Origin: Planctomycetaceae bacterium | Lineage (GTDB): Bacteria; Planctomycetota; Phycisphaerae; Sedimentisphaerales; UBA12454 | Direction: 5' to 3' | Assembly (NCBI GenBank): GCA_021371795.1 | Contig: JAJFVK010000024.1 | Coordinates: forward strand, 1-64,000 | DNA: 64,000 nt | In this document: in pieces, positions 1-64,000 of the stretch | Position numbering within the stretch: the first letter of the stretch is position 1 | How the letters are laid out: the number at the start of each line of letters is the position of its first letter | Notes under the pieces: generated by a model | What the model was told of the DNA's origin: nothing | Seen by the model: the letters and a program-made list of their open reading frames with translations, nothing else | Database searches by the model: none | Made by a program: the position numbers and the translations under genes

Positions 1-137
1 TCAGTACCAGCAAATTGGAGGTTGTGAACCGCAAAATCGGCCTGCTGCAACGTAACGCCTGCGGTTATCGGGACGATGAATATCTTAAATTACGAATCTT
101 TCACCTGCACCGTTCCAACTACTCATTAACCGGATGA
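1..137 (+). pseudogene. C-terminal end of an ISL3-family transposase (continues off the left edge)
   Basis: Reading from base 3, an open frame runs from the window edge to a TGA at 135-137. Its translation contains a stretch like NRKIGLLQRNACGYRDDEYL followed by KLRIFHLH. This resembles the last segment of DDE_Tnp_ISL3 transposases, where an NNKIK-LKR-AYGFRD-EYFKLR pattern precedes the stop. Only about 45 residues lie in the window, so whether the gene is intact cannot be judged; the 'pseudogene' label means partial here. The expected right inverted repeat should lie between about 138 and 210, before the dispersed repeat text begins, but I cannot identify it without the left end. Confidence 0.6.
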
Positions 138-733
138 ACCATATTTCGAAAATTCGTAAAATCGGCGCAGGTATTCGCGTGCGCAATTTTTTAAACATAC
201 TATTAGTAGTAGTCAGTAGCCAATAGCAAATAGAAATTGCGAGTTCTTATCGCAAAATCGCGCAAGGCGCAAGTTTCGGCAACACAAAAAATCACTAAAT
301 CACAGTAAAATGAACTGAAATACACTGGAACGATACTAAATCGCAGTGAAATCGTAAGAAATCATAAAAATTGAAAATCGGTGTTCAAAAAACGTGCGTT
401 TTTTTGAACCGCAGATTTTTTTCTTAATTTCATGTAGGTATTATACCCCCTCTGTTTTTTTCTCTTCGAGGAAGAAAAAAACCAAAAAGCTCGGGGGTCT
501 GCGCTTCGCTCCGACCATAAAACATCTTGTTTGTCAAGAAGGTTCCGCGAAAAAATTTATAGTCACGGAGTTTACAGAGGACACGGAGACATAAAAAATA
601 GCCAGTAGTCGGTAGAAGGAACCGGCTAACGCCGATGAGATTTATTTATAGGCACGAAGATTTTGTTTTGATAAAGAATCAGCATTTAGGTAGCATATTA
701 TCAATTACCTGTTTTTGATTAGGAAAAGAAATA
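138..733. other. Spacer of dispersed repeats, no convincing gene
   Basis: About 600 bases between the transposase tail and the zinc-ribbon gene. It contains low-complexity genomic repeat text (CAGTAGCCAATAGCAAATAG-like at about 214-235, a related copy at about 600-617), runs of AAATC-type words around 290-370, and the hairpin repeat described separately (446-591). A 66-codon frame at 394-594 lies wholly inside the repeat and is not supported as a gene. A weak 4-bp-stem hairpin (CGGC/GCCG) sits at 623-634. Confidence 0.6.
446..591. repeat. Dispersed repeat with a 10-bp hairpin, copy 1
   Basis: Inverted arms at 454-463 and 473-482 (GTTTTTTTCT / AGAAAAAAAC) enclose a loop containing TTCGAGGA. 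This is followed by a CGCTTCGCTC segment and a run of CACGGAG/CAGAGG words ending at 591. The same order of parts occurs at 9506-9600, where both arms have different bases but still pair, so the pairing is conserved while the sequence is not. Confidence 0.6.
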
Positions 734-964
734 ATGATACGTTCAATAAATGTCTTTACGCCAGAGGCATTATTGCGATGGCACAAAATTCCTAAATGGG
801 CACAGGAAAAGATTCTCGATAACGTTTTCTGTGGTAAATGCCTTGATTCCGTAACAATCGTTCTTGAATCAGCCAAAATGAAAGACAAAGACCTCCTCTT
901 ACGAGGAAAATGCCAAAATTGCCAAACAGATGTCTGCCGAGTAGTTGAGCCGGAAAATGAATAG
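734..964 (+). CDS. Small zinc-ribbon protein, unknown function
   Basis: A 76-residue protein with two CxxC pairs (CGKC at about residue 33 and CQNC at about residue 60), spaced as in a single treble-clef or zinc-ribbon fold. It has no signal peptide or membrane segment, so it is probably cytosolic. The ATG at 734 has an AGGAAAAG-type ribosome-binding site about 9 bases upstream. It stands alone between repeat-rich spacers on the accessory left flank and has no operon partner. I do not recognise a named family. It could bind metal, RNA or a protein partner; the sequence does not decide. Confidence 0.6.
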   Translation: MIRSINVFTPEALLRWHKIPKWAQEKILDNVFCGKCLDSVTIVLESAKMKDKDLLLRGKCQNCQTDVCRVVEPENE

Positions 965-1266
965 TGAAAAATGAAAAAAGAATATAGAATTCAGTAGACA
1001 GAAGACAGAATGTGGAATCGGCGTAGCCGATGGATTTTATTCGTTAAGAACTTAACCTGCGAGTTTTTTTGTTATTGAAGCCAATTGAAAGCGGGGTATA
1101 ATTGATAAATAGTTATCAGGGAGCAGTTATCGGTTATCAGCGAAAAAAGAATATAGAACTAAGAACACAGGAGACAGAAGAAAAACAAATATAGGTAAAC
1201 GTCCCCTATTATTGTTGAGGAAACATCGTTGAAACTTCTTAAAATAGGATTATAGGATTTTATTAC
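965..1266. other. Repeat-rich spacer before the nuclease cassette
   Basis: No gene seen. It holds a hairpin ATCGGC-GTA-GCCGAT at 1017-1031, genomic repeat words (GACAGAAGACAGAA near 998; ACACAGGAGACAGAAG near 1164), and the left 19-bp inverted repeat of the cassette at 1192-1210. The promoter of the cassette must lie between about 1211 and 1260 if it is carried inside the repeat pair. Confidence 0.6.
1192..1210 (+). repeat. Left 19-bp inverted repeat bounding the nuclease cassette
   Basis: The 19 bases here (TAGGTAAACGTCCCCTATT) are the exact reverse complement of 2739-2757. The two copies bracket only the two genes at 1267-2730. A third, shorter copy in the orientation of the right one, with one G fewer, is at 3027-3041. 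No target-site duplication is evident next to the pair. Confidence 0.8.
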
Positions 1267-1959
1267 ATGTGGATTGACCTTAGTGGACTCGAATTGACAC
1301 GGATATTCGCTATCGCTATAGAAATTATTAAAACTTTAATAAATAATTTGTCTTCGATACTGACCGCTATAGCTGGTCTCTGGGTTGCTATAATTGCTAC
1401 TTGTGCTTTACGTACATGGAGATACCAGACGCGGGCCGAAAAGCACATTCAATTCATGGATGAATTAACTGATACAGTACATGAATATATCCAAGCCATG
1501 AGTGCGCCCATTGAGATGCTTAAATACATAGAAATATCTATTGAAGCTTATATAGAAACTGCATCTTTGAAAAATGAGAATGCTAAGAATGCCGGGGTTA
1601 TTTCATACATTGAAAATCGTGGCAAGGATGACCAGACTCGATTGATTGGATATTTAGATAAGGTTCGGCCAATAATAAGTAGGATGGCGTCATTAGCAGC
1701 CAAAGGGCAGGTAATGGGTTTTGAGAATTACGGGCAATGCTATGATGCATGCGAAATGTTGGCTTGGTCTTATAGACAAATCGAGGCGGTTGCTATGATA
1801 ATTGGAAATGAACACCTCAATTGGGCCAATGAAACAGTGCAGCGGACGCTTGATAAGGTTATTACTGTAAAATCGGATTTCATCAACAATAATCTCGCAG
1901 AGCATAACCGAATATTCCTAGAATTTGTAAAGCAGAACTACAAAAATCTGTTGGCATAA
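1267..1959 (+). CDS. Membrane protein of unknown function, partner of the Mrr-like nuclease
   Basis: A 230-residue protein with one clear membrane helix near the N-terminus (about residues 24-48, ILTAIAGLWVAIIATCAL) followed by a soluble, largely alpha-helical region. There is no signal peptide cleavage motif. I do not recognise the domain; the layout (one anchor plus a helical cytosolic part) resembles small DUF-type proteins common beside phage-defence or signalling genes, but that is only an analogy. Its stop is followed after 3 bases by the ATG of the nuclease gene, so the two are almost certainly one operon. Both lie between 19-bp inverted repeats, suggesting they move or are kept as a unit. 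A weak AGGAT ribosome-binding site lies about 11 bases before the ATG. Confidence 0.7.
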   Translation: MWIDLSGLELTRIFAIAIEIIKTLINNLSSILTAIAGLWVAIIATCALRTWRYQTRAEKHIQFMDELTDTVHEYIQAMSAPIEMLKYIEISIEAYIETASLKNENAKNAGVISYIENRGKDDQTRLIGYLDKVRPIISRMASLAAKGQVMGFENYGQCYDACEMLAWSYRQIEAVAMIIGNEHLNWANETVQRTLDKVITVKSDFINNNLAEHNRIFLEFVKQNYKNLLA

Positions 1960-1962
1960 CCG

Positions 1963-2730
1963 ATGGAAAAACTTCAAGTTGATAAATGGGCCTCTTTTAA
2001 AAAATATCTACAAGAACTTAGAAAATCTCGTCATATAGAAATACTGGGTCCAAATTTAAAGAAGCCCATACCTGAAGATTTTGAATTGGACAGCAACCAA
2101 CTATCTATCGCTCAGTCAGACTATATTGAAAATCAGAAGATTGAAATTGAAAATAAAAAGATTTTAGAATATGAACGACAATCAATTTTTTTGAAATATG
2201 GGCATATAATTGGGCTTCTAATTGCATATTTATTTTTTCCCCGAGTAAAGAAATTAAGCATCCTTGGAATAAATTATGCAAAGTATTTAGAAGCCGAAAA
2301 AGCGTATAAGGAAGTCTTGGAAGATAAAGAAAAAGAAAAAATCGAGGAACTCAGAAGGAAGGAAGCTAATTACTGGTTTTCTTTGGGAGGACATGAATTT
2401 GAAGAAGAGGTTTCAAAATTGTTTCGGAGGTCAGGTCACTTTTCTTCAGTTGAAAAAACTAAGGGTAGTGGAGATGGTGGAATTGATATCATACTTACTG
2501 TTTCTGATGGAACAAAAATTTTTGTACAATGCAAAGCACATAAGACCCCAGTTGGACCACACGTTGCGAGAGATTTGTATGGTGCAATGCAATCGGCTGG
2601 GGTAAACGACGGAATCATAATTAACCTGACTGGTTTTACGCAGGGGGTGCGAGATTTCATAAAAGGTAAGAATATTTCTATGTTTGATGTAAACAGCATA
2701 ATTAAGATGCAAAATATGACTCTTAAATAG
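1963..2730 (+). CDS. Mrr-like restriction endonuclease family protein with a short hydrophobic segment
   Basis: 255 residues. The C-terminal half (about 140-250) is a PD-(D/E)XK nuclease of the Mrr/restriction endonuclease-like type: an acidic helix (HEFEEEV), then GDGGIDI with D175, then FVQCKAH giving the Q189-x-K191 pair. All expected active-site residues are present, so it should cleave DNA. The N-terminal half is charged and probably coiled coil, interrupted by a short hydrophobic stretch (about 80-93, GHIIGLLIAYLFFP) that may touch the membrane. Known Mrr proteins cut modified DNA (type IV restriction); the target here is unknown. It is coupled to the upstream membrane-protein gene and the pair is flanked by inverted repeats. 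There is no methylase in the window, which fits type IV rather than type II restriction. Confidence 0.8.
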   Translation: MEKLQVDKWASFKKYLQELRKSRHIEILGPNLKKPIPEDFELDSNQLSIAQSDYIENQKIEIENKKILEYERQSIFLKYGHIIGLLIAYLFFPRVKKLSILGINYAKYLEAEKAYKEVLEDKEKEKIEELRRKEANYWFSLGGHEFEEEVSKLFRRSGHFSSVEKTKGSGDGGIDIILTVSDGTKIFVQCKAHKTPVGPHVARDLYGAMQSAGVNDGIIINLTGFTQGVRDFIKGKNISMFDVNSIIKMQNMTLK

Positions 2731-2738
2731 AATAAATA

Positions 2739-3041
2739 AATAGGGGACGTTTACCTAATGGCAGTTCCTTAACAGCAAAAAGCTACGTTGGGATGCCAAT
2801 AATACGGTATCAACCGCCTTAAGGAAACGCCATTAGTAAGGTGTCCCCGGAAAATTGAGTTGAAAGAGATGGATTCAATTTTTTCATAAATATTTTCATG
2901 GTTTTTTGAAGTAGAGTCGATATCTTTTACGTACATATTTCGGTCTCCTTAACGATAATTTTTGTGGACAATATTTTTATCGTCAAGTGGGACTTTTTTT
3001 GTTAATATCCTTAAGGAAACGCCATTAGGGACGTTTACCTA
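2739..3041. repeat. Repeat cluster: right cassette repeat, 20-bp direct repeats and a third GGGACGTTTACC copy
   Basis: Contains the right 19-bp inverted repeat (2739-2757), two identical 20-base direct repeats at 2817-2836 and 3009-3028 (CCTTAAGGAAACGCCATTAG), an imperfect inverted copy of the same word at about 2755-2772, and a shorter GGGACGTTTACCTA copy at 3027-3041. The arrangement of REP-like words next to GGGACGTTTACC repeats resembles the surroundings of small mobile elements, but no transposase is present. Confidence 0.65.
2769..2936 (-). CDS. Possible small protein (55 residues) inside the repeat cluster
   Basis: On the minus strand an ATG at 2936 is preceded by AAGGAG with 8 bases of spacing, a strong ribosome-binding site, and the frame runs 55 codons to TAA. 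A TTGACG box (2981-2986) lies upstream. The C-terminal third is encoded by the repeated words (…NGVSLRRLIPYYWHPNV…), so the frame may be partly an accident of the repeat. I recognise no family. The good start signal argues for expression; the repeat overlap argues against function. Confidence 0.35.
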   Translation of the reverse strand: MYVKDIDSTSKNHENIYEKIESISFNSIFRGHLTNGVSLRRLIPYYWHPNVAFCC

Positions 3042-3062
3042 TTTTAATAACGCAGGAATGAC

Positions 3063-3207
3063 CCCGCACCAGAGAAAAACGTGAATGAAAACCCCGCCGC
3101 AACGGCTTGCGGGGCAGGTTGGTGCGGGATAGGTGCAGATGAGATTGCCACGTCGTCCCGAAGCGGGACTCCTCGCAATGACATTAGACCCCCAGCAAAA
3201 CTGGGGG
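3063..3207. repeat. Nested hairpins and a weak terminator downstream of the bioF-like gene
   Basis: Outer arms 3063-3071 and 3120-3128 (CCCGCACCA / TGGTGCGGG) enclose inner arms 3092-3097 and 3109-3114 (CCCCGC / GCGGGG). A separate GTCCCG-AAG-CGGGAC hairpin is at 3155-3169, within the dispersed GATTGCCACG…CGCAATGACA repeat. A 7-bp stem (CCCCCAG / CTGGGGG) at 3189-3195 and 3201-3207 lies just after the stop of the minus-strand gene. It lacks a U-tract, so as a terminator it is weak. Confidence 0.6.
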
Positions 3208-3230
3208 CTAAACAAAAGATGACCGCTCCA

Positions 3231-4388
3231 TTACTGTCGCGGCTCTGATACAATCGCATCGCAGAGGGCATCAACTTGCTGTTTTGTATGGTCGGACTGC
3301 AAAGAAATTCGCAGACGAGATGTGCCTGGGGCAACTGTCGGCGGACGAATCGCGACAACATAAAAACCTTTTTCAAAAAGTTTTTTGGAAATCTCCAGCG
3401 TTTTTTTATTATCGCCGATGATTACGGGCACAATTTGACTTTGGCTCGCTGCGGTATTAAGCCCGAGTTTTTTGAGCTGCGAGCGCAGATAATCGCTGTT
3501 CTCTTTCAGGCTTTTTCTTTGGTCGTGCGCGTTTTTAATTATATCTATCGCACAAACAGCCGCGGCAGAATTTGCGGGAATCGGCGCGGTTGTATAAATA
3601 AACGGTCTGGCTTTATTAACCAGAAAATCAATAACGCATTTATCCGAAACGACAAAACCGCCGGTGCATCCTGCTGATTTGCTCAAAGTCGCAACAATAA
3701 TGTCAACATCGTTCAAAATGCCAAGTTCCTGCGCAAGGCCTGCGCCTGTATCGCCAAAACAGCCGAAGGCGTGAGCTTCATCGACAATTAAATACGCGTT
3801 ATATTTTTTCTTGAGTTCGACGAGTTTTTTCAAATCGGCAAAATCGCCGTCCATTGAAAAAACCGATTCAGTAACGATGAATTTCCGGTTGTAATCTTTT
3901 GACGCAAGAAGATTCTCGATTTTTTCAAACTGCGTCCGATGATAAGTTCTAAAATCGGCATCGCTGCCCTTGGCGGCATCGATAATCGAGGCGTGGTCGA
4001 GTTTATCGAGTAAAATCAAATCGCCCTTCTGCGGAATCGTCTGCAAAATGGCGAGATTGGCCATATAGCCTGCGGGGAAAACCAACGCGGCCTGCTTTTC
4101 AAATAAATCCGCTAATTTCTTTTCAAGCTCTACGTGCGGTTTGATAGTTCCGCTAATCAGACGAGACGCGGCAGAGCCGAAGCCATATTTATCCATCGCT
4201 TCTTTGGCCGCGGCGACAAGTCGAGCATCCCCTGCCAAATTCAGGTAATTATTGCTGCAAAACAGGATTTTCTCGGCGTTGCCGACGCGAATCGACGTTC
4301 CGGCGGCAGAATCTATCTCTATAAGGCCGCGAAGCAAGTCCTTTTGCTCAATGTTATTAAGCTCATTTTGTAAAAAATCGAATTTCAT
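3231..4388 (-). CDS. bioF: 8-amino-7-oxononanoate synthase / alpha-oxoamine synthase family
   Basis: PLP-dependent fold type I enzyme of the alpha-oxoamine synthase family, which joins an amino acid to an acyl-CoA or acyl-ACP with loss of CO2. BioF uses L-alanine and pimeloyl-CoA/ACP for biotin; the close relative Kbl uses glycine and acetyl-CoA. Visible are the substrate/PLP loop FPAGYMAN (about 104), VDEAHAFG (D203, H206) and the PLP lysine K237 in TLSKSAG, plus a normal length (385 residues from the ATG at 4388). The longer frame to 4451 adds residues without a better start. It is divergent from the rhomboid gene, and the spacer carries paired palindromes that could be an operator. No other bio genes are nearby, so the biotin role is likely but not certain. 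Confidence 0.75.
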   Translation of the reverse strand: MKFDFLQNELNNIEQKDLLRGLIEIDSAAGTSIRVGNAEKILFCSNNYLNLAGDARLVAAAKEAMDKYGFGSAASRLISGTIKPHVELEKKLADLFEKQAALVFPAGYMANLAILQTIPQKGDLILLDKLDHASIIDAAKGSDADFRTYHRTQFEKIENLLASKDYNRKFIVTESVFSMDGDFADLKKLVELKKKYNAYLIVDEAHAFGCFGDTGAGLAQELGILNDVDIIVATLSKSAGCTGGFVVSDKCVIDFLVNKARPFIYTTAPIPANSAAAVCAIDIIKNAHDQRKSLKENSDYLRSQLKKLGLNTAASQSQIVPVIIGDNKKTLEISKKLFEKGFYVVAIRPPTVAPGTSRLRISLQSDHTKQQVDALCDAIVSEPRQ

Positions 4389-4404
4389 TTGAATTTTAAT
4401 TGAA

Positions 4405-4458
4405 AAAACAACTGTTTTTACCATATTATAGCATATATAATTGTAAAACAATTGTTTT
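4405..4458. promoter_or_regulatory. Paired palindromes in the bioF-rhomboid divergent spacer, possible operator
   Basis: Two related words occur: AAAACAACTGTTTT at 4405-4418 and the perfect palindrome AAAACAATTGTTTT at 4445-4458. Read across the pair, TGTTTTTAC (4413-4421) and GTAAAACA (4443-4450) form an inverted repeat about 21 bases apart, similar in layout to BirA sites (two half-sites around a fixed gap). The AT-rich middle (ATATTATAGCATATATAA) could hold the -10 elements of both genes. Binding by BirA is a guess from context only. Confidence 0.4.
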
Positions 4459-4468
4459 TGGATTAACT

Positions 4469-5317
4469 ATGGGAATTCATGATAGGGATTATCATCAGCC
4501 GGACTATGAAGGCAGCTCAATGCCGCGGATGCAATTTCGGTTTCCGCCGTTGACGCCGGTGGTAAAGTATCTGCTGATAATAAACGTCGGTATATATCTT
4601 TTGAGCATTATCGTAAAGCCGATTGGGAATTTTCTCTACGGCTGGCTTGAGATAGACTCCAGCACGACCGCAAGTTCGCTGCAACTTTGGCGAGTCATCG
4701 GCTATCAGTTTCTGCACGACCCGCGCAGCGTAGGTCATATATTTATGAATATGATCGGCCTTTATTTCCTCGGGCCGACGCTTGAAAGATTCTGGCACAG
4801 CAAAAAATTTCTCATCTTCTATCTGGCCTGCGGCGCAGCGGGCGGATTGTATTATATTCTGCTGTCGAATCTCGGAGCCATTCCGAAAGGCGAATTAATC
4901 GGAGCATCCGGCGCGATATTGGGTATGCTGGCGGCTTGTGCGATTCTTTTCCCGCATTTCGTTGTGATTCTGTTAGTTTTTCCTGTTCCAATCCGAGTAG
5001 CGTCTGTACTTTTGATATGCTATTATGTAATAAATATCTTCATAGTCGGGCAAAACGCAGGCGGCGACGCGGCACATCTGGCTGGTATGGCAACCGGTGC
5101 GGCGTATGTGTACTTCGGACCGAAACTAAAAAATAGATATAAAGCTTCGCTTCAGGACAACTGGGAGAAAAAATTCAGGGCTTACAGCGAATTGCAAAAA
5201 GAAGTTGACCGAATACTCGAAAAGGTAAATCAGCAGGGAATTAACAGCCTGACTAAAAAAGAAAAACAGATCCTTGCCGAAGCAACAAGATTAGAACAAA
5301 TGAAAAATAAATTATAG
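4469..5317 (+). CDS. Rhomboid family intramembrane serine protease
   Basis: A 282-residue membrane protein with about six helices. The catalytic pair is visible: nucleophile S147 in GASGAILGM and histidine H203 in AAHLAGMATG, plus the HIFMNMIGLYFLG helix typical of bacterial rhomboids. These enzymes cut single-pass membrane proteins inside the bilayer; no substrate can be named here. The last ~50 residues are a charged cytosolic tail with coiled-coil character. I chose the ATG at 4469 because upstream residues of the longer frame come from the palindromic spacer. Followed by a CACAGAG dispersed repeat and a good bidirectional terminator. Confidence 0.88.
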   Translation: MGIHDRDYHQPDYEGSSMPRMQFRFPPLTPVVKYLLIINVGIYLLSIIVKPIGNFLYGWLEIDSSTTASSLQLWRVIGYQFLHDPRSVGHIFMNMIGLYFLGPTLERFWHSKKFLIFYLACGAAGGLYYILLSNLGAIPKGELIGASGAILGMLAACAILFPHFVVILLVFPVPIRVASVLLICYYVINIFIVGQNAGGDAAHLAGMATGAAYVYFGPKLKNRYKASLQDNWEKKFRAYSELQKEVDRILEKVNQQGINSLTKKEKQILAEATRLEQMKNKL

Positions 5318-5320
5318 TTA

Positions 5321-5353
5321 GCCACAGAGCTCACAGAGAACACAGAGATTTAT
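5321..5353. repeat. CACAGAG dispersed repeat
   Basis: Three CACAGAG words in a row after GCCACAGAG, directly after the rhomboid stop. Near copies are at 561-591, 9506-9600 and 10710-10740, always in spacers next to gene ends. Confidence 0.7.
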
Positions 5354-5357
5354 CTAT

Positions 5358-5391
5358 AAAAAAAGCCTCTTCAAATGAAGAGGCTTTTTTG
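5358..5391. terminator. Bidirectional intrinsic terminator
   Basis: 10-bp stem AGCCTCTTCA (5364-5373) / TGAAGAGGCT (5376-5385), flanked by A-run and T-run, so it can end both the rhomboid gene and the convergent minus-strand gene. Confidence 0.85.
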
Positions 5392-5409
5392 TTTAACGAT
5401 TTCGCATAA

Positions 5410-6117
5410 CTAATTCCAATCAATTTCTTCAGGACGATTCAGCAGTTCATCGAGATGTTTTTGAACCTGCTGTTCCTTTTTATCCTTGATAGTATCAAGT
5501 TCGGCCTGACTCTTTTTCAAATCATCCTGAAGCTGTTCGAGCCGTTTTTTGAGGTCTTCATACCTTAACTGTTTTTTCTGGACAATCAGGTCAAACCTTT
5601 GATCAAGTACATCCTTTAACTGCTCTTTCAGTTCGGCTTTTACGGTTTCATCTGTGGCTGCTTTATACTTTTCGAGCAGTTCGCTTCGCTGCTGTTTGAG
5701 AACCATATCCTTTTTGAGTACCTCGGCGAGTGCGGGATTGGTCTTCTGTGCGTCAATTATGCCCCAATAATTTCTCATCTCAAACATCATTCTTCTTGCA
5801 TAAGCCTTGGCGTCTTTTTCTTTCAAAGCCTTAAGCTCTTTCGCTTTGTTCGGGTCATTTTGTTCAAGCCAGGTCATCAGTTCTGTTTCTCTTTCCTGAA
5901 CATTATGACGGATTCTCTGCCCCATCATTCCCATGCGTTCACGATGTTCACCGCCCGGAGTCCCCTGCATATCATTCGGCTCACCCATCGGCGGCATCGG
6001 AGGCAGTTGCAGTTCGCCCATCTCCTGTGCCGGAGGCATCGGAGGATTTTCTTCGGCAATCGCTAAAACAGCCATCAAGAAAACCAGCGGTAATATCAAT
6101 CTTATTAAGGATTTCAT
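5410..6117 (-). CDS. Secreted Pro/Met-rich helical protein, last gene of the ECF operon
   Basis: A 235-residue exported protein: signal peptide (MKSLIRLILPLVFLMAVLAIA), then a Pro/Met/Glu-rich stretch (about 25-60), then a long charged alpha-helical region ending in coiled coil. The size, helical nature and position after a sigma/anti-sigma pair recall Spy/CpxP-type periplasmic sensors or the periplasmic partners of ECF systems. No LTxxQ motif is obvious, so the family is uncertain. The start at 6117 has GGAAAGG about 7 bases upstream and follows the anti-sigma stop by 4 bases. Methionine richness could mean metal or oxidation sensing; this is a guess. Confidence 0.6.
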   Translation of the reverse strand: MKSLIRLILPLVFLMAVLAIAEENPPMPPAQEMGELQLPPMPPMGEPNDMQGTPGGEHRERMGMMGQRIRHNVQERETELMTWLEQNDPNKAKELKALKEKDAKAYARRMMFEMRNYWGIIDAQKTNPALAEVLKKDMVLKQQRSELLEKYKAATDETVKAELKEQLKDVLDQRFDLIVQKKQLRYEDLKKRLEQLQDDLKKSQAELDTIKDKKEQQVQKHLDELLNRPEEIDWN

Positions 6118-6121
6118 TTTA

Positions 6122-6577
6122 CTAACCTTTCCAAAAACTATAATCGGTTTCAATTATTTCACTTTCCAAAGTCGTAACGCTGTCGCTCATAAGGCTGCCT
6201 GAACTGTCCTCATTGAGGCAGACAGATAAAAACTCGCTTCGGAGCAGTTCAATATCTTTTTCAAATTCGCTAATACTCTCATCAGCTTGCGCAAAAACAC
6301 TGTTCGAACTTTCGCTGATGCTCGCAACAGGTTTTTTCGTGTTCGTATCGTCAAACACAAAAAACCACGCAAATAGTAGTACAGCCGCGACGGAAGCTGT
6401 TTTAAGAATTAATGCCGGAATACCGATTCGCTGCTTTTTGCTGTAAATCCTGCGTTTAATATCATCAACCAATGCAGGCGAAGGCTCTGGAGCCGGGAAT
6501 CTTTCGAACAATTCGTCGATTTCCTGCGAATCTTTCTTCAGTTCGGTCAAATCAAATTTTTCGTTCTGTTCAGTCAT
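6122..6577 (-). CDS. Probable anti-sigma factor (single-pass membrane protein)
   Basis: A 151-residue protein with an acidic cytosolic N-terminal part (about 1-55), one membrane helix (about 60-76, ASVAAVLLFAWFFVF) and a periplasmic tail of about 70 residues. It overlaps the end of the sigma gene by 8 bases, the classic arrangement for a cognate anti-sigma factor. The zinc-binding HxxxCxxC motif of ZAS-type anti-sigmas is absent, so it would belong to a non-zinc class. The role comes from position and topology, not from a recognised domain. Confidence 0.6.
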   Translation of the reverse strand: MTEQNEKFDLTELKKDSQEIDELFERFPAPEPSPALVDDIKRRIYSKKQRIGIPALILKTASVAAVLLFAWFFVFDDTNTKKPVASISESSNSVFAQADESISEFEKDIELLRSEFLSVCLNEDSSGSLMSDSVTTLESEIIETDYSFWKG

Positions 6578-7109
6578 TAGACTTGTCCATTAATTCTTTT
6601 AATTTCTTCAAACCGCGATGCACTTTCGACAATACCGTATTAACCGGTTCATTTCTTAATTCAGCTAACTGCTGAAAACTCAACTGCGAGTAGTAACGCA
6701 TCACAATAATCTCGGCAACATCCGGCTCGAGCGTCTCCAGGGCAGCTGTCAATCTGTCGGTCAAATAACCGCCGGTTTTAGGCTCTGCCGTCTCTTCCTT
6801 ATAATCCTGCTGAAAAGAACCCATCATCTTTTCGTGCCGCTTTTTTGTCCGCAAAAAATCCATAAACAAATTGGATGCAATACGGAAAAGCCAGGCCTCA
6901 AAAGTTTCGGGGCAACAGGTGCCGATTTTCTCATACATTTTTAAAAAAAGCTCACTCAACAACTCATTGGAATCGTCAGCATTCGACGACAGCCGGTAAA
7001 AGTAACCGTACATACGCCTGGAATACAAATCAACCAGTTCGGAAACTGCCGTTTTGTCGCCCTTTCGGGCCAACGATACCAATTTAATTGTCTGTTCTGA
7101 TGGCGCCAT
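6570..7109 (-). CDS. ECF-type RNA polymerase sigma factor
   Basis: 179 residues from the ATG at 7109. Region 2 is visible (about residues 25-90, with FEAWLFRIASNLFMDFLR) and region 4 (about 118-172, with LEPDVAEIIVMRYY and an HTH ending in VNTVLSKVHRGLKKLK). It directs RNA polymerase to stress- or envelope-type promoters. The longer frame to 7229 would add about 40 residues encoded by the dispersed CCCGC…GCGGG repeat (VIPAKAGI), which is a known kind of start miscall, so I reject it. It heads a three-gene operon with the anti-sigma and the secreted protein. Confidence 0.88.
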   Translation of the reverse strand: MAPSEQTIKLVSLARKGDKTAVSELVDLYSRRMYGYFYRLSSNADDSNELLSELFLKMYEKIGTCCPETFEAWLFRIASNLFMDFLRTKKRHEKMMGSFQQDYKEETAEPKTGGYLTDRLTAALETLEPDVAEIIVMRYYSQLSFQQLAELRNEPVNTVLSKVHRGLKKLKELMDKSND

Positions 7110-7182
7110 TATTGAATATTCGTATATATAGACGGTTGATGGTGAATAATTATTGCAAAATTGAAGAAAAATGAACGCGTAG

Positions 7183-7206
7183 ATTCCCGCTTTCGCGGGA
7201 ATGACA
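7183..7206. repeat. ATTCCCGC…GCGGGAATGAC dispersed palindromic repeat
   Basis: Stem TTCCCGC (7184-7190) / GCGGGAA (7195-7201), loop TTTC, followed by TGAC. It sits between lgt and the sigma gene. A related copy with a different loop is at 53566-53588. Confidence 0.75.
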
Positions 7207-7215
7207 CTAAAAGCC

Positions 7216-8196
7216 TTACTTTTTGTCAAAAGTAATGTTGTCGGTATTCATTTTGGAAAAGAGTAAAATAAGAGCTATATTAATTATTATAAGAGCAATG
7301 CTCAAATTCTGTGAAATAGTGAAGCCATCGGCCTGGATTGGATTGTCATCCCTTAAATATTCGATAAAAAACCGCATCGTACCATAATATATGAACATCA
7401 GCGCAAATGTAGTGCCCGGTTTGAAGATAAACGGAAGTTTGCGCCCCTGCGTTTGCAGTTTGATTCCCCATTGGCGGTGAAAATAAAGCCCAATACAGCC
7501 GACAAACGCCAGCAGGGATTCTAAAATCTGCGTTGGTATAACCGGCAAACAATGATATGGGCCGTCGTGGGCAACTTCGAATTTCTGTTGCGCATCCAAA
7601 GAATTATACGGCTTGAGATAATAATTGCCGTCCATAACGTCGAAAAAATCAGCCGGCAGTTGAATGTACGGCCTATCACGATGACGGGCCAAGTCTGGTC
7701 TAATCTGACTTTCATACGGAAGCGAACCATAAGGAAAATGAATCGCAACCGGACAACTTGTCGGCCTTCCAAAACAACAGCCATTCATCAAACAACCGAT
7801 TCTGCCAAATCCAAGCGCCAGCAATAAGCCAATACCGAGAATGTCGAGATACCTGCGAACGGGCAGTTTTTGCACCCACAGATACATCACAATCGTAAAC
7901 ACCGCCAGCAGTACACCGCCGAGAAGTTCGAGGCCGCCCTTCCAGACTGCGAAAATATCCAATATTCTGCCGCTGAACTGATACCAATAATGTATCACAT
8001 AAAAAATTCTTGCGCCTACAACACCGGCGATAAGCGAATAGAGAGCGGCCGTTGTAATGTGTTCCGAATGGTCGCCCAGATCGCGTGAGAGTCTGCGGAT
8101 AAGAAATATCGCTGCAATGAATCCGCACACCATCAAAAAGCCGTAACTCTTGACGGTCAGGTCTGTGAACGGAATTCTAAAGAGTTCAGGATGCAT
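7216..8196 (-). CDS. lgt: Prolipoprotein diacylglyceryl transferase
   Basis: Transfers diacylglycerol from phosphatidylglycerol to the lipobox cysteine of prelipoproteins, the first step of lipoprotein maturation in the inner membrane. 326 residues with about seven membrane helices. The family signature GRIGCLMNGCCFGRPTS holds the essential arginine, and VIPTQILES stands where HPTQLYE usually is. Between these two motifs there is an insert of about 60 periplasmic residues not seen in the E. coli enzyme. The C-terminal YYGTMRFFIEYLRDD is also typical. The ATG at 8196 is followed upstream by an AAATT repeat; panD and panC lie upstream in the same direction. Confidence 0.95.
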   Translation of the reverse strand: MHPELFRIPFTDLTVKSYGFLMVCGFIAAIFLIRRLSRDLGDHSEHITTAALYSLIAGVVGARIFYVIHYWYQFSGRILDIFAVWKGGLELLGGVLLAVFTIVMYLWVQKLPVRRYLDILGIGLLLALGFGRIGCLMNGCCFGRPTSCPVAIHFPYGSLPYESQIRPDLARHRDRPYIQLPADFFDVMDGNYYLKPYNSLDAQQKFEVAHDGPYHCLPVIPTQILESLLAFVGCIGLYFHRQWGIKLQTQGRKLPFIFKPGTTFALMFIYYGTMRFFIEYLRDDNPIQADGFTISQNLSIALIIINIALILLFSKMNTDNITFDKK

Positions 8197-8203
8197 TAAT
8201 AAA

Positions 8204-8254
8204 ATTAAATATCAAAATTGATGAACCCGCCTACGGCGGACAAATTTTAAATTT
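8204..8254. repeat. CAAAATTG-type dispersed repeat with hairpin
   Basis: AAATTAAA/CAAAATTGATGAA flanks a hairpin CCGCC-TAC-GGCGG (8227-8239) and is mirrored by CAAATTTTAAATTTT. Same layout, with a different hairpin sequence, as at 54518-54614 and 59094-59145. Confidence 0.55.
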
Positions 8255-8255
8255 T

Positions 8256-8603
8256 CTACTTAATTCCGTTTTTCGCGTCGGCGACAACCACTTTCGGTTT
8301 AAAACCTTTCGCTTCTTCGGGCGTCATCCACGCAAAACCCATAATAATCACAATGTCACCTTTTTGCATCAGTCTGGCAGCGGCGCCGAGAATAGAAATT
8401 TTTCCGGAGCCTGCTTCTTCGGGCACAACATACGTTTCAAGTCGATTGCCGTTCGTAACATCCGCAACGAGAACCGTCTCATAAGGCATTATGCCGACAG
8501 CTTCCATCAGTTTGGAATCTATGCCGATACTGCCGGGATAATCCGCCAAAGAATCCGTTACCGTTGCACGATGTATTTTACTTTTTAAAAGTTTTAACAA
8601 CAT
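8256..8603 (-). CDS. panD: Aspartate 1-decarboxylase
   Basis: Pyruvoyl enzyme that makes beta-alanine from aspartate for pantothenate and CoA. 115 residues, the usual size. The self-cleavage site is visible: G24-S25 in YPGSIGID, where S25 becomes the pyruvoyl group after cleavage. The K9 region (KSKIHRATVT) and the later SILGAAARL segment also match the family. It lies 44 bases downstream of panC in the same direction, so the two are probably one pantothenate operon. Confidence 0.95.
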   Translation of the reverse strand: MLLKLLKSKIHRATVTDSLADYPGSIGIDSKLMEAVGIMPYETVLVADVTNGNRLETYVVPEEAGSGKISILGAAARLMQKGDIVIIMGFAWMTPEEAKGFKPKVVVADAKNGIK

Positions 8604-8647
8604 TTCAATACCATAAATTAATGAAAACAGAGTATTTTAATGATTGC

Positions 8648-9496
8648 TTACTCAACATCAAGCAGAATATTATCAATTAACCGTGCCGATGGCATTTTTA
8701 CCGCCAAAGCAATCAAAACCTTACCCTTAATTTCTTCAATTTCTTCGAGCGTATCGGCATTTACAATGCTTATATAGTCTATTTCAATCTGCTTGCCTAT
8801 GTTCAGAATTTTTTGCATTTGCTCTTTTATAAACGCACTTTCACGCCGGCCGCCATCAATTAAAAGCTGTGCTTCCTGCAATGAAGCATAGAGCAGCAGA
8901 GCCTCTTTTCTCTGTTTGGCGTCCAGATATTTGTTTCTGCTGCTCATCGCCAGGCCGTCTTCTTCACGGACTATCGGACAAACAACGATTCGCATCGGCA
9001 TATTCAAATCGGCAATCATCCGCTGGATTATAATCACCTGCTGCGCGTCTTTCTGACCGAAATACGCAACATCAGGCTGAATAATATTAAACAACTTTGT
9101 GCAGACCGTCGCGACGCCTCTGAAATGTGTCGGGCGGGATTTGCCGCATAACAACTCACTCAATTTGTCAACGCTAACCCACGTGATATTTTGCTCCTGG
9201 TACATTTCAGAAGGGGCAGGCGCGAAAACCGCGTCAACGCCGTTCTTTTTGCACATTGCGATATCAGCATCAAAAGGCTTGGGATATTTATTTAAATCCT
9301 CATTGGGGCCGAACTGCGTGGGATTGACAAAAATACTGACGACCACGAATTCGCACTGCTGTTTGGCTTTTTTTACCAGCGAAACGTGCCCTGCGTGAAG
9401 CGCGCCCATCGTCGGCACAAATCCAACTTTCTGGTCGGCCGTTCCGGCGTCAGCAACAATCATTCTTATTTCATCTATTGTTTTTGCAATTTTCAT
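8648..9496 (-). CDS. panC: Pantothenate synthetase
   Basis: ATP-dependent ligase that joins pantoate and beta-alanine. 282 residues, normal for the family. Motifs: PTMGALHAGH (nucleotide-binding HxGH), FVNPTQFGPNEDL, YFGQKDAQQ and the KMSKS-like SSRNKYL. The start ATG at 9496 leaves the full N-terminal strand intact. Upstream lies the hairpin repeat of 9506-9600; downstream panD completes two steps of the pathway. panB is not in the window. Confidence 0.96.
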   Translation of the reverse strand: MKIAKTIDEIRMIVADAGTADQKVGFVPTMGALHAGHVSLVKKAKQQCEFVVVSIFVNPTQFGPNEDLNKYPKPFDADIAMCKKNGVDAVFAPAPSEMYQEQNITWVSVDKLSELLCGKSRPTHFRGVATVCTKLFNIIQPDVAYFGQKDAQQVIIIQRMIADLNMPMRIVVCPIVREEDGLAMSSRNKYLDAKQRKEALLLYASLQEAQLLIDGGRRESAFIKEQMQKILNIGKQIEIDYISIVNADTLEEIEEIKGKVLIALAVKMPSARLIDNILLDVE

Positions 9497-9505
9497 GATT
9501 TTTTA

Positions 9506-9600
9506 GCCACAGAGAACATCCTCTCTGATTTTTGCTTCGAGGAGCAAAAATCCCAAAGACTCAAGGACTTCCGCTTCGCTTCAGCAGAGAACACAGAGAA
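9506..9600. repeat. Dispersed repeat with a 10-bp hairpin, copy 2
   Basis: Arms GATTTTTGCT (9527-9536) and AGCAAAAATC (9543-9552) around TCGAGG, set between CACAGAG-type ends. Same part order as copy 1 (446-591), including CTTCGCTTC after the hairpin. The arms differ from copy 1 on both sides in a pairing-preserving way. Confidence 0.65.
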
Positions 9601-9601
9601 A

Positions 9602-10696
9602 TTAATTTTTCTTTATATAATAATTTATTTTTTTGCCGAGCGATTCGACCTGTTCTTTTTGCCTGAAGTCAACCGCTTCGGCATCGACCGTTATCACAGG
9701 GCATTGATTAAACGTCTCGAAAAATCTTTGATAACTGCTGTGAAGATTTTCAAGAAAACTCAAATCAATATCACGCTCATACACCCTGCTGCGCTCTTTT
9801 ATACGCTTCAAACACCCTGCCGGCGTGGATTTCAAATATACCACAAGCGACGGCGGCGCAACAGTTTTCGTCATCACAGCATTTACTTTTCTATATAAAT
9901 TAAACTGCACCGCATCGAGCCAGACTCTCGCGTATATCATTTCCTGCTGCATTATATAATCACTTACGGAAATTTTATTCCGCAGAACTTCCGGACTCAA
10001 CTGTTCACATCGACTCAATAAAAAGTACAACTGGCTATCGAGCGCAAATGATTTTTGTCCCGCGTAAACCTTCGCCAAAAACGGATTCGTATCATACGCT
10101 TCTTTTATCAGGTTAAAGTCGTAAACATTTTTCAGGCCATCGGCAAGAGTTGTTTTGCCAGCGCCGATTACGCCTGAAATACAAATCAATCGCGGAGCAT
10201 TCTCATCAATATGAAAATCGCCGCCTGAAAGTCTTTTGCGAAGCACGTCCGCTGTTTCATTTAAACGCGGATGAACAACCTGCGAATCTATTTCACAAAG
10301 CCCGTTTAACACGAATGACCGCAAATGCATCTGCGGATGCGGTATAACAAGGTCTTTACTTTTTACTATTTTTTTGCCATACAACAGAATATCAAGGTCG
10401 ATTGCTCTACTCGACCATTTTTCTGGAGTTTTTTTTCTGCCGAGCGTGCTTTCGATTTTCTTCAGAACCTTCAGCAGTTTATCCGGCGGCAGTTTTGTCT
10501 GAATCTGCGCAACGCAGTTGAGATAGTCATTTTGCTTTTTGTCGGCAAGCGGTTTTGTTTCCATTACGCTGCTGACACGAAGCAGATTTATACCTTTGGC
10601 GGACGCAACGGCATCGAGAGCTTTTTTCAAATTCTTCTGCCTGCTGCCGAGATTGCTTCCCAATCCGATATAAGCCGTTACACCATTATTTATCAT
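9602..10696 (-). CDS. folK: Fusion of HPPK (FolK) and a deoxynucleoside kinase
   Basis: 364 residues, two enzymes in one chain. Residues 1 to about 165 are 6-hydroxymethyl-7,8-dihydropterin pyrophosphokinase of folate synthesis: YIGLGSNLGSR at the start and the SRAIDLDILLYG signature. Residues about 172-364 are a deoxynucleoside kinase: P-loop GVIGAGKTT, an LSRCEQ segment, and the RxxxRERDID lid region (RVYERDID). The two activities belong to different pathways (folate and dNTP salvage). The start ATG at 10696 is preferred; the longer frame begins in a CACAGAG repeat. dapL ends 45 bases upstream. Confidence 0.88.
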   Translation of the reverse strand: MINNGVTAYIGLGSNLGSRQKNLKKALDAVASAKGINLLRVSSVMETKPLADKKQNDYLNCVAQIQTKLPPDKLLKVLKKIESTLGRKKTPEKWSSRAIDLDILLYGKKIVKSKDLVIPHPQMHLRSFVLNGLCEIDSQVVHPRLNETADVLRKRLSGGDFHIDENAPRLICISGVIGAGKTTLADGLKNVYDFNLIKEAYDTNPFLAKVYAGQKSFALDSQLYFLLSRCEQLSPEVLRNKISVSDYIMQQEMIYARVWLDAVQFNLYRKVNAVMTKTVAPPSLVVYLKSTPAGCLKRIKERSRVYERDIDLSFLENLHSSYQRFFETFNQCPVITVDAEAVDFRQKEQVESLGKKINYYIKKN

Positions 10697-10709
10697 TACA
10701 ATTTTTTTA

Positions 10710-10740
10710 GCCACAGAGTTCACAGAGACCACAGAGATAT
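10710..10740. repeat. CACAGAG dispersed repeat
   Basis: GCCACAGAG followed by two more CACAGAG words, filling the space between dapL and the folK fusion. Confidence 0.7.
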
Positions 10741-10741
10741 T

Positions 10742-11968
10742 TTATAGTTTCTTAATGCGTTCCATCGCCTGCGCTACATTGTCAGGTGCGCCGAATGCGC
10801 TCAATCGTACAAAACCTTCGCCTGCCGAACCGAACCCGCTGCCCGGCGTGCAGACAACATTTGCCTTGCTCAACAGGAAATCGAAAAATTCCCATGAGGT
10901 CATATTATTTTTCGTTTTCAGCCAGACATACGGAGCGTTAACGCCGCCGTAAACTTCATAGCCGATTTTTTCGAGTGTGCTTCTAATCAGTGAAGCGTTC
11001 GACATATAAATTTTGATAATATCGCGGACCTGTTTTTGGCCCTGCTCGGTATAAATCGCCGCGGCGGCAGCCTGCGAAATATAGCTTGCGCCGTTGAATT
11101 TCGTACAATGGCGTCTGTTCCAAATCTGGTTCAGGTCAACCGCTTTGCCGTCTTTTGTGTATGCTTTCAAGGCTTTCGGCACAACGGTAAACGCGCAGCG
11201 AAGGCCGGTGAAGCCCGCAGTTTTGCTGAACGAACGGAATTCTATCGCAACTTCTTTGGCACCTTCTATCTCGTAAATAGAATGTGGGATAGAGTTATCG
11301 GATATAAACGCCTCGTAAGCGGCATCGAACAAAATTATTGATTTATTTTTTCTGGCATAATCGACCCAAACCTTCAACTGCTCTTTTTTGGCGACCGCAC
11401 CTGTCGGGTTATTGGGGTAGCAAAGGTAAATTATGTCCAATTTGTCATTTGGAATCTGTGGGACAAAATTGTTATCGGGCGTACATGGCATATACACAAT
11501 GTTTTCATACCGCCCTGTTTTGTCTGGATTTCCTGTTCTGCCGGCCATCACATTTGTGTCAACATAAACAGGATAGACGGGGTCTGTTACGCCAATTACG
11601 TTATCAAGACCGAAGATTTCCTGAATATTGCCGGTATCGCATTTAGCGCCATCGCTGACGAAAACCTCGCCGTTTTCAATACTTACGCCTCTGCTTTTAT
11701 AATCGTTAGCAATAATCGCCTCGATTAGGAAGTCATAACCCTGTTCCGGACCATAACCTTTGAACTCTTTTCTGCTGGCCATCTGGTCAACGGCTTTGTG
11801 CATTGCCTCAATAATTGCCGACGGTAAAGGCTCCGTTACGTCTCCAATTCCAAGTCTGATAATACAGGCGTTTGGATTATTTTGTGCGAAAAGTTTAACT
11901 CTTCTTCCTATTTCAGGGAATAAGTATCCAGATTGTAATTTAAGAAAATTTTCATTAACTCTAATCAT
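10742..11968 (-). CDS. dapL: LL-diaminopimelate aminotransferase
   Basis: PLP enzyme that converts tetrahydrodipicolinate directly to LL-diaminopimelate, giving the short route to lysine and peptidoglycan precursors. 408 residues, the usual size. Typical features are [10 protein letters not shown] near the N-terminus, NPTGAVA (about 190), the PLP lysine in [13 protein letters not shown], and the family-specific [16 protein letters not shown]. DapL is common in the PVC group and its presence fits the proposed host. The start ATG at 11968 has CGGAGT six bases upstream, preceded by a small leader hairpin at 11986-12001 (CTACCCT/AGGGTAG). Confidence 0.95.
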
Positions 11969-12430
11969 TTGTACTCCGATAAATTCTACCCTTCAGGGTA
12001 GTAAGCTCCCGCGATTTAAAGAGTAAGTTTTTATTTTCAAAGCACTTACCCGCGGATTGGCGGAAACATTCAATCTCGCACATACTTTAATAAGTTATAT
12101 CAAGGCAAAAACAAGCCGATATATTACTCGAATTATTGTGTAGGCTTAAATTACATTGAGAATTATGAACTGTCAACAAATAACGGAAGTTATGATGCCA
12201 AAAAGGCTTGCTATGAAAGATTTATCTTGTAATGGTGTGGTAACTCTGATAAAATTCCTTTGCTCATTTGGGGTAAAGGTGGAGGAACACCCCCTGCCGA
12301 TTTCCGGTAAAGGACTTGCCGGATGTGTGCGGCTACGGAGTACTTACAACGGATTGTACCACGCGACTATAAGCCTGATTACAGAAAGAAACTGCGCTTA
12401 AATTTTATTATTTTATAGAGATAACGGAAA
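11969..12430. other. Spacer between dapL and the giant gene
   Basis: About 460 bases. It contains the dapL leader hairpin (11986-12001) and a possible hairpin around 12303-12321 (CCGGTAA … TTGCCGG). An 81-codon frame at 12156-12401 has no ribosome-binding site and no recognisable content. The promoter of the giant gene must lie here; I cannot point to a convincing -35/-10 pair. I see no known riboswitch. Confidence 0.5.
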
Positions 12431-15400
12431 ATGAAAACATATAAAAATTTCGTAAATTTGTCAGGATGGAACAAAATTATGAGTAACAAAATTATTCTCG
12501 CTCTAGTATTAACCCTACTATTAACCACAATCGGCAGCGCAGCTTCATACAACGTAGCCGCAAATTTTGCTGATGTGAACTCGGCTATCGAGAATGCAAT
12601 CGACGGCGACGAAATCATTGTGGCTGATGGTACCATTACGCTCACCATTGATGTTTATAACCATCAGCAGCAATTCAACACCAACGGCAAAGCCATAACA
12701 GTCAAAAGCGCAAACGGGCCTTCAAACTGTACAATTGACTGTCATGGTGTTACGCGCGCGTTCCTCTGCGAAAACTTTGAAGATGTAACAACCGTTATTG
12801 ACGGCTTTACGATTAAGGATGGCAGCGCAGATTACGGTGCCGCAATCGAATGTTACGGCTCATCTCCAACAATCAAAAATTGCGTCATTGAAGGCGGTCA
12901 GGCATACTATGGCGGTGCTATCGATATATTCTTCGGCTCGCCTGTAATTCAGGATTGCGTTATCAGAAATAACACCGCTGATTCTGACGGCTCGGCAATT
13001 GAATGCAGCGGCGGAGAGTCAATGCCCGTAATCCAGAACTGTCTTTTCTATGGCAACACCGCAACGAACAGATATGCAGCTTTAGATTTTTATGACAATT
13101 GCTCCGCGGAAATAACCAACTGTACAATAGTAAATAACACAGGAATAGACTCTTTCGGCGGTGTATATTCTACGGACTCGGATGTAACAATCCGCAATTC
13201 AATTCTCTGGAACAACGGCATCAGTACCAGCGGCATAATTACTGCAACCTACTGCTGTATCGAAAACGGACACAGCGGAACAGGCAACATAAGCAGCAAT
13301 CCAATATTCAAAACCGGTCGTTACGGCGATTATTATTTGAGCCAGGTATCGGCAGGACAGTATTATACAAGCAGTTGCGTCAATGCAGGCGACAGTAACG
13401 CTGTCAATATTTTCGGCACTGGCGCATATACAACAAACACTTATGACATCGACGACACTACTAAGGTCGATATTGGCTATCATTATTACAATCCCAACCT
13501 GCAGGAAACCTGCACACTGACAACATATCCGGAACCGTCAGCAGTTTATGGCAGTGTTGATCCTTGTTATCCGACAGGACAAACTTTTCCAAAATACAGC
13601 GAAAAATCAATATCTGCGTATCCGGCCGGTACCTACCAACTCACGGAATGGCATTACGGCGATACAGCAGGCTTCCCCGGTACATACAATGTCTTTTCAG
13701 GATTATCGGAATTTACCATAACGCTTGATGCCGACAAAACAGTTGTCCCGGTATTCAACACAGTGCCGATGTACAAATTGACAGCTTACGTAGTTGACGG
13801 CAATGGCACTGTCAGCGTTTCTCCAAATAACTATCCGGATGAATACGACCCGGACAGCTATTATATACAACAAGGCACAACTGCTACAATTACCGTGGCT
13901 ACACAAACCGGTTACATAGTAAAGAACTGGTATATATATAAGACTAACGACCCCAACCATTCTGTAATTAAAGCCGCGACAAGCAACACCTGTGTCATAG
14001 ATATGAATGACAACATAACAGTTGAGGCACAGTTACAATATCAGGAATACGAACTTAGAACCCGCGTTGACGGCGGCAATGGAACTATCTTGCCGAAACG
14101 CACAAAATATCCGGCTGGAACAACCGTTAATCTGTCGGCAACACCATACACCGGTTACAGAGTACATGCCTGGGGCGGCGATGCAATAATAAAGCCAAAC
14201 TGGAATGCCCGCACCAACACCGTATTGATGAACGCGATTAAAGATGTCAATGTAACGTTCGAGCTTGACACAAGCAAAGTAATCTTTGTCGGCGCCGGCG
14301 GAGATATTCAGGGCGCAATCGACGATGCAAATAATGGCGATACCGTAAAACTATCTCCTGGTACTTATGTCGGTACAGGTTTAATGGTAAGTGGAAATAA
14401 GGCAATTACAATTCTGGGCGACCCTGAAAACCCGGAAAATTATGTAATCGACTGTTCTGGCGAGGGATCTATCGGCATCTATGTCTCAAGCATGTCGCCG
14501 TGTACAATAAACGGCATAACGATAAAGAATATAGATACTTTCACCGGAGATGGTACAAATGCAAGAGGCCCAGATCAAGCCGGCGTTAATGGTTTTGATC
14601 ATTTCTACGGTGCAATATCGTTGGTAAACGCAAATCATCAGGTTCTTAACTGCCGTATAAGCAATGTAACACTCTCTGCCGGAGACGGCGGTGCAGGTGC
14701 CGACGGAAATACAGCCGTCTGGGATGGCTCTTATGGCGGCGATGGCGGATGGGCAATGGGCGGAGGTATAGTCATATGGGACTCTTCACCTTTAATTAAG
14801 GGTACCATCATTGAGGACTGTACCGTAATAGGCGGAAACGGTGGTAACGGCGGAAATGGACGTACTGCCGAAGCTCCAGATTCAAATCTCGGCGAAGGTG
14901 GTTATGGTGGTTTACCAGGCGCAGCTTATGGCGGCGGTATTGCTTGCTGGAAAAACTCGAGTCCGATATTTGAAGATTGCATTATTCGCAGATGCCAGGC
15001 AATCGGCGGACACGGCGGTAACGGCGGTAATGGCGGAAGAACAATGATGGGCGGTTACGGCGGTCTGGCGAAAGATGCCGGCGCATGGCATAAAAATAAC
15101 AAGATAGATCCCAATGGTTGGGGTGGCTCGCGTATCGGTATAAATTGGCCCAATAACATCTTTGCGACATTTGACCCTGTTACATTTGCAACGGACGCCA
15201 ACTCAATAGATATATCCGATTACAGCACACAAGGCGGCGGTATTTATGTAGGACGCGACTGTAATGTAAAATTTATCGGCTGCACATTGAACGACAATAC
15301 GGCCGAGGGATGTATCAGCGGATTAGGCGGCCTTTATAACGTCACTGGTGCACAAATCCAGCCAAGGAAAAATTACCACATGCCAAGTTACGGCAGCGCC

Positions 15401-18400
15401 GTATTTTGTGATGCCAACTCCATTACTAAGTTTACACGCTGCGAAGTATATAATGATGAAATCGTAGTTACAAACGACGGCGAAGATATAGTCTCCGAAA
15501 ACGATGACTGCGGCGGCGGAAGTTTAGGTTCTCGAAACACTCTGTGGAAAGATGTCAATGACTGCAATATTTACACAAACTTCGCACCGTATGGCGCCGG
15601 TATATACGATGTAAACAGCAACGATACACACATCAACGATTGCAATATATATTCGAACAATTCATATTCCGGCGGCGGCGTTATGACCATTGATTGTTAC
15701 GGTCATATACACAACTCCATCATACGCAACAACACCGCAGGAACACAGCTTGAACCGAACCTGACCGACTACGCGTTATTCGGTTCCGGCGGCGGCGTTT
15801 ACGCATTTTCGAGCTGCCTTGATATCAACGACAGCATAATAACCGATAACGCAGCCAACTCGACCGGCGGCGGCATTTGCTTCGCGGGCGATTACGCAGT
15901 GACGCCAACAATTATGAACTGTCTGATTAAGAATAACAGGGCAGGCGTATCGGGCGGCGGTATAGCAGCAATAGAATATGCCGACCTGACAATTCAAAAC
16001 TGTACTATATACAATAACGCTGTAACCGGCGCGGAAGGCAGCGGCGGCGGTATTTTTGCATCGTATGCTGCCAAAGTCATTGTAAAAAACAATATCATCT
16101 GGAACAACAAAGGTATCGCAGGTTCGCAAATCGGATTAAGCAAAGGCGGAAGCAGTACATACTTCTACGCCTATATGAAAGCTCTGTACAACGATATAGA
16201 TTTACGAGCCAATGCAGCTCTCGACTTTGCCAACAGCACAAGTTCCAGCCCGTCTATAACAATCAGCAAACTGATAGATGCTGAAACAATTTATAATGAA
16301 ATCAATACATCAGGAACAGCAAAGGTTATCATCACACTGGCTGATGTGGATTTCGATACCGACTGGTCTTCGTCGGCATCTATAAGTATGACACAAAACG
16401 CGATAGCGTATCGTCAGACTAAAGTGCTCTCTTCAATGGAAGCCGGTGAATTTACTCTTACCAACCAATATGTCAACGTAGCGGCATTAGGCGGAAAAGT
16501 AACAGCGTCAGGTTTGACCTCATTGTTGAACAATTCGCTTGTCGCACATATTGAGCCGGTCAGAATATGTTATCCGGCACTTGCACAGGCTATTCCGATG
16601 GGCAACGCACTTGCCACACGTTCGCAGTATAACGGCCAGAACTGCGCTATAGCTATTGTCGATACAGGCATTGACTATACGCATTCCAGACTTGGCGGCG
16701 GCAGCTTCCCGAACGCAAAAACTATCGGCGGATTCGATTTCGGCGATAACGATGCCGACCCGATGCCGGTTGAAGGTTATACATATACTGACGGATACGG
16801 CATAGGAGCACACGGTACAAATTGCGCAGGTATTGCGGCAGGAAATCTTGGAACCGTCGGCGATTATATCGGCGGCGTTGCTTACGGCGCAAAATTGTAC
16901 GCACTTAAAGTTACACTCAATACAGACCTGTATCAGGGTTTCCCGAACACCGCGACTTACGCTGCGTGGGACTGGTGCTTAACGCATAAGGACGATAATT
17001 CGTCTTATCCTATCAGAGTAATAAGCAACAGTTGGGGAAGCCGTGTAGCTGCGTTTGACAATGAAGAAGACGCAGACAATTATTCACCTTCGTTTGCAAC
17101 ACTGGCGAAAAACATAGTCGACGCAGGCATTACAATTCTTGCCGCATCCGGCAACGAGGGTCGTACCGACAGTATCGCATGGCCTTCAGCAATGTCGAAT
17201 GTAATCAGCGTAGGCGCTCTATATGACACAACCGGTCAGGTAACGGATTATTCAAATTCGGCTGACAACCTCGATATATTCGCCCCCGCTGACCCTGTTT
17301 ATACAACCGACCTTGTAGGCTCGGCAGGTTATGACGGCGATTATTATCCTTACTTTAACGGCACAAGTTCAGCTTGTCCGTTCATTGCAGGATGCGTAGC
17401 GGCTCTGCAAAGCGCAGCATTAGATTACTTAGGCGCCCCGCTTACGCCTGCACAGATTGAAACCATTTTGAAAGCTACGGGCACTTCTGTAACAGATACG
17501 AAAGTGGCTGTAACAAAACCGATGGTAAATCTGTTATCAGCGATAACACTTTTAAGTTCATCGTCTCCGATTTATACAGATGACGCAGGCAATACTCTCG
17601 TCGGTATCGCAAAAGACGCCAGCAACAACTGGACGGTTCAGGGCAGTACGAACATTTCCGCTGACCCGAATTTTGTTCTTGGTTTCTATTTGAGCAGTAT
17701 AGATGCAGGACAGGATATTACAAGCGTGTGCGTCAATGCAGGCAGTACTTACGCAACAGTTCTTAACCTTGACACATATACGACAAGAACAGACGGTGTA
17801 AAAGATATGGGTTATGTCGATATGGGTTATCACTATGGAGAAGGTCTGTCCGTTTATAATTTAGTTATAGACGTAAACACCTCTGCCGCCGACGGAACTA
17901 CAGACCCGCTGCCCGGCCTATACAAAAAATATTCCGGCGAAGTTGTAACTATCACGGCTGTTCCTGATGTAAATTCACGCGTAGCAGCATGGATTATTGA
18001 CGGCACATCAATACCTTCGAATGTCAAGAAATATACTATAACAATGGATAAATCGCACACGGTTACGGTTGTGTTCGAAGAATATGTTACAAGAAGCATA
18101 GTTGTTCCTGACCAGTATAAGACTATTCAGGAAGCTCTCGACGTGGCTGAAAGCGGCGATATAATTTATATTTATCCGAAATCAGACGGCACACCGCACT
18201 ATATCGAAGACCCCTGCGGTCTGGACTTCGGCGGCAAAGCACTGACTATCCGCTCACGTTATCCGGACGACAAGAATATTGTTGCCGAGACTATTATCGA
18301 TTGCAACAACAGAGGCCGTGCTTTCATCTTCAGAAATAATGAAGACGCATGCAGCGTTATAGAAGGTTTGACAATAACCAATGGCCTGGCATCCGGCACA

Positions 18401-21400
18401 ATAGCTACCGGAACAAGAATAGTATTAGACCCGGAAGATGCCAATATATATCAGTTGGACGGCAATGACGGCAACGGTAACGGTTACGGCGGTGCGATTT
18501 ATGTTGGAGTAGGTGCAAGTCCGACAATTCGCAAATGCGTATTCACAAACTGTCAGGTAACCGGCGGTCAGGGCAGCGACGGCGGCAGAGGCTATGACCT
18601 GCCGTCTGACAGCACTCTCGAACGCGGCGGATTCGGCGGCGACGGCGGTAACGGAAGCGGAAACGGTTATGGCGGCGTTATCTTCTGTGCCGCAAAAAGC
18701 GCTCCGGCTGTACTCGACTGCAAATTCAACGACAATGCCGCACACGGTGGTATCGGCGGCGATGGCGGCGACGGTGGTAACGGCGCCAGCGGTAAAACCG
18801 CAGGCAACGGCGGAGACGGCGGCGACGGCTATGGCAACGGCTTCGGCGGCGTGATTTACTGCTCGGCCAAATCATCACCTAAAATCCTCGGCTGCAGCTT
18901 TGGCGAAAACCTCGGCGGTATGGGCGTCGGCGGAACATACGGCTTACAAGGCTGGGGCCCAACACCAACAGACCCGCCCTATCCGTATGACGGTTACGCC
19001 GGCTCATCCAGCGGAACAGGCTACGGCGGCGCTATCTATTATGAAAAAGGTTCCAATGCCGACATCAACGACTGTCAGATTCTTAACGGTGATACAGTCG
19101 CAACAACAGGCGATACTCTTGGAAGCGGCGGCGGCGCGATTTACTTCGAACCGGCCTGCGCTAACAGCGTAATCCTAAACTCGACTCTTGCCGGCAATAA
19201 GGCTTCTGCGGGTTTGGGCGGCGCTATTATATTAAACGCAAACAATAAGCTCGTTCTTAACAACTGTTATATCGGCGGCAACAGCGCCAACACTGACGGC
19301 GGCGCTATCGCGGTCGGTTCAAAGAATGATGCAAACTTATGCGAACTCGTTTTCAGCGACTGCGTCTTTACGAGCAACACGGCATCGGCACTGGGCGGCA
19401 GTATCTACGCAAAGAACTCTGACGCAAACTTTGTCGAATGCTTTGTCAATAGAAACACAGCACATTCCGGCGGCGGTCTCTACATTGTATCAGAGTCATC
19501 GCTTAGATTCATCGGCGGAACGATAAACGACAACAACGCTGTCGGCAGCGATGCCCAGGGCGGCGGTGCTATGATAATGCATTTACCGGCGGAATTTATA
19601 AATTGTCAGATAACCGGCAACTCTTCAAACTATGCCGGCGGCGGTATTATGCTTAACGGACCTGAAACGGCAATCTCCCAGATAATCAACTGTCTGTTTG
19701 CCAAAAACAGGGCTGCCGTAAGGGGCGGTGCGATTGTTACATCGCTGGATTCAAGTCCGACAATCAAAAGTTGTACATTCAGTGAAAACGAAACTGATGT
19801 CGGCGGTAAAGGCGGCGGTATATTCTGCACGTTCAGAAGCTCACCGAAAATTAAATACTGTATTTTCGACAAGAACAAACGAATCGCAATCTATGAAAAC
19901 AGTACAGATTGTAAACCAGTAATTTCTTACAACTTATTTAATAACAATTACCATGGAGACTACTATAACTATACCATTGACAGGCTGTTCAGTATCATAC
20001 AGCCTGCAATTGACAGAAGCACAGAACTTTCGGAATTAAATGCCCATACGGCAGGCAATAACATCGCAGATTTGTCGGTTAACTCCAATGAAATTGAGAT
20101 ATTCAGAGCAGGCAGTCTGGGCGATTATTATCTGCGACAGAAAACTGCGGATTACAATGATACTGCCTGTCTGGCTATTAACGCAGGCGATGTTGACGCA
20201 ATGGCAGTTACAGTATTTGACGGCAAAACAATGGCTGACTATACAACAAGAACCGACAGCTATTTGCCGGACGCAACTTCAGACACATATGACATCGGCA
20301 AACTTGATTTAGGCTTCCACTATAAGGACGCAAATGAAGCTGCCCAGCTTTACCTGACTACGGAAGTCGCAGGCGGAAAAGGTACTATTTCACCAGCATC
20401 CGGTTATGTATACAGAGGCACAACAGTTCAGCTTACAGCCGCGCCGACAACAGGCTGGCGTGTAAAACAATGGTTGGGAACAGACGACGACAGCACAACA
20501 AACACAACAAATTACGTTGTGATGATGTCAGACAGAACTGTTTCTGTAGCATTTGAACAACCGAGAAACCTGTATTTACCGGCCGGCTATGCGACATTAC
20601 AGGAAGCAATCAATGACTCAAGAGATGGAGATAAGATTATTATATCTCCGGGAACGTATCAATATTTCGACATCAACTACGATAATTTGTTTGGCGTAGC
20701 GATAAACGGTAAAAGTATAACAATTACCGGTTCCAACCCGGATGACCCGTGTGTTGTGGCTGCGACAATCTTTAAGGGCAACAGATTTGTTATTTCAAAT
20801 GTTGATTCTTCGATGATTCTCGATGGCATTACTATTCAGGGTTCTCACTGGTATGGCGGCGATGCACTATGTCCGACAACACCAATAAGTCCTGACGGAA
20901 TAAACGGCGGCTCTTTGCTTGGCGGTGCGATGGAAATAAATAATGCTTCTCCGACGATACGCAACGTCAGATTCGTTGACTGTTCGGCAGGCGGCGGAGA
21001 CGGCACTAACAATTGCAGCACTGGCGGCGACGGCGGATGGGCAGGCTATGGCTACGGCGGTGCTGTTGGCATAGATTCAGGCAGTTCACCAGTATTCAAG
21101 AATTGCAGTTTCACCGGATGTTACGCTTATGGCGGTGACGGCGGCGACGGCGACACATCAAACGACACACCGGGCCACGGCGGCAACTGGGGCGACCCCA
21201 ACGGCAGTAGATATCAAACATGGGACTATGCCGACGATATGGGCGGCCCAGGCAGTTACGCTCCTTACTGGTACTACACTGGTCAGGGTGGCGCAATTTA
21301 TTGTTCAGCCGATACTCATCCGGTATTCAAAGACTGCGTCTTCAGCAACAACTTCGTTGTAGGCGGAACCTGTGGTATTAGCTGTCCGGATGTAGAAGCA

Positions 21401-23680
21401 TGGCCAAACCATCATTATATTATTGACTCATTCGGCGGCGCTGTTTATATGGCAACCGGAAGTCAGGCTGACTTTACAGATTGCAACTTTGTCAACAATC
21501 TCGGCGATACAAGAAATCAGATTGGCGATGTAAATAATGTTGCATGGTTATATAAAGAAGCAAATTGGGCATTGTCTGATAACGTCGTAAGTTACGGCGG
21601 CGCAATCTACGCCGAATCGACAGATTCGATTCCAACAGTTAAAGATTGCACATTCAACAGCAATATAGCATGTGCTGGCGGCGCTTTGAATGTAGAAGAT
21701 TCAATCTTCCATATCAGCAACTCAAACTTCTTTGGCAACACTGCAATGCTCGGCGGTTCAATGCTGTTCATCGGCAGTGATACAATTCTGTCCTCATGCG
21801 ATTTCTACGGCAACACCGCGGTAGCACCGGCAGGTCAGGGCGGCGTTGTTTACAGTGCAGCAGGCGCTCCGAAGTTCTATGATTGCAGAATGTTGTATAA
21901 CAGCGCAAGCTCATCAGGCGGCGCCGGTTACTTCTCTGGCGAACTCGAACCGATTATGCACAACTGCTTAATCACACATAACACAGCTGCCACTTACGGC
22001 GGCGGTTTATCCGCGAACTTCGACGTTCAATTACACATGTCGAGCTGTACGGTTGCACACAATCAGGCAACAGGCAGTACAAGTTTCGGCGGCGGTTTGA
22101 ACTGTGCTTACAATGCGAATACCACTGTCATCAACAGTATATTCTGGGAAAATGAAGCTAATACAGGTCGCCAGATAGCTATTGGTAATAGTTACTCCGC
22201 TGCTGACAAACAGCCGGCTGAAGTAACTGTAACATACAGCGACATACAAAGCGGCGGCGCAGGAATATTCTGCGACCAGACAAACGGCTGTCTGCTCTAC
22301 GGCTTCACTGAACCAAGCACAAACCTGTACGGCACAAGCCTGTCAAGTCCGCAGTTCATTTCATCGCTATGGGTAACAACACCATGGAACGACTACTTCC
22401 TTGCAGCACCGGATATAAATGAAGGCTCTGCAACAATGCAGACTACTGACAATATGTGTATCGATTCAGGTTCTGGCACTGCAATAAGCTGGAATATGTA
22501 CAAACACACAACCAGAACCGACCGCAAGATCGATGTTCCGGATTCCAATATCGATATGGGCTATCACTATATCATACCCGCCACTATAACAGGCGACTTT
22601 GATTTCGATGGCGATGTGGACATAGTTGATTGTAATGGGTTTATGCAATACTGGATGTACGAAGATTGCACGTTCCCGTATTACTGCAACGGACGCGATT
22701 TCACCGAAGACGGCGAAGTCGATTTCGAGGATTACGCCATATTCGCGGACTACTATCAGGAAACCGAGAAAATTCCGCCGCAGCCTAATTCAATGACTTG
22801 GGCAATATTACCGAAGTCTGCTGGTCTAACCTCGATTACAATGACGGCTACAACCGCGACAGATAATTCAAGTAAGGTTATTGAATATTACTTCGAGTGC
22901 TTATCCGTTAAAGATCACAACAGTGGTTGGATCACCAGCAGCACATATACAGATACTGGCTTAACCACGGGCGACACTTATGGATATCAGGTCAAAGCAA
23001 GAGATGGCCGAGGCAACGAAACAGGCTGGAGCTTACCACACTATACAAGGGCCGGCTCGGATTCGACTGCGCCGACGCCAGACCCAATGACATGGCTGAT
23101 TGTGCCGACACTGATAGATTCAAATTCTGTCGGAATGTCTGCCACGATAGCGACCGATATTTCCGGCGTTGAGTACTCCTTTGAAGAAACAACCGGTCAT
23201 AACGGCGGTACCAACAGCGGCTGGATTTCAGTCAACACTTACATAGACTATGGCCTTGAACCCAATACGGTATATACCTATAAAGTTCAGGCACGTGATA
23301 AATCAGACAACTACAATGAAACTGGTTTTTCAGCAGAGCGTTCAATAAAAACTCCTGCATCAGGCGGCGATGTTAATGATGTTAATGATACAAATGATAT
23401 TAGCAACATCATTCCGCTATGGACAACTGAACCTTATGCTACCAGCGGAAATCCGTGGTATTATCACATAATGGACGCCACAGCCGCCACCGACGCGGTT
23501 GCATATTACTTTGATTGCTGCGAAGGCGGCGGAACAGACAGCGGATGGATTACATCCACACATTACGAAGCCGGCCCATTCGGCAGCGTTACAAATTCCT
23601 CGTACAGGTACAAGTATAAAAACGCCGCTGGCAAAGAAAGCGGATGGTCGCCGATTGTAAGCACGTTTAGTGGATGGTAA
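12431..23680 (+). CDS. Giant secreted beta-helix protein with an embedded subtilisin domain, dockerin-like and FnIII tail
   Basis: 3749 residues. Signal peptide at the N-terminus (hydrophobic IILALVLTLLLTTIG; an internal ATG at 12479 would give a more ordinary one). Four right-handed beta-helix modules each begin with a pectate-lyase-like 'AI…A.GD.I.…GTY' motif, near residues 38, 617, 1888 and 2712. They are rich in GGGI/NN turns, include very Gly-rich loops, and tend to end in an INAGD…D-GYHY signature. InlB-like B-repeats (about 355-615, 1815-1885, 2640-2710) link them. A complete S8 subtilisin domain lies at about 1400-1690 with D1411 (DTGID), H1461 (HGTNCAG), oxyanion N1575 and S1646 (GTSSACP). 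A dockerin-like double calcium loop is at 3388-3443, then three FnIII-like domains to the end. It is probably a surface or secreted glycan-binding/degrading factor; the substrate is unknown. Confidence 0.88.
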   Translation: MKTYKNFVNLSGWNKIMSNKIILALVLTLLLTTIGSAASYNVAANFADVNSAIENAIDGDEIIVADGTITLTIDVYNHQQQFNTNGKAITVKSANGPSNCTIDCHGVTRAFLCENFEDVTTVIDGFTIKDGSADYGAAIECYGSSPTIKNCVIEGGQAYYGGAIDIFFGSPVIQDCVIRNNTADSDGSAIECSGGESMPVIQNCLFYGNTATNRYAALDFYDNCSAEITNCTIVNNTGIDSFGGVYSTDSDVTIRNSILWNNGISTSGIITATYCCIENGHSGTGNISSNPIFKTGRYGDYYLSQVSAGQYYTSSCVNAGDSNAVNIFGTGAYTTNTYDIDDTTKVDIGYHYYNPNLQETCTLTTYPEPSAVYGSVDPCYPTGQTFPKYSEKSISAYPAGTYQLTEWHYGDTAGFPGTYNVFSGLSEFTITLDADKTVVPVFNTVPMYKLTAYVVDGNGTVSVSPNNYPDEYDPDSYYIQQGTTATITVATQTGYIVKNWYIYKTNDPNHSVIKAATSNTCVIDMNDNITVEAQLQYQEYELRTRVDGGNGTILPKRTKYPAGTTVNLSATPYTGYRVHAWGGDAIIKPNWNARTNTVLMNAIKDVNVTFELDTSKVIFVGAGGDIQGAIDDANNGDTVKLSPGTYVGTGLMVSGNKAITILGDPENPENYVIDCSGEGSIGIYVSSMSPCTINGITIKNIDTFTGDGTNARGPDQAGVNGFDHFYGAISLVNANHQVLNCRISNVTLSAGDGGAGADGNTAVWDGSYGGDGGWAMGGGIVIWDSSPLIKGTIIEDCTVIGGNGGNGGNGRTAEAPDSNLGEGGYGGLPGAAYGGGIACWKNSSPIFEDCIIRRCQAIGGHGGNGGNGGRTMMGGYGGLAKDAGAWHKNNKIDPNGWGGSRIGINWPNNIFATFDPVTFATDANSIDISDYSTQGGGIYVGRDCNVKFIGCTLNDNTAEGCISGLGGLYNVTGAQIQPRKNYHMPSYGSAVFCDANSITKFTRCEVYNDEIVVTNDGEDIVSENDDCGGGSLGSRNTLWKDVNDCNIYTNFAPYGAGIYDVNSNDTHINDCNIYSNNSYSGGGVMTIDCYGHIHNSIIRNNTAGTQLEPNLTDYALFGSGGGVYAFSSCLDINDSIITDNAANSTGGGICFAGDYAVTPTIMNCLIKNNRAGVSGGGIAAIEYADLTIQNCTIYNNAVTGAEGSGGGIFASYAAKVIVKNNIIWNNKGIAGSQIGLSKGGSSTYFYAYMKALYNDIDLRANAALDFANSTSSSPSITISKLIDAETIYNEINTSGTAKVIITLADVDFDTDWSSSASISMTQNAIAYRQTKVLSSMEAGEFTLTNQYVNVAALGGKVTASGLTSLLNNSLVAHIEPVRICYPALAQAIPMGNALATRSQYNGQNCAIAIVDTGIDYTHSRLGGGSFPNAKTIGGFDFGDNDADPMPVEGYTYTDGYGIGAHGTNCAGIAAGNLGTVGDYIGGVAYGAKLYALKVTLNTDLYQGFPNTATYAAWDWCLTHKDDNSSYPIRVISNSWGSRVAAFDNEEDADNYSPSFATLAKNIVDAGITILAASGNEGRTDSIAWPSAMSNVISVGALYDTTGQVTDYSNSADNLDIFAPADPVYTTDLVGSAGYDGDYYPYFNGTSSACPFIAGCVAALQSAALDYLGAPLTPAQIETILKATGTSVTDTKVAVTKPMVNLLSAITLLSSSSPIYTDDAGNTLVGIAKDASNNWTVQGSTNISADPNFVLGFYLSSIDAGQDITSVCVNAGSTYATVLNLDTYTTRTDGVKDMGYVDMGYHYGEGLSVYNLVIDVNTSAADGTTDPLPGLYKKYSGEVVTITAVPDVNSRVAAWIIDGTSIPSNVKKYTITMDKSHTVTVVFEEYVTRSIVVPDQYKTIQEALDVAESGDIIYIYPKSDGTPHYIEDPCGLDFGGKALTIRSRYPDDKNIVAETIIDCNNRGRAFIFRNNEDACSVIEGLTITNGLASGTIATGTRIVLDPEDANIYQLDGNDGNGNGYGGAIYVGVGASPTIRKCVFTNCQVTGGQGSDGGRGYDLPSDSTLERGGFGGDGGNGSGNGYGGVIFCAAKSAPAVLDCKFNDNAAHGGIGGDGGDGGNGASGKTAGNGGDGGDGYGNGFGGVIYCSAKSSPKILGCSFGENLGGMGVGGTYGLQGWGPTPTDPPYPYDGYAGSSSGTGYGGAIYYEKGSNADINDCQILNGDTVATTGDTLGSGGGAIYFEPACANSVILNSTLAGNKASAGLGGAIILNANNKLVLNNCYIGGNSANTDGGAIAVGSKNDANLCELVFSDCVFTSNTASALGGSIYAKNSDANFVECFVNRNTAHSGGGLYIVSESSLRFIGGTINDNNAVGSDAQGGGAMIMHLPAEFINCQITGNSSNYAGGGIMLNGPETAISQIINCLFAKNRAAVRGGAIVTSLDSSPTIKSCTFSENETDVGGKGGGIFCTFRSSPKIKYCIFDKNKRIAIYENSTDCKPVISYNLFNNNYHGDYYNYTIDRLFSIIQPAIDRSTELSELNAHTAGNNIADLSVNSNEIEIFRAGSLGDYYLRQKTADYNDTACLAINAGDVDAMAVTVFDGKTMADYTTRTDSYLPDATSDTYDIGKLDLGFHYKDANEAAQLYLTTEVAGGKGTISPASGYVYRGTTVQLTAAPTTGWRVKQWLGTDDDSTTNTTNYVVMMSDRTVSVAFEQPRNLYLPAGYATLQEAINDSRDGDKIIISPGTYQYFDINYDNLFGVAINGKSITITGSNPDDPCVVAATIFKGNRFVISNVDSSMILDGITIQGSHWYGGDALCPTTPISPDGINGGSLLGGAMEINNASPTIRNVRFVDCSAGGGDGTNNCSTGGDGGWAGYGYGGAVGIDSGSSPVFKNCSFTGCYAYGGDGGDGDTSNDTPGHGGNWGDPNGSRYQTWDYADDMGGPGSYAPYWYYTGQGGAIYCSADTHPVFKDCVFSNNFVVGGTCGISCPDVEAWPNHHYIIDSFGGAVYMATGSQADFTDCNFVNNLGDTRNQIGDVNNVAWLYKEANWALSDNVVSYGGAIYAESTDSIPTVKDCTFNSNIACAGGALNVEDSIFHISNSNFFGNTAMLGGSMLFIGSDTILSSCDFYGNTAVAPAGQGGVVYSAAGAPKFYDCRMLYNSASSSGGAGYFSGELEPIMHNCLITHNTAATYGGGLSANFDVQLHMSSCTVAHNQATGSTSFGGGLNCAYNANTTVINSIFWENEANTGRQIAIGNSYSAADKQPAEVTVTYSDIQSGGAGIFCDQTNGCLLYGFTEPSTNLYGTSLSSPQFISSLWVTTPWNDYFLAAPDINEGSATMQTTDNMCIDSGSGTAISWNMYKHTTRTDRKIDVPDSNIDMGYHYIIPATITGDFDFDGDVDIVDCNGFMQYWMYEDCTFPYYCNGRDFTEDGEVDFEDYAIFADYYQETEKIPPQPNSMTWAILPKSAGLTSITMTATTATDNSSKVIEYYFECLSVKDHNSGWITSSTYTDTGLTTGDTYGYQVKARDGRGNETGWSLPHYTRAGSDSTAPTPDPMTWLIVPTLIDSNSVGMSATIATDISGVEYSFEETTGHNGGTNSGWISVNTYIDYGLEPNTVYTYKVQARDKSDNYNETGFSAERSIKTPASGGDVNDVNDTNDISNIIPLWTTEPYATSGNPWYYHIMDATAATDAVAYYFDCCEGGGTDSGWITSTHYEAGPFGSVTNSSYRYKYKNAAGKESGWSPIVSTFSGW

Positions 23681-23701
23681 GCGTTGCAACACATTGATTT
23701 C

Positions 23702-23737
23702 AAAAGCCTCTGCCTAAAAAACAGGGGCTTTTTTTAT
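23702..23737 (+). terminator. Intrinsic terminator of the giant gene
   Basis: 10-bp stem AAAGCCTCTG (23703-23712) / CAGGGGCTTT (23722-23731) with one G·T pair, followed by a T-run. Confidence 0.85.
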
Positions 23738-24118
23738 AACCAGATAATACCACAGGTATTTTTTTATTGCGTGTCGAACGATTGGCAAGTCATTACGTCG
23801 GCTTCGCTAAGCCGCGAAGGAAACGTATAATAAGTTTCGCACTTTGAAAAGTTGATAAAAGAAGTCCTTTCAATGTTCGATGGTAATTGAACAATCAAAA
23901 AACCATAAAACTATTGAAAGGACAGAATCATTCAGAACGGGAGTGTCAAGGATTATGGCAAGATGGAGAAGTCAGACCAACTCATCGCAAGAAAACTTCA
24001 AAACCAAGATACCGGCGTACACGCCATGAGGCATTTGAATGTGTATGAAGCGTGAAGCGAAAAATAACAAAATACACTTCATAAGATATGCTTCACAATT
24101 TATGTTTTTTTCATTTTG
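23738..24118. other. Spacer with nested inverted repeats and a possible gene remnant
   Basis: Holds a CGGCTT/AAGCCG hairpin at 23799-23814 and a perfect 11-bp inverted repeat GTCCTTTCAAT (23864-23874) / ATTGAAAGGAC (23913-23923) with a smaller GTTC…GAAC pair inside. After it an open frame of 45 codons (23918-24055, no good start) reads like a charged helical protein end (MEKSDQLIARKLQNQ), which may be a remnant. GAAGCGTGAAGCG repeat words at about 24046-24058 recur at 56452-56468. Confidence 0.4.
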
Positions 24119-25717
24119 TTAGAGGCTTTTAGTATTATTTTTATTCCATTCAAGTATTTGACCGTCTTTTAACAGATGTCTGCGAAGTTCACTATAATTT
24201 ACATCCTGCACGGATACACCTTCCTTAACGGCCTGATATGCTGCTGTTGTTGCGGATTCACCTAAAATCATAAAAACCGGCTCCATACGAACAGAACCAT
24301 AAGCAATGTGCGAAGCCGAAACACAAACAGGAACCAAAAGATTTGTACATTCATTTTTTGGAGGAATTATTGCCCTGTATGAAATCGGATAAGGCTCAAA
24401 CCCTTTTACCTGCACATCTCCTTCATTCTTTACACACCCGCTCGCATTTATGTACCTTCGTACATTGTGAGAATCCATTGGATAAGAAGCCAAACCAATT
24501 GAGTCTGCAGTAATTTGTCTGCCCATACAATGATGTTCTGTTATTATGAAATCGCTGACCATACGCCTTGCTTCACGAACATAGATTTTGTAAGGCCAGT
24601 TATTATTATCCGTAAACTCATCTTTTGCCAATCCCCATTTCGAAACGGCATTTCTATATACTACAGGAACACAAGCATCGTTTGCCAGAAAATACAAAAA
24701 TCCTCTTTGATAATTTTCATGCTCGGCTTCAATGCCGGCACGTGTTTTATAATCTCCTTCAGGATAATCGTAACTCATTCCTATATAATCAAAGGAGAAA
24801 GGCCCTTTATTATTCGAATCTGTTTTTAAATTTGGCATTCTGTCAGTTGTAAAAACCGATTCATACGTTTCCAATGATTGCAGGTATTTTAACAGCAATT
24901 CATATTTTGAACGATTATAATTTGGCGGAGCCTGAAACGGAACCATATTGGACGGATTATCTGTCAGGCAAAGTCTGTAACAATAAGACTGAATACGCTT
25001 ATCACCTTCACCATCATGGCCAATCTGATTTGGACTCGTTTCCAAACCCAAATTATCTTTCTGACTTTGCGACAAAGCAATGCAGGATGTGAACTGATGA
25101 TATTTAGCATTTTTTATCTGAATACCATTAAGAGTTTCATTATATTTTGAATTGGGTTCCCTCCCTGTCGTATATGACACTCCCGCTTTGGCCATCAAAT
25201 CGCCTTCATAAGAGGCGTCAATGTAAATTCTGGCAGATATTATCCGCCCAGATTCCATTTTGATTGATGTTATTCGATTGTTGTCCTTACTGACTCCGTT
25301 TTGCAAATCCAGTCTTTCACCCAAAAGTATTTTTACATTTGTCTCGGTAAGCATTTTGTTAAAAACAGCTTCCGCAACGTGCGGTTCAAAATACCACTGA
25401 CATTGATTGGAATCACCGCCGTTATAAAAGCCATAAGTTCTTTTATAAAACTCCCTCGCAAGTCCCCCTATTGAGTCGGTTTTGCCGGCATCCGTAAAGC
25501 CAAGACCTGAAGACGTGAGCCCGCCCAAATGTTTTGAAGGTTCTATCAGAACAACAGACATCCCAAGTCGTGCTCCTTTAACTGCTGCGACAACTCCTGA
25601 ACTGGTACCGCCATAAATTGCCAAATCGTATGTTTCTCCGAACACAGTTTTTTCCTGCCCAAAACCAAAGGTGCTGAAGTAAAGCAATATAAAGCATAAA
25701 ATTTTTCTGAAATTCAT
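24119..25717 (-). CDS. Secreted FAD-dependent oxidoreductase (FAD_oxidored family)
   Basis: 532 residues from the ATG at 25717 (AAGGAT 8 bases upstream). Signal peptide (about 1-20), then a Rossmann FAD-binding start, YDLAIYGGTSSGVVAAVKGARLG, and the family-typical HLGGLTSSGLGFTD. The C-terminal part has ASYPMDSHNVRRY and a second nucleotide-contact region near IAYGSVRMEPVFM. In planctomycetes and Bacteroidetes this family is common in glycan loci and often exported; substrates are largely unknown. It stands alone, downstream of a spacer with a permease remnant, and is probably part of the carbohydrate region. A TTGACA box lies about 50 bases upstream, but the LacI-type operator found at other genes here is absent. 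Confidence 0.8.
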   Translation of the reverse strand: MNFRKILCFILLYFSTFGFGQEKTVFGETYDLAIYGGTSSGVVAAVKGARLGMSVVLIEPSKHLGGLTSSGLGFTDAGKTDSIGGLAREFYKRTYGFYNGGDSNQCQWYFEPHVAEAVFNKMLTETNVKILLGERLDLQNGVSKDNNRITSIKMESGRIISARIYIDASYEGDLMAKAGVSYTTGREPNSKYNETLNGIQIKNAKYHQFTSCIALSQSQKDNLGLETSPNQIGHDGEGDKRIQSYCYRLCLTDNPSNMVPFQAPPNYNRSKYELLLKYLQSLETYESVFTTDRMPNLKTDSNNKGPFSFDYIGMSYDYPEGDYKTRAGIEAEHENYQRGFLYFLANDACVPVVYRNAVSKWGLAKDEFTDNNNWPYKIYVREARRMVSDFIITEHHCMGRQITADSIGLASYPMDSHNVRRYINASGCVKNEGDVQVKGFEPYPISYRAIIPPKNECTNLLVPVCVSASHIAYGSVRMEPVFMILGESATTAAYQAVKEGVSVQDVNYSELRRHLLKDGQILEWNKNNTKSL

Positions 25718-26067
25718 TTGCAAAATCCTTATATCGAAAAATTTTCATTACCAATAACAGCTTTTATGTCAAACCTGCGTCAATATGGGAACATCTTAAT
25801 AATGCCATTTGGGAACATTCACGCCTTTTTAGGATTTAAGCTATCTCTAAAAGCTTGTCCTCGCGAAAACGGAGATGTCATTGCGAGAAAGTTTACCCCC
25901 GCGCAGGTGGAGGAAGCTATCTCAATTCTTCGAATTTTCAGAGAGCCCTTTAGTATTATACTCCATCTCTTTTCCAATTTCATCACAAAATTATCGCAAC
26001 CCTGATTTCTTATAAATCCATTCAGTAATAAACAAAACAGGTATTTATTTTTGAAAAAACAATATTT
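25718..26067. other. Spacer with dispersed repeat text
   Basis: No intact gene. It includes a GTCATTGCGAGA…GAGGAAGCTATCTC segment (about 25875-25925), the same family of dispersed repeat as CGCAATGACA near 3171-3183. A 95-codon frame at 25718-26005 is made of this repeat and is rejected. Confidence 0.5.
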
Positions 26068-26169
26068 ATGGCCGCAGCGATGATTTCAGTTTTGCCGATG
26101 ATACTGCTGGTGCTTATTTTCGAGCGTAAAATCATCAGCGTCCTAACACTCGGCGCTGTAAAAGGTTAA
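26068..26169 (+). pseudogene. Remnant: C-terminal end of a carbohydrate ABC transporter permease (MalG type)
   Basis: A 33-codon frame ends in FERKIISVLTLGAVKG and a TAA. The pattern (M)AAAMISVLPMILLVLIFER, with a final G-A-V-K-G, matches the last helix and tail of MalG/UgpE-type sugar permeases (…AA..I..LPV…F…R…G…GAVKG). The rest of the gene is missing upstream, where repeat text begins. This suggests a deletion in a former sugar ABC transporter operon. It fits with the lone ABC ATPase gene at 37426. Confidence 0.65.
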
Positions 26170-26283
26170 AACCGGAGTTATTAAATCATTTAAAAAAAAT
26201 GTTGCATTTTAAAGACAGTATATTACAGTTATAAGCATATTTAGATTCAATTTAATACCAATTATCTAAAGGAAGGTGCGAAG

Positions 26284-26835
26284 ATGAAAAAACTACAATT
26301 AATTTTAATGCTCACGGTCTTAACAGCGTCGACAATCATTTTAACCGGCTGCTACAGTTGCCAGACGTGCAACCATCTGTGGGGCAAAGGTGAGCGCAGC
26401 AGTTTCCCGGAAAATAAATTCTTCTGGGATAAAGACTGCAAAAAAATATGCAAATCGGCCTGCGGAGACAATCAAACAATAACAAAATTCCCCTACGGCA
26501 AGCTCGGCATAATCCAACTCGATGAAACCCTTCCGCCAAATGTAACCGTCAACTCGGAATTCAACTACATCGTCAAAGTATCGAACCTTACCAAAGTAAC
26601 CGTCAGGGATGTAGTCGTAACAGAAAATCTGCCCAACAATTTCAAATATGTAAACTCCGCGCCTGCCGCTGAAGTCCAAGCAGGCAGCCTGCGGTGGACA
26701 ATCGACTCAATCGCACCCGGCGAAGTCAAGACATTGTTAGTTACAGGCGTATCGCCGACAACCGAATGCGTCAGCATCTGTGGAATGCTTACTTACAGGC
26801 CGCCAATCAGCGAAACTATAAGCCGCTGCGATTAA
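26284..26835 (+). CDS. Cysteine-rich lipoprotein with one DUF11 domain (OmcB-like fold)
   Basis: 183 residues. A lipoprotein signal peptide ends in the lipobox LTGC with C23 as the lipidated residue. A cysteine-rich segment follows (CYSCQTCN, then about four more Cys by residue 60), then one DUF11 domain (about 80-165, NVTVNSEFNYIVKVSNLTKVTV … TENLP). DUF11 repeats and clustered cysteines are the hallmarks of chlamydial OmcB and planctomycete cell-envelope proteins, so a disulfide-linked envelope role is plausible. Strong ribosome-binding site (AAGGAAGGTG). It stands alone between the permease remnant and the convergent transporter gene. Confidence 0.75.
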   Translation: MKKLQLILMLTVLTASTIILTGCYSCQTCNHLWGKGERSSFPENKFFWDKDCKKICKSACGDNQTITKFPYGKLGIIQLDETLPPNVTVNSEFNYIVKVSNLTKVTVRDVVVTENLPNNFKYVNSAPAAEVQAGSLRWTIDSIAPGEVKTLLVTGVSPTTECVSICGMLTYRPPISETISRCD

Positions 26836-26859
26836 GAAAGATGGTATCCGTGCAAAGCC

Positions 26860-28671
26860 TTATATATTGGCTCGCGACATTCTGTCGATATGCCATACAA
26901 AAGTATATTTAAAAACAATACCTAATACAATAGCAGGAATACCATAAGCGGCCGCCTGCCCCCACTTGCCTACAAAAAGCACTGAAAGACATAGAATTGA
27001 AAGTATCAGCCAGGCAGCACCGATTGTTGCAATGAGGAAGCCGGCAGAAATTAAAAAACGCGGATTTTGTATTTTTATGCCGTCTTCGGCTTCAATCGCC
27101 AGTCGCACAGGTTTCCAAAAACCCTGCGGATTGGCCTTACGATAGAACTTTTTCAAAAGCCACATATCCTCCGGCTTTGTGAAAATCGCAACAAGCATCC
27201 ACAAAACGGTTGTGATTACCATCGCAATAATAGCCTGATACATTTGCATCTGCTGCTCGATGGATTCTGCTTTCATCGATTGCTGCTGCCACCAGTCAAT
27301 TCTGCTGCAAATAAACTGAATTGCAAAATAAACTACCGGCCCGGCAATATTAGCGGTTACCCATGATTTGAAATTAATTCGCCACCACCACCATTGTGCC
27401 CAGCCGATTAACGCTGTCGAGCCAAAAATGCCCGTCAACATTACCGCGATTCCCATAAGGCTGTTTGAATTGAAAACAACAAGCAAAGATGCCGCCATAA
27501 TTAATATCATAAAAAATCTTCCAAGCCAAAGCGCTTTTTTATCGGAAGGTTTGCCAACCAGAGGGCCATACGCATCGTTGACGAGAGTCTGCGAACCATA
27601 ACTCAAAAATCCCGCAACTGTGGACATAACAGAAGCAATGATGGCCGCAAGAGCCAGCCCCAATACTCCCGGAGGCATAAAATCCGCAAGCAAAAGGCCA
27701 TACGCTTTTTCTCGTTCTGCGGGAATAGCACGGTATAATTCCGGATGATTAACTATCGCGCCAAGAGCCGGCAGCGTTAGAGTCAACAAAAGAACGAAAA
27801 GCGCGATTTCCGCCCATACGCCCATTTTAGCGGCCTCTCTGTTATTACGACAGGAAATCACCCGCTGGCCTTCTATGCCGACAGTTCCGCCCAGGCCGAC
27901 GTTCGAAAGGATAAGCCATGCGACAATCACCAACGGAGTCAAAATCGCATTGCCGGCCTGTGGTAATGGATTCATTATATCCGGCGCAAAAGTTCCGTGT
28001 ATTTTTGTAATTGAATCCGCAAGACCCGATGGGCCGCCAAAGTGAAATAAAACAATTAACAACAACGCCATATTGGCTAAAAATATTATTATGCCCTGAA
28101 AAACATCGACAATAAGAACGCCGGCCAAACCCGACACCCATATATAACCAAGCATAATAGGCGTTACTATTGCTATAGTAATCATTTTATTTTCGATGTG
28201 AAAAATTGGGCCTGCAATCATATGCAGTCCGAGCAGCCCTGCGCCAATCCACGGAATCATACCGACTATAACGCCGTAAAAGCAGGAATAGACGCGAACA
28301 AATTTTCCTTCATTACCTTTGAATCTCAACGAAAAAAATTCCGGCCCGGTCGCGATTCCAAGCTGACGCCACTTCACCGCAAAAAGCGTTGCCAAAATCA
28401 GCCAGCCCAAAGCAAAACGTGAGAGGAAAAACCAGCAAACAGAAAGTCCCAATGCGGCACTCATTCCGACATAGAGCGGCGCGACATCGGCATTGATTGC
28501 GACAAGCGAAAAGGAAATGCCGGTTACCCAGCCTTTCATATCCCGGCCTGCAAGGAAGAAATCATCCGTTGTTTTGCGGCTGCGATGAAGAATTTTGCTT
28601 GCGAAGATACCAATAATAAAAGTACACGCAAGGTACGCAATAATAACGGATAAATCCAAAACTCGATTCAT
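26860..28671 (-). CDS. Sodium:solute symporter (SSS family), last gene of the LacI-controlled operon
   Basis: 603 residues with about 14 membrane helices. The N-terminus (DLSVIIAYLACTFIIGIFASK, then DDFFLAGRDMKGWVTGISF) and the FSLVAINADVAPLYVGM stretch are typical of SSS transporters of the solute:Na+ type. It should bring a sugar, sugar acid or amino sugar into the cell using the sodium gradient. It closes an operon after an AGE-family epimerase, a phosphoesterase and two DUF4434 proteins. It is a close relative of the second symporter at 33210 (both end with large C-terminal extensions beginning near FTKP…), so the locus carries a duplicated transporter. Confidence 0.88.
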   Translation of the reverse strand: MNRVLDLSVIIAYLACTFIIGIFASKILHRSRKTTDDFFLAGRDMKGWVTGISFSLVAINADVAPLYVGMSAALGLSVCWFFLSRFALGWLILATLFAVKWRQLGIATGPEFFSLRFKGNEGKFVRVYSCFYGVIVGMIPWIGAGLLGLHMIAGPIFHIENKMITIAIVTPIMLGYIWVSGLAGVLIVDVFQGIIIFLANMALLLIVLFHFGGPSGLADSITKIHGTFAPDIMNPLPQAGNAILTPLVIVAWLILSNVGLGGTVGIEGQRVISCRNNREAAKMGVWAEIALFVLLLTLTLPALGAIVNHPELYRAIPAEREKAYGLLLADFMPPGVLGLALAAIIASVMSTVAGFLSYGSQTLVNDAYGPLVGKPSDKKALWLGRFFMILIMAASLLVVFNSNSLMGIAVMLTGIFGSTALIGWAQWWWWRINFKSWVTANIAGPVVYFAIQFICSRIDWWQQQSMKAESIEQQMQMYQAIIAMVITTVLWMLVAIFTKPEDMWLLKKFYRKANPQGFWKPVRLAIEAEDGIKIQNPRFLISAGFLIATIGAAWLILSILCLSVLFVGKWGQAAAYGIPAIVLGIVFKYTFVWHIDRMSRANI

Positions 28672-28687
28672 AAAATACTACTTTCTG

Positions 28688-29863
28688 TTACATTTTTGCT
28701 AATTTTTCAAACTCTTTCGTACAAAGCAGCAACGCTCGCGGGAGATGGAAAAAGCCCTTCCATTTTCCGCCTTTGGATTGAAATAGAACTTCGCCGCGTC
28801 TGTTTAAATAGCCAAACCACTCGCCATATTTCTTATCGTTGAAATGGCTCCATGAATAATCATGAATCTTTTCAAACCAATTCCAATATTCTTTTTTACC
28901 TGTGTTTGAATAAGCTTTGACCAGCGCAACAAGCGTTTCTAAATGCACCCACCAGAGCTTCTGGTCCCATTCAAGCTGCTGCGTGGGATTTCCCTCGATA
29001 TCCATAAAATAAAAGATGCCGCCATATTTTTTGTCCCAGCCGTATTTAAGAGTGTGCAGCATTATCTCGCAGCATTTATTTAATAGAACTTCATCATTTC
29101 GTCGGCAGGCAATATCCATCATAAACCACATCGCTTCAATCGTATGGCCGGGGTTGACTAATCTTCCCTCGAAACAATCCAGCTTTTCGCCTTTTGGTCC
29201 GACATTTTCTATCAGCAGTCCTGTCTTCTTATCATAGAATACACCCATCACTTCCCTGACACACATATCAAGAGCTGATTCAAGCTGTTTTTTCGGCAAC
29301 ATCCATTCCAGCTCAAGCGAAAGGTTCGCCAAAATCATAGGAACAGCCAGCGACATCATTGGCCTTGAGCCGGGAACAGCTTTTGTATATTTGCCTTTCG
29401 GATTCGATTTGCGTTTCAGAATATTTTGATATGTATCATAAGCTATTGTTTGAGCTTTTTTACTGCCGCTTGCCAGAGCATACTGACTGAACGCCATTGC
29501 GGCAAAACAATCGCTGAAAATATTATATGGAGCGATGAGAGGCGTGCCTTTTCTATCAAGCGAAAAATACCAATCGCCGTTTTTGTCCATTCCCTTTTTG
29601 GCAAGGAAATCAACGCCGAGTTTGGCATTATCGAGCCATTGCTTTCTTTTTTCAAATCTGTTGTAAAGAGCGGAAAACATCCAGACTTCTCTGCACTGAA
29701 GCCAGACGAATTTATCTGTATCGTAAACTTCGCCTTTTGTGTCAAGACAGGTAAAATATCCGCCGTATTTTTTATCGAGGGAATTTTTTGACCAGAAATT
29801 AATCACATCCGACAATGCTTTTTCATAAAAAGCACCATACTTAACAAAATCCTTTTTTACCAT
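28688..29863 (-). CDS. N-acylglucosamine 2-epimerase (AGE) family protein
   Basis: 391 residues from the ATG at 29863, with GGGAG seven bases upstream. AGE-type (alpha/alpha)6 barrel. Visible family features are YGGYFTCLD, the [11 protein letters not shown] motif with a catalytic-type histidine, and [13 protein letters not shown]. Members interconvert GlcNAc/ManNAc, glucose/mannose or cellobiose/4-glucosyl-mannose; sequence reading alone cannot choose. The gene follows the phosphoesterase by 2 bases and is followed by the transporter, so it probably acts on the sugar imported by that transporter. Confidence 0.85.
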
Positions 29864-29865
29864 TT

Positions 29866-30780
29866 TTACTCCCAATTAATATATTGATGTTTAAAAGTTC
29901 CGTCGCTGTAAAGGTCGAACACGCCGAAACCTTCTTTCGTTTCCTGATACTTCCCGCCCCACCAGCTTCCGCATACGGAACCATCACAGATATACATTAT
30001 ACCATTATATACAACAGTATCAAGTAAATGCAGATGGCCGCTGATACAAAGTTTCACGCCGGGGTATTTATAGAAAAGGTCTTTGAGTTTGCGGGCATCG
30101 ATATCCATATAGCCGCGGTAAATAGACCAATCGCCGGATTTTTCACTTTCCTTATCGTCAAAAAAGGCCGCCGCAGAAAGAATCGGAGCGTGCGAAACAA
30201 TCACAACATATTTATCTTTATTTTTCTCAAGTTCACCTGAAAGCCAGTTAAACTGTTCATCATCGAGCTTCACAAGGTAGCTGTCTTTGCCATCCGACAT
30301 AATATTTTCAAGGATTATAAAGTGCCAGTTTTTAACATCGAAGCTGTAATACCGTCCCGGCATATTAAATTCGTGAATCGGTCGTTTTACGCCCCAAAAT
30401 TCTTCATTGCCGGTTGTCTGGCTGGATTTTTTGTCCCAGCCCCACAAATCGTGATTGCCAATGCAGTATTTAACAGGGATATGGCAATTATCCTTCATAA
30501 GCTTTTTAACAAGATTAAACAACACCATCGCATCGTTGTCAGTCGCGGCAAATGAATCCATTACATTGTCGCCGCCCGTAATCAAAAGTTCCGGCTTGTC
30601 CGGCAAAGACTGCATATATTCCAATGCTTTTGTGAACCGCTGCGGCGCATTATTGTCCGGCGTCATATGTATGTCCGTAAAATGAGCAAAACGAATCACA
30701 CGATTTGATTGCGCACCATTAACGACAATTGTTAATGATAGAATGATGCCAACGAATAAAGTACAAAACCTCGTTTTCAA
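29866..30780 (-). CDS. Secreted calcineurin-like metallophosphoesterase
   Basis: 304 residues with a signal peptide ([22 protein letters not shown]). The metal-binding series is complete: [26 protein letters not shown] and GHLHLLD. It should hydrolyse phosphomonoesters or diesters outside the cytoplasm. The start codon is TTG at 30780, supported by AAGGA at suitable spacing and by the need for a signal peptide; no in-frame ATG gives one. It lies in the five-gene operon between the DUF4434 proteins and the epimerase. Confidence 0.88.
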
Positions 30781-30790
30781 TTTTACTTCC

Positions 30791-31753
30791 TTATTTTATT
30801 TTAAAATGCTCGCAATATCTTTTATAAATATTTCCTGCAGCAGGCCATGTTGAATATGGACTCATAAAATGCGAGAATTCAAATGTGATACATTTCTCAA
30901 CGCCTGCACTTTGAGCAAAATCCAGTTTCCACTGCATCTTTCGCCAGTCAATCGGCGGAAAATTAAAAGGTATGTCTCTGTCAAAACTTTCAACGTTAGA
31001 CCACGCCTTCATTTCGTATTTTTTTATTAATTCATTATTGACTGCAATATAATCTTTCAATACATCATAATCAACATGGCCGTCCTGAAAAGCAACTATA
31101 TCAACACTCTTATGAAGAATCGAGAGAATTTCATCCCATTCTTTTCGATGCTGTTCAATACTGATAGCGCTCTGGCCGACAATTTTTTTGCCCCACATAT
31201 AAGGCGACATTATAACAGGCAAATTGCCGCTGATTTGCTTGCACACATCCGCCAGTTTCTTCTGGTAAACAGGTAAATCAACGCACCGTGTATTACCATT
31301 TCCACTGCGGTTTTTCTCATCTTCGGCCACGGTATAATATCTTCTGCCAAATTCGTGCGTCAAATACCAGCCGGCAAATGCTTTGTATTTACCATATTTC
31401 TTCCAAACCTCATACATAAGCTCAATATTTATTCCCAGCTCATCATCAAATTTACCTTCCCGCCAGAATACATTCGAATCATAAGTGCCGAAATAAAGCG
31501 ACATATTATTTTTCTCGGCGAGTTCGAGAAACATTTCCGCAAGGTCATAATATACAGGCAATAATTGTATTTTCTTTTTCAAAACACGCGAATCGAAAAT
31601 CGCCTGATTGCCCCATCCGCAACGAATTATGATAACAGTATCTATTCCTATTTTTTTCATCGCTGCAAAATCTTTTGCCCATTCTTCTCGCCCCCAGTTG
31701 TTGGAAGGAATATCAACCGTTATTTCATCAAGGAAAGTTCCTGTAATCTTCAT
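30791..31753 (-). CDS. DUF4434-type TIM-barrel protein (putative glycoside hydrolase), cytosolic
   Basis: 320 residues without a signal peptide. The start MKITGTFLDEIT…WGREEWAKDFAAMKKIGIDTVII and the YGKYKAFAGWYLTHEFG segment (strand-4 acid position) fit DUF4434, a TIM-barrel family found in glycan loci. A conserved FEFSHFMSPYS near the end would be strand 7 or 8. The start ATG overlaps the stop of the upstream DUF4434 gene (ATGA), so the two are coupled and presumably related in job. Enzyme activity for this family is not firmly known. Confidence 0.7.
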   Translation of the reverse strand: MKITGTFLDEITVDIPSNNWGREEWAKDFAAMKKIGIDTVIIIRCGWGNQAIFDSRVLKKKIQLLPVYYDLAEMFLELAEKNNMSLYFGTYDSNVFWREGKFDDELGINIELMYEVWKKYGKYKAFAGWYLTHEFGRRYYTVAEDEKNRSGNGNTRCVDLPVYQKKLADVCKQISGNLPVIMSPYMWGKKIVGQSAISIEQHRKEWDEILSILHKSVDIVAFQDGHVDYDVLKDYIAVNNELIKKYEMKAWSNVESFDRDIPFNFPPIDWRKMQWKLDFAQSAGVEKCITFEFSHFMSPYSTWPAAGNIYKRYCEHFKIK

Positions 31754-33026
31754 TTCATAATGCCTTCAAAATACTTTTTATAATCGTTAAAAAGACTTAC
31801 TGCCCGCTGTCCGCCAAGTTTGAATTTAGTCCACGGAGGATTCATCAGGCCGGGAAACTGATAACATAATATTTTTTCAAATTTATTGAATTTTTCAAAA
31901 TCGCTGACTATTTCATCAATCGGCCGAGGATACAACGCCTCATCTTCGGCAAAAAGAAAAACTTCCATATCCAGCCATAACTGCGTATTTGCCCGGTCGC
32001 AAAGTTTTCTTAACGTCTCTACCGCCTGTTGACCTGTAGTATCACCGAGCGGCATCCGGTGAAATCCGAACGGGCAAACAATATCGAGATTTTTAAGAAG
32101 CTCCGGCCAATATCCCATTCCAAATATCAAAAAATAACAGTTCGGCGCAAGCATTACCGGCTTGTCTGGACATAGAGACTTTGTATATTCCTTAAATTCC
32201 TTAAAAAACGCGACGACTTCCTGCCTGCGATTTTCATCATCACCAAGACTACCGAAAATTTCTTCCGATACGTACCAGCCGTAAAAAGATTTATGTTTGC
32301 CGTATAAATCCCATAATTCCTTAGCGACTTTCTTATGCCATTCAAGAGAACCTTTTGTAAAATCGAACCAGGCATACAACCCGACGCCGAGAAAGACACT
32401 TGAGCCAGTCTTATCAGCCTCATCGAGAATCGCTTCTATCGGGTCATCCGCGGCCATCGGCACCTTCGCGGGATATAATTTCGAATTATAATATGCTTTG
32501 CCTTTATATCCTTCTTTTTCGATATTACTTCGGCGAAAGTGAAACCGTCAAAACCATTTTTACTAAGAATAGCTACAACACGGTTTTTCATCCATGCCAG
32601 GTAATCCTTATCTATAAACGTCATTAATTTATATTGATCCATGGAATTGTTTGTGAATTCCATGCGGTATTTTTCCCAGTCTTTAATCCGTTCATCCTCC
32701 GGCATATATGTGCCAGATGCACATAAAAGCGCCGCTACGGGAATGTCTCTTTTCTGGAGTTCCTCAATAACATCTTTTCTTATGCCCTTGTCGGATGTTA
32801 CGAAATAAAAAACCCCTTCATAACCGTTTGCTATTATTTCCTCGGCGATGCTTCTTGCGCTGCGGTCTTTGTATATATCAAACCCCAGGTCTATTTGTAC
32901 AGTTTTTGCGTGAAGAAGTTTTTTAGCCCGCGGCGTAAGCTGCGCAAAAGAAGTGGAACTAATAAATATCAGTAAAACCAAAAATATTAATTGCGACCAT
33001 GTGCATTTTTGCCGGGTCAACTTCAT
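31750..33026 (-). pseudogene. Frameshifted secreted DUF4434-type protein (first gene of the LacI-controlled operon)
   Basis: Two overlapping frames make up one gene. The first (33026 to 32436) has a signal peptide (LIFLVLLIFISSTSFAQ) and the N-terminal barrel half. The second (down to 31750) begins in frame with …GYKGKAYYNSKLYPAKVPMA and carries the C-terminal half (YGKHKSFYGWYVSEEIFG, FPGLMNPPW). The frame changes at an A-run, five A on the minus strand at 32515-32519. A sixth A would restore one frame of about 425 codons. This is a one-base deletion, a sequencing error in a homopolymer, or, less likely, a -1 ribosomal shift on AAAAAG. The second half is followed by an ATGA overlap with the next gene. 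Confidence 0.75.
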
Positions 33027-33081
33027 TTGCCACCAATCTTTTTCACTCCAAATTTGGAGCTTGCGAAAGACAATTTACTTA

Positions 33082-33136
33082 CAAGGGCTAACGTTGTCCT
33101 TAGGTTAATATTATCTGTTTTAAATTGCAAAGTCAA
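33082..33136 (-). promoter_or_regulatory. Promoter and LacI-type operator 1 (five-gene glycan operon)
   Basis: On the minus strand: -35 TTGACT (33131-33136), 17-bp spacer, -10 TAATAT (33108-33113), then an operator centred at 33092/33093 with GGACAACGTTAGCC. It matches the GG-NN-AACGTT-NN-CC pattern of the other two sites and overlaps the expected start of transcription of the operon 33026-26860. Confidence 0.75.
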
Positions 33137-33209
33137 TTTTTTTTCTTTTGTAAATTTACTGCGTTTACTTAAATTTGCCGTTTTTTCTAACTTAAAACAT
33201 CATTTTAAA

Positions 33210-35102
33210 TTAGTACACTTGATTTATCTTTAATCTTTTTTCCATTAATTTTTTATGCAGTTCATCGTTTCTGGTCAATCTTTCCACATACCAGTTGAAC
33301 AGACGTTTGAACCACCAGCCAAAGAGCAATGCGACAAGTGCCTTCCACGCCGCCTGAAAATATCTTCCAACGAATAATTCAGAACACGCAAGAACCGCAA
33401 ACCACGTCCAGACAAGTCCGACAAAACTCACCGCAAAACCTGACGCAATTAAATGCCTCGGCTCTGACGGCAGTGCATTTGCTCCATCTTCAGCTTTCAC
33501 CGCATCATGTATCGGCCCCCACGCCCCCATAGGTCTGGCTCTTCGATAAAATTCCTTCAAAACTTCAATATCAGCCGGCTTGGTAAAAATCGCAACTACA
33601 ACCCATACAACGGTTGTAAGAACCATTCCACCCATTGCCTGCCACATTCCCAACTGTTGAGCCATCGATTCACTCATTTGTAAATGCTCCGCCCACCACG
33701 GCACATATTTTAATATCCAGCCAAGCAGCAAATAAACAATCGGCCCGCCAACATTCGCCGCAACCCACGACCAGAAATTCACCCGCCACCACCACCATTG
33801 CCCCCAGCTCATCACAGCGGTAGAACCAAACAATCCGCCCATAACAACAGCGATACCGAGAAGACTTTTTGCGAAATATACAACCACAATAGATGAACCA
33901 AGCACAACAAGCATCAGCAGCCTCCCCACCCAAACGGCTGCGCTGCCTGAAAGCTCTTTATTAAAAAACGGTCGATATACATCATTCAATAATGTTTGTG
34001 CGCCATAATTCATATGCGTACTAATCGTACTCATCACGGCCGCAAGAAGCGCAGCAAGAGCAAGCCCCAGGAATCCAACCGGAAGATAATCATTAAGAGC
34101 CGCCGCGTAAGCAGCCTCCCTTCCGGCAGGGTCGGCAGCGTAAAATTCCGGATGGTCTGCCAGCGTTCCCATCGCCGGAAGCGTCATAAGCATCAACATC
34201 ACAAAATACGCTATATTTGACCAAACACCCACTTTCGCGGCCTCCTTCGAATCCCTGCACGATATCATTCGCTGACCTTCGGAGCCTACATTTCCACCCG
34301 AACCGACCGTAAAGATAATTCCCCATATAAGCACCATCATGGGGCCAAAAACTCTATGGCCGGGTTTGGGCATTATTGATAATATTTCATGTGAAATATA
34401 GCTCGAATGTGCATGCTGTATCGCCGCGACAATACCGGATGGACCGCCGAATTTTATTAATACAATTACAGTAAGAATCGCATGCGCCAGAATAATCACT
34501 ACCGTCTGCATCGCATCAGTAACAATCACACCGACAAATCCATTCACCCACACATAGATAACTATCACCGGCAACACAATCAGCAATGTAACTGTCTTGC
34601 TGTCAATTCCAAATATCGGGCCTAATATTACGTGCACACCAAGCATACCGGCACCAATCCACGGAACCATGCCAATGAAAACCGCCGTCAGCGAAGACCA
34701 TACTCGTACAAACCGCCCGCCTGAACCGCCAAAACGCAAAGTAAAAAATTCCGGCCCTGTAAAAACACGCAGTTGCCGCCACTTGGCACCAAATAAAAGG
34801 CCAAGCACCAGCATACACAAGGCATAATTCGACATATAAAACCAGCACATCGAAAGTCCCATCACAACCGCTACGCCATAATAGGCCGGTGCCATATCAG
34901 CATTCATCGCTGTTACTGCGTTTGAAATACCATTAATCCAGCCGGACATTTTTCGGCCGGCAAGAAAATAATTCTCCTCATCATGCTCGTCCCCTTTAAC
35001 ATCGCCCGTCTTCAAAATTTTCGTCGCAAAAATTCCAAACACAAACGAAAGTATCAGGTACACTGCTACAACTACTGCATCAATAATGTGTTTCGACCAC
35101 AT
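33210..35102 (-). CDS. Sodium:solute symporter (SSS family), second copy
   Basis: 630 residues from the ATG at 35102; the longer frame would begin with TTG inside the operator. About 14 membrane helices, with the same N-terminal signature as the symporter at 26860: EENYFLAGRKMSGWINGISN, then MAPAYYGVAVVMGLS. The two proteins align along their length by eye, including VISCR/MISCR and FSLRF/FTLRF stretches, so they are paralogues in one regulon. The substrate is not predictable beyond a sugar-like solute. Its own promoter and the best operator lie immediately upstream; the LacI gene is divergent. Confidence 0.88.
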   Translation of the reverse strand: MWSKHIIDAVVVAVYLILSFVFGIFATKILKTGDVKGDEHDEENYFLAGRKMSGWINGISNAVTAMNADMAPAYYGVAVVMGLSMCWFYMSNYALCMLVLGLLFGAKWRQLRVFTGPEFFTLRFGGSGGRFVRVWSSLTAVFIGMVPWIGAGMLGVHVILGPIFGIDSKTVTLLIVLPVIVIYVWVNGFVGVIVTDAMQTVVIILAHAILTVIVLIKFGGPSGIVAAIQHAHSSYISHEILSIMPKPGHRVFGPMMVLIWGIIFTVGSGGNVGSEGQRMISCRDSKEAAKVGVWSNIAYFVMLMLMTLPAMGTLADHPEFYAADPAGREAAYAAALNDYLPVGFLGLALAALLAAVMSTISTHMNYGAQTLLNDVYRPFFNKELSGSAAVWVGRLLMLVVLGSSIVVVYFAKSLLGIAVVMGGLFGSTAVMSWGQWWWWRVNFWSWVAANVGGPIVYLLLGWILKYVPWWAEHLQMSESMAQQLGMWQAMGGMVLTTVVWVVVAIFTKPADIEVLKEFYRRARPMGAWGPIHDAVKAEDGANALPSEPRHLIASGFAVSFVGLVWTWFAVLACSELFVGRYFQAAWKALVALLFGWWFKRLFNWYVERLTRNDELHKKLMEKRLKINQVY

Positions 35103-35120
35103 AGCCCTGCTTTCTATGCC

Positions 35121-35175
35121 AACCTTGGACAACGTTGTCCAAGGTTATCTTACATATTTAAAACAGCACTGTCAA
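35121..35175 (-). promoter_or_regulatory. Promoter and perfect 26-bp LacI-type operator 2
   Basis: A perfect 26-bp palindrome at 35121-35146 (AACCTTGGACAAC followed by its mirror) centred on AACGTT. Directly upstream on the minus strand are -10 TAAGAT (35147-35152), a 17-bp spacer and -35 TTGACA (35170-35175). It lies between the symporter gene and the divergent LacI gene, so it can control the symporter and possibly the regulator itself. Confidence 0.88.
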
Positions 35176-35255
35176 TCTCTGATTAAAATTTTGTGAATTA
35201 TGCTGTCATTTTTTTAGAAAAAGTTTATATTTAAATCTCTGCCAATAGGATGGTT

Positions 35256-36314
35256 ATGAACAAAGCACCAACGATAGTTGACATAGCGAGAAAAATGGGA
35301 ATATCTCCCATATCAGTATCGCGTGCATTGCGAAACGCAGGACACGTAAGTAAAGCACTGCGCGAAAAAATTTTGCAGGAAGCAAAACGCATCGGCTATC
35401 AACCCAACACGGCGGCACGAGCCCTGCGAAGCAATTCAAGTTTTCTTATCGGCCTGATTGTGCCAAGCTTCTTCTCCCACCAAATAGATGAACTCGTAAC
35501 AAATATTCAACATCACGCACAGGAATACGACCACGGCTTAATATTCGGCCTAACCCAATGGGACACGAAAACAGAACTCAAGCAGCTCGAATTTATGGCC
35601 AACAAAAAAGTTGACGGCATTATTATAAAATCACGCGGCCAACAACAGGTCGTCGAAAAAATTAAACAGCTAATTAAGAGCGGAATCAAAGTCGTCTGCC
35701 TCTTGGATAAATATGAATGTGACGCCTGTTCAGTACTGGTCGATAATGCCTACGGCGGGTCACTGGCAGCAAAACACCTCATAAAGAACGGACATAAGAA
35801 AGTATGTTATATTACATATAAACTGGCTAAAAGCCTTTCATACAGCGTTACACACTTTTCAAATGAAAGATTGTCCGGCTTCAAACGCGAATATGAAAAA
35901 AATAATATTCCACTAAATGATAACATCACGTTATACATCGATACGCAGCCGGATGCGCCATTCTCTATTAAACCGTTCGAGGTTCTACTCGACCATATTA
36001 AAAATTATTCGGCAGTGTTCACTTATGACGATTACATTGCGGCAGGCGTTTTAAACCTTTTACAACAGCACGGAATCAAAGTACCTAACGAATGTTCCAT
36101 AATCGGATTCGATGATTCGCCCCTGGTAAGCCACTGGAGCAATCCGCCAATTACAGTTATAAAACAGCCGGATGGAGCACTCGGTTTCGAGGCGACCAAT
36201 TTAATACTCGGCAAAAATGAAGACAGCATGGCAAATAACAACGGCGATAATATTTACATCGTCAAACCCAAACTTGTAAGCCGTGAATCTGTAAAAGACA
36301 TTTCTTTAAAATAG
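35256..36314 (+). CDS. LacI-family transcriptional regulator
   Basis: 352 residues. N-terminal helix-turn-helix (TIVDIARKMGISPISVSRALRN) and hinge helix (NTAARALRS), then a periplasmic-binding-protein-like sensor domain (about 60-330) with VDGIIIKSRG and the effector-end SIIGFDDSPLVSHWSNPPITVI. Typical for repressors of sugar genes. I prefer the second ATG at 35256 because AGGA lies 5 bases before it. The palindrome at 35121-35146 and two related sites upstream of neighbouring operons are its likely targets; the inducer is probably a sugar handled by the locus. Confidence 0.93.
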   Translation: MNKAPTIVDIARKMGISPISVSRALRNAGHVSKALREKILQEAKRIGYQPNTAARALRSNSSFLIGLIVPSFFSHQIDELVTNIQHHAQEYDHGLIFGLTQWDTKTELKQLEFMANKKVDGIIIKSRGQQQVVEKIKQLIKSGIKVVCLLDKYECDACSVLVDNAYGGSLAAKHLIKNGHKKVCYITYKLAKSLSYSVTHFSNERLSGFKREYEKNNIPLNDNITLYIDTQPDAPFSIKPFEVLLDHIKNYSAVFTYDDYIAAGVLNLLQQHGIKVPNECSIIGFDDSPLVSHWSNPPITVIKQPDGALGFEATNLILGKNEDSMANNNGDNIYIVKPKLVSRESVKDISLK

Positions 36315-36349
36315 CAGAATATTGTGCAAAAATGGCAATACAACAACAG

Positions 36350-37117
36350 TCAGTGCAACAAAAGAAATTTGGAGTCCTGCTTTAATATCTGTATTGTCAA
36401 ATCCAAAAACGGGCCGGCTTTTATCAAACGAATTTCAGCGTTTCCGATTTTCCCCTTTTTCAAAATACATTTTTCCATCAAAATAATTTCCATCTTCTGG
36501 AAATTCCGCTCGTCACCATATTTATGGATTTTCAACTTCAACTTCGTCTCTCTGCCTTGATAATCCTTCACCGTAGCAGTCACGAAATCCTTCTGGTTGA
36601 CATAATCGACGTCTGCCAACTCTTCGGCCGTGTGGAATAACGTGCAGCATTCAAGGTCAACGCCCAACATAAGGACATATCCATCCGATAGAGCAAGTTT
36701 ATGATATGGCGAATTCAAACCGCAGGGAGTTACACAATTTTCATGGCCTTCGGTAAAATATTTTGCTTTTGCGCCGATAGCGGAAACAGAATGTGTTGGA
36801 TGAAGACTACGAGCCGCAGTGCTTCTCTTTCTGAATGTTTCAGGAATTTTGCCAGTCCAGCAGGGAGAATTAATTACATCGAAAACCGGCGGATTGGCGG
36901 GGCATAATTTTTCGGAGCCTGTCAGAGTTGGAACAATAATTGTGCCATCACGAGCGACCGCTTCCAAAAGAGCATCTATAACAGTATCCACGCCGCCGGT
37001 AACAATTCCGAAACGCGATAACGAACTATGAACTAATGCGGTATCGCCGGCTTTGAGGCCGAGCATTTTTAAGCCTGTAACAATTTGCTGCTTTGTAACA
37101 ACGATTTTATTTTCCAT
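36350..37117 (-). CDS. Aminoglycoside 3-N-acetyltransferase-like (AAC(3) family) protein
   Basis: 255 residues from the ATG at 37117 (or 259 from 37129). Antibiotic_NAT fold: ALVHSSLSRFG, TIIVPTLTGS near residue 65, then THSVSAIG and the late LMLGV-D….FHTAEELAD with the conserved histidine. The family transfers acetyl from acetyl-CoA to an amino group of an amino sugar; many members in sugar loci have nothing to do with antibiotics. It is coupled to the upstream gene remnant, whose stop falls within the first codons, and is driven by operator 3, so it most likely acts on an amino sugar of this regulon. Confidence 0.8.
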   Translation of the reverse strand: MENKIVVTKQQIVTGLKMLGLKAGDTALVHSSLSRFGIVTGGVDTVIDALLEAVARDGTIIVPTLTGSEKLCPANPPVFDVINSPCWTGKIPETFRKRSTAARSLHPTHSVSAIGAKAKYFTEGHENCVTPCGLNSPYHKLALSDGYVLMLGVDLECCTLFHTAEELADVDYVNQKDFVTATVKDYQGRETKLKLKIHKYGDERNFQKMEIILMEKCILKKGKIGNAEIRLIKAGPFLDLTIQILKQDSKFLLLH

Positions 37118-37229
37118 TTTGAATTGCATCCCTTAAGTCCGCAACGACACTCTGTAAACGCGGTTCGCTCTTAAATTCTCTAACTAAATTCCACCAGAAA
37201 CAGCCGCCAACGCTATCTTGAGCAACTGT
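37107..37229 (-). pseudogene. Remnant: last ~40 codons of a deleted gene ahead of the AAC(3)-like gene
   Basis: A frame of 40 codons with no start reads like a genuine protein end (…VAQDSVGGCFWWNLVREFKS, then EPRLQSVVADLRDAI) and stops inside the start region of the AAC(3)-like gene. Just upstream, an ATG with a good GGAG site (around 37232-37245) opens a different frame that stops after a few codons. The simplest reading is that the first gene of this operon lost its middle by deletion, leaving its start and its tail in different frames. I do not recognise the family of the tail. Confidence 0.6.
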
Positions 37230-37258
37230 TTAACATTTTTTCTCCAAAAAAGAAAACA

Positions 37259-37304
37259 TGGCCAACGTTACCCACACTCTACCATCTATGCAGCCGATGG
37301 TCAA
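37259..37304 (-). promoter_or_regulatory. Promoter and LacI-type operator 3 (AAC(3)-like gene)
   Basis: On the minus strand: -35 TTGACC (37299-37304), 17-bp spacer, -10 TAGAGT (37276-37281), then GGGTAACGTTGGCC (37260-37273). Same operator pattern and the same spacer length as sites 1 and 2. Confidence 0.72.
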
Positions 37305-37425
37305 TATTTTTCTTGTGATATTCGCAAGATGACATGCTGGCTCATCACATCGTGATATTGGAATTGAACGCAGACAACTACCGTACTCTTGAACAGTGGC
37401 CTCATAACAGAGGTTGCCTGAAATA
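37305..37425. other. Spacer with possible plus-strand gene remnant
   Basis: On the plus strand an open frame ending at about 37431 reads AHHIVILELNADNYRTLEQW…, which looks protein-like but has no start and cannot be assigned. It would overlap the stop of the ABC ATPase gene. I treat it as a possible insertion-sequence or gene scrap. Confidence 0.3.
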
Positions 37426-38535
37426 TTAGCTAATGCTTATATTTTCCCCGGTTTCGCCAAGCTCAAATATATGCAGTTTATTCACATCAATATACATCGT
37501 TACCAGATGATCAACATCCAGCGATGTGTGCGGGTCAAGATTGGCAATAAATTTCTGTCCTGACGTGCTCGTCAGATAAATATCTTTTCTGTCGCCGAGT
37601 GGTTCGACCACATTAACTTTTGATTTAATGCCGTTGTTCATCTGGCCGGCCAATGGCTCAACCGTCAAATGCTCCGGCCTTACGCCGAGAACCATTTCCT
37701 TATCGATATAATTTTTAAACCGGCTACCGGTACTTTTTATCTCAACAACATCACCGTCGTTAAGAATAAAAACAATTTTGCCGTTTTGGGAAGATATTTT
37801 ACCTTTAAGAAAATTCATCGGCGGAGTGCCGAGAAAGCCCGCGACAAAACGATTCACAGGCTTGTCATAAACTTCCATCGGCGGCGCAACCTGCTGAATT
37901 TCGCCGTTGTACATAACGCATATCCTGTCGCCGAGCGTCATAGCTTCGGCCTGGTCGTGCGTTACATAAATCGATGTCGTATTAAGTCTCCTGTGAAGTG
38001 CTTTTAATTCCGCTCGTGTCGTTACGCGAAGTTTGGCGTCGAGATTACTCAACGGCTCATCGAACAAAAACGCCGCCGGGTTGCGAACTATCGCACGCCC
38101 CAGCGCAACTCGCTGACGCTGACCACCAGAGAGCGCTTTTGGTTTTTTGTCGAGCTGACTGCTGATGTCGAGCATTTCAGCAACTTCGGTAACACGTTTT
38201 TTTATTTCATCTTTGGGATATTTGCGAAGCTTCAGACTGAACGCAAGATTTTGAAAAACTGTCATGTGAGGATAAAGCGCGTAATTCTGAAAAACCATCG
38301 CGATATCGCGGTCTTTGGGCGGAACATCATTAACGACTTTATCGCCAATGGTTATTGTTCCATCGGAAATATCTTCCAGTCCCGCTATCATTCGCAGCGT
38401 TGTGGTCTTGCCGCAGCCGGAAGGCCCGACTATAACCATAAATTCCTTGTCGGCGATATTAAGATTGGCACCTTTGACCGCCTCGAAACCATTGTCATAT
38501 ATTTTTTTGACGTCTTTAAGAAAGACTCTGGCCAT
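37426..38535 (-). CDS. Carbohydrate ABC transporter ATPase (UgpC/MsmK/MalK type)
   Basis: 369 residues. Nucleotide-binding domain with Walker A GPSGCGKTT, Q-loop FQNYALYPHMTV, signature LSGGQRQRVALGRA, Walker B FLFDEPLSNLD and the switch VTHDQAEAM, then a C-terminal TOBE/OB regulatory domain (about 240-369). It energises uptake of sugars through separate permeases. No permease or binding-protein gene is intact nearby; only a permease tail remains at 26068-26169. It may serve distant transporters, as MsmK does, or be left over. Promoter: -35 TTTACA (38598-38603), 17 bp, -10 TATAAT (38575-38580). Confidence 0.92.
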   Translation of the reverse strand: MARVFLKDVKKIYDNGFEAVKGANLNIADKEFMVIVGPSGCGKTTTLRMIAGLEDISDGTITIGDKVVNDVPPKDRDIAMVFQNYALYPHMTVFQNLAFSLKLRKYPKDEIKKRVTEVAEMLDISSQLDKKPKALSGGQRQRVALGRAIVRNPAAFLFDEPLSNLDAKLRVTTRAELKALHRRLNTTSIYVTHDQAEAMTLGDRICVMYNGEIQQVAPPMEVYDKPVNRFVAGFLGTPPMNFLKGKISSQNGKIVFILNDGDVVEIKSTGSRFKNYIDKEMVLGVRPEHLTVEPLAGQMNNGIKSKVNVVEPLGDRKDIYLTSTSGQKFIANLDPHTSLDVDHLVTMYIDVNKLHIFELGETGENISIS

Positions 38536-38603
38536 AATTCAGCACCTTCTGATATATTTTACAGTAAAAGAGGAATTATACCAAACACAAAATAACTTGT
38601 AAA
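38536..38603 (-). promoter_or_regulatory. Promoter of the ABC ATPase gene
   Basis: Minus strand: -35 TTTACA (38598-38603), 17-bp spacer, -10 TATAAT (38575-38580), AAGG ribosome-binding site before the ATG at 38535. No GG-NN-AACGTT operator is seen, so this gene appears to be outside the LacI regulon. Confidence 0.6.
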
Positions 38604-38664
38604 CAACCGGTTTCTAATTAATTTTAACAACACAGGCAAACGGCGATCTCTATGCCTGGTTCAG

Positions 38665-38766
38665 TTATCTTGTCAGCCAGCCTCCGTCAACCGGAACTAT
38701 CGAGCCGTACAGGTACGAAGCGGCCTGGGAAGCGAGGAAAACGACAGCACCTTTTAAATCATCGCA
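38665..38766 (-). pseudogene. Remnant: C-terminal end of an SDR dehydrogenase (KduD/gluconate dehydrogenase type)
   Basis: On the minus strand, a frame reading DDLKGAVVFLASQAASYLYG followed by SIVPVDGGWLTR and a stop matches the last ~35 residues of classical short-chain dehydrogenases such as 2-deoxy-D-gluconate 3-dehydrogenase (…ED..GA.VFLAS.AS.YV.G….VDGGW…R). The N-terminal nine tenths are missing. With the permease remnant and the deleted gene at 37107 it is the third scrap in this locus. Confidence 0.75.
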
Positions 38767-38841
38767 TTTACGGTTACGTAAGTTAACAAACCAAAACAAA
38801 TGCAAAAATTACCGCTCTCATTGCTTTCCTAATACTATCAG

Positions 38842-39684
38842 CTATTTACTATTTAAATTATGCTTCAAATTATTTTTGAGCCATTCGACTGTTTTATTCA
38901 CATATTCTTTATCACAGGCACCCCAGCCTTTAATATTATGCGTTCCACCCTCAATCGATATTATATCATAAGGCACATTTGTCACGTCAAGTCTGGTTTT
39001 GAAATTTATTGAAAGCTGATACGGCACTGTAGTGTCAGCCGTCCCATGCATCAAAAGAAACGGCGGCAGTCCCGGCCTGACGTAATTGATGGGTGATATA
39101 TCCCAAAGCAATTGCAGCGATTGCGCATCAAGCTTCTTAAAGCCCAGCACAGTATTCAGATATATGGATATATCGCCTCGCCGCATTCCATCATATACCA
39201 AATCAGTCGGAGAGGCGACAAGTACGATTGCCTGCACTTCCTTATCGTTGTCGGATGTCATCGCAGCCAAAGCCGCAATCTGCCCACCTGCCGAATAGCC
39301 CATCACCGCGATGCAGTTCGGGTTGATTTTATATTGCGAACCGTTCGCTTTGACCCATTTAATAGCTGTTTGAACATCTTCGTAACAGGCAGGCCATTTA
39401 TGCTTCGGCGCAAGTCTGTAATTTATCGACACACAAACAAAGTCGGCGTCGGTCAGTGGCTTTGCGAAAATTTTCTCATCGCCCTGCTTGTCCCCACCAA
39501 TCCACGCTCCGCCGTGAACGACGATAACTGCCGGAAAAACACCGCTGCCATTCGGCTCATAAACATCAAGAAGCAACTTTTCCCCGCCTGCGTTTCCATA
39601 CTCAATATCCGTCTGAACCTGCATAGCATTCGCAAAGGTGCAAATCAAGAGCATTAAAACAAAACCAAAAACTACATTTTTCAT
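38842..39684 (-). CDS. Secreted alpha/beta-hydrolase (esterase/lipase family)
   Basis: 280 residues from the ATG at 39684, with AAGGA five bases upstream. Signal peptide (about 1-20). Hormone-sensitive-lipase or BD-FAE-like fold: oxyanion HGGAWIGGD, nucleophile elbow GYSAGGQ, acid/loop HGTADTTVPYQ, and a final histidine in EGGTHNIKG. Probably removes acetyl or feruloyl groups from polysaccharides outside the cytoplasm. It sits next to the carbohydrate region but carries no LacI-type operator. Confidence 0.85.
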   Translation of the reverse strand: MKNVVFGFVLMLLICTFANAMQVQTDIEYGNAGGEKLLLDVYEPNGSGVFPAVIVVHGGAWIGGDKQGDEKIFAKPLTDADFVCVSINYRLAPKHKWPACYEDVQTAIKWVKANGSQYKINPNCIAVMGYSAGGQIAALAAMTSDNDKEVQAIVLVASPTDLVYDGMRRGDISIYLNTVLGFKKLDAQSLQLLWDISPINYVRPGLPPFLLMHGTADTTVPYQLSINFKTRLDVTNVPYDIISIEGGTHNIKGWGACDKEYVNKTVEWLKNNLKHNLNSK

Positions 39685-39724
39685 TATCATCCTTTACTAC
39701 CGGCTAATGACTATTGATTAATGA

Positions 39725-40858
39725 CTACTTATTTATGTGCAGAATCTTCGCCCCATCAAAACCGTTGAACTTCGTCGATGAAGCAACACTATATGCCCCG
39801 ATATTTTCGGTTACGAGCAAATCGCCGATTTCAAGATTGCCCGGCAGTTGTTCCGAAACGGAAATTTTGTCGAAACTGTCGCAGGTCGGCCCTACAACCG
39901 CGCAAACTTCTGTTTTGCCGCGTTTAAACGCGGTGAAATTCGGCATCCAGTGGTCGTAAACAATTCCTGAAAACGTATGATAAACGCCATCGTTAATATG
40001 ATAGAACAATTTTCCGTCGCGACGAGCCCTGCCGATAATTTCAGAAACAAGCGTCGCAGTCGTAGCGACCATAAACCGTCCCGGCTCGGCTATAAATTCC
40101 GCGTCAGCGGGAAACAGTCTTTTCATTTCAGAATTTATTACCTGTGCAAGCTGCTCAAATTTCGGCGAATAAGAATCGTAAGGCACAGGGAACCCGCCGC
40201 CCATATCGACGATTTTCGTTGCGTAGCCTTTCTTGCGGCACTCGTTGAAAATCTGCGAAGTAATCTGCAACGCGTTTGTGTAGTTGTCGAAATTTGTGCA
40301 CTGGCTGCCGACGTGAAAACTCAAACCCTCAACCGTCAGGCCGCAATCGAATGCAGAATTAATCAACTCCATCGCATCGCCCGGCTCGGCTCCGAATTTT
40401 GAACTCATCTCGACCTGCGAACCGGTATCCGGCACTTTCAGCCGAAGAACAAGGCCTGCTGTCGGACAATATTTTTTAATTTTCTGAACCTCGTCCGCGT
40501 TGTCGTAAGTCATCAACGGTTTGTACTTTTTGATTTTGCGGAGAGTGTCTTTGTCTTTGATGGTATTTGAAAAGATGATTTTGTCCCAGATAAAGAACTC
40601 CTTGTCTTTTTTGCGGTAGTTCTGAATCTGGTCGTAAACCTGAATGAACTCGTTATAGGAAGCAACATCGAAACTCGCGCCTTCGTTGAAAAGCGTTTTA
40701 ATGATTTCCTGATTGGAGTTGGCTTTTACCGCATAATAGGCCTGAACTGTCGGCAGATTCTTCTTGAAAGTACGAAAATTTTCACGAATCTTGTCGTGGT
40801 CGAGGATAAATAACGGCGTTCCGTGCTTTTTGGCCAGTTTTACTAAATCATTTTTCAT
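39725..40858 (-). CDS. Ornithine/diamino-acid decarboxylase (alanine racemase-fold, ODC-like)
   Basis: 377 residues, PLP-dependent fold type III. PLP lysine K45 in YYAVKAN, the phosphate loop GGGFP (about 221), the AEPGR motif (about 258) and catalytic C326 in GPTCDSFD, contributed to the partner's active site. These mark ornithine decarboxylase-like enzymes, which make putrescine for polyamines; lysine or carboxynorspermidine decarboxylases are alternatives. An extra charged loop (about 78-100) precedes the IIFSNTIKD segment. It is close to, and in the direction of, the DUF1016 nuclease gene upstream (3 bases apart). Confidence 0.85.
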   Translation of the reverse strand: MKNDLVKLAKKHGTPLFILDHDKIRENFRTFKKNLPTVQAYYAVKANSNQEIIKTLFNEGASFDVASYNEFIQVYDQIQNYRKKDKEFFIWDKIIFSNTIKDKDTLRKIKKYKPLMTYDNADEVQKIKKYCPTAGLVLRLKVPDTGSQVEMSSKFGAEPGDAMELINSAFDCGLTVEGLSFHVGSQCTNFDNYTNALQITSQIFNECRKKGYATKIVDMGGGFPVPYDSYSPKFEQLAQVINSEMKRLFPADAEFIAEPGRFMVATTATLVSEIIGRARRDGKLFYHINDGVYHTFSGIVYDHWMPNFTAFKRGKTEVCAVVGPTCDSFDKISVSEQLPGNLEIGDLLVTENIGAYSVASSTKFNGFDGAKILHINK

Positions 40859-40861
40859 TAT

Positions 40862-41905
40862 TTATACATTCTCCAAAAGTTTTTCAATTTGCTTTTGCGT
40901 TGGAAGTTGTTTTTTGAGTTCTTTAGGCAATTTGGAAGTAATTTTATATTGCGCCACCCCAATCGGCTTTTTAGTTTCTTTCAACGCATATTCGACTATT
41001 GTCCGTTTCTTTTCTTTGCACAAAATAATCCCGATTGCCGGATTTTCGCCTTTTAATTTTACGGTATCGTCAAGGGCAGCCAAATAAAATTGCATTTTCC
41101 CGACATATTCCGGCTTAAATTCACCAACTTTCAGTTCAATCGCTACAAGGCATTTAAGATACCGGTGATAAAGCAAAATATCAATAAAGTATTCCTGATT
41201 TTCTATTTCCAGCCTATACTGATTTCCCATAAACGCAAATGTCCCACCCATTTCGACAAGAAAGCGGTTCGTTCTGGAAATAATTGCCCGCTCTAACTCT
41301 GCTTCGCAATGCTCCTCCCCGAGTTCCAGAAAATCAAATATATATTCATCTTTCACAGCAAGTTTGGCCTGATTACGAATCGGCACAGGCAAGACATTAT
41401 CAAAGTTGGTTTGACTTGACAGTGTTTTTTCATAACTTTCGTTTTCGATTTGATGAATTAAAACATTCTTACTCCATCCCATTCGCCGCGTCATACGAAT
41501 ATAAAATTCGCGTTCCAAATCATCTTTACACTTCTCAAATATTATTAAATTGTGAGACCAGCCAATTTCTCGCACCAATGGTGCGAGTTTTTCTTTTTTA
41601 TTATAAGCAATGTAAAAATTACGCATTCTCCATAAACCGGCCGGCGAAAACCCCTGAATACCTGAGAACTCCGCCTGCAAATCTTTTGCGAGCATTTCCA
41701 CTATCGATTTGCCCCATTTGTCCCCTTTTTGCCTTTCGACAATCATTTTGCCGATATCCCAGTAAAGCTGAATCAGCTCTTTGTTGACAGCTTTAAGTGC
41801 CTGATATTGTGCAGAACGGATACGCTCTTTAACATCCTTTAAAAGAGAAGAATACCCCTTCCCTGCTATTTTAACCTCTGCCGACCGGGACATGGCATTT
41901 TTCAT
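40862..41905 (-). CDS. DUF1016 / YhcG-type PD-(D/E)XK nuclease domain protein
   Basis: 347 residues. N-terminal helical DUF1016_N (about 20-150, with ELIQLYWDIGKMIVERQ and GFSPAGLWRMRNFY) and a C-terminal PDDEXK nuclease-like DUF1016 domain (about 185-345) with FIDILLYHRYLKCLVAIELKVGEF, giving the D…E-x-K series. The family is thought to bind or cut nucleic acid and is often on mobile or defence islands, but the role is not settled. It lies only 3 bases upstream of the decarboxylase gene and beside tRNA-Gly, a common integration neighbourhood. No integrase is seen. Confidence 0.85.
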   Translation of the reverse strand: MKNAMSRSAEVKIAGKGYSSLLKDVKERIRSAQYQALKAVNKELIQLYWDIGKMIVERQKGDKWGKSIVEMLAKDLQAEFSGIQGFSPAGLWRMRNFYIAYNKKEKLAPLVREIGWSHNLIIFEKCKDDLEREFYIRMTRRMGWSKNVLIHQIENESYEKTLSSQTNFDNVLPVPIRNQAKLAVKDEYIFDFLELGEEHCEAELERAIISRTNRFLVEMGGTFAFMGNQYRLEIENQEYFIDILLYHRYLKCLVAIELKVGEFKPEYVGKMQFYLAALDDTVKLKGENPAIGIILCKEKKRTIVEYALKETKKPIGVAQYKITSKLPKELKKQLPTQKQIEKLLENV

Positions 41906-42093
41906 ATCTTTTCCTGCGATCCTTTATAAAAAAACGTCGTTTAAAGATACACTCTAACCCCCTCATAATCAAGGTTTTATTTAGGTTGTTTGCCGTCGAT
42001 TAACATATCCCGACAAATATAATTGTCTTTTGGAAAATTTCTGGCAATTTGTCGTACGATTTGGTAGTATATTCATCTGTAAGTTAAAAATTT

Positions 42094-42165
42094 GCGGGTG
42101 TAACTCAGTGGTAGAGCGTCAGCTTCCCAAGCTGAAAGTCGAGAGTTCGAATCTCTTCGCCCGCT
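42094..42165 (+). tRNA. tRNA-Gly (anticodon CCC)
   Basis: 72-base cloverleaf: acceptor GCGGGTG (42094-42100) pairs with CGCCCGC (42158-42164); D-arm with GTGGTAGAGC; anticodon stem TCAGC/GCTGA around loop TTCCCAA, giving anticodon CCC; T-arm GAGAGTTCGAATCTC. Discriminator T; no CCA encoded. Confidence 0.95.
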
Positions 42166-42179
42166 TTTAATTATAAGAA

Positions 42180-42241
42180 AGACACGGATTCCGCAGCGGC
42201 GGAACACTGAACTTAAGACACGGATTAACACTGATTTACAC
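42180..42241. repeat. GACACGGATT dispersed repeat with hairpin
   Basis: Two GACACGGATT words around a hairpin TTCCGC-AGCG-GCGGAA (42189-42204), then ACACTGATTTACACGG. It fills the gap between tRNA-Gly and the pseudopilin gene. Confidence 0.6.
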
Positions 42242-42273
42242 GGTAACTATTTCTTGTTATAATCTCCAAAACT

Positions 42274-43035
42274 ATGAAGAAAAACGGATTTACACTTATT
42301 GAACTGCTTGTTGTGCTTGCTGTGATTGTCGCACTTGTCGCAATACTCGTTCCTTCGTTGGGCAAAGCAAGGCAAATCGCCTACAAAATCTACTGCCTCA
42401 ATAACCTCAAACAACTCGGCATCGCTGTAAATTTATACACCCAGCAATACAAAGTTTATCCGGTCTGCGTAAACGATGTAAATGTAACATGGGAACAATT
42501 TGTCGCCAATCCGGAAATCGGCAATAAAAAGATGCTCGGCGTGCCGGCAGGACTTTGGCCATATCACAAAGAAAAAAAACTGTATGAATGTCCTATGCTT
42601 CTGCGGAAAGCAGCGCAAGTAAGTTACTGCTATGACAGCCGGGCAGGACGCGAAATACCGGCCGGTCAAACAGCTTATGCCGCACTTAAACCACTGTTTA
42701 ATCCGCCGGGCGAAACCACAACCACCGACAAAAAAGATTATTACCTGCTTACGCCAGACAGAGTTAAATCACCTAAGGCTTTTGTCATCCTCTACGACCT
42801 GCCGCTCGTTGACAGCCCAGTGTCTAATGCAGCAGGCCTTTATCAAAATATCGACCCTGACGATGCAAACAGTTTCAATGACGATGTCGCGGACTCCAAC
42901 GGTTATCTGTGGAACTATAATGACGAACCAGCAGAAGGGCCGCATTCCAAAGGCTTTAATATCCTGTTTGCAGATATGCACGTCAAATGGTTTAAAACGT
43001 GGAATCAAACTGAAATGACACGCAAAGCAGATTAA
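42274..43035 (+). CDS. Type II/IV pseudopilin-like protein with prepilin N-terminus
   Basis: 253 residues. The class III signal is clear: KKNGFTLIELLVVLAVIVALVAIL, with cleavage expected after the first G of GFTLIE. The C-terminal soluble part has the planctomycete pattern (YSYxYDxR-like region, PHSKGFNILFADMHVKWF) close to the H-X9-DG domain, but with DM in place of DG. It probably forms part of a pseudopilus or assembles with a type II secretion-like machine, as the very many paralogues in planctomycetes are thought to. It is a single gene, with no secretion genes next to it. Confidence 0.88.
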   Translation: MKKNGFTLIELLVVLAVIVALVAILVPSLGKARQIAYKIYCLNNLKQLGIAVNLYTQQYKVYPVCVNDVNVTWEQFVANPEIGNKKMLGVPAGLWPYHKEKKLYECPMLLRKAAQVSYCYDSRAGREIPAGQTAYAALKPLFNPPGETTTTDKKDYYLLTPDRVKSPKAFVILYDLPLVDSPVSNAAGLYQNIDPDDANSFNDDVADSNGYLWNYNDEPAEGPHSKGFNILFADMHVKWFKTWNQTEMTRKAD

Positions 43036-43042
43036 AAACAAA

Positions 43043-43085
43043 CCCAGCCATAGTCCCAGCAAGTGGGATTGAAATGATGGCTGGG
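43043..43085 (+). terminator. Branched hairpin after the pseudopilin gene
   Basis: Arms CCCAGCCAT (43043-43051) / ATGGCTGGG (43077-43085) enclose a second hairpin TCCCA (43054-43058) / TGGGA (43064-43068). It lies between convergent genes. There is no clear T-run, so it may be a terminator or a mobile palindrome. Confidence 0.5.
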
Positions 43086-43092
43086 CTAATAA

Positions 43093-45111
43093 TTACTGAC
43101 CATCATATATTTTGCCGGTGCGGTAATCTGTCCATGCAGGTTCGAACGCCTGTAATGTTTTTTCATATTTTCTCACAGCAATAGTATCGCAGCAGAACAT
43201 ATCTTTTGAATCAGCATCCATAACAATTCTGATTATCGAATTTCTCAACGCCTGATTTTCAGGTTTAAATTTCAACGGCTTTTTCGTCTGCGAGTCAAGA
43301 ACGTCTTTGTGAATCATTACGCCATCATCGCTCAACACCAAATGCGAACCTCGTGAACCACTGCCGGCTTCCAGCAATGCCGCAGCAGCCTTCAAATACG
43401 CAATACTCGCAAGCGATAATTGTTCAGCCTGGACAGCAGAGATAATCTCGTCAGCGTTTTTTGCCACGATGCCTTTCCTTTTTATATCCTGATAAATTTT
43501 AACCGCAGCGGCAAGAGCCTCTTTGACATCTTCCAATCTGCGTATATGGCCACCATAATTTGTCATTCTTTCCTGCAACTGGGTAATCACATCGTCGGCG
43601 GTCAAATTGAACGAGCCGGTTATCAGAGATTTTACGGATGCGATACATTTTTCCAAAGCGAGCAAATCAATATTCGCAGCAAAAACTTCCGCATCGTACG
43701 CACCTGCGATAAATTCAGCGGCTCGCTGGGCGCCGACCTGACCTGCGTTCAGTGCCGAGCCGCCAGGACGTTTAACTCCATGCGTACCCGCCATTTCGCC
43801 AATCACGAAAGTATGCTTAATGTTCGACTCCCACCATTTGTTCACGGCAAAGCCGCCGTTATTGTGCTGGGCACAGACGGAAATTTCCAATGGCTCGGTG
43901 TATAAATCTATGTCGTGCTCTTTGTAAATGTCTATCGCGGGTCTGTTCATATATTCCAGACGCTCAATCGGCAACTTCTGCATCGCGCCGGTAGCTTTTA
44001 AATAATCCAAAGCCTCCGGTTCAAGTTCTTCGATTTTAAATTCGGACATACTACTCGAACCTATCGGATTGTGCATAAAATCCATAAAGACACGTCTGCC
44101 CTTTTGGTTTTCATTGAAGACCAGCACATCTATCAGCGACGATTGAAGATTTTCAATTCGCTGCGGGTCGAACGGCCATTGATAACCTTTGAGAAATATA
44201 TCAGTAGCCATTTTGCTCATCGTCGGAAAAAAATCCGTAAGGAATTCACACTCATCATTTCCATTCGCGTCGGTGCTGAAGATTCGCGGTATAACCTGCA
44301 TATATGTGCCGGAAACGTTCCATCTAAATTTTGTACTCGCCAATCCAAATTGCGATTCTGTCAGATTTTCGGCAGCTAATCCAGCCTTGAACGCTACGCC
44401 GTGGATGCCTGTTTGGCCGAGTGGATAAACGCTTGTCTTGTAAAGCGTACCGGGGCCGCCTGCTGCGAGGACAAAATTTTCAGCAAGAAAAACATTTACC
44501 GCCAGATTATCGCTCGACAGTTCTTTCTTATATAAAGTAACCAATCCGACAATTCGCTCGCCTGATTTCAAAAATTCCACGGCCTCGTATCTGTCGAAAA
44601 TTTCTATGCCATATCTGCGGACGATTTTTTCAAGGCACTGACTCATAAATTTGCTGGTTTTAGGCCCTGCGGATGTCGCGCGTTCATAGGGGTCGTGATC
44701 GGTTTTATAGCCGACATAAGTACCCATCGCGTTATTCGGGAACGGGACGCCCGCTTCGACGAGATTGTAAAAGCCGCGAAGTGAGCCGATTGCCTCGGCC
44801 GTGGCCAAATCATTATGGCAGCAGCCGGCGGCAGTAAGCGATTTTGCAAAACTTTCAGCGCTGTCGGCGACTTCGGGGCTTGTGCCCATTTTATAATACG
44901 TCTGCTTGTCCGAGCCACTCATTCTCGATGCGCCAAGTGGCAGGCCTGCGGTTACAACAGCGATTCGTGATGCGGAATTTTCAACTGCTTTTGCGCTGAA
45001 ATATTCGTAAAGTTTTTTTGCGCAGTTCATACCGGCCGCACCTGCGCCGACAATTACAGTGTTAAATCTGTGAATTTTAACCGTTTGGTTCGCTACTTTT
45101 ATTGTTTGCAT
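43093..45111 (-). CDS. FAD-dependent oxidoreductase of the fumarate reductase / succinate dehydrogenase flavoprotein family
   Basis: 672 residues from the ATG at 45111. The N-terminal Rossmann FAD motif VIVGAGAAGMNCAKKL and the late EMAGTHGVKRPGGSALNAGQ (FAD-contact GGSALN) identify the FRD/SDH/L-aspartate oxidase flavoprotein family. The active-site region has AQHNNGGF where fumarate reductases have a histidine-rich loop. The C-terminal 200 residues are helical as in SDH-A. It should move electrons to or from a carboxylic acid or enone. It is the last of three genes in a coupled operon (1 base after the SDR stop) with an OYE-GltD fusion; the substrate is unknown. Confidence 0.8.
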   Translation of the reverse strand: MQTIKVANQTVKIHRFNTVIVGAGAAGMNCAKKLYEYFSAKAVENSASRIAVVTAGLPLGASRMSGSDKQTYYKMGTSPEVADSAESFAKSLTAAGCCHNDLATAEAIGSLRGFYNLVEAGVPFPNNAMGTYVGYKTDHDPYERATSAGPKTSKFMSQCLEKIVRRYGIEIFDRYEAVEFLKSGERIVGLVTLYKKELSSDNLAVNVFLAENFVLAAGGPGTLYKTSVYPLGQTGIHGVAFKAGLAAENLTESQFGLASTKFRWNVSGTYMQVIPRIFSTDANGNDECEFLTDFFPTMSKMATDIFLKGYQWPFDPQRIENLQSSLIDVLVFNENQKGRRVFMDFMHNPIGSSSMSEFKIEELEPEALDYLKATGAMQKLPIERLEYMNRPAIDIYKEHDIDLYTEPLEISVCAQHNNGGFAVNKWWESNIKHTFVIGEMAGTHGVKRPGGSALNAGQVGAQRAAEFIAGAYDAEVFAANIDLLALEKCIASVKSLITGSFNLTADDVITQLQERMTNYGGHIRRLEDVKEALAAAVKIYQDIKRKGIVAKNADEIISAVQAEQLSLASIAYLKAAAALLEAGSGSRGSHLVLSDDGVMIHKDVLDSQTKKPLKFKPENQALRNSIIRIVMDADSKDMFCCDTIAVRKYEKTLQAFEPAWTDYRTGKIYDGQ

Positions 45112-45112
45112 T

Positions 45113-45895
45113 TTAAAGCCTTCTGAAATGAAATCCGCCGTCAACGTTTATTACCTGACCTGTTGAATAATCCAATCGCCCTTCAGCTACCGCACCAACC
45201 GCCTTTGCGATATCCTCCGGCAAACCCCAGCGTTTCGTCGGCAAAAGACCTTCGGCGATAAGTTTATCATATTTTTCTTTCACGACACTTGTCATATCCG
45301 TCATTATTATGCCGGGACGAATTTCAAAAACGCCGATGTTGAATTCCGCGAGTCTGTCGGCGTATAGCATCGTCATCATACTGACGCCCGCCTTGCTCAA
45401 GCAGTATTCGCCTCTTGCGGGACTGCTGGTATAAGATGACATTGACGCAGTATTGACAATGCGGAAATTTCGTTCGGGATTTTGTTTTTTCTGTTCAATC
45501 ATCCAGTTGGCCACGAGCTGCGTGAGGAAATACGGGCCTTTGAGATTGATATTCATTACACGGTCAAAGCTATCCTCTGTCGCTTCGAGAATATCGACTC
45601 TCTTTGCCGGCGCGACACCTGCATTATTGACAAGCATATCGCAGCGTCCGAAATTTTTCTTCACAAATTCTACAAGCTGTTTTCTGTCCTCGGCCTTGCT
45701 GACATCGCCGCGAATAATTTTGCAGCCTTTAATTTCTGTTTGCGTTTGCTCGGCTGCGAAATCGTCCGGCTGGCCGTCTTTGAAGTCAAAATAGTTTATA
45801 ACAATGTTATAGCCTAATTCAGCAAGTTCTTTAGCAACGGCTTTGCCTATGCCCCTGCTTGCGCCGGTTACTATTGCAACAGGTTTATCTTTCAT
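45113..45895 (-). CDS. Short-chain dehydrogenase/reductase (FabG-like)
   Basis: 260 residues, classical SDR: TGASRGIG cofactor loop, NNAGVAP (about 92), catalytic serine in NTASMSS, Y-x-x-x-K in YCLSKAG, and the closing IRPGIIMTDM and VINVDGGFH. NAD(P)H-dependent keto/hydroxy interconversion. An insertion after the second strand (FKDGQPDDFAAEQTQTE) is unusual. It is flanked by, and overlaps, the OYE-GltD fusion (ATGA), so it probably works on the same substrate rather than in fatty acid synthesis. Confidence 0.85.
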   Translation of the reverse strand: MKDKPVAIVTGASRGIGKAVAKELAELGYNIVINYFDFKDGQPDDFAAEQTQTEIKGCKIIRGDVSKAEDRKQLVEFVKKNFGRCDMLVNNAGVAPAKRVDILEATEDSFDRVMNINLKGPYFLTQLVANWMIEQKKQNPERNFRIVNTASMSSYTSSPARGEYCLSKAGVSMMTMLYADRLAEFNIGVFEIRPGIIMTDMTSVVKEKYDKLIAEGLLPTKRWGLPEDIAKAVGAVAEGRLDYSTGQVINVDGGFHFRRL

Positions 45896-48543
45896 TTTAC
45901 ACCTTTCAAAAATTCGTCAATTTCTTTTGCCGCCTTCATTCCGTCAGCAACCGCGGCGACAACGGTCGATGCACCCCTGACCAAATCACCGCCGGCGAAA
46001 ACATTTTTGCGGGTAGTCGCGAAACTGTTTTTACACGTTTTTATCAGTCCGTTTTCAATTTCAACGCCCGGCAGTATTTTTTCAATTAACTCGTCCGAAG
46101 TCTGGCCAATCGCTTCTATAACAATATCCATCGGCAATTTATAAGCATTTTTTTCATCTGCGAGAGGTTTGCGTCTTCCAGATTTGTCCGGCGAAGATAA
46201 TTTTGTCGGACAAACTTTGACCGCTGTCAATTTGCCGTTTTGCGATTCATAACCCAACTGATGAGTAAGCACGATAAAATGCACGCCCTGCTCCATCGCC
46301 CTGTCGCGCTCGGCAGACCAGGCGGGCATCTGTTCAAACGACCTGCGGTAAATTACATAAACATCCTCTGCGCCGAGACGTTTGGCGGTTGTCGCGGCAT
46401 CCATCGCGGTATTCCCGCCGCCAATTACGGCAACTCTTTTGCCTGCAAGGTTCGGGGCTGTCGGCTGCTTTGCAAAATTTAAAAACTCCAGAGCATCGTA
46501 CAAGCCATCGAGCTTTTCAGAACTTGAATTTGCGCCTTTCGGCAAACCAAGACCGACAAACGCGGCGTCGAAATTTTCTTTCATAATATCATCGAGATTA
46601 AATTTCTCATTTATTGCCGTGTTCAATCGTAAAGTCATTCTTGAATCGGGGACATCTTTGAAAATAGCCTGGATTTCCCGTTTCAACGCAATATTTTGCC
46701 TTTCGGCAGGTATGACGGATTCTATCATTCCGCCCAAATCTTTTGCTTTATCGAAAATTGTGATTTTGTGGCCGGCTTCAAGAAGCGTCGCAGCGGCGGA
46801 AAGTCCGGCGGGGCCTGCGCCGACGATTGCGATGTTTTTGCCGGTGCATTTTTCTGGTACATTGATTTTCGACCAACCGTTTTTGTTTGCCTGCTCGGCT
46901 AAATATTTTTGAATGTCCGCAATCGGCAGCGCGGCATCGCCTATGAATTTTTGCAGACAATTTCCCTGACACTGCTGCTCAACCGGACACAGCCATGCGC
47001 AAACCTCCGGCAAAATATTCGCACTGCGGATTGTCTCGTATGCGGCTTCCTCATCGCCGGCAAGAAACTGCTTTATGAACAAGGGAATATCTATTCCCGC
47101 CGGGCAGCCAAGCTGACATGTCGGCTCCTGACATTGCAAACAATTCTGCGAAAGCCTTTGCAGGTTCACTTTATCGCTCATTCTGCCGTGTTTGAAAATC
47201 GGGCCGTAAATTTTATTGTCGCGGACAACGCAGCCTGCGGTTTGGCCGTCACGCATCAATTGTGTGCACGCGCTGCATCCGACGCAGACTTTGTTTTTGT
47301 CGAGTTTGCCTTTTGTGAGAATGTCCTTTGCGAAATCGGGATACGCGAACGCCATTCGGCCTGCGCCGATGATTTTCGATTTGCCGGTTTGTTTGCTTGC
47401 GGCGGCGATGTTGCCCATAAGCTCACGCAGCCAACTATAACCTGTGCCGACAATCGCGATATCGGGAAATTCTTTTTGAATTTCGCCGGCAAGATTTATC
47501 AACCGCTCGACCCCCTGCAATGGATGATGCGGTTCTTCATACGCGCCTTTAATCGGCAGATTGAATGGCCTGCCGACGTGCGGATTATAATAAGGATTGG
47601 CTATCGTAAAATTAATCAGCCTTACTCCCCTGTCCATTAACAGCTTCACTAATTTCTTCGGCTCTGTCAAATCCGGCTTTGTATAATCATTCTCGTCAAC
47701 GCCCCAGCCGTACGGGAATGGAATCGCATCGTAAAAACCAAGACGCAAACAAATTTCTATTTTGCCACCGAGTTCAGCCTTTATCTTGTCAACAACCTCA
47801 AGCAGAAATCTTGTTCTGTTTTCAAAAGACCAGCCGTATTTGCCGGCTCTGTTTCTGCTTGCCAAAATCTCATTAATTAAATAACCGTGGCAGGATTTAA
47901 TATCAACCGCGTCAAAACCCGCTTCATAGGCAAGTCGGGCGGCTTTGACATAAGCAAGCTGAAGATTATCAAGGTATTCATCAGTTACGATATTATCATC
48001 TGTAACCTTGCTCTGTTTGTTCGTATTAGGTTTTGGTTCCGGAACAAGCGCATCACGATACGGGTCTCTTTGTAGAATCAGCGGATTTGCGGTGCCCGTC
48101 GGTTTGCTGTATCTGCCTGAATGGGTCAACTGCGCGACGATTACAGGATTATGGTTTTGCCCCATACTTTGCTTTGCGGAATCGCGCATCATTTTGACCA
48201 TCTGCACGAAATCGTCTTTGCTTTGTTCGTTGAGCCAAAGCTGTCTGGGGTTCGCTCTGCCTTCGGGGACAACCGCTATCGCTTCTGCCCACAACAGGCC
48301 TGCGCCGCCGGCAGCAAATCTTTTGTATCGTCGCATCGTAAGTTCAGACGGTCGGCCAAGCGAATCGCCGTCCGCGCCTTCCATCGGGTGAACGGCCAGC
48401 GAATTGGGAATCAATAAACCGCCCGCCTTGACAGGTTCTGCCAAAATTGAAACATCTTCTGTCGCATCAATATTACAGCCGATTTGGCCGCATAAAGATT
48501 TGAAACCATTAACGTCTGTAAGTTTAAATTTCCAGTCATTCAT
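45892..48543 (-). CDS. Old yellow enzyme fused to a GltD-type flavin/Fe-S module
   Basis: 883 residues from the ATG at 48543 (the frame to 48561 begins with GTG). Residues 1 to about 390: OYE-type FMN barrel (TRRYKRFA, HGYLINEILASRNRAGKYGW) with the Cys-rich CVGCSACTQL…C of the iron-sulfur OYE class. Residues about 430-540: GltD-like double Fe-S segment (NCLQCQEPTCQLGCPAGID, then CAWLCPVEQQCQGNC). Residues about 560-880: two nucleotide-binding folds (IAIVGAGPAGLSAAATLLEAG; VAVIGGGNTAMDAA) and a final GD-x-x-x-G-A flavin motif. It probably takes electrons from NAD(P)H to reduce an activated C=C bond. Head of a three-gene operon, divergent from an AraC regulator. Confidence 0.83.
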   Translation of the reverse strand: MNDWKFKLTDVNGFKSLCGQIGCNIDATEDVSILAEPVKAGGLLIPNSLAVHPMEGADGDSLGRPSELTMRRYKRFAAGGAGLLWAEAIAVVPEGRANPRQLWLNEQSKDDFVQMVKMMRDSAKQSMGQNHNPVIVAQLTHSGRYSKPTGTANPLILQRDPYRDALVPEPKPNTNKQSKVTDDNIVTDEYLDNLQLAYVKAARLAYEAGFDAVDIKSCHGYLINEILASRNRAGKYGWSFENRTRFLLEVVDKIKAELGGKIEICLRLGFYDAIPFPYGWGVDENDYTKPDLTEPKKLVKLLMDRGVRLINFTIANPYYNPHVGRPFNLPIKGAYEEPHHPLQGVERLINLAGEIQKEFPDIAIVGTGYSWLRELMGNIAAASKQTGKSKIIGAGRMAFAYPDFAKDILTKGKLDKNKVCVGCSACTQLMRDGQTAGCVVRDNKIYGPIFKHGRMSDKVNLQRLSQNCLQCQEPTCQLGCPAGIDIPLFIKQFLAGDEEAAYETIRSANILPEVCAWLCPVEQQCQGNCLQKFIGDAALPIADIQKYLAEQANKNGWSKINVPEKCTGKNIAIVGAGPAGLSAAATLLEAGHKITIFDKAKDLGGMIESVIPAERQNIALKREIQAIFKDVPDSRMTLRLNTAINEKFNLDDIMKENFDAAFVGLGLPKGANSSSEKLDGLYDALEFLNFAKQPTAPNLAGKRVAVIGGGNTAMDAATTAKRLGAEDVYVIYRRSFEQMPAWSAERDRAMEQGVHFIVLTHQLGYESQNGKLTAVKVCPTKLSSPDKSGRRKPLADEKNAYKLPMDIVIEAIGQTSDELIEKILPGVEIENGLIKTCKNSFATTRKNVFAGGDLVRGASTVVAAVADGMKAAKEIDEFLKGVK

Positions 48544-48621
48544 ACGTTTAAGTCTAAACACAGGAAGCGATTATGTCTTTGCGTAAACGGTAAATTTGGA
48601 TTTGCGTTTTAGGCATTTTTC

Positions 48622-48650
48622 TTGATTTTTACTATAACCATTGATATAAT
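48622..48650 (+). promoter_or_regulatory. Sigma-70-type promoter of the AraC gene (nearly leaderless)
   Basis: -35 TTGATT (48622-48627), 17-bp spacer, -10 TATAAT (48645-48650). The ATG is at 48659, so transcription should start about 1-2 bases before the start codon. No ribosome-binding site would be carried. Confidence 0.65.
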
Positions 48651-48658
48651 AACATATT

Positions 48659-49498
48659 ATGAAAAGTGAAAATATCAATAAAATTACACTTCCAGACAAC
48701 GGCATAATCGTTCAGAGCAGAATTAACCGGCCTGACAGCGGACATAACTTCCACAGCCATAACTATTTAAGCATACTTTTTGTCGTATCGGGACATGGCA
48801 TTCTACAACTGGCGGACAAAAACTACGACCTGAAGCCTGACACAATCGTTGCGCTCAATGCGGGACTTTTACATAAATTTTCAGACAAACCAAAAAAGCA
48901 AATGACCGTGTTCTCGATTTATTTCGATGTCGCTCAAACCGGCGCTAACAAATATATCGTCGATTATCTCTTTAGTTCGAACGAGCCGTTTGTGCTGCCT
49001 TTTTATTACGCCGAGCAGACGAGGAAAAATTTAAGGCAGATGCTCTATGAACAACTGAAAAAACCGCCCGGCTACAAACTCGGTATAAATCATATTTTTA
49101 ACATCACCCTGCTGAATATATACCGAGCGAAACTTGTTTTTTCGCAAAATACCGATTTACACACAAACAACAACAACGCCAGAGTTCAGGCCGCCCTTGA
49201 GTATATCGCAGCCAATTCACACGAACAGTTTTCACTGAATGATGCCGCAAAAATGGCCGGCGTTTCCCATAGGCAATTTACAAAACTATGCAGAATCCAG
49301 GCCGGCAAAAGTTTTGTCAAATTTCTCAACCAGAAAAGATGCGAAAAAGCAAGAAAACTAATAATCGGTACGGATGCATCTATCGCGTCAATCGCTTTTG
49401 AAGCAGGTTATGAGGATTTATCGACATTTTATCGGGCATTTAAAAGCATTTACAAGGCAACGCCTTTGTCGTTGAAAAACAAGGCAACTGAACATTAA
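48659..49498 (+). CDS. AraC-family transcriptional regulator
   Basis: 279 residues. N-terminal cupin sensor (about 15-140, GHNFHSHNYLSILFVVSGHG) and C-terminal double helix-turn-helix (about 175-275), with FSLNDAAKMAGVSHRQFTKLCR and IASIAFEAGYEDLSTFYRAFKS followed by ATPLS. It should activate the divergent three-gene redox operon when its small ligand binds the cupin domain. Its promoter gives almost no leader. Confidence 0.93.
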   Translation: MKSENINKITLPDNGIIVQSRINRPDSGHNFHSHNYLSILFVVSGHGILQLADKNYDLKPDTIVALNAGLLHKFSDKPKKQMTVFSIYFDVAQTGANKYIVDYLFSSNEPFVLPFYYAEQTRKNLRQMLYEQLKKPPGYKLGINHIFNITLLNIYRAKLVFSQNTDLHTNNNNARVQAALEYIAANSHEQFSLNDAAKMAGVSHRQFTKLCRIQAGKSFVKFLNQKRCEKARKLIIGTDASIASIAFEAGYEDLSTFYRAFKSIYKATPLSLKNKATEH

Positions 49499-49594
49499 AA
49501 TGCTAAATTTTTTGTATTTTTTTTCAATTTTGTTATTATATTTGGAATTGAATACCGATTTACAAGGTAAGCATAATATTTAAGGATTATTACA

Positions 49595-50893
49595 TTGCGA
49601 AGAATTATAGTTCATGAAGGCGCAGAGCAGCTAACCTACGAAATACGCGAAATCGTGGCCGTTGCGCAGCAACTTGCCAAACTCGGCGTAAATATCACCT
49701 GGGAAAATATTGGCGACCCTATCCAGAAAGGCGAAAAACTGCCGGCGTGGATAAAAGAAATCGTTACCAAACTCGTCAGCGAAGACCGAACCTACGGCTA
49801 TGTTGAAACTGCGGGCGTATTGGCGACCAGAGAGTTTCTGGCCAATCAGGTCAACCAGCGAGGCGGATGCCAAATCACCAGCAACGATATCGTTTTATTC
49901 AACGGACTCGGCGATGCTGTCGCAAAAATTTTCGGATTCCTTAAACGCGAAGCTCGCGTAATCGGCCCGTCGCCGGCGTATTCGACGCACTCATCGGCTG
50001 AAGCGGCTCATTCAGGTTATGAACATCTGACTTATTCGCTTGACCCGCACAATAAATGGATGCCGGATTTACATGATTTGGAAAATAAAGTTAAATACAA
50101 CGATTCCATCGCGGGAATACTGTTAATCAATCCCGACAACCCGACAGGCGCGGTTTATCCGCCTGATGTACTCAAGAAAATGGTGGACATCGCACACCGT
50201 TATAAATTGTTTATCGTCTGTGACGAGATTTATATCAGTCTTGTATATAATGGCAGCCAGACTTTGCACCTTAGCCAGGTAATCGACAATGTGCCGGGTA
50301 TCGCACTGCGTGGCATATCAAAAGAATATCCATGGCCGGGCGCTCGCTGCGGCTGGATTGAGATTTTCAATCAGGATAAATTTCCGATGTTCCGCCGATA
50401 TATCAAGAGTATTATCAACGCCAAGATGCTTGAGGTTTGCTCGACGAGTCTGCCGCAGTTTTCTATCCCGCTTGTTATGGGAGACAGCCGATACGAGGAT
50501 CATGTGAAGCAGAGAAGCCTTATGTACGGCAGGCGAGCACAGGAAGCGGCGGATATCTTATCGAAGGTTAAGGGAGTTACAGTTGTCAAACCACAGGGCG
50601 CTTTTTATATGACAATCCTGTTCGATGATAATTCGCTCAAAAGCAGTCAGACACTGCCAATAAAGAATCCCGATGCAAAGAAATTTGTCGAAGACAAAGT
50701 GCATGGCGTTGAAGTTGACAAGCGGTTTGTTTATTATCTGCTGGGAGCAACCGGCATTTGTGTAGTTCCGCTGACGGGGTTCTGCTGCAACCTTAAAGGC
50801 TTCCGCGTAACACTGCTGGAAAGCGACGACGAAAAACGGCTGTGGACGTGGCAGACAATTGCTGAAAGCATTAAGGCATATTTAAACTCTTAA
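49595..50893 (+). CDS. Class I/II aminotransferase (AspC/AlaT-like)
   Basis: 432 residues. PLP lysine in GISKEYPWPGARCGW (about 240), NPDNPTGAV (about 180), DEIY and a final FR…LLES region fit fold type I aminotransferases. The start codon is TTG at 49595, supported by AAGGAT 8 bases upstream and by the absence of an in-frame ATG before the conserved N-terminal region. It is not clearly in an operon: the AraC gene ends 97 bases before. Substrate unassigned; an alanine- or aspartate-type enzyme is possible. Confidence 0.85.
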   Translation: MRRIIVHEGAEQLTYEIREIVAVAQQLAKLGVNITWENIGDPIQKGEKLPAWIKEIVTKLVSEDRTYGYVETAGVLATREFLANQVNQRGGCQITSNDIVLFNGLGDAVAKIFGFLKREARVIGPSPAYSTHSSAEAAHSGYEHLTYSLDPHNKWMPDLHDLENKVKYNDSIAGILLINPDNPTGAVYPPDVLKKMVDIAHRYKLFIVCDEIYISLVYNGSQTLHLSQVIDNVPGIALRGISKEYPWPGARCGWIEIFNQDKFPMFRRYIKSIINAKMLEVCSTSLPQFSIPLVMGDSRYEDHVKQRSLMYGRRAQEAADILSKVKGVTVVKPQGAFYMTILFDDNSLKSSQTLPIKNPDAKKFVEDKVHGVEVDKRFVYYLLGATGICVVPLTGFCCNLKGFRVTLLESDDEKRLWTWQTIAESIKAYLNS

Positions 50894-50922
50894 TGGAACA
50901 TCCAAAATTCATTTTGGCAACT

Positions 50923-53433
50923 TTAGAGTTCAGCCAACCAGTTTGTGGCAAATATAGCCAAATCTTTTATATCAACAATACCGTCAGATGACGGAATTGG
51001 TGCAATATCGGCGTTATACATTCCTCTTTGCAGCCATTGATTGGCGAATTCATAAAGCTGGTTGTAATCGCCCTGCCAGTTCTCGGCAAAATCTGCGAAA
51101 TCCAGAAAGTTCACAATGCCATCGCCGCCGTCCGGTGCGGTATCGAAAGACAGTTTTGTAAGCATCCATTGTTTGGCAAAGTAAGAATAATCAATAAAAT
51201 CTACGCCGTCAGGACATGCAACATCACCAATCAAAACCGGCTCCCACTGGAATTTCGGATAATCTGTACTATCGCAAATCCGCCAGATATTCACAAAATC
51301 CCAATTGACATTTTTATATGTCGAGGCAGTTTTCATCTGTACCGTAGTAAGGCCGGTGCCGCCAAAACTCGATTGCCTGCCGCTGGTTTCCACATCCCAA
51401 AAAGAATTAATTGTTTCGCCGTCAGGCTCTGAAAAATCCAGGCCAACCAGGCCGCCGACATTTGAGGAACCATTTACTGCACCAGTCGAATAACAATTTT
51501 CTATTATAGCGACCACAGAGGACGATGCATTTGTTCCGCAAAGACCGCCGACCTGTGAATCGCCGGTAACGTTCGCGTTTGAATAACAATTTACAACATT
51601 TTTTGAGTTATCTCCGACAAGACCGCCGGCACTTTTATTCGCAAATGAGCCGCCATCTCTGCCTAAAACACTGCCTTTCGAAAGACATTCCGAAATCTGA
51701 CCATAATTGTCGCCGGAAAGTCCGCCAACATAATTATCCGCAATAACATTGACATTAGCCAAACACTGAATTATTTCGCCATCCGACTGATTTGTGGCCA
51801 CAAGTCCGCCGACATTTCGAATACCGGTTACTTCAATATTATCTGCATAACAAAGAGACAGCCTGCCATAATTATAACCCACTACTCCACCAATATATTG
51901 ATTGCCTTTTATCGAAGAACCGGAAACGCTGCATCCGGTAACATTGGCATCTACAACACGACAAGCCAGAATACCTGCGCCGTTTCCTGAACCAATATCA
52001 ATTTGTGCATTCATTAAGTGGACATTAATAATAAGTCCGCCATCATCGATGTAGCCGAAAAGCCCAACGTTGCTTGCCGCTTTAATATAAGTAAAATTAT
52101 ATATAGTGCAACCATTGCCATCGAAAACACCTGTAAATGGATACCTGTAATCCGGTGCAATGATATTATATTTATCTGGCGCAAAGACAGACATATCTAT
52201 ATCCGCTGTCATTCTGAAATATGACGCCCAATCTTCGGAATTGGCGCCAATGGCGTTCATATCCTGCGGGGTTGCGATACGATATGGGTCTTCCGGAGTA
52301 CCTGTTCCGCCGGAGTATTTTTGCACAGCAGAAGAAACAACATTAATCGTATAATCCTCCGTTTCGCCGTACAGAACCGAACCACAAGGAGCAAGGGCAT
52401 CTTCCGAAGTATCGACAATGCGCACTCTCATAGTTGTATCGCCGGCAACTGCGTCCGCAGGAGGCGTAATCGATGCGGTGTATGGCCCGGCAGGAGCGCC
52501 GGCAGTCGTGATAGTTTCGCCGATATCGTCGAAATCATTGTCGTGATTCCAGTCTATCCAAATGCCGCACTGGTCGTTCTCATAAGGCTTGCCATTCGTT
52601 ACTGTAATCGGATAACTTGTGCCAATATTCATCGACGTTGAGAGACTTGTATAATCAGCGTAGCCAGTCGAACCGGTAGAGTTGTCAATAGAGCCGACAA
52701 CAACACGGCTTATATATTCATAGTCTGTCAAATAAGCCAGTGCGGAACAGTAATCAATGCCGCTGTCATAATACAATTTAATCCACCAGTAGTCGATGTA
52801 GCTTGTATAGCTATAATAATCTTTCCCCCGCAGTCCCCACGCTTGCGCAAGAGGCTGACCATTGAAAGTTGAAATGCCGGTAACAGTACGATTGACAGAT
52901 GAAAATAAATTTTCCTCTAAATTATGGGTTATCGAACCAGTTTCATTTTCCAAATCAATGTCCACTTTACCCTGCACCACTACCTGATAATGCAAATCAA
53001 TGCTTGTAACGGTATAAGGGTACGGAAAGCCATTATAATTGATATAGCTGTATTTCCATGTAGAGCGAAGATATACATCCATCCCTTCATCGGCATATTC
53101 ACAAGCTATCTCGGATGCCGACTGCGAGGAATTCAGGCCAAGGAGCGGCTCAACCAAAAGAAACTCGCGGAGTATTCTTATCTGCGCTCCGTTATCGGCA
53201 AGCTGATTCGCAAGCTCCGCTAAAATCTGTAAACGTACAGAGCCGTTGTCGAAATATTCAATTTCGCTGCCGGGAGCCAACGGCAAAGCTTCAATATCTT
53301 CAAGTGAAAATGTTTGGGAAGGAACAATTTGCACTTCTACATATTCAGTATTCTTCACACTCTCCTGCGCAAAGAGAAATGAACATGAGCACACAATCAA
53401 TAATGACACATACGCTAAATAACACCTTCTCAT
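50923..53433 (-). CDS. Secreted GEVED/GLUG-repeat protein with dockerin-like tail
   Basis: 836 residues. Signal peptide (CYLAYVSLLIVCSCSFLFAQ), N-terminal region of unknown fold, a GEVED domain (about 265-365; IWIDWNHDNDFDDIGE, YGETEDYTI), then a GLUG-repeat beta-solenoid (about 385-690; repeated NVGGLV, YVGGLSG and GGLCG units) that starts with GTGTPEDPYRI, then a C-terminal segment (about 710-836) with dockerin-like EF-hand pairs (ACPDGVDFIDYSYFAKQW, DGIVNFLDFADFAENW, DGIVDIKDLAIFATNWL). Perfect AGGAGG site before the ATG. Probably a surface adhesin or carbohydrate-binding protein. No cohesin is seen here, so the dockerin partner, if any, is elsewhere. Confidence 0.85.
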   Translation of the reverse strand: MRRCYLAYVSLLIVCSCSFLFAQESVKNTEYVEVQIVPSQTFSLEDIEALPLAPGSEIEYFDNGSVRLQILAELANQLADNGAQIRILREFLLVEPLLGLNSSQSASEIACEYADEGMDVYLRSTWKYSYINYNGFPYPYTVTSIDLHYQVVVQGKVDIDLENETGSITHNLEENLFSSVNRTVTGISTFNGQPLAQAWGLRGKDYYSYTSYIDYWWIKLYYDSGIDYCSALAYLTDYEYISRVVVGSIDNSTGSTGYADYTSLSTSMNIGTSYPITVTNGKPYENDQCGIWIDWNHDNDFDDIGETITTAGAPAGPYTASITPPADAVAGDTTMRVRIVDTSEDALAPCGSVLYGETEDYTINVVSSAVQKYSGGTGTPEDPYRIATPQDMNAIGANSEDWASYFRMTADIDMSVFAPDKYNIIAPDYRYPFTGVFDGNGCTIYNFTYIKAASNVGLFGYIDDGGLIINVHLMNAQIDIGSGNGAGILACRVVDANVTGCSVSGSSIKGNQYIGGVVGYNYGRLSLCYADNIEVTGIRNVGGLVATNQSDGEIIQCLANVNVIADNYVGGLSGDNYGQISECLSKGSVLGRDGGSFANKSAGGLVGDNSKNVVNCYSNANVTGDSQVGGLCGTNASSSVVAIIENCYSTGAVNGSSNVGGLVGLDFSEPDGETINSFWDVETSGRQSSFGGTGLTTVQMKTASTYKNVNWDFVNIWRICDSTDYPKFQWEPVLIGDVACPDGVDFIDYSYFAKQWMLTKLSFDTAPDGGDGIVNFLDFADFAENWQGDYNQLYEFANQWLQRGMYNADIAPIPSSDGIVDIKDLAIFATNWLAEL

Positions 53434-53565
53434 TCCTATACCTCCTAAATACTAAATTATAATTATACAAATTGCCCTTTTTTGTGTCCAGAAAAAAAAG
53501 AGGGTAAAAAAAAGCTGGAAAAATCGAATAATATTTGTAGAATCTGCTGTTTCTATTAAATCTGG

Positions 53566-53588
53566 TTCCCCGCTCGTGCGGGAATGAC
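53566..53588. repeat. TTCCCCGC…GCGGGAATGAC dispersed palindrome
   Basis: TTCCCCGC (53566-53573) / GCGGGAA (53578-53584) around TCGT, then TGAC. Same class as 7183-7206. Confidence 0.7.
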
Positions 53589-53615
53589 GCATACAGAAAA
53601 GTATGGAAACTTGTA

Positions 53616-54086
53616 ATGAAATTTATACTAATTGATAAAATAGTTAAAATAGAAGCCGGTAAAGAGATACAGACGGTCAAGAATGTATCCCTGTCGGAAG
53701 AGTACCTGAGCGACCATTTCCCCATTTTTCCGGTGCTGCCGGGCGTTTTTCTGCTGCAAGGGCTGGTTGAATCGGCCTGCTGGCTTGTTCGGCACAGCGA
53801 AAACTTTGCGCATAGTATGGTATTGCTAACTCAAGCAAAAAATGTAAAATACAAAAGCTTTGCCGCTCCGGGGATGAATATCCAATATACCGTAACGGCT
53901 AAAAGCATCGAAGAAAACCTAAGCTCGTTTTTGGGAGTTGGAGTCTGCAATGACGGTCAGGCTATCGTCGAAGCAAGATTCAGTCTGCGGCATTTTAACC
54001 TCGCAGAACGCGACCATAAACTTGCTCTCGAAGATTCGCATATTATTGAAAAATTGAAAGAACGTTATAAACTCTTAACAAGATAG
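53616..54086 (+). CDS. FabZ-like 3-hydroxyacyl-ACP dehydratase (hot-dog), apparently active
   Basis: 156 residues with a FabA/FabZ-type hot-dog fold. H34 in SDHFPIFPVLPG is at the canonical catalytic place, although the FPG is FPI here, and E52 in GLVESA is the partner acid. It should remove water from 3-hydroxyacyl-ACP. First gene of a compact DH-ACP-DH-KS-KS cluster, all on the plus strand, followed after 35 bases by the ACP gene. The short lead before the ATG gives only a weak ribosome-binding site. Confidence 0.85.
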   Translation: MKFILIDKIVKIEAGKEIQTVKNVSLSEEYLSDHFPIFPVLPGVFLLQGLVESACWLVRHSENFAHSMVLLTQAKNVKYKSFAAPGMNIQYTVTAKSIEENLSSFLGVGVCNDGQAIVEARFSLRHFNLAERDHKLALEDSHIIEKLKERYKLLTR

Positions 54087-54121
54087 TAATTTAGGATTTA
54101 ATTTTTTTACGGAGGCCAATA

Positions 54122-54511
54122 ATGGCAATGACACGGGATGAAATTTTTAAGCAAATACAAGTAGTGCTGGTTGATGCTCTTGGAGTTGACGAAGAAGAAG
54201 TTACACCAGAAGCAAAGCTGATGGGCGACCTCGGCGCAGAGAGCATCGATTTTCTTGATATAGTATTCCGTATGGAAAAGGCCTTCAGTTTAAAAATACC
54301 GCGCGAGGAACTTTTCCCGGCTGAAAATATTATTACCAATAAAGATTATGTCAGCAACGGCAAACTCACTCATCTGGGTATTGAAGAGTTGAGGAAAAGT
54401 ATGCCGCATACCGATTTCACGGATTTTGTCGATGACCCATCGATAAGCAAAATCGGCGATTTGTTCACAGTTGACGTATTGGTTAATTTCGTTGAAGGCA
54501 AACTAAAATAA
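54122..54511 (+). CDS. Acyl carrier protein with a C-terminal extension
   Basis: 129 residues, about 50 longer than typical ACP. The 4'-phosphopantetheine serine is S41 in LGAESIDFLDIVFRMEKAF, and helix II/III features are clear. Residues about 75-129 (HLGIEELRKSMPHTDF … FTVDVLVNFVEGKLK) are an extra helical tail not found in FAS ACPs, and may dock the cluster's KS or DH. Strong ribosome-binding site (CGGAGG). It should carry the acyl chain for the neighbouring enzymes; a dedicated partner ACP rather than the housekeeping one is likely. Confidence 0.88.
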   Translation: MAMTRDEIFKQIQVVLVDALGVDEEEVTPEAKLMGDLGAESIDFLDIVFRMEKAFSLKIPREELFPAENIITNKDYVSNGKLTHLGIEELRKSMPHTDFTDFVDDPSISKIGDLFTVDVLVNFVEGKLK

Positions 54512-54517
54512 AAAAGG

Positions 54518-54614
54518 AAATCAAAAATTAAAATGCAAAATTAATGATTCGGCCTTGCGGCCAAGGCTTTAATATAAGAACCTATCCCGCAGGGATTCCT
54601 TAATTTTGATTTTT
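54518..54614. repeat. AAATCAAAAATTAA-bounded dispersed repeat with hairpins
   Basis: Inverted ends AAATCAAAAATTAA (54518-54531) and TTAATTTTGATTT (54600-54612) enclose hairpins GCCTTG/CAAGGC (54552-54567) and ATCCC-GCA-GGGAT (54584-54596). It sits between the ACP gene and the second hot-dog gene. Related copies are at 8204-8254 and 59094-59145. Confidence 0.65.
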
Positions 54615-54638
54615 AAACTTTAATTTTTAAACTAAACT

Positions 54639-55130
54639 ATGCGTTGGATATGGATTGACAAATTTATTGAGTTTAACAGCGGCCAAAATGCTGTAGCCAT
54701 AAAAAATGTAACTATGGCAGAGGAGCATCTGCACGATAATTTTCCGGGATTTCCGATTATGCCGGAGTGCCTGATGATTGAATCAATGGCGCAGACGGCG
54801 GGAATTCTTGTCGGACAGGCAAGAAATTTCAAAGAAAAGGTAATTCTCGCAAAAATCAGTAAGGCGGTATTCTTTAATTTCGTTCGCCCCGGCGACACAC
54901 TCAAGATTCACGCAAAAATAGAATCCATCGCACCGGAAGCGGCATCGACGTCAGGCAAAATCACCTGCGGCGAGGAGCTAATCGCTGAAATCGATTTGAT
55001 GTTCAGTCATATCGACCAGAATCTTGCAGGCAAACAATTCCCCGAAGAAAATTTCGTATTCACGGATTTGTTCGCGGTTGTTTTGAGGGCATCGGGGATT
55101 GATGCACCAGCCTGGGGAGCAGCGAAATGA
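54639..55130 (+). CDS. FabZ-like hot-dog protein with altered active site
   Basis: 163 residues, hot-dog fold similar to the first dehydratase (WIDKFIEFNSGQNAVAIKNVTM…; FPGFPIMPECLMIESMAQTAG). At the canonical histidine place (directly before FPG) it has N34 instead of H. H30 and H32 lie just upstream but in a different register. The acid E in MIESMAQ is kept. It may be an inactive partner that forms a heterodimer with the first dehydratase, or use another residue. The C-terminal end overlaps the start of the next gene (ATGA). Confidence 0.75.
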   Translation: MRWIWIDKFIEFNSGQNAVAIKNVTMAEEHLHDNFPGFPIMPECLMIESMAQTAGILVGQARNFKEKVILAKISKAVFFNFVRPGDTLKIHAKIESIAPEAASTSGKITCGEELIAEIDLMFSHIDQNLAGKQFPEENFVFTDLFAVVLRASGIDAPAWGAAK

Positions 55131-56434
55131 CGGTTTGCGTTACAGGACTCGGAGCCGCAACTTGTCTGGGCTTGAGCTATAAAGATTTGTGGGCGGGCCT
55201 TTGCAGCGGCAAAAGCGGTATCAGCAGAATCACATCGTTCGACCCGTCAAGCTTCAAATGCCAAATCGCCGGTCAAATTCCGGATTTCAGCATTCGCGAT
55301 TATGTGCCAAAATCAGTTCGCAAGACAACGAAGTTAATGTCTCGCGATATTGAAATCGCAATTATCGCGGCAAACGAAGCATTCAAAGACGCAGGACTAA
55401 AAACAAAAGCGTTCGACGACGAACAGAGTATTACAATTAACCCGAAACGCAGTGCGATTATTCTCGGCGCAAATTCGATTAGTTGCGACCTTCTCGAAAT
55501 CTCGCCGTCAATCGCCAAAGGCGTTGTTGACGGAAAATTCGATATACGAAAATGGGGAACCGACAGCATCGAAACAGTAACTCCCCTTTGGCTATTGAAA
55601 TACTTACCAAATATGCTGGCCTGTCATATCGGAATCATTCACGATCTTCAGGGGCCGAGCAATACTATAACCTGTGCGGAAAGCGCAGGACTTTTAGCCA
55701 TCGGCGAAGCGTATCAAATTATCGCACGCGGCGATGCGGAGCTGGCACTTGCCGGCGGCGGCGAATCAAAAGTAAATCCAATCGTACACATGAGACAATC
55801 GCTGCTCAAACGCGCTAATGACGATTCCAATGACAATCCGACAGAAGCGTGTCGGCCGTTCGACCAAAACGCAAAAGGCTGCATATTCGGCGAGGCGGCG
55901 GGCTGTGTTGTGCTGGAAGATTTGGACAGAGCGAAAAATCACAACGCGAAAATTTATGCACAAATTGCCGGCATCGGCCAAAGTTGTAGCATCAATACAA
56001 AATATGAAGCACTCGAGCCGGACGGCAAAGGCGTTCAATACGCAATCGAAGCGGCACTTGCCGACGCGAAGATTAAGCCGGAACAAATCGATTTAATTAT
56101 TCCGCACGGAACCGGTGTTGTCGCTGATGATATCGCAGAAGCGACAGGTATTCGCAACGCTCTGGGAACTGTCGGCGAAAAAATTCCTGTATTTCCAACA
56201 AAAAGCATGGTAAGCAACAGCGGCTCCGGAGCAGGCGCAGTCGATTTTATCGTAGCGTGCTGTGCGATTAACGACGGTATAATACCGGCGGCCAAAAACT
56301 GCACAACCGTAAATAAAGAATGTAAACTGAATATCGTCAAAGAACAGATTAAAAAGAAAATCAATTACGTTCTTTGCACTGCTTATACTTATGGCGGACA
56401 GACGGCCGCTGTGATACTTAAAAATGAAAATTAA
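55127..56434 (+). CDS. Beta-ketoacyl synthase lacking the second active-site histidine
   Basis: 435 residues, KAS II-type thiolase fold. C183 in TITCAESAGLL and H327 in PHGTGVVADD are present. The third residue, normally H in KSxxGH, is N364 in TKSMVSNSGSGAGA. With Cys and one His but no second His, condensation chemistry should be poor or changed, so the protein may act as the chain-length/decarboxylating partner of the complete KS encoded next. The gene overlaps the end of the hot-dog gene by 4 bases. Confidence 0.8.
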   Translation: MTVCVTGLGAATCLGLSYKDLWAGLCSGKSGISRITSFDPSSFKCQIAGQIPDFSIRDYVPKSVRKTTKLMSRDIEIAIIAANEAFKDAGLKTKAFDDEQSITINPKRSAIILGANSISCDLLEISPSIAKGVVDGKFDIRKWGTDSIETVTPLWLLKYLPNMLACHIGIIHDLQGPSNTITCAESAGLLAIGEAYQIIARGDAELALAGGGESKVNPIVHMRQSLLKRANDDSNDNPTEACRPFDQNAKGCIFGEAAGCVVLEDLDRAKNHNAKIYAQIAGIGQSCSINTKYEALEPDGKGVQYAIEAALADAKIKPEQIDLIIPHGTGVVADDIAEATGIRNALGTVGEKIPVFPTKSMVSNSGSGAGAVDFIVACCAINDGIIPAAKNCTTVNKECKLNIVKEQIKKKINYVLCTAYTYGGQTAAVILKNEN

Positions 56435-56470
56435 ACGTTGTGAAGCGTATCTCGTGAAGCGTGAAGCGAA

Positions 56471-57790
56471 ATGAATGATAAAACAAAAAATCGTGTTGTG
56501 ATAACTGGAATGGGAATCGTATGTCCGCTGGGGCACAGTGTCGCCGAGATGTGGGACGGGATTCTGAACGTTCGCAGCGGAATGGATAAGACTACCATCT
56601 TCGACGCATCGACATATCCGACAAAATTCTGCGCGGAAGTAAAAAATTACGACTTCACAAAATACACCAAACATCCCGAACTGCACAGCAAAGGCAACCG
56701 CCACAGCAAATTCGCACTCGGTGCAGTAAACGAAGCGTGTAAGCAGGCGAAAATCGATATCGAAACAGACAGCCCGACTGACGGCATTGACCGCAGGAGA
56801 ATGGGCATTTATCTGGGCGCAGGAGAAGGGCCGGTTGATACAGATATATTCTTCAATTCCATCGTACAGGGCTGGAACGAATCGACCAACACGATGGATT
56901 GGAGCAAATGGCACGAATATTCTGCCGGCAAAATGCAGCCAAGTTTTGAACTTGAACAGGAACCGAATATGCCGGCGGCGCACATTTCAATTTATACCGG
57001 CGCACGCGGACCGGTCAGAAGCTGCCTGACGGCTTGTGCGGCAAGCACGCAGGCTACCGGCGAAGCGTTCAGAATTTTGCAATCAGGTTACGCTGATATA
57101 ATGATTGCCGGCGGCGCTCATTCCATGATTCATCCGTTGGGGATTATGGGATTCAACAGACTGACCGCCCTTTCGACAAGAAATGACAGCCCGACAACCG
57201 CATCCCGGCCATTCACTGAAAGCAGAGACGGATTTGTAATCGGCGAAGGCGCTGCGATTGTTATTCTCGAAACGCTCGAATCCGCAAAAAAACGCGGAGT
57301 TGAAATTCTGGCCGAAGTCATCGGCTACGGCAGCAGCAGCGATGCTTTCCGTGTTACAGATATGCACGAAGATGCTCGTGGAGCAGTCGGGGCAATTGAA
57401 TCGGCACTAAAAGACGCCAATCTGACGAATAAAGACATCGATTATGTAAGCACGCACGGGACAAGCACATCGGAAAATGATTCCATTGAAACGCGGGCAT
57501 TGAAAACGGTCTTTAAGGAAGAGGCGAAAAACACGCCTGTCAGCAGTATCAAGAGTATGATGGGGCATTTAATCGGCGCGGCCGGTGCGGCGGAACTGAT
57601 TAGCTGTGTTTTGGCTATGCGGGACGGTGTTTTGCCGCCGACGACTAACTATAACGACCCTGACCCGGAACTCGACCTCGATTATGTGCCGAATAAGCCG
57701 AGGAAAGCCGAAATAAATATCGCAATGAAAGAATCTTTTGGCTTTGGCGGCCAGAATAATGTTGTTATAATAAGACGGTACGAAAATTAA
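56471..57790 (+). CDS. Beta-ketoacyl-ACP synthase, full catalytic triad (FabF-like)
   Basis: 439 residues. C189 in TACAASTQATG, H329 in STHGTSTSENDSIE and H366 in KSMMGHLIGAAGA form the complete Cys-His-His triad of KAS II. It should elongate acyl-ACP with malonyl-ACP. It follows the His-less KS after a short spacer with GAAGCGTGAAGCG repeat words. The two KS proteins could form a heterodimer, as KS-alpha/KS-beta do in type II polyketide and aryl polyene systems. No KR, ER or malonyl transferase is encoded next to it, so it must borrow these from the main pathway. Confidence 0.92.
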   Translation: MNDKTKNRVVITGMGIVCPLGHSVAEMWDGILNVRSGMDKTTIFDASTYPTKFCAEVKNYDFTKYTKHPELHSKGNRHSKFALGAVNEACKQAKIDIETDSPTDGIDRRRMGIYLGAGEGPVDTDIFFNSIVQGWNESTNTMDWSKWHEYSAGKMQPSFELEQEPNMPAAHISIYTGARGPVRSCLTACAASTQATGEAFRILQSGYADIMIAGGAHSMIHPLGIMGFNRLTALSTRNDSPTTASRPFTESRDGFVIGEGAAIVILETLESAKKRGVEILAEVIGYGSSSDAFRVTDMHEDARGAVGAIESALKDANLTNKDIDYVSTHGTSTSENDSIETRALKTVFKEEAKNTPVSSIKSMMGHLIGAAGAAELISCVLAMRDGVLPPTTNYNDPDPELDLDYVPNKPRKAEINIAMKESFGFGGQNNVVIIRRYEN

Positions 57791-57821
57791 CCAAAATTAA
57801 TTCCAATTGATCGGTTCTCTT

Positions 57822-59093
57822 ATGATTGACATTAAACTAATCCGTGAAAATCCAGAGCCGTTTAAAACAGCCTGCAAAGCAAAAAATTTCTACGTCGATA
57901 TCGACAGACTCCTTCAACTTGACGGCGATATCCGCAAAGCAAAGACACGCCTTCAGGAAATATCAACTGACAAAAATACGCTCGGCAAATCTATTCCAAA
58001 ACTTGCCGGCGATGAAAAACAAAATCTGCTGAACAAACTCGCAGAATATAAAAACGAAGAAGCATCTCTTAACGACCAGATAAAGAAATTTCAACCGGAG
58101 TATGACGAATTGATGCTTCAGGTTCCACAGCCTGCTGATGACGATGTACCGTTTGGCAAAGATGACACAGAGAATGTCGAAATCGCAAAATGGGGCGAGA
58201 TTCGTCAATTTGATTTCGAGCCGAAAGACCATATCCAGCTGGGCATGGCGTTGGATATTATAGACGTTGAAAGAGCCGTGCGTATTGCCGGCACAAGAAA
58301 TTATTTCCTCAAAGGCGCAGGCGCAATGCTGCATTGGGCAATCCTCCGTTTCTGCGTCGATTATATGGTCAGCAAAGGTTACACTCCTTTTTCGGTGCCG
58401 ATGCTGATGAAAAATGAAGCGATGGCAGGAACTGGTTATTATCCCGGCTCTGAAGAGCAGACATACCGTCTGGAACGCGATGAATTAAATCTTGCCGGTA
58501 CTGCTGAAGTTCCGTTGACGGCTTATCACATGGGAGAGCTTCTGCCGCAGGAAAAACTGCCGCAAAAATTCGTCGGCTTGAGTACCTGCTACCGCAGAGA
58601 AGCCGGCGCAGCGGGCAAAGATACCTACGGCTTGTACAGAATCCACCAGTTCGATAAAGTCGAGCAGGTTGTGATTTGCACAAACGACCCTGCCGAAAGC
58701 GCGAAATATCACGAGGAAATCAGGACGAACTCCGAAGGCGTTATGCAGGCGATGGGAATTCCTTACCGCGTTGTAAAAGTCTGCACAGGCGACTTGGGCA
58801 GAGGTCAGGCAAAGAAATACGATATCGAAGCGTGGATGCCGTCGAGAAAAGGCTATGGCGAGACGCACAGCGCAAGCAAATTTTTCGATTTTCAGGCAAG
58901 AAGACTTAATCTGCGTTACAAAGACAACCAAACGAAGAAAAATATGTTCTGCCATACGCTGAACAATACAGTTATCGCGTCGCCGAGAGTTTTGATTCCT
59001 GTTCTTGAACTCAATCAGAACGCCGACGGCTCAATTACGGTACCTGCTTGTTTACGGCCGTATATGGGTGGAATGGAACGCATTACAAAGTAA
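57822..59093 (+). CDS. serS: Seryl-tRNA synthetase
   Basis: Class II aminoacyl-tRNA synthetase that charges tRNA-Ser (and the first step for Sec). 423 residues from the ATG at 57822; the earlier TTG start would add five residues. N-terminal long coiled-coil arm (about 30-100), then the catalytic core with motif 2 TCYRREAGAAGKDTYGLYR and motif 3 region ending in VPACLRPYMGG. Normal length and complete, so functional. It is the gene immediately downstream of the KS pair. Confidence 0.96.
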   Translation: MIDIKLIRENPEPFKTACKAKNFYVDIDRLLQLDGDIRKAKTRLQEISTDKNTLGKSIPKLAGDEKQNLLNKLAEYKNEEASLNDQIKKFQPEYDELMLQVPQPADDDVPFGKDDTENVEIAKWGEIRQFDFEPKDHIQLGMALDIIDVERAVRIAGTRNYFLKGAGAMLHWAILRFCVDYMVSKGYTPFSVPMLMKNEAMAGTGYYPGSEEQTYRLERDELNLAGTAEVPLTAYHMGELLPQEKLPQKFVGLSTCYRREAGAAGKDTYGLYRIHQFDKVEQVVICTNDPAESAKYHEEIRTNSEGVMQAMGIPYRVVKVCTGDLGRGQAKKYDIEAWMPSRKGYGETHSASKFFDFQARRLNLRYKDNQTKKNMFCHTLNNTVIASPRVLIPVLELNQNADGSITVPACLRPYMGGMERITK

Positions 59094-59145
59094 TTCAAAA
59101 ATCAAAAATTAAAATGCAAAATTGAGGAATCTCTCTGCGAGAGAT
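59094..59145. repeat. Dispersed repeat with hairpin before comEC
   Basis: CAAAAATCAAAAATTAAAATG-type text followed by hairpin ATCTCTC-TGC-GAGAGAT (59129-59145). It is placed like the copies at 8204 and 54518, but with a different stem. Confidence 0.65.
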
Positions 59146-59154
59146 GCTTCTTTG

Positions 59155-61596
59155 ATGGATGAGATTCAACAGAAAATTGACGATTTCAAAAAGTCTCTTG
59201 AATCGCCGTCGCCATTAAAAGAAACATTCCTTTACTGCCCTGCCGTTTTACCAGTTGTTGGTTTACTGTGCGGACTGGCTGTACAATTCTATTTTAATAT
59301 GCCGTCTTTTATATATTTCGCAGTTTTAGTTATTGCAATAATTCTATATCTTGGCAGACACACAGGTCTGCCCCTACGTAACAATCCATATCTGATTCTT
59401 ATTTGCGTTTTTTTGTGTTTCTGCTGCCTTGGCGCAATCAGATTGACAAAATTTAATATGCTGGCAAAAAATGACATACGCAATGTTATAAAAGAACCGA
59501 CATTCGCACACCTCAAAGGCCAAATCATCTCAAAACCTGTAATTGTGGAAAATAACGACTGGCACTTCGCGAAATTTTATCCGTCACTGACATACACAAC
59601 CTTTCTTGCAGATGTTACAGATATAAAAACCGAAACCGGCTGGGCAAAAGTAACCGGCAAGATTAAATTTTATACCAACGAACCAACGAACCGATTAAAT
59701 ATCGGTGATAAATTCCAGACGTTTTGCAGATTCGAGGAATTTTCCCCGCCTGACAATCCGGGACAATTCAATGTGCAAAATTATATGATGCGAAATGGCA
59801 TTTTCCTCTGCGCATCGGTAAAATCAGTCAATTCTATTGCGGTATATGAAAAACAAAACATAAAATCCGGCCTTGGTATAAAATCAAAACTTAATTCGCT
59901 TGCGTCCGCATGGCTCAACGACAACCCCGAAGACCAACGGGCGAATCTGGTCGAAGCACTTGTGCTCGGAAGCAGAACGAAAATAGACAGAAAATTATAC
60001 GGCGATTTTATAAACACAGGCCTTGTTCATCTGGTGTGCATTTCAGGTCTTAATGTCGGCATCTTCGCAGCAGTCGCGGGGTGGATTTCCAAAAGAGCCG
60101 GCCTGCTGCACAAAGGCAGAGCTATCGCGTGCATTGTCTCGATAACAGTTTTTCTTCTCGTCGTGCCGGCACAGTCGCCGATTCTGCGAGCTGGGATTAT
60201 GTTCATAATTTTTTATCTTGCCAGACTGATTAACCGCAATTCGTTTTCCATTAATAATCTGGCGATTTCCGCATTGGTACTTTTGCTTATCAGACCGATG
60301 GATTTCTTAACGCCGAGCTTTCAATTATCCTTTATGGCAGTATTGGGAATACTGCTTTTTTATGAGCCAATTGATAATTTCTTCAAACCTGTGCGAATTT
60401 CCCCCTGGCTCAAATGGTTGCTTAGTCTGCTTTCGGTGGGTTTTGCGGCGTGGATTGCCGTTGCGCCGATTATCGCGTTTCACTATTATCAGCTTCAGCT
60501 ATTCGCTCCCATCTGGACGGTGCCTGCTTCAATCCCGACAACTTTTATGATTGTGCTTGGAACATTTAAAATCATCATCACTCCCCTGCTGCCGAGTGTC
60601 GGGATTATTATTGGATACGTTCTGAATTTTTCCGCGGCGGTGCTTTCATATCTTGTTACGGTTTTTGCCAAAGTGCCTTTTTCAAATATCACCATCGGCG
60701 GCATTTCGATTAGTTTTATTTTCGCTTTTTACGCACTTCTTTTTTTATGGAAATTCTTGCCGCATAAAAAATTTATTTATCCTTCAGCTATGATAATTTT
60801 GGTAACGGCGGCGGTTATTTTTGTTAATCATTTAAAAAAACAAAATCAATTGCAGATAGCCGTTTTATCTGTCGGCCACGGCCAATGCTGCATACTCACT
60901 CCGTCGGACAGCAGCAGTATTATTATCGACGCAGGGTCGATAACGAAAGCCAATCTCGGTGAAAAAATTATAAATCCATATTTAAATTATTCGGCAATCA
61001 GCAAAATTGATTCGGTATTCATCAGCCACGATGACATTGACCATTTCAACGGCCTGCCCGAAATATCCGGCAAACGCCCTTTTGCCAATGTTTATACAAC
61101 AAATCAATTAATCAGCAGCACTTCAAATACGGCGATTGAGTTACAACACATTTACAATCTCATGCCCACTCCGGAGAAAATTCAGTATGGCAATTTTGCA
61201 ATCACACGATTGTGGCCGAAGGATATTGATACGGATTTATCTGACAATGAATCGTCTCTTGTTCTTTTGGCTGAATATCACGGCAGAAAGATCCTGTTTT
61301 GCTCGGACATTACAGCAGATGTGCAAAATCAGATTATGACATCATATCCGCAGCTTGATATCGATGTATTAATCACTCCCCACCATGGCTCGGCAAGAAC
61401 TACGGACAATAATTTTATCAGCTTTTTCAAACCTGAATATTTGATTACAAGTTCCGGAGATACCGATTTTGGCAGGACAAGCGCAGCAATACGAGATTTT
61501 AAAAACAGTTTCTATACGTTTGCGGATGGGTCTGTTTTTGTTAAGATTGATTCTAAAGGAACAATCAAACTTAGTTCTCTGAAAAAACCAGAATAG
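59155..61596 (+). CDS. comEC: ComEC/Rec2-family DNA-uptake channel protein
   Basis: 813 residues from the ATG at 59155. N-terminal membrane/OB-like part (about 30-250), the ComEC channel core (about 260-590; VHLVCISGLNVGIFAAVAG, then several helices) and a C-terminal metallo-beta-lactamase-like domain (about 600-813) with SVGHGQC, SHDDIDHFNG (H625) and TPHHGSA. It should form the inner-membrane route by which single-stranded DNA enters during natural transformation, the MBL part possibly degrading the other strand. Its last codons overlap by 26 bases the end of the convergent gene. Confidence 0.9.
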   Translation: MDEIQQKIDDFKKSLESPSPLKETFLYCPAVLPVVGLLCGLAVQFYFNMPSFIYFAVLVIAIILYLGRHTGLPLRNNPYLILICVFLCFCCLGAIRLTKFNMLAKNDIRNVIKEPTFAHLKGQIISKPVIVENNDWHFAKFYPSLTYTTFLADVTDIKTETGWAKVTGKIKFYTNEPTNRLNIGDKFQTFCRFEEFSPPDNPGQFNVQNYMMRNGIFLCASVKSVNSIAVYEKQNIKSGLGIKSKLNSLASAWLNDNPEDQRANLVEALVLGSRTKIDRKLYGDFINTGLVHLVCISGLNVGIFAAVAGWISKRAGLLHKGRAIACIVSITVFLLVVPAQSPILRAGIMFIIFYLARLINRNSFSINNLAISALVLLLIRPMDFLTPSFQLSFMAVLGILLFYEPIDNFFKPVRISPWLKWLLSLLSVGFAAWIAVAPIIAFHYYQLQLFAPIWTVPASIPTTFMIVLGTFKIIITPLLPSVGIIIGYVLNFSAAVLSYLVTVFAKVPFSNITIGGISISFIFAFYALLFLWKFLPHKKFIYPSAMIILVTAAVIFVNHLKKQNQLQIAVLSVGHGQCCILTPSDSSSIIIDAGSITKANLGEKIINPYLNYSAISKIDSVFISHDDIDHFNGLPEISGKRPFANVYTTNQLISSTSNTAIELQHIYNLMPTPEKIQYGNFAITRLWPKDIDTDLSDNESSLVLLAEYHGRKILFCSDITADVQNQIMTSYPQLDIDVLITPHHGSARTTDNNFISFFKPEYLITSSGDTDFGRTSAAIRDFKNSFYTFADGSVFVKIDSKGTIKLSSLKKPE

Positions 61597-62893
61597 GATA
61601 AAATATAAACGGCAGCAGACAAAGGCCAATACCAAATAATATTCCCCTGCCGTAGGCTTCAGCAATGCCGATTGAAAAATAAAACATAAACGCAAGATAT
61701 ACGAACGGTATGCCGCCAAGCAGAACAGCCGCAAGTCCCCATACACCTGATTTGTCACCTGTTTCAGCCAGTGTCCACTCGTGAAATACAGGAATCATCG
61801 CAGCCCACGGAGACTCGCCTGCCCGATGAAATACAACAGCTTTTGAAAGTCTGGAAGCCGCAAATAAAACAAGTAAAACAACCAAAGATTTTTTCAGTTT
61901 GACAATTATTTTGTACGCCAAAGAACTTCCAAAACTTGAAGTAATCTGTCTGCATTCGGAAGACTCAAAACGTATCGGCGAATCGCCTCTCGTATAGAAA
62001 TTCAGCCCTATGATTTCAAATTTATCAGATTTTTGTGAAATAATTGTAACAATGTTTATGGCCTGATTCAATTGCTGGCTGTGGCCAAACATAAAAAAAT
62101 TACCTTGCGGTTCCTGCACAGACAGACTGTTTGAAAGCATATAATTTGAATTCCAATTGCTTTTGAAAGTGTCAATTAAAGGCTTGAGCACTGTGTTTGA
62201 GTCCTGCTGCTGAAGCTCTTGTGTCAGCATCGGAGAAATTTCGTTAACATCGCCTTTGGACATCGTATCTATAAACCTGCTTGCGAAAACCTCGGCCAAC
62301 TTAACCTGTTGTTTGGAAGCTGCCTTTTTTTTCTCCACTGAACCTATTTTTATATTAGCAACTATTCCAAAAACAATAATTAATATTGACATTACTATCA
62401 GCGCAGCTATCGGCAAATCAGTTTCTGTTTTTTTCACCTTCGTTTTTTGGGGCCTAATGCCAATTCGTTCGCCGGGGTCTGTCTTATTTTCAATTTCTTT
62501 TTGCACTATTGTTTGTTGTAATTCCGGCGGAAGATCAACAGGTTTTGCCTGTTTTTCCATCGCTAACAGACTTTGAACGTCATCAACAGGCTGCGGTATT
62601 GGTTGCGGCACCTGCGGCTGCGGAGCGGCAGGCTGTACGGCGTCAACAGTAAGAGGATTTTTACAATTCGGACATCTGACACGTTTGCCGGCGTATTCAG
62701 ACGACACAGCTATTTTTTTATTGCATAACGGACAATAAACTTTGATTAGATTCTTCGGCCGTTCTTCTTGTGAAATTTTTTGAGTTGAAACGCTTACGGA
62801 AGCGCTGCATTTGGGACAGCGAACATTTCTCCCAGCGTATTTATCATCTACCGCTTTTTTTAAACCGCACGAACTACACTCAAATGCTACCAC
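61571..62893 (-). CDS. Zinc-ribbon protein with DUF5684-type membrane C-terminus
   Basis: 440 residues. Two MJ0042-type zinc ribbons (ECSSCGL…VRCPKCS and YCPLCNKK…VRCPNCK) at about 5-75, a Pro/Gln-rich linker, one membrane helix (about 169-187, ALIVMSILIIVFGIVANIKIG), a periplasmic or linker region (about 190-330) and a final DUF5684-like helical block (AGESPWAAMIPVFHEWTLAE … YGRGILFGIGLCLLPFIFYPIL). The start codon is GTG at 62893 with a strong GGAGGG site. Role unknown; the layout suggests a membrane sensor or envelope housekeeping protein. Confidence 0.7.
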   Translation of the reverse strand: MVAFECSSCGLKKAVDDKYAGRNVRCPKCSASVSVSTQKISQEERPKNLIKVYCPLCNKKIAVSSEYAGKRVRCPNCKNPLTVDAVQPAAPQPQVPQPIPQPVDDVQSLLAMEKQAKPVDLPPELQQTIVQKEIENKTDPGERIGIRPQKTKVKKTETDLPIAALIVMSILIIVFGIVANIKIGSVEKKKAASKQQVKLAEVFASRFIDTMSKGDVNEISPMLTQELQQQDSNTVLKPLIDTFKSNWNSNYMLSNSLSVQEPQGNFFMFGHSQQLNQAINIVTIISQKSDKFEIIGLNFYTRGDSPIRFESSECRQITSSFGSSLAYKIIVKLKKSLVVLLVLFAASRLSKAVVFHRAGESPWAAMIPVFHEWTLAETGDKSGVWGLAAVLLGGIPFVYLAFMFYFSIGIAEAYGRGILFGIGLCLLPFIFYPILVFSEN

Positions 62894-62984
62894 TTTTCCC
62901 TCCGGCTGTAAAAAGACAGAGGAATTATAGCGTAATGTGGATTAAAAGGCAATAGATTTCTGATATGTGTACTAAATTATATTG

Positions 62985-64000
62985 TTACGGAACCAAAAAG
63001 ATATCTTTATCGCCGGTTGGCGTTTCTGTGCCGTTATAAGTATCGCGTCCCTGAAGTGTGAAGATGTCGTCGTTGTCGTTAAAAACTCGCTGCGATGTAA
63101 ATTTGACGCTTCCATCGCTGAACATAATGTTCTGGCCTCTGCCGCGGTGACTTTTGCTGTTTGCCCTCCGCAATTTTTCATTCAACTGCACAGGATTAAA
63201 TTCCGCGTTTGACATATTTTTGGGGCATTTTACGCACGTCTCGAATATCGGATTGGCGTCCGACATCAAAGGCGACGATAAACTCGGCATTCTGGCATTG
63301 TTCATATCGCTAATCAATTTAAAGCTGTATGTGATGTAGCGTCTGTCGGGAAAATCAGGAAGCGACTGAATCTGTTCCGTTTCGAGTACAGGCAGACTTT
63401 TATTGCGATTGCCGGGACAGATGAAAGATTTGGGATTTACATAATTGCGTTTTACGAGGAGCCAGACGTGGCGGGTGTTGGATTGGTTTTGGGGTTGCGT
63501 TGAGCCGACCTTCCACCAGGGATTGCCTGCGCGTGTCTGTACTGCGGGTAAAAAGCCCTGATTATCGCCGGCGTATTGCGCAACACTTTTTGAAACACTG
63601 TTGAGGTTCGCCTGGCAAGCAGTCTGCCATGCCTGCGCACGCATTTGTCTTGTTATAGGAACGAAAAGACCGGAAAGTATAACAATCGCGGCGGCAACCG
63701 ATATCGCTTCAGAAAAACTCCGCCAAAAACTCGGACGCTTTGTAACGATTTTTTCGCTTTCATTCGCCAGCAATTGGCCAAGTTTATTCGCAGATGAGGC
63801 ATTGACGGATTGATGATTGTAAAGTTTTTCAAGTGTTTGTTCTACGAGATGATCGGGGCAAGATTGTTGTGTGTGAGTGTCGAGCTGCTCAAGAGCAGAC
63901 AATGAATGATGCAGCTTGTCGTAAAACTCACGCGCACCGCAATCCGTCAGCAAAAGTTTTTTGGCAGTATCCGACTCATCCTGATTGGCACATTCAAAAT
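62985..64000 (-). CDS. Anti-sigma-like N-terminus joined to a pseudopilin-like domain (continues off the right edge)
   Basis: The frame runs from the stop at 62985 to the right edge with no stop, so the start is outside the window. The visible N-terminal part (about 60 residues, ECANQDESDTAKK…DKLHHSLSALEQLD) is acidic and helical. It resembles the zinc-finger-like cytosolic part of anti-sigma factors, although the key Cys/His lie outside or are not certain. A membrane helix (AISVAAAIVILSGLFVPI) follows, and the outer part ends in a pattern close to the H-X9-DG pseudopilin domain (KSHRGRGQNIMFSDGSVKF). A membrane protein that could sense the envelope and signal to a sigma factor. Confidence 0.6.
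   Translation of the reverse strand, partial: FECANQDESDTAKKLLLTDCGAREFYDKLHHSLSALEQLDTHTQQSCPDHLVEQTLEKLYNHQSVNASSANKLGQLLANESEKIVTKRPSFWRSFSEAISVAAAIVILSGLFVPITRQMRAQAWQTACQANLNSVSKSVAQYAGDNQGFLPAVQTRAGNPWWKVGSTQPQNQSNTRHVWLLVKRNYVNPKSFICPGNRNKSLPVLETEQIQSLPDFPDRRYITYSFKLISDMNNARMPSLSSPLMSDANPIFETCVKCPKNMSNAEFNPVQLNEKLRRANSKSHRGRGQNIMFSDGSVKFTSQRVFNDNDDIFTLQGRDTYNGTETPTGDKDIFLVP

Follow-up and report, generated by a model that had tools for sequence, protein, structure and literature searches.

A probable subtilisin zymogen inserted into the last coil of a beta-helix module of a giant, predicted secreted protein from Planctomycetota

The window, i.e., the whole stretch of 64,000 nucleotides analyzed here, contains an open reading frame (ORF) for a giant protein of 3749 amino acids (Table 1), the N-terminus of which comprises a hydrophobic stretch that, judged by eye, resembles a signal peptide. 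Pfam searches identified eight stretches of Beta_helix (PF13229), three divergent InlB/Flg_new_2 repeats and, at residues 1402–1689, a Peptidase_S8 domain (PF00082, E 6.8e-38). Four beta-helix modules end with the closing pattern DP-F...(V/I)NAG...TTRTD...GYHY, located at about residues 350, 1800, 2629, and 3378, and a dockerin-like stretch recognized by eye covers about residues 3386–3445; weak Fn3-like repeats are present as well. According to the Pfam matches and the modeling of module 4, the giant contains PbH1-type coils which adopt the fold of a right-handed parallel beta-helix. Across the whole protein, Pfam yielded no autotransporter beta-barrel translocator at E 0.01 and NCBIfam no choice_anch domain, nor was an anchor or outer-membrane module found in it. 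Two further ORFs of the window may be mentioned. One at 9602–10732 on the reverse strand fuses HPPK (folate synthesis) to a deoxynucleoside kinase and is conserved in the syntenic neighbors, and one at 26284–26835 on the forward strand encodes a small DUF11 protein that weakly resembles OMP6, a cysteine-rich protein of the chlamydial outer membrane.

Table 1. Position of the giant ORF and of the parts of modules 2 and 4 within the window.
Feature	Residues	Nucleotides	Strand	Remarks
ORF for predicted giant secreted protein	3749 aa	12431–23680	+	N-terminus resembling a signal peptide; four beta-helix modules and InlB-like repeats; C-terminal part dockerin-like and Fn3-like
Module 2, beta-helix part ahead of insert	617–1256	14279–16198	+	Pfam Beta_helix; AF2 strands at residues 991–1252; last strand with motif ALYNDI at 1248–1256
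Whole insert in socket	1257–1713 (457 aa)	16199–17569	+	Matching loop in module 4 has 6 aa
N-terminal linker of insert	1257–1277	16199–16261	+	Ser/Ala/Asn-rich; 17–33 aa ahead of propeptide in the 36 inserts
Propeptide	1278–1384	16262–16582	+	Predicted beta-alpha-beta-beta-alpha-beta, subtilisin-prodomain-like; putative cleavage after L1384; common to free secreted paralogue
Subtilisin S8 domain	1385–1710	16583–17560	+	PF00082 match; pro-subtilisin E, Z 35; catalytic residues in 36/36
Catalytic Asp	D1411	16661–16663	+	
Catalytic His	H1461	16811–16813	+	
Oxyanion Asn	N1575	17153–17155	+	
Catalytic Ser	S1646	17366–17368	+	
Closing part of module 2	1714–1802	17570–17836	+	Strand IYTDDAGNTLVG, then SADPNF...VNAG...TTRTD...VDMGYHY; model strands at 1714–1736
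Empty socket of module 4	3273–3278	22247–22264	+	QSGGAG, between strands TYSDI and IFCD

In module 4, the strands TYSDI (3268–3272) and IFCD (from 3279) are joined by six residues, QSGGAG, and the equivalent strands of module 2, ALYNDI (to 1256) and IYTDD (from 1714), lie 457 residues apart. An earlier note on this DNA had described the junction of module 2 as interrupted, which holds, at a length of about 430 residues, which has to be corrected to 457 (1257–1713). It had also let the closing signature resume after the protease at ISADP, whereas the closing part starts again before that, at the strand PIYTDDAGNTLVG (residues 1713–1725). The helix end, given in the note as WNN…YNDI, has to be corrected as well: YNDI occurs once, and modules 1, 3, and 4 have YCCIE, YNLF, and YSDIQSGGAGIFCD, respectively, at the corresponding spots. 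A probe in which the helix end of module 2 was joined directly to its closing part matched module 4 at 22121–22570 in one uninterrupted stretch, and the two flanks are therefore parts of one module.

The order of elements was also seen in an AF2 model of residues 960–1810, built on an alignment of 25 sequences and of moderate confidence (pLDDT 74.9, pTM 0.60). Helix strands extend up to residue 1252, followed by a prodomain-like part (about 1284–1382), the S8 domain (1394–1709) and, after very few further residues of the insert, strands at 1714–1736; beyond about residue 1740 the closing segment is poor (pLDDT <50). For the insert-free module 4 (pLDDT 71.2, pTM 0.77), the model shows the same order of strand, short turn and strand at 3279–3281, and it resembles the right-handed beta-helices Vag8, AlgE6, AlgG, and PL6 lyases with Z scores of about 25. 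Both models were built on shallow alignments. From strand order and homology we infer that the re-entry strand stacks on the helix. The models place the junction between neighboring strands of the last coil, with no separate terminal domain between unrelated helices. An ordinary linear multidomain architecture, in which the protease would be a separate domain between two unrelated helices, could draw on the fact that the closing segment is poorly modeled in both predictions. It appears very improbable, given that the joined-flank probe matches an insert-free module continuously, that in unoccupied modules a connection of about 6–30 residues links these two strands, and that the strand after the site is present in both models. 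The idea of a self-contained protease inserted in a beta-helix module, put forward in the earlier note, is thus borne out by homologous modules that lack the insert, both within this giant and among its relatives, and by the models.

The insert itself is, as far as can be read from the sequence, a complete subtilisin zymogen consisting of a linker, a propeptide and an S8 domain with D1411, H1461, N1575, and S1646. The catalytic residues lie exactly where they had been proposed before (D1411 in DTGID, H1461 in HGTNCAG, S1646 in GTSSACP), and the oxyanion asparagine N1575 is present as well. Among solved structures, unautoprocessed pro-subtilisin E (3whi) fits the modeled propeptide and S8 domain best, with Z 35.1 across 333 residues and an rmsd of 2.8, and it is also the top match in Foldseek. 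Pfam Inhibitor_I9 gives no match to the propeptide, but the structural match to unautoprocessed pro-subtilisin E extends across the prodomain, and L or M stands at the putative P1 position of 36/36 inserts. The same genome encodes a free secreted paralogue of 842 residues (G000:C19), in which a signal peptide precedes the same propeptide and an S8 domain, followed by a C-terminal part; the plug therefore appears to be a whole zymogen rather than a fragment.

Profiles of the helix end and of the closing part were used to parse 35 fetched regions and the window. The 36 S8 inserts obtained in this way, 449–475 residues long, share the junction and come from 32 genomes of the order. All of them (36/36) retain the catalytic D, H, and S as well as the oxyanion N. 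The putative P1 residue is L in 28 and M in eight inserts, and Q is found at P2′ in 36/36; from this conservation and by analogy with subtilisin, L1384|A1385 is considered the putative cleavage site. The linker ahead of the propeptide comprises 17–33 residues, compared to 3–10 residues after the S8 domain. All ten unit-spanning matches in the window's family contain the unit or most of it, as do about 28 other genomes from the order. Within the family the orthologous locus is syntenic, with conserved upstream neighbors in seven genomes (G004-G008, G011, G012). A phylum-wide draw of 392 genomes did not contain the full unit outside the order, and all records in which a scan of GTDB detected it bear the titles Planctomycetes, Planctomycetota, Phycisphaerae or Phycisphaerales. 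A viral origin was considered and rejected, as scans with the 3749-residue protein and with an alignment gave nothing or only generic S8 matches. Since the data are mostly metagenome assemblies, a chimera arising from assembly or binning has to be considered. Its probability is practically negligible: the 36 instances in 32 genomes, nearly all of them in other assemblies and one of these a single-contig genome (G115), occur at the same junction, which excludes chance or misassembly, and orthologues lie in a syntenic locus.

In sister modules of this or of related giants, the same site holds further types of domains. All 11 of the von Willebrand factor A (vWA) domains found (VWA E 2.9e-10), six of seven nidogen-like domains (NIDO E 8.3e-27), two of two choice-of-anchor L domains (choice_anch_L E 8.3e-74) and three of three propeller-like domains, the latter assigned by reading the sequence without a family match, sit in it, and in 51 clean modules it is empty; these counts stem from regions chosen mostly for holding S8 and are not estimates of frequency. 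The seventh nidogen-like domain belongs to a broken-off ORF, where it is preceded by a helix end. Complete with both flanks, vWA units occur in about 20 genomes of the order, in some of which no S8 unit was found, and one ORF of 12,792 residues contains S8 twice together with NIDO and vWA. The junction in the last coil, leading from a strand ending in YSDI/YNDI to a next strand of the type IYVE-GC-L, is on this sequence evidence a general socket for whole folded domains. An intein or a mobile element was set aside as an explanation, as the occupants are unrelated domains and features of splicing or transposition were not seen. Examples of vWA in the same beta-helix junction as the window's S8 are L057:6281-8257 and L060:12422-14401. 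Separately, contig G027:C2 (L159-L161) carries tandem giant ORFs of 3242, 3786, 4312, and 5216 residues, where one ORF ends within a NIDO plug and the next starts at the matching closing part, possibly due to a frameshift.

Regarding the origin of the inserted protease, phylogenetic analysis united the inserted S8 domains in one clade (100/99), nested among secreted subtilases from Planctomycetota, Verrucomicrobiota, and deltaproteobacterial relatives. A strict single capture of S8, as implied by a first tree with all 36 inserts as one clade, had to be rejected: the N-terminal S8 of a giant from G071, once added to the tree, falls inside the inserted clade (97/90), which calls for at least two events, either a capture and a relocation or two insertions. 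In the 3502-residue ORF concerned (G071:C17, L193/L194), the inserted-type S8 is N-terminal after a signal-peptide-like stretch, and all parsed sockets are empty. A second, distant S8 occurs near the N-terminus (residues about 27–573), outside the socket, in giants of G028, G030, G046, G088, G033, G036, and G027. Free secreted S8 proteins (e.g., L022, L020, L066, L067) possess an extra cysteine-rich loop of about 30 residues, which the aligned inserted S8 domains, including that of the window, do not have. In a tree of the host modules the insert types are scattered, with 14 changes for S8 and eight for vWA; the repeats align poorly. This scatter suggests an exchange of plugs, with gene conversion as an alternative, and little weight is given to it.

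Subtilases fold under the guidance of their prodomain and then cut the boundary between prodomain and mature part; the prodomain acts as an inhibitor of the enzyme until it is degraded. The sequences give an insert at a defined site, a complete zymogen with its catalytic residues, alternative occupants and a free secreted paralogue; folding in place, autocleavage, activity, display and the proteins cut are what we infer beyond them. After Sec export, the inserted propeptide would fold the S8 domain, which would then cut itself after L1384 and in this way nick the giant chain once, inside the insert, between propeptide and S8 domain. The mature S8 domain would stay on the C-terminal half via its 3–10 residues, and the propeptide on the N-terminal half via the linker. 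Stacking of the coil and binding of the propeptide may hold both halves together, and the coil would keep the S8 domain on the scaffold, such that an active protease is presented outside the cell. As the socket is occupied by non-catalytic, binding-type domains in other relatives, its simplest common purpose appears to be that the scaffold displays functional domains, with the protease as one of these plugs. Altogether, we assign a probability of roughly 0.6 to a self-maturing protease displayed on a giant extracellular scaffold, with the zymogen plugged into the last-coil loop. As no anchor or outer-membrane module was found, it is an assumption that the protein stays at the surface and is not released as a whole. 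The free S8 relatives may share substrates with the inserted protease, in which case insertion would add only tethering. With slightly less than even confidence, we further propose that interchangeable domains are mounted via the last-coil socket within one order, and that maturation of the S8 type would lead to a nicked two-chain helix, kept in one piece by coil stacking, with an active or propeptide-controlled protease.

Maturation of a complete zymogen within the chain would split the giant in two, which might also serve as a switch for self-release, a possibility raised in the earlier note: after the nick, linker or propeptide would be digested, and the cell would shed either the C-terminal part or the N-terminal one, which comprises module 1 and most of module 2. 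The longer linker before the propeptide, as compared to the few residues after the S8 domain, would leave the N-terminal side more open to such a second cut. Self-release nevertheless appears unlikely, as the coil in which the insert lies would keep the halves joined through its next strand, and as the non-catalytic domains in the relatives' sockets indicate that the site is not there for cutting. Less probable still is a role as processing protease that acts on neighboring surface proteins or on linkers in this and other giants. Many giants are multi-module, some have two S8 inserts or the extra distant N-terminal S8, and with SphB1, which processes filamentous haemagglutinin (PMC6070651), there is a precedent for the processing of a beta-helical surface protein by a subtilase; on the other hand, a shared cleavage motif in the linkers was not identified, and beside the locus only housekeeping genes and no partner gene are conserved.

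Giant proteins of Planctomycetota are common and almost uncharacterized, and no published description of an S8-in-beta-helix socket architecture was found in the open-access literature. The way in which such proteins gain functions would be explained by one conserved loop that accommodates four or more unrelated types of domains, with plugs being swapped and the scaffold kept constant. The socket would also represent a natural site, tested by evolution, at which whole enzymes could be inserted for display on a beta-helix. The insert offers a direct test of the effect of a self-cleaving zymogen inside a repeat fold.

Among known systems, Ssp of Serratia marcescens (PMC9977779) likewise combines a subtilase and a right-handed beta-helix in one secreted protein; there, the subtilase is located ahead of a short helix, whereas in the giant it lies between two strands and no Pfam autotransporter beta-barrel is present. 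SphB1 and filamentous haemagglutinin also pair a subtilase with a beta-helical surface giant, but SphB1 is a separate autotransporter protein (PMC6070651) and not inserted in the scaffold. Secreted pro-subtilases with I9-type propeptide (3whi, pro-Tk-subtilisin, and the free paralogue) share with the insert the S8 fold, the catalytic residues and, as predicted for the insert, the propeptide fold and the maturation site, but are free-standing or N-terminal, whereas in the giant both ends of the zymogen are anchored within another domain. In SPATE passengers such as EspC (PMC11970781), subdomains emerge from loops of a right-handed beta-helix that is combined with a serine protease. In EspC, however, the inserts are small (SD2 567–620, SD3 666–694) and the protease is N-terminal and trypsin-like, whereas the giant appears to carry a whole S8 zymogen as insert, in a socket with several alternative occupants.
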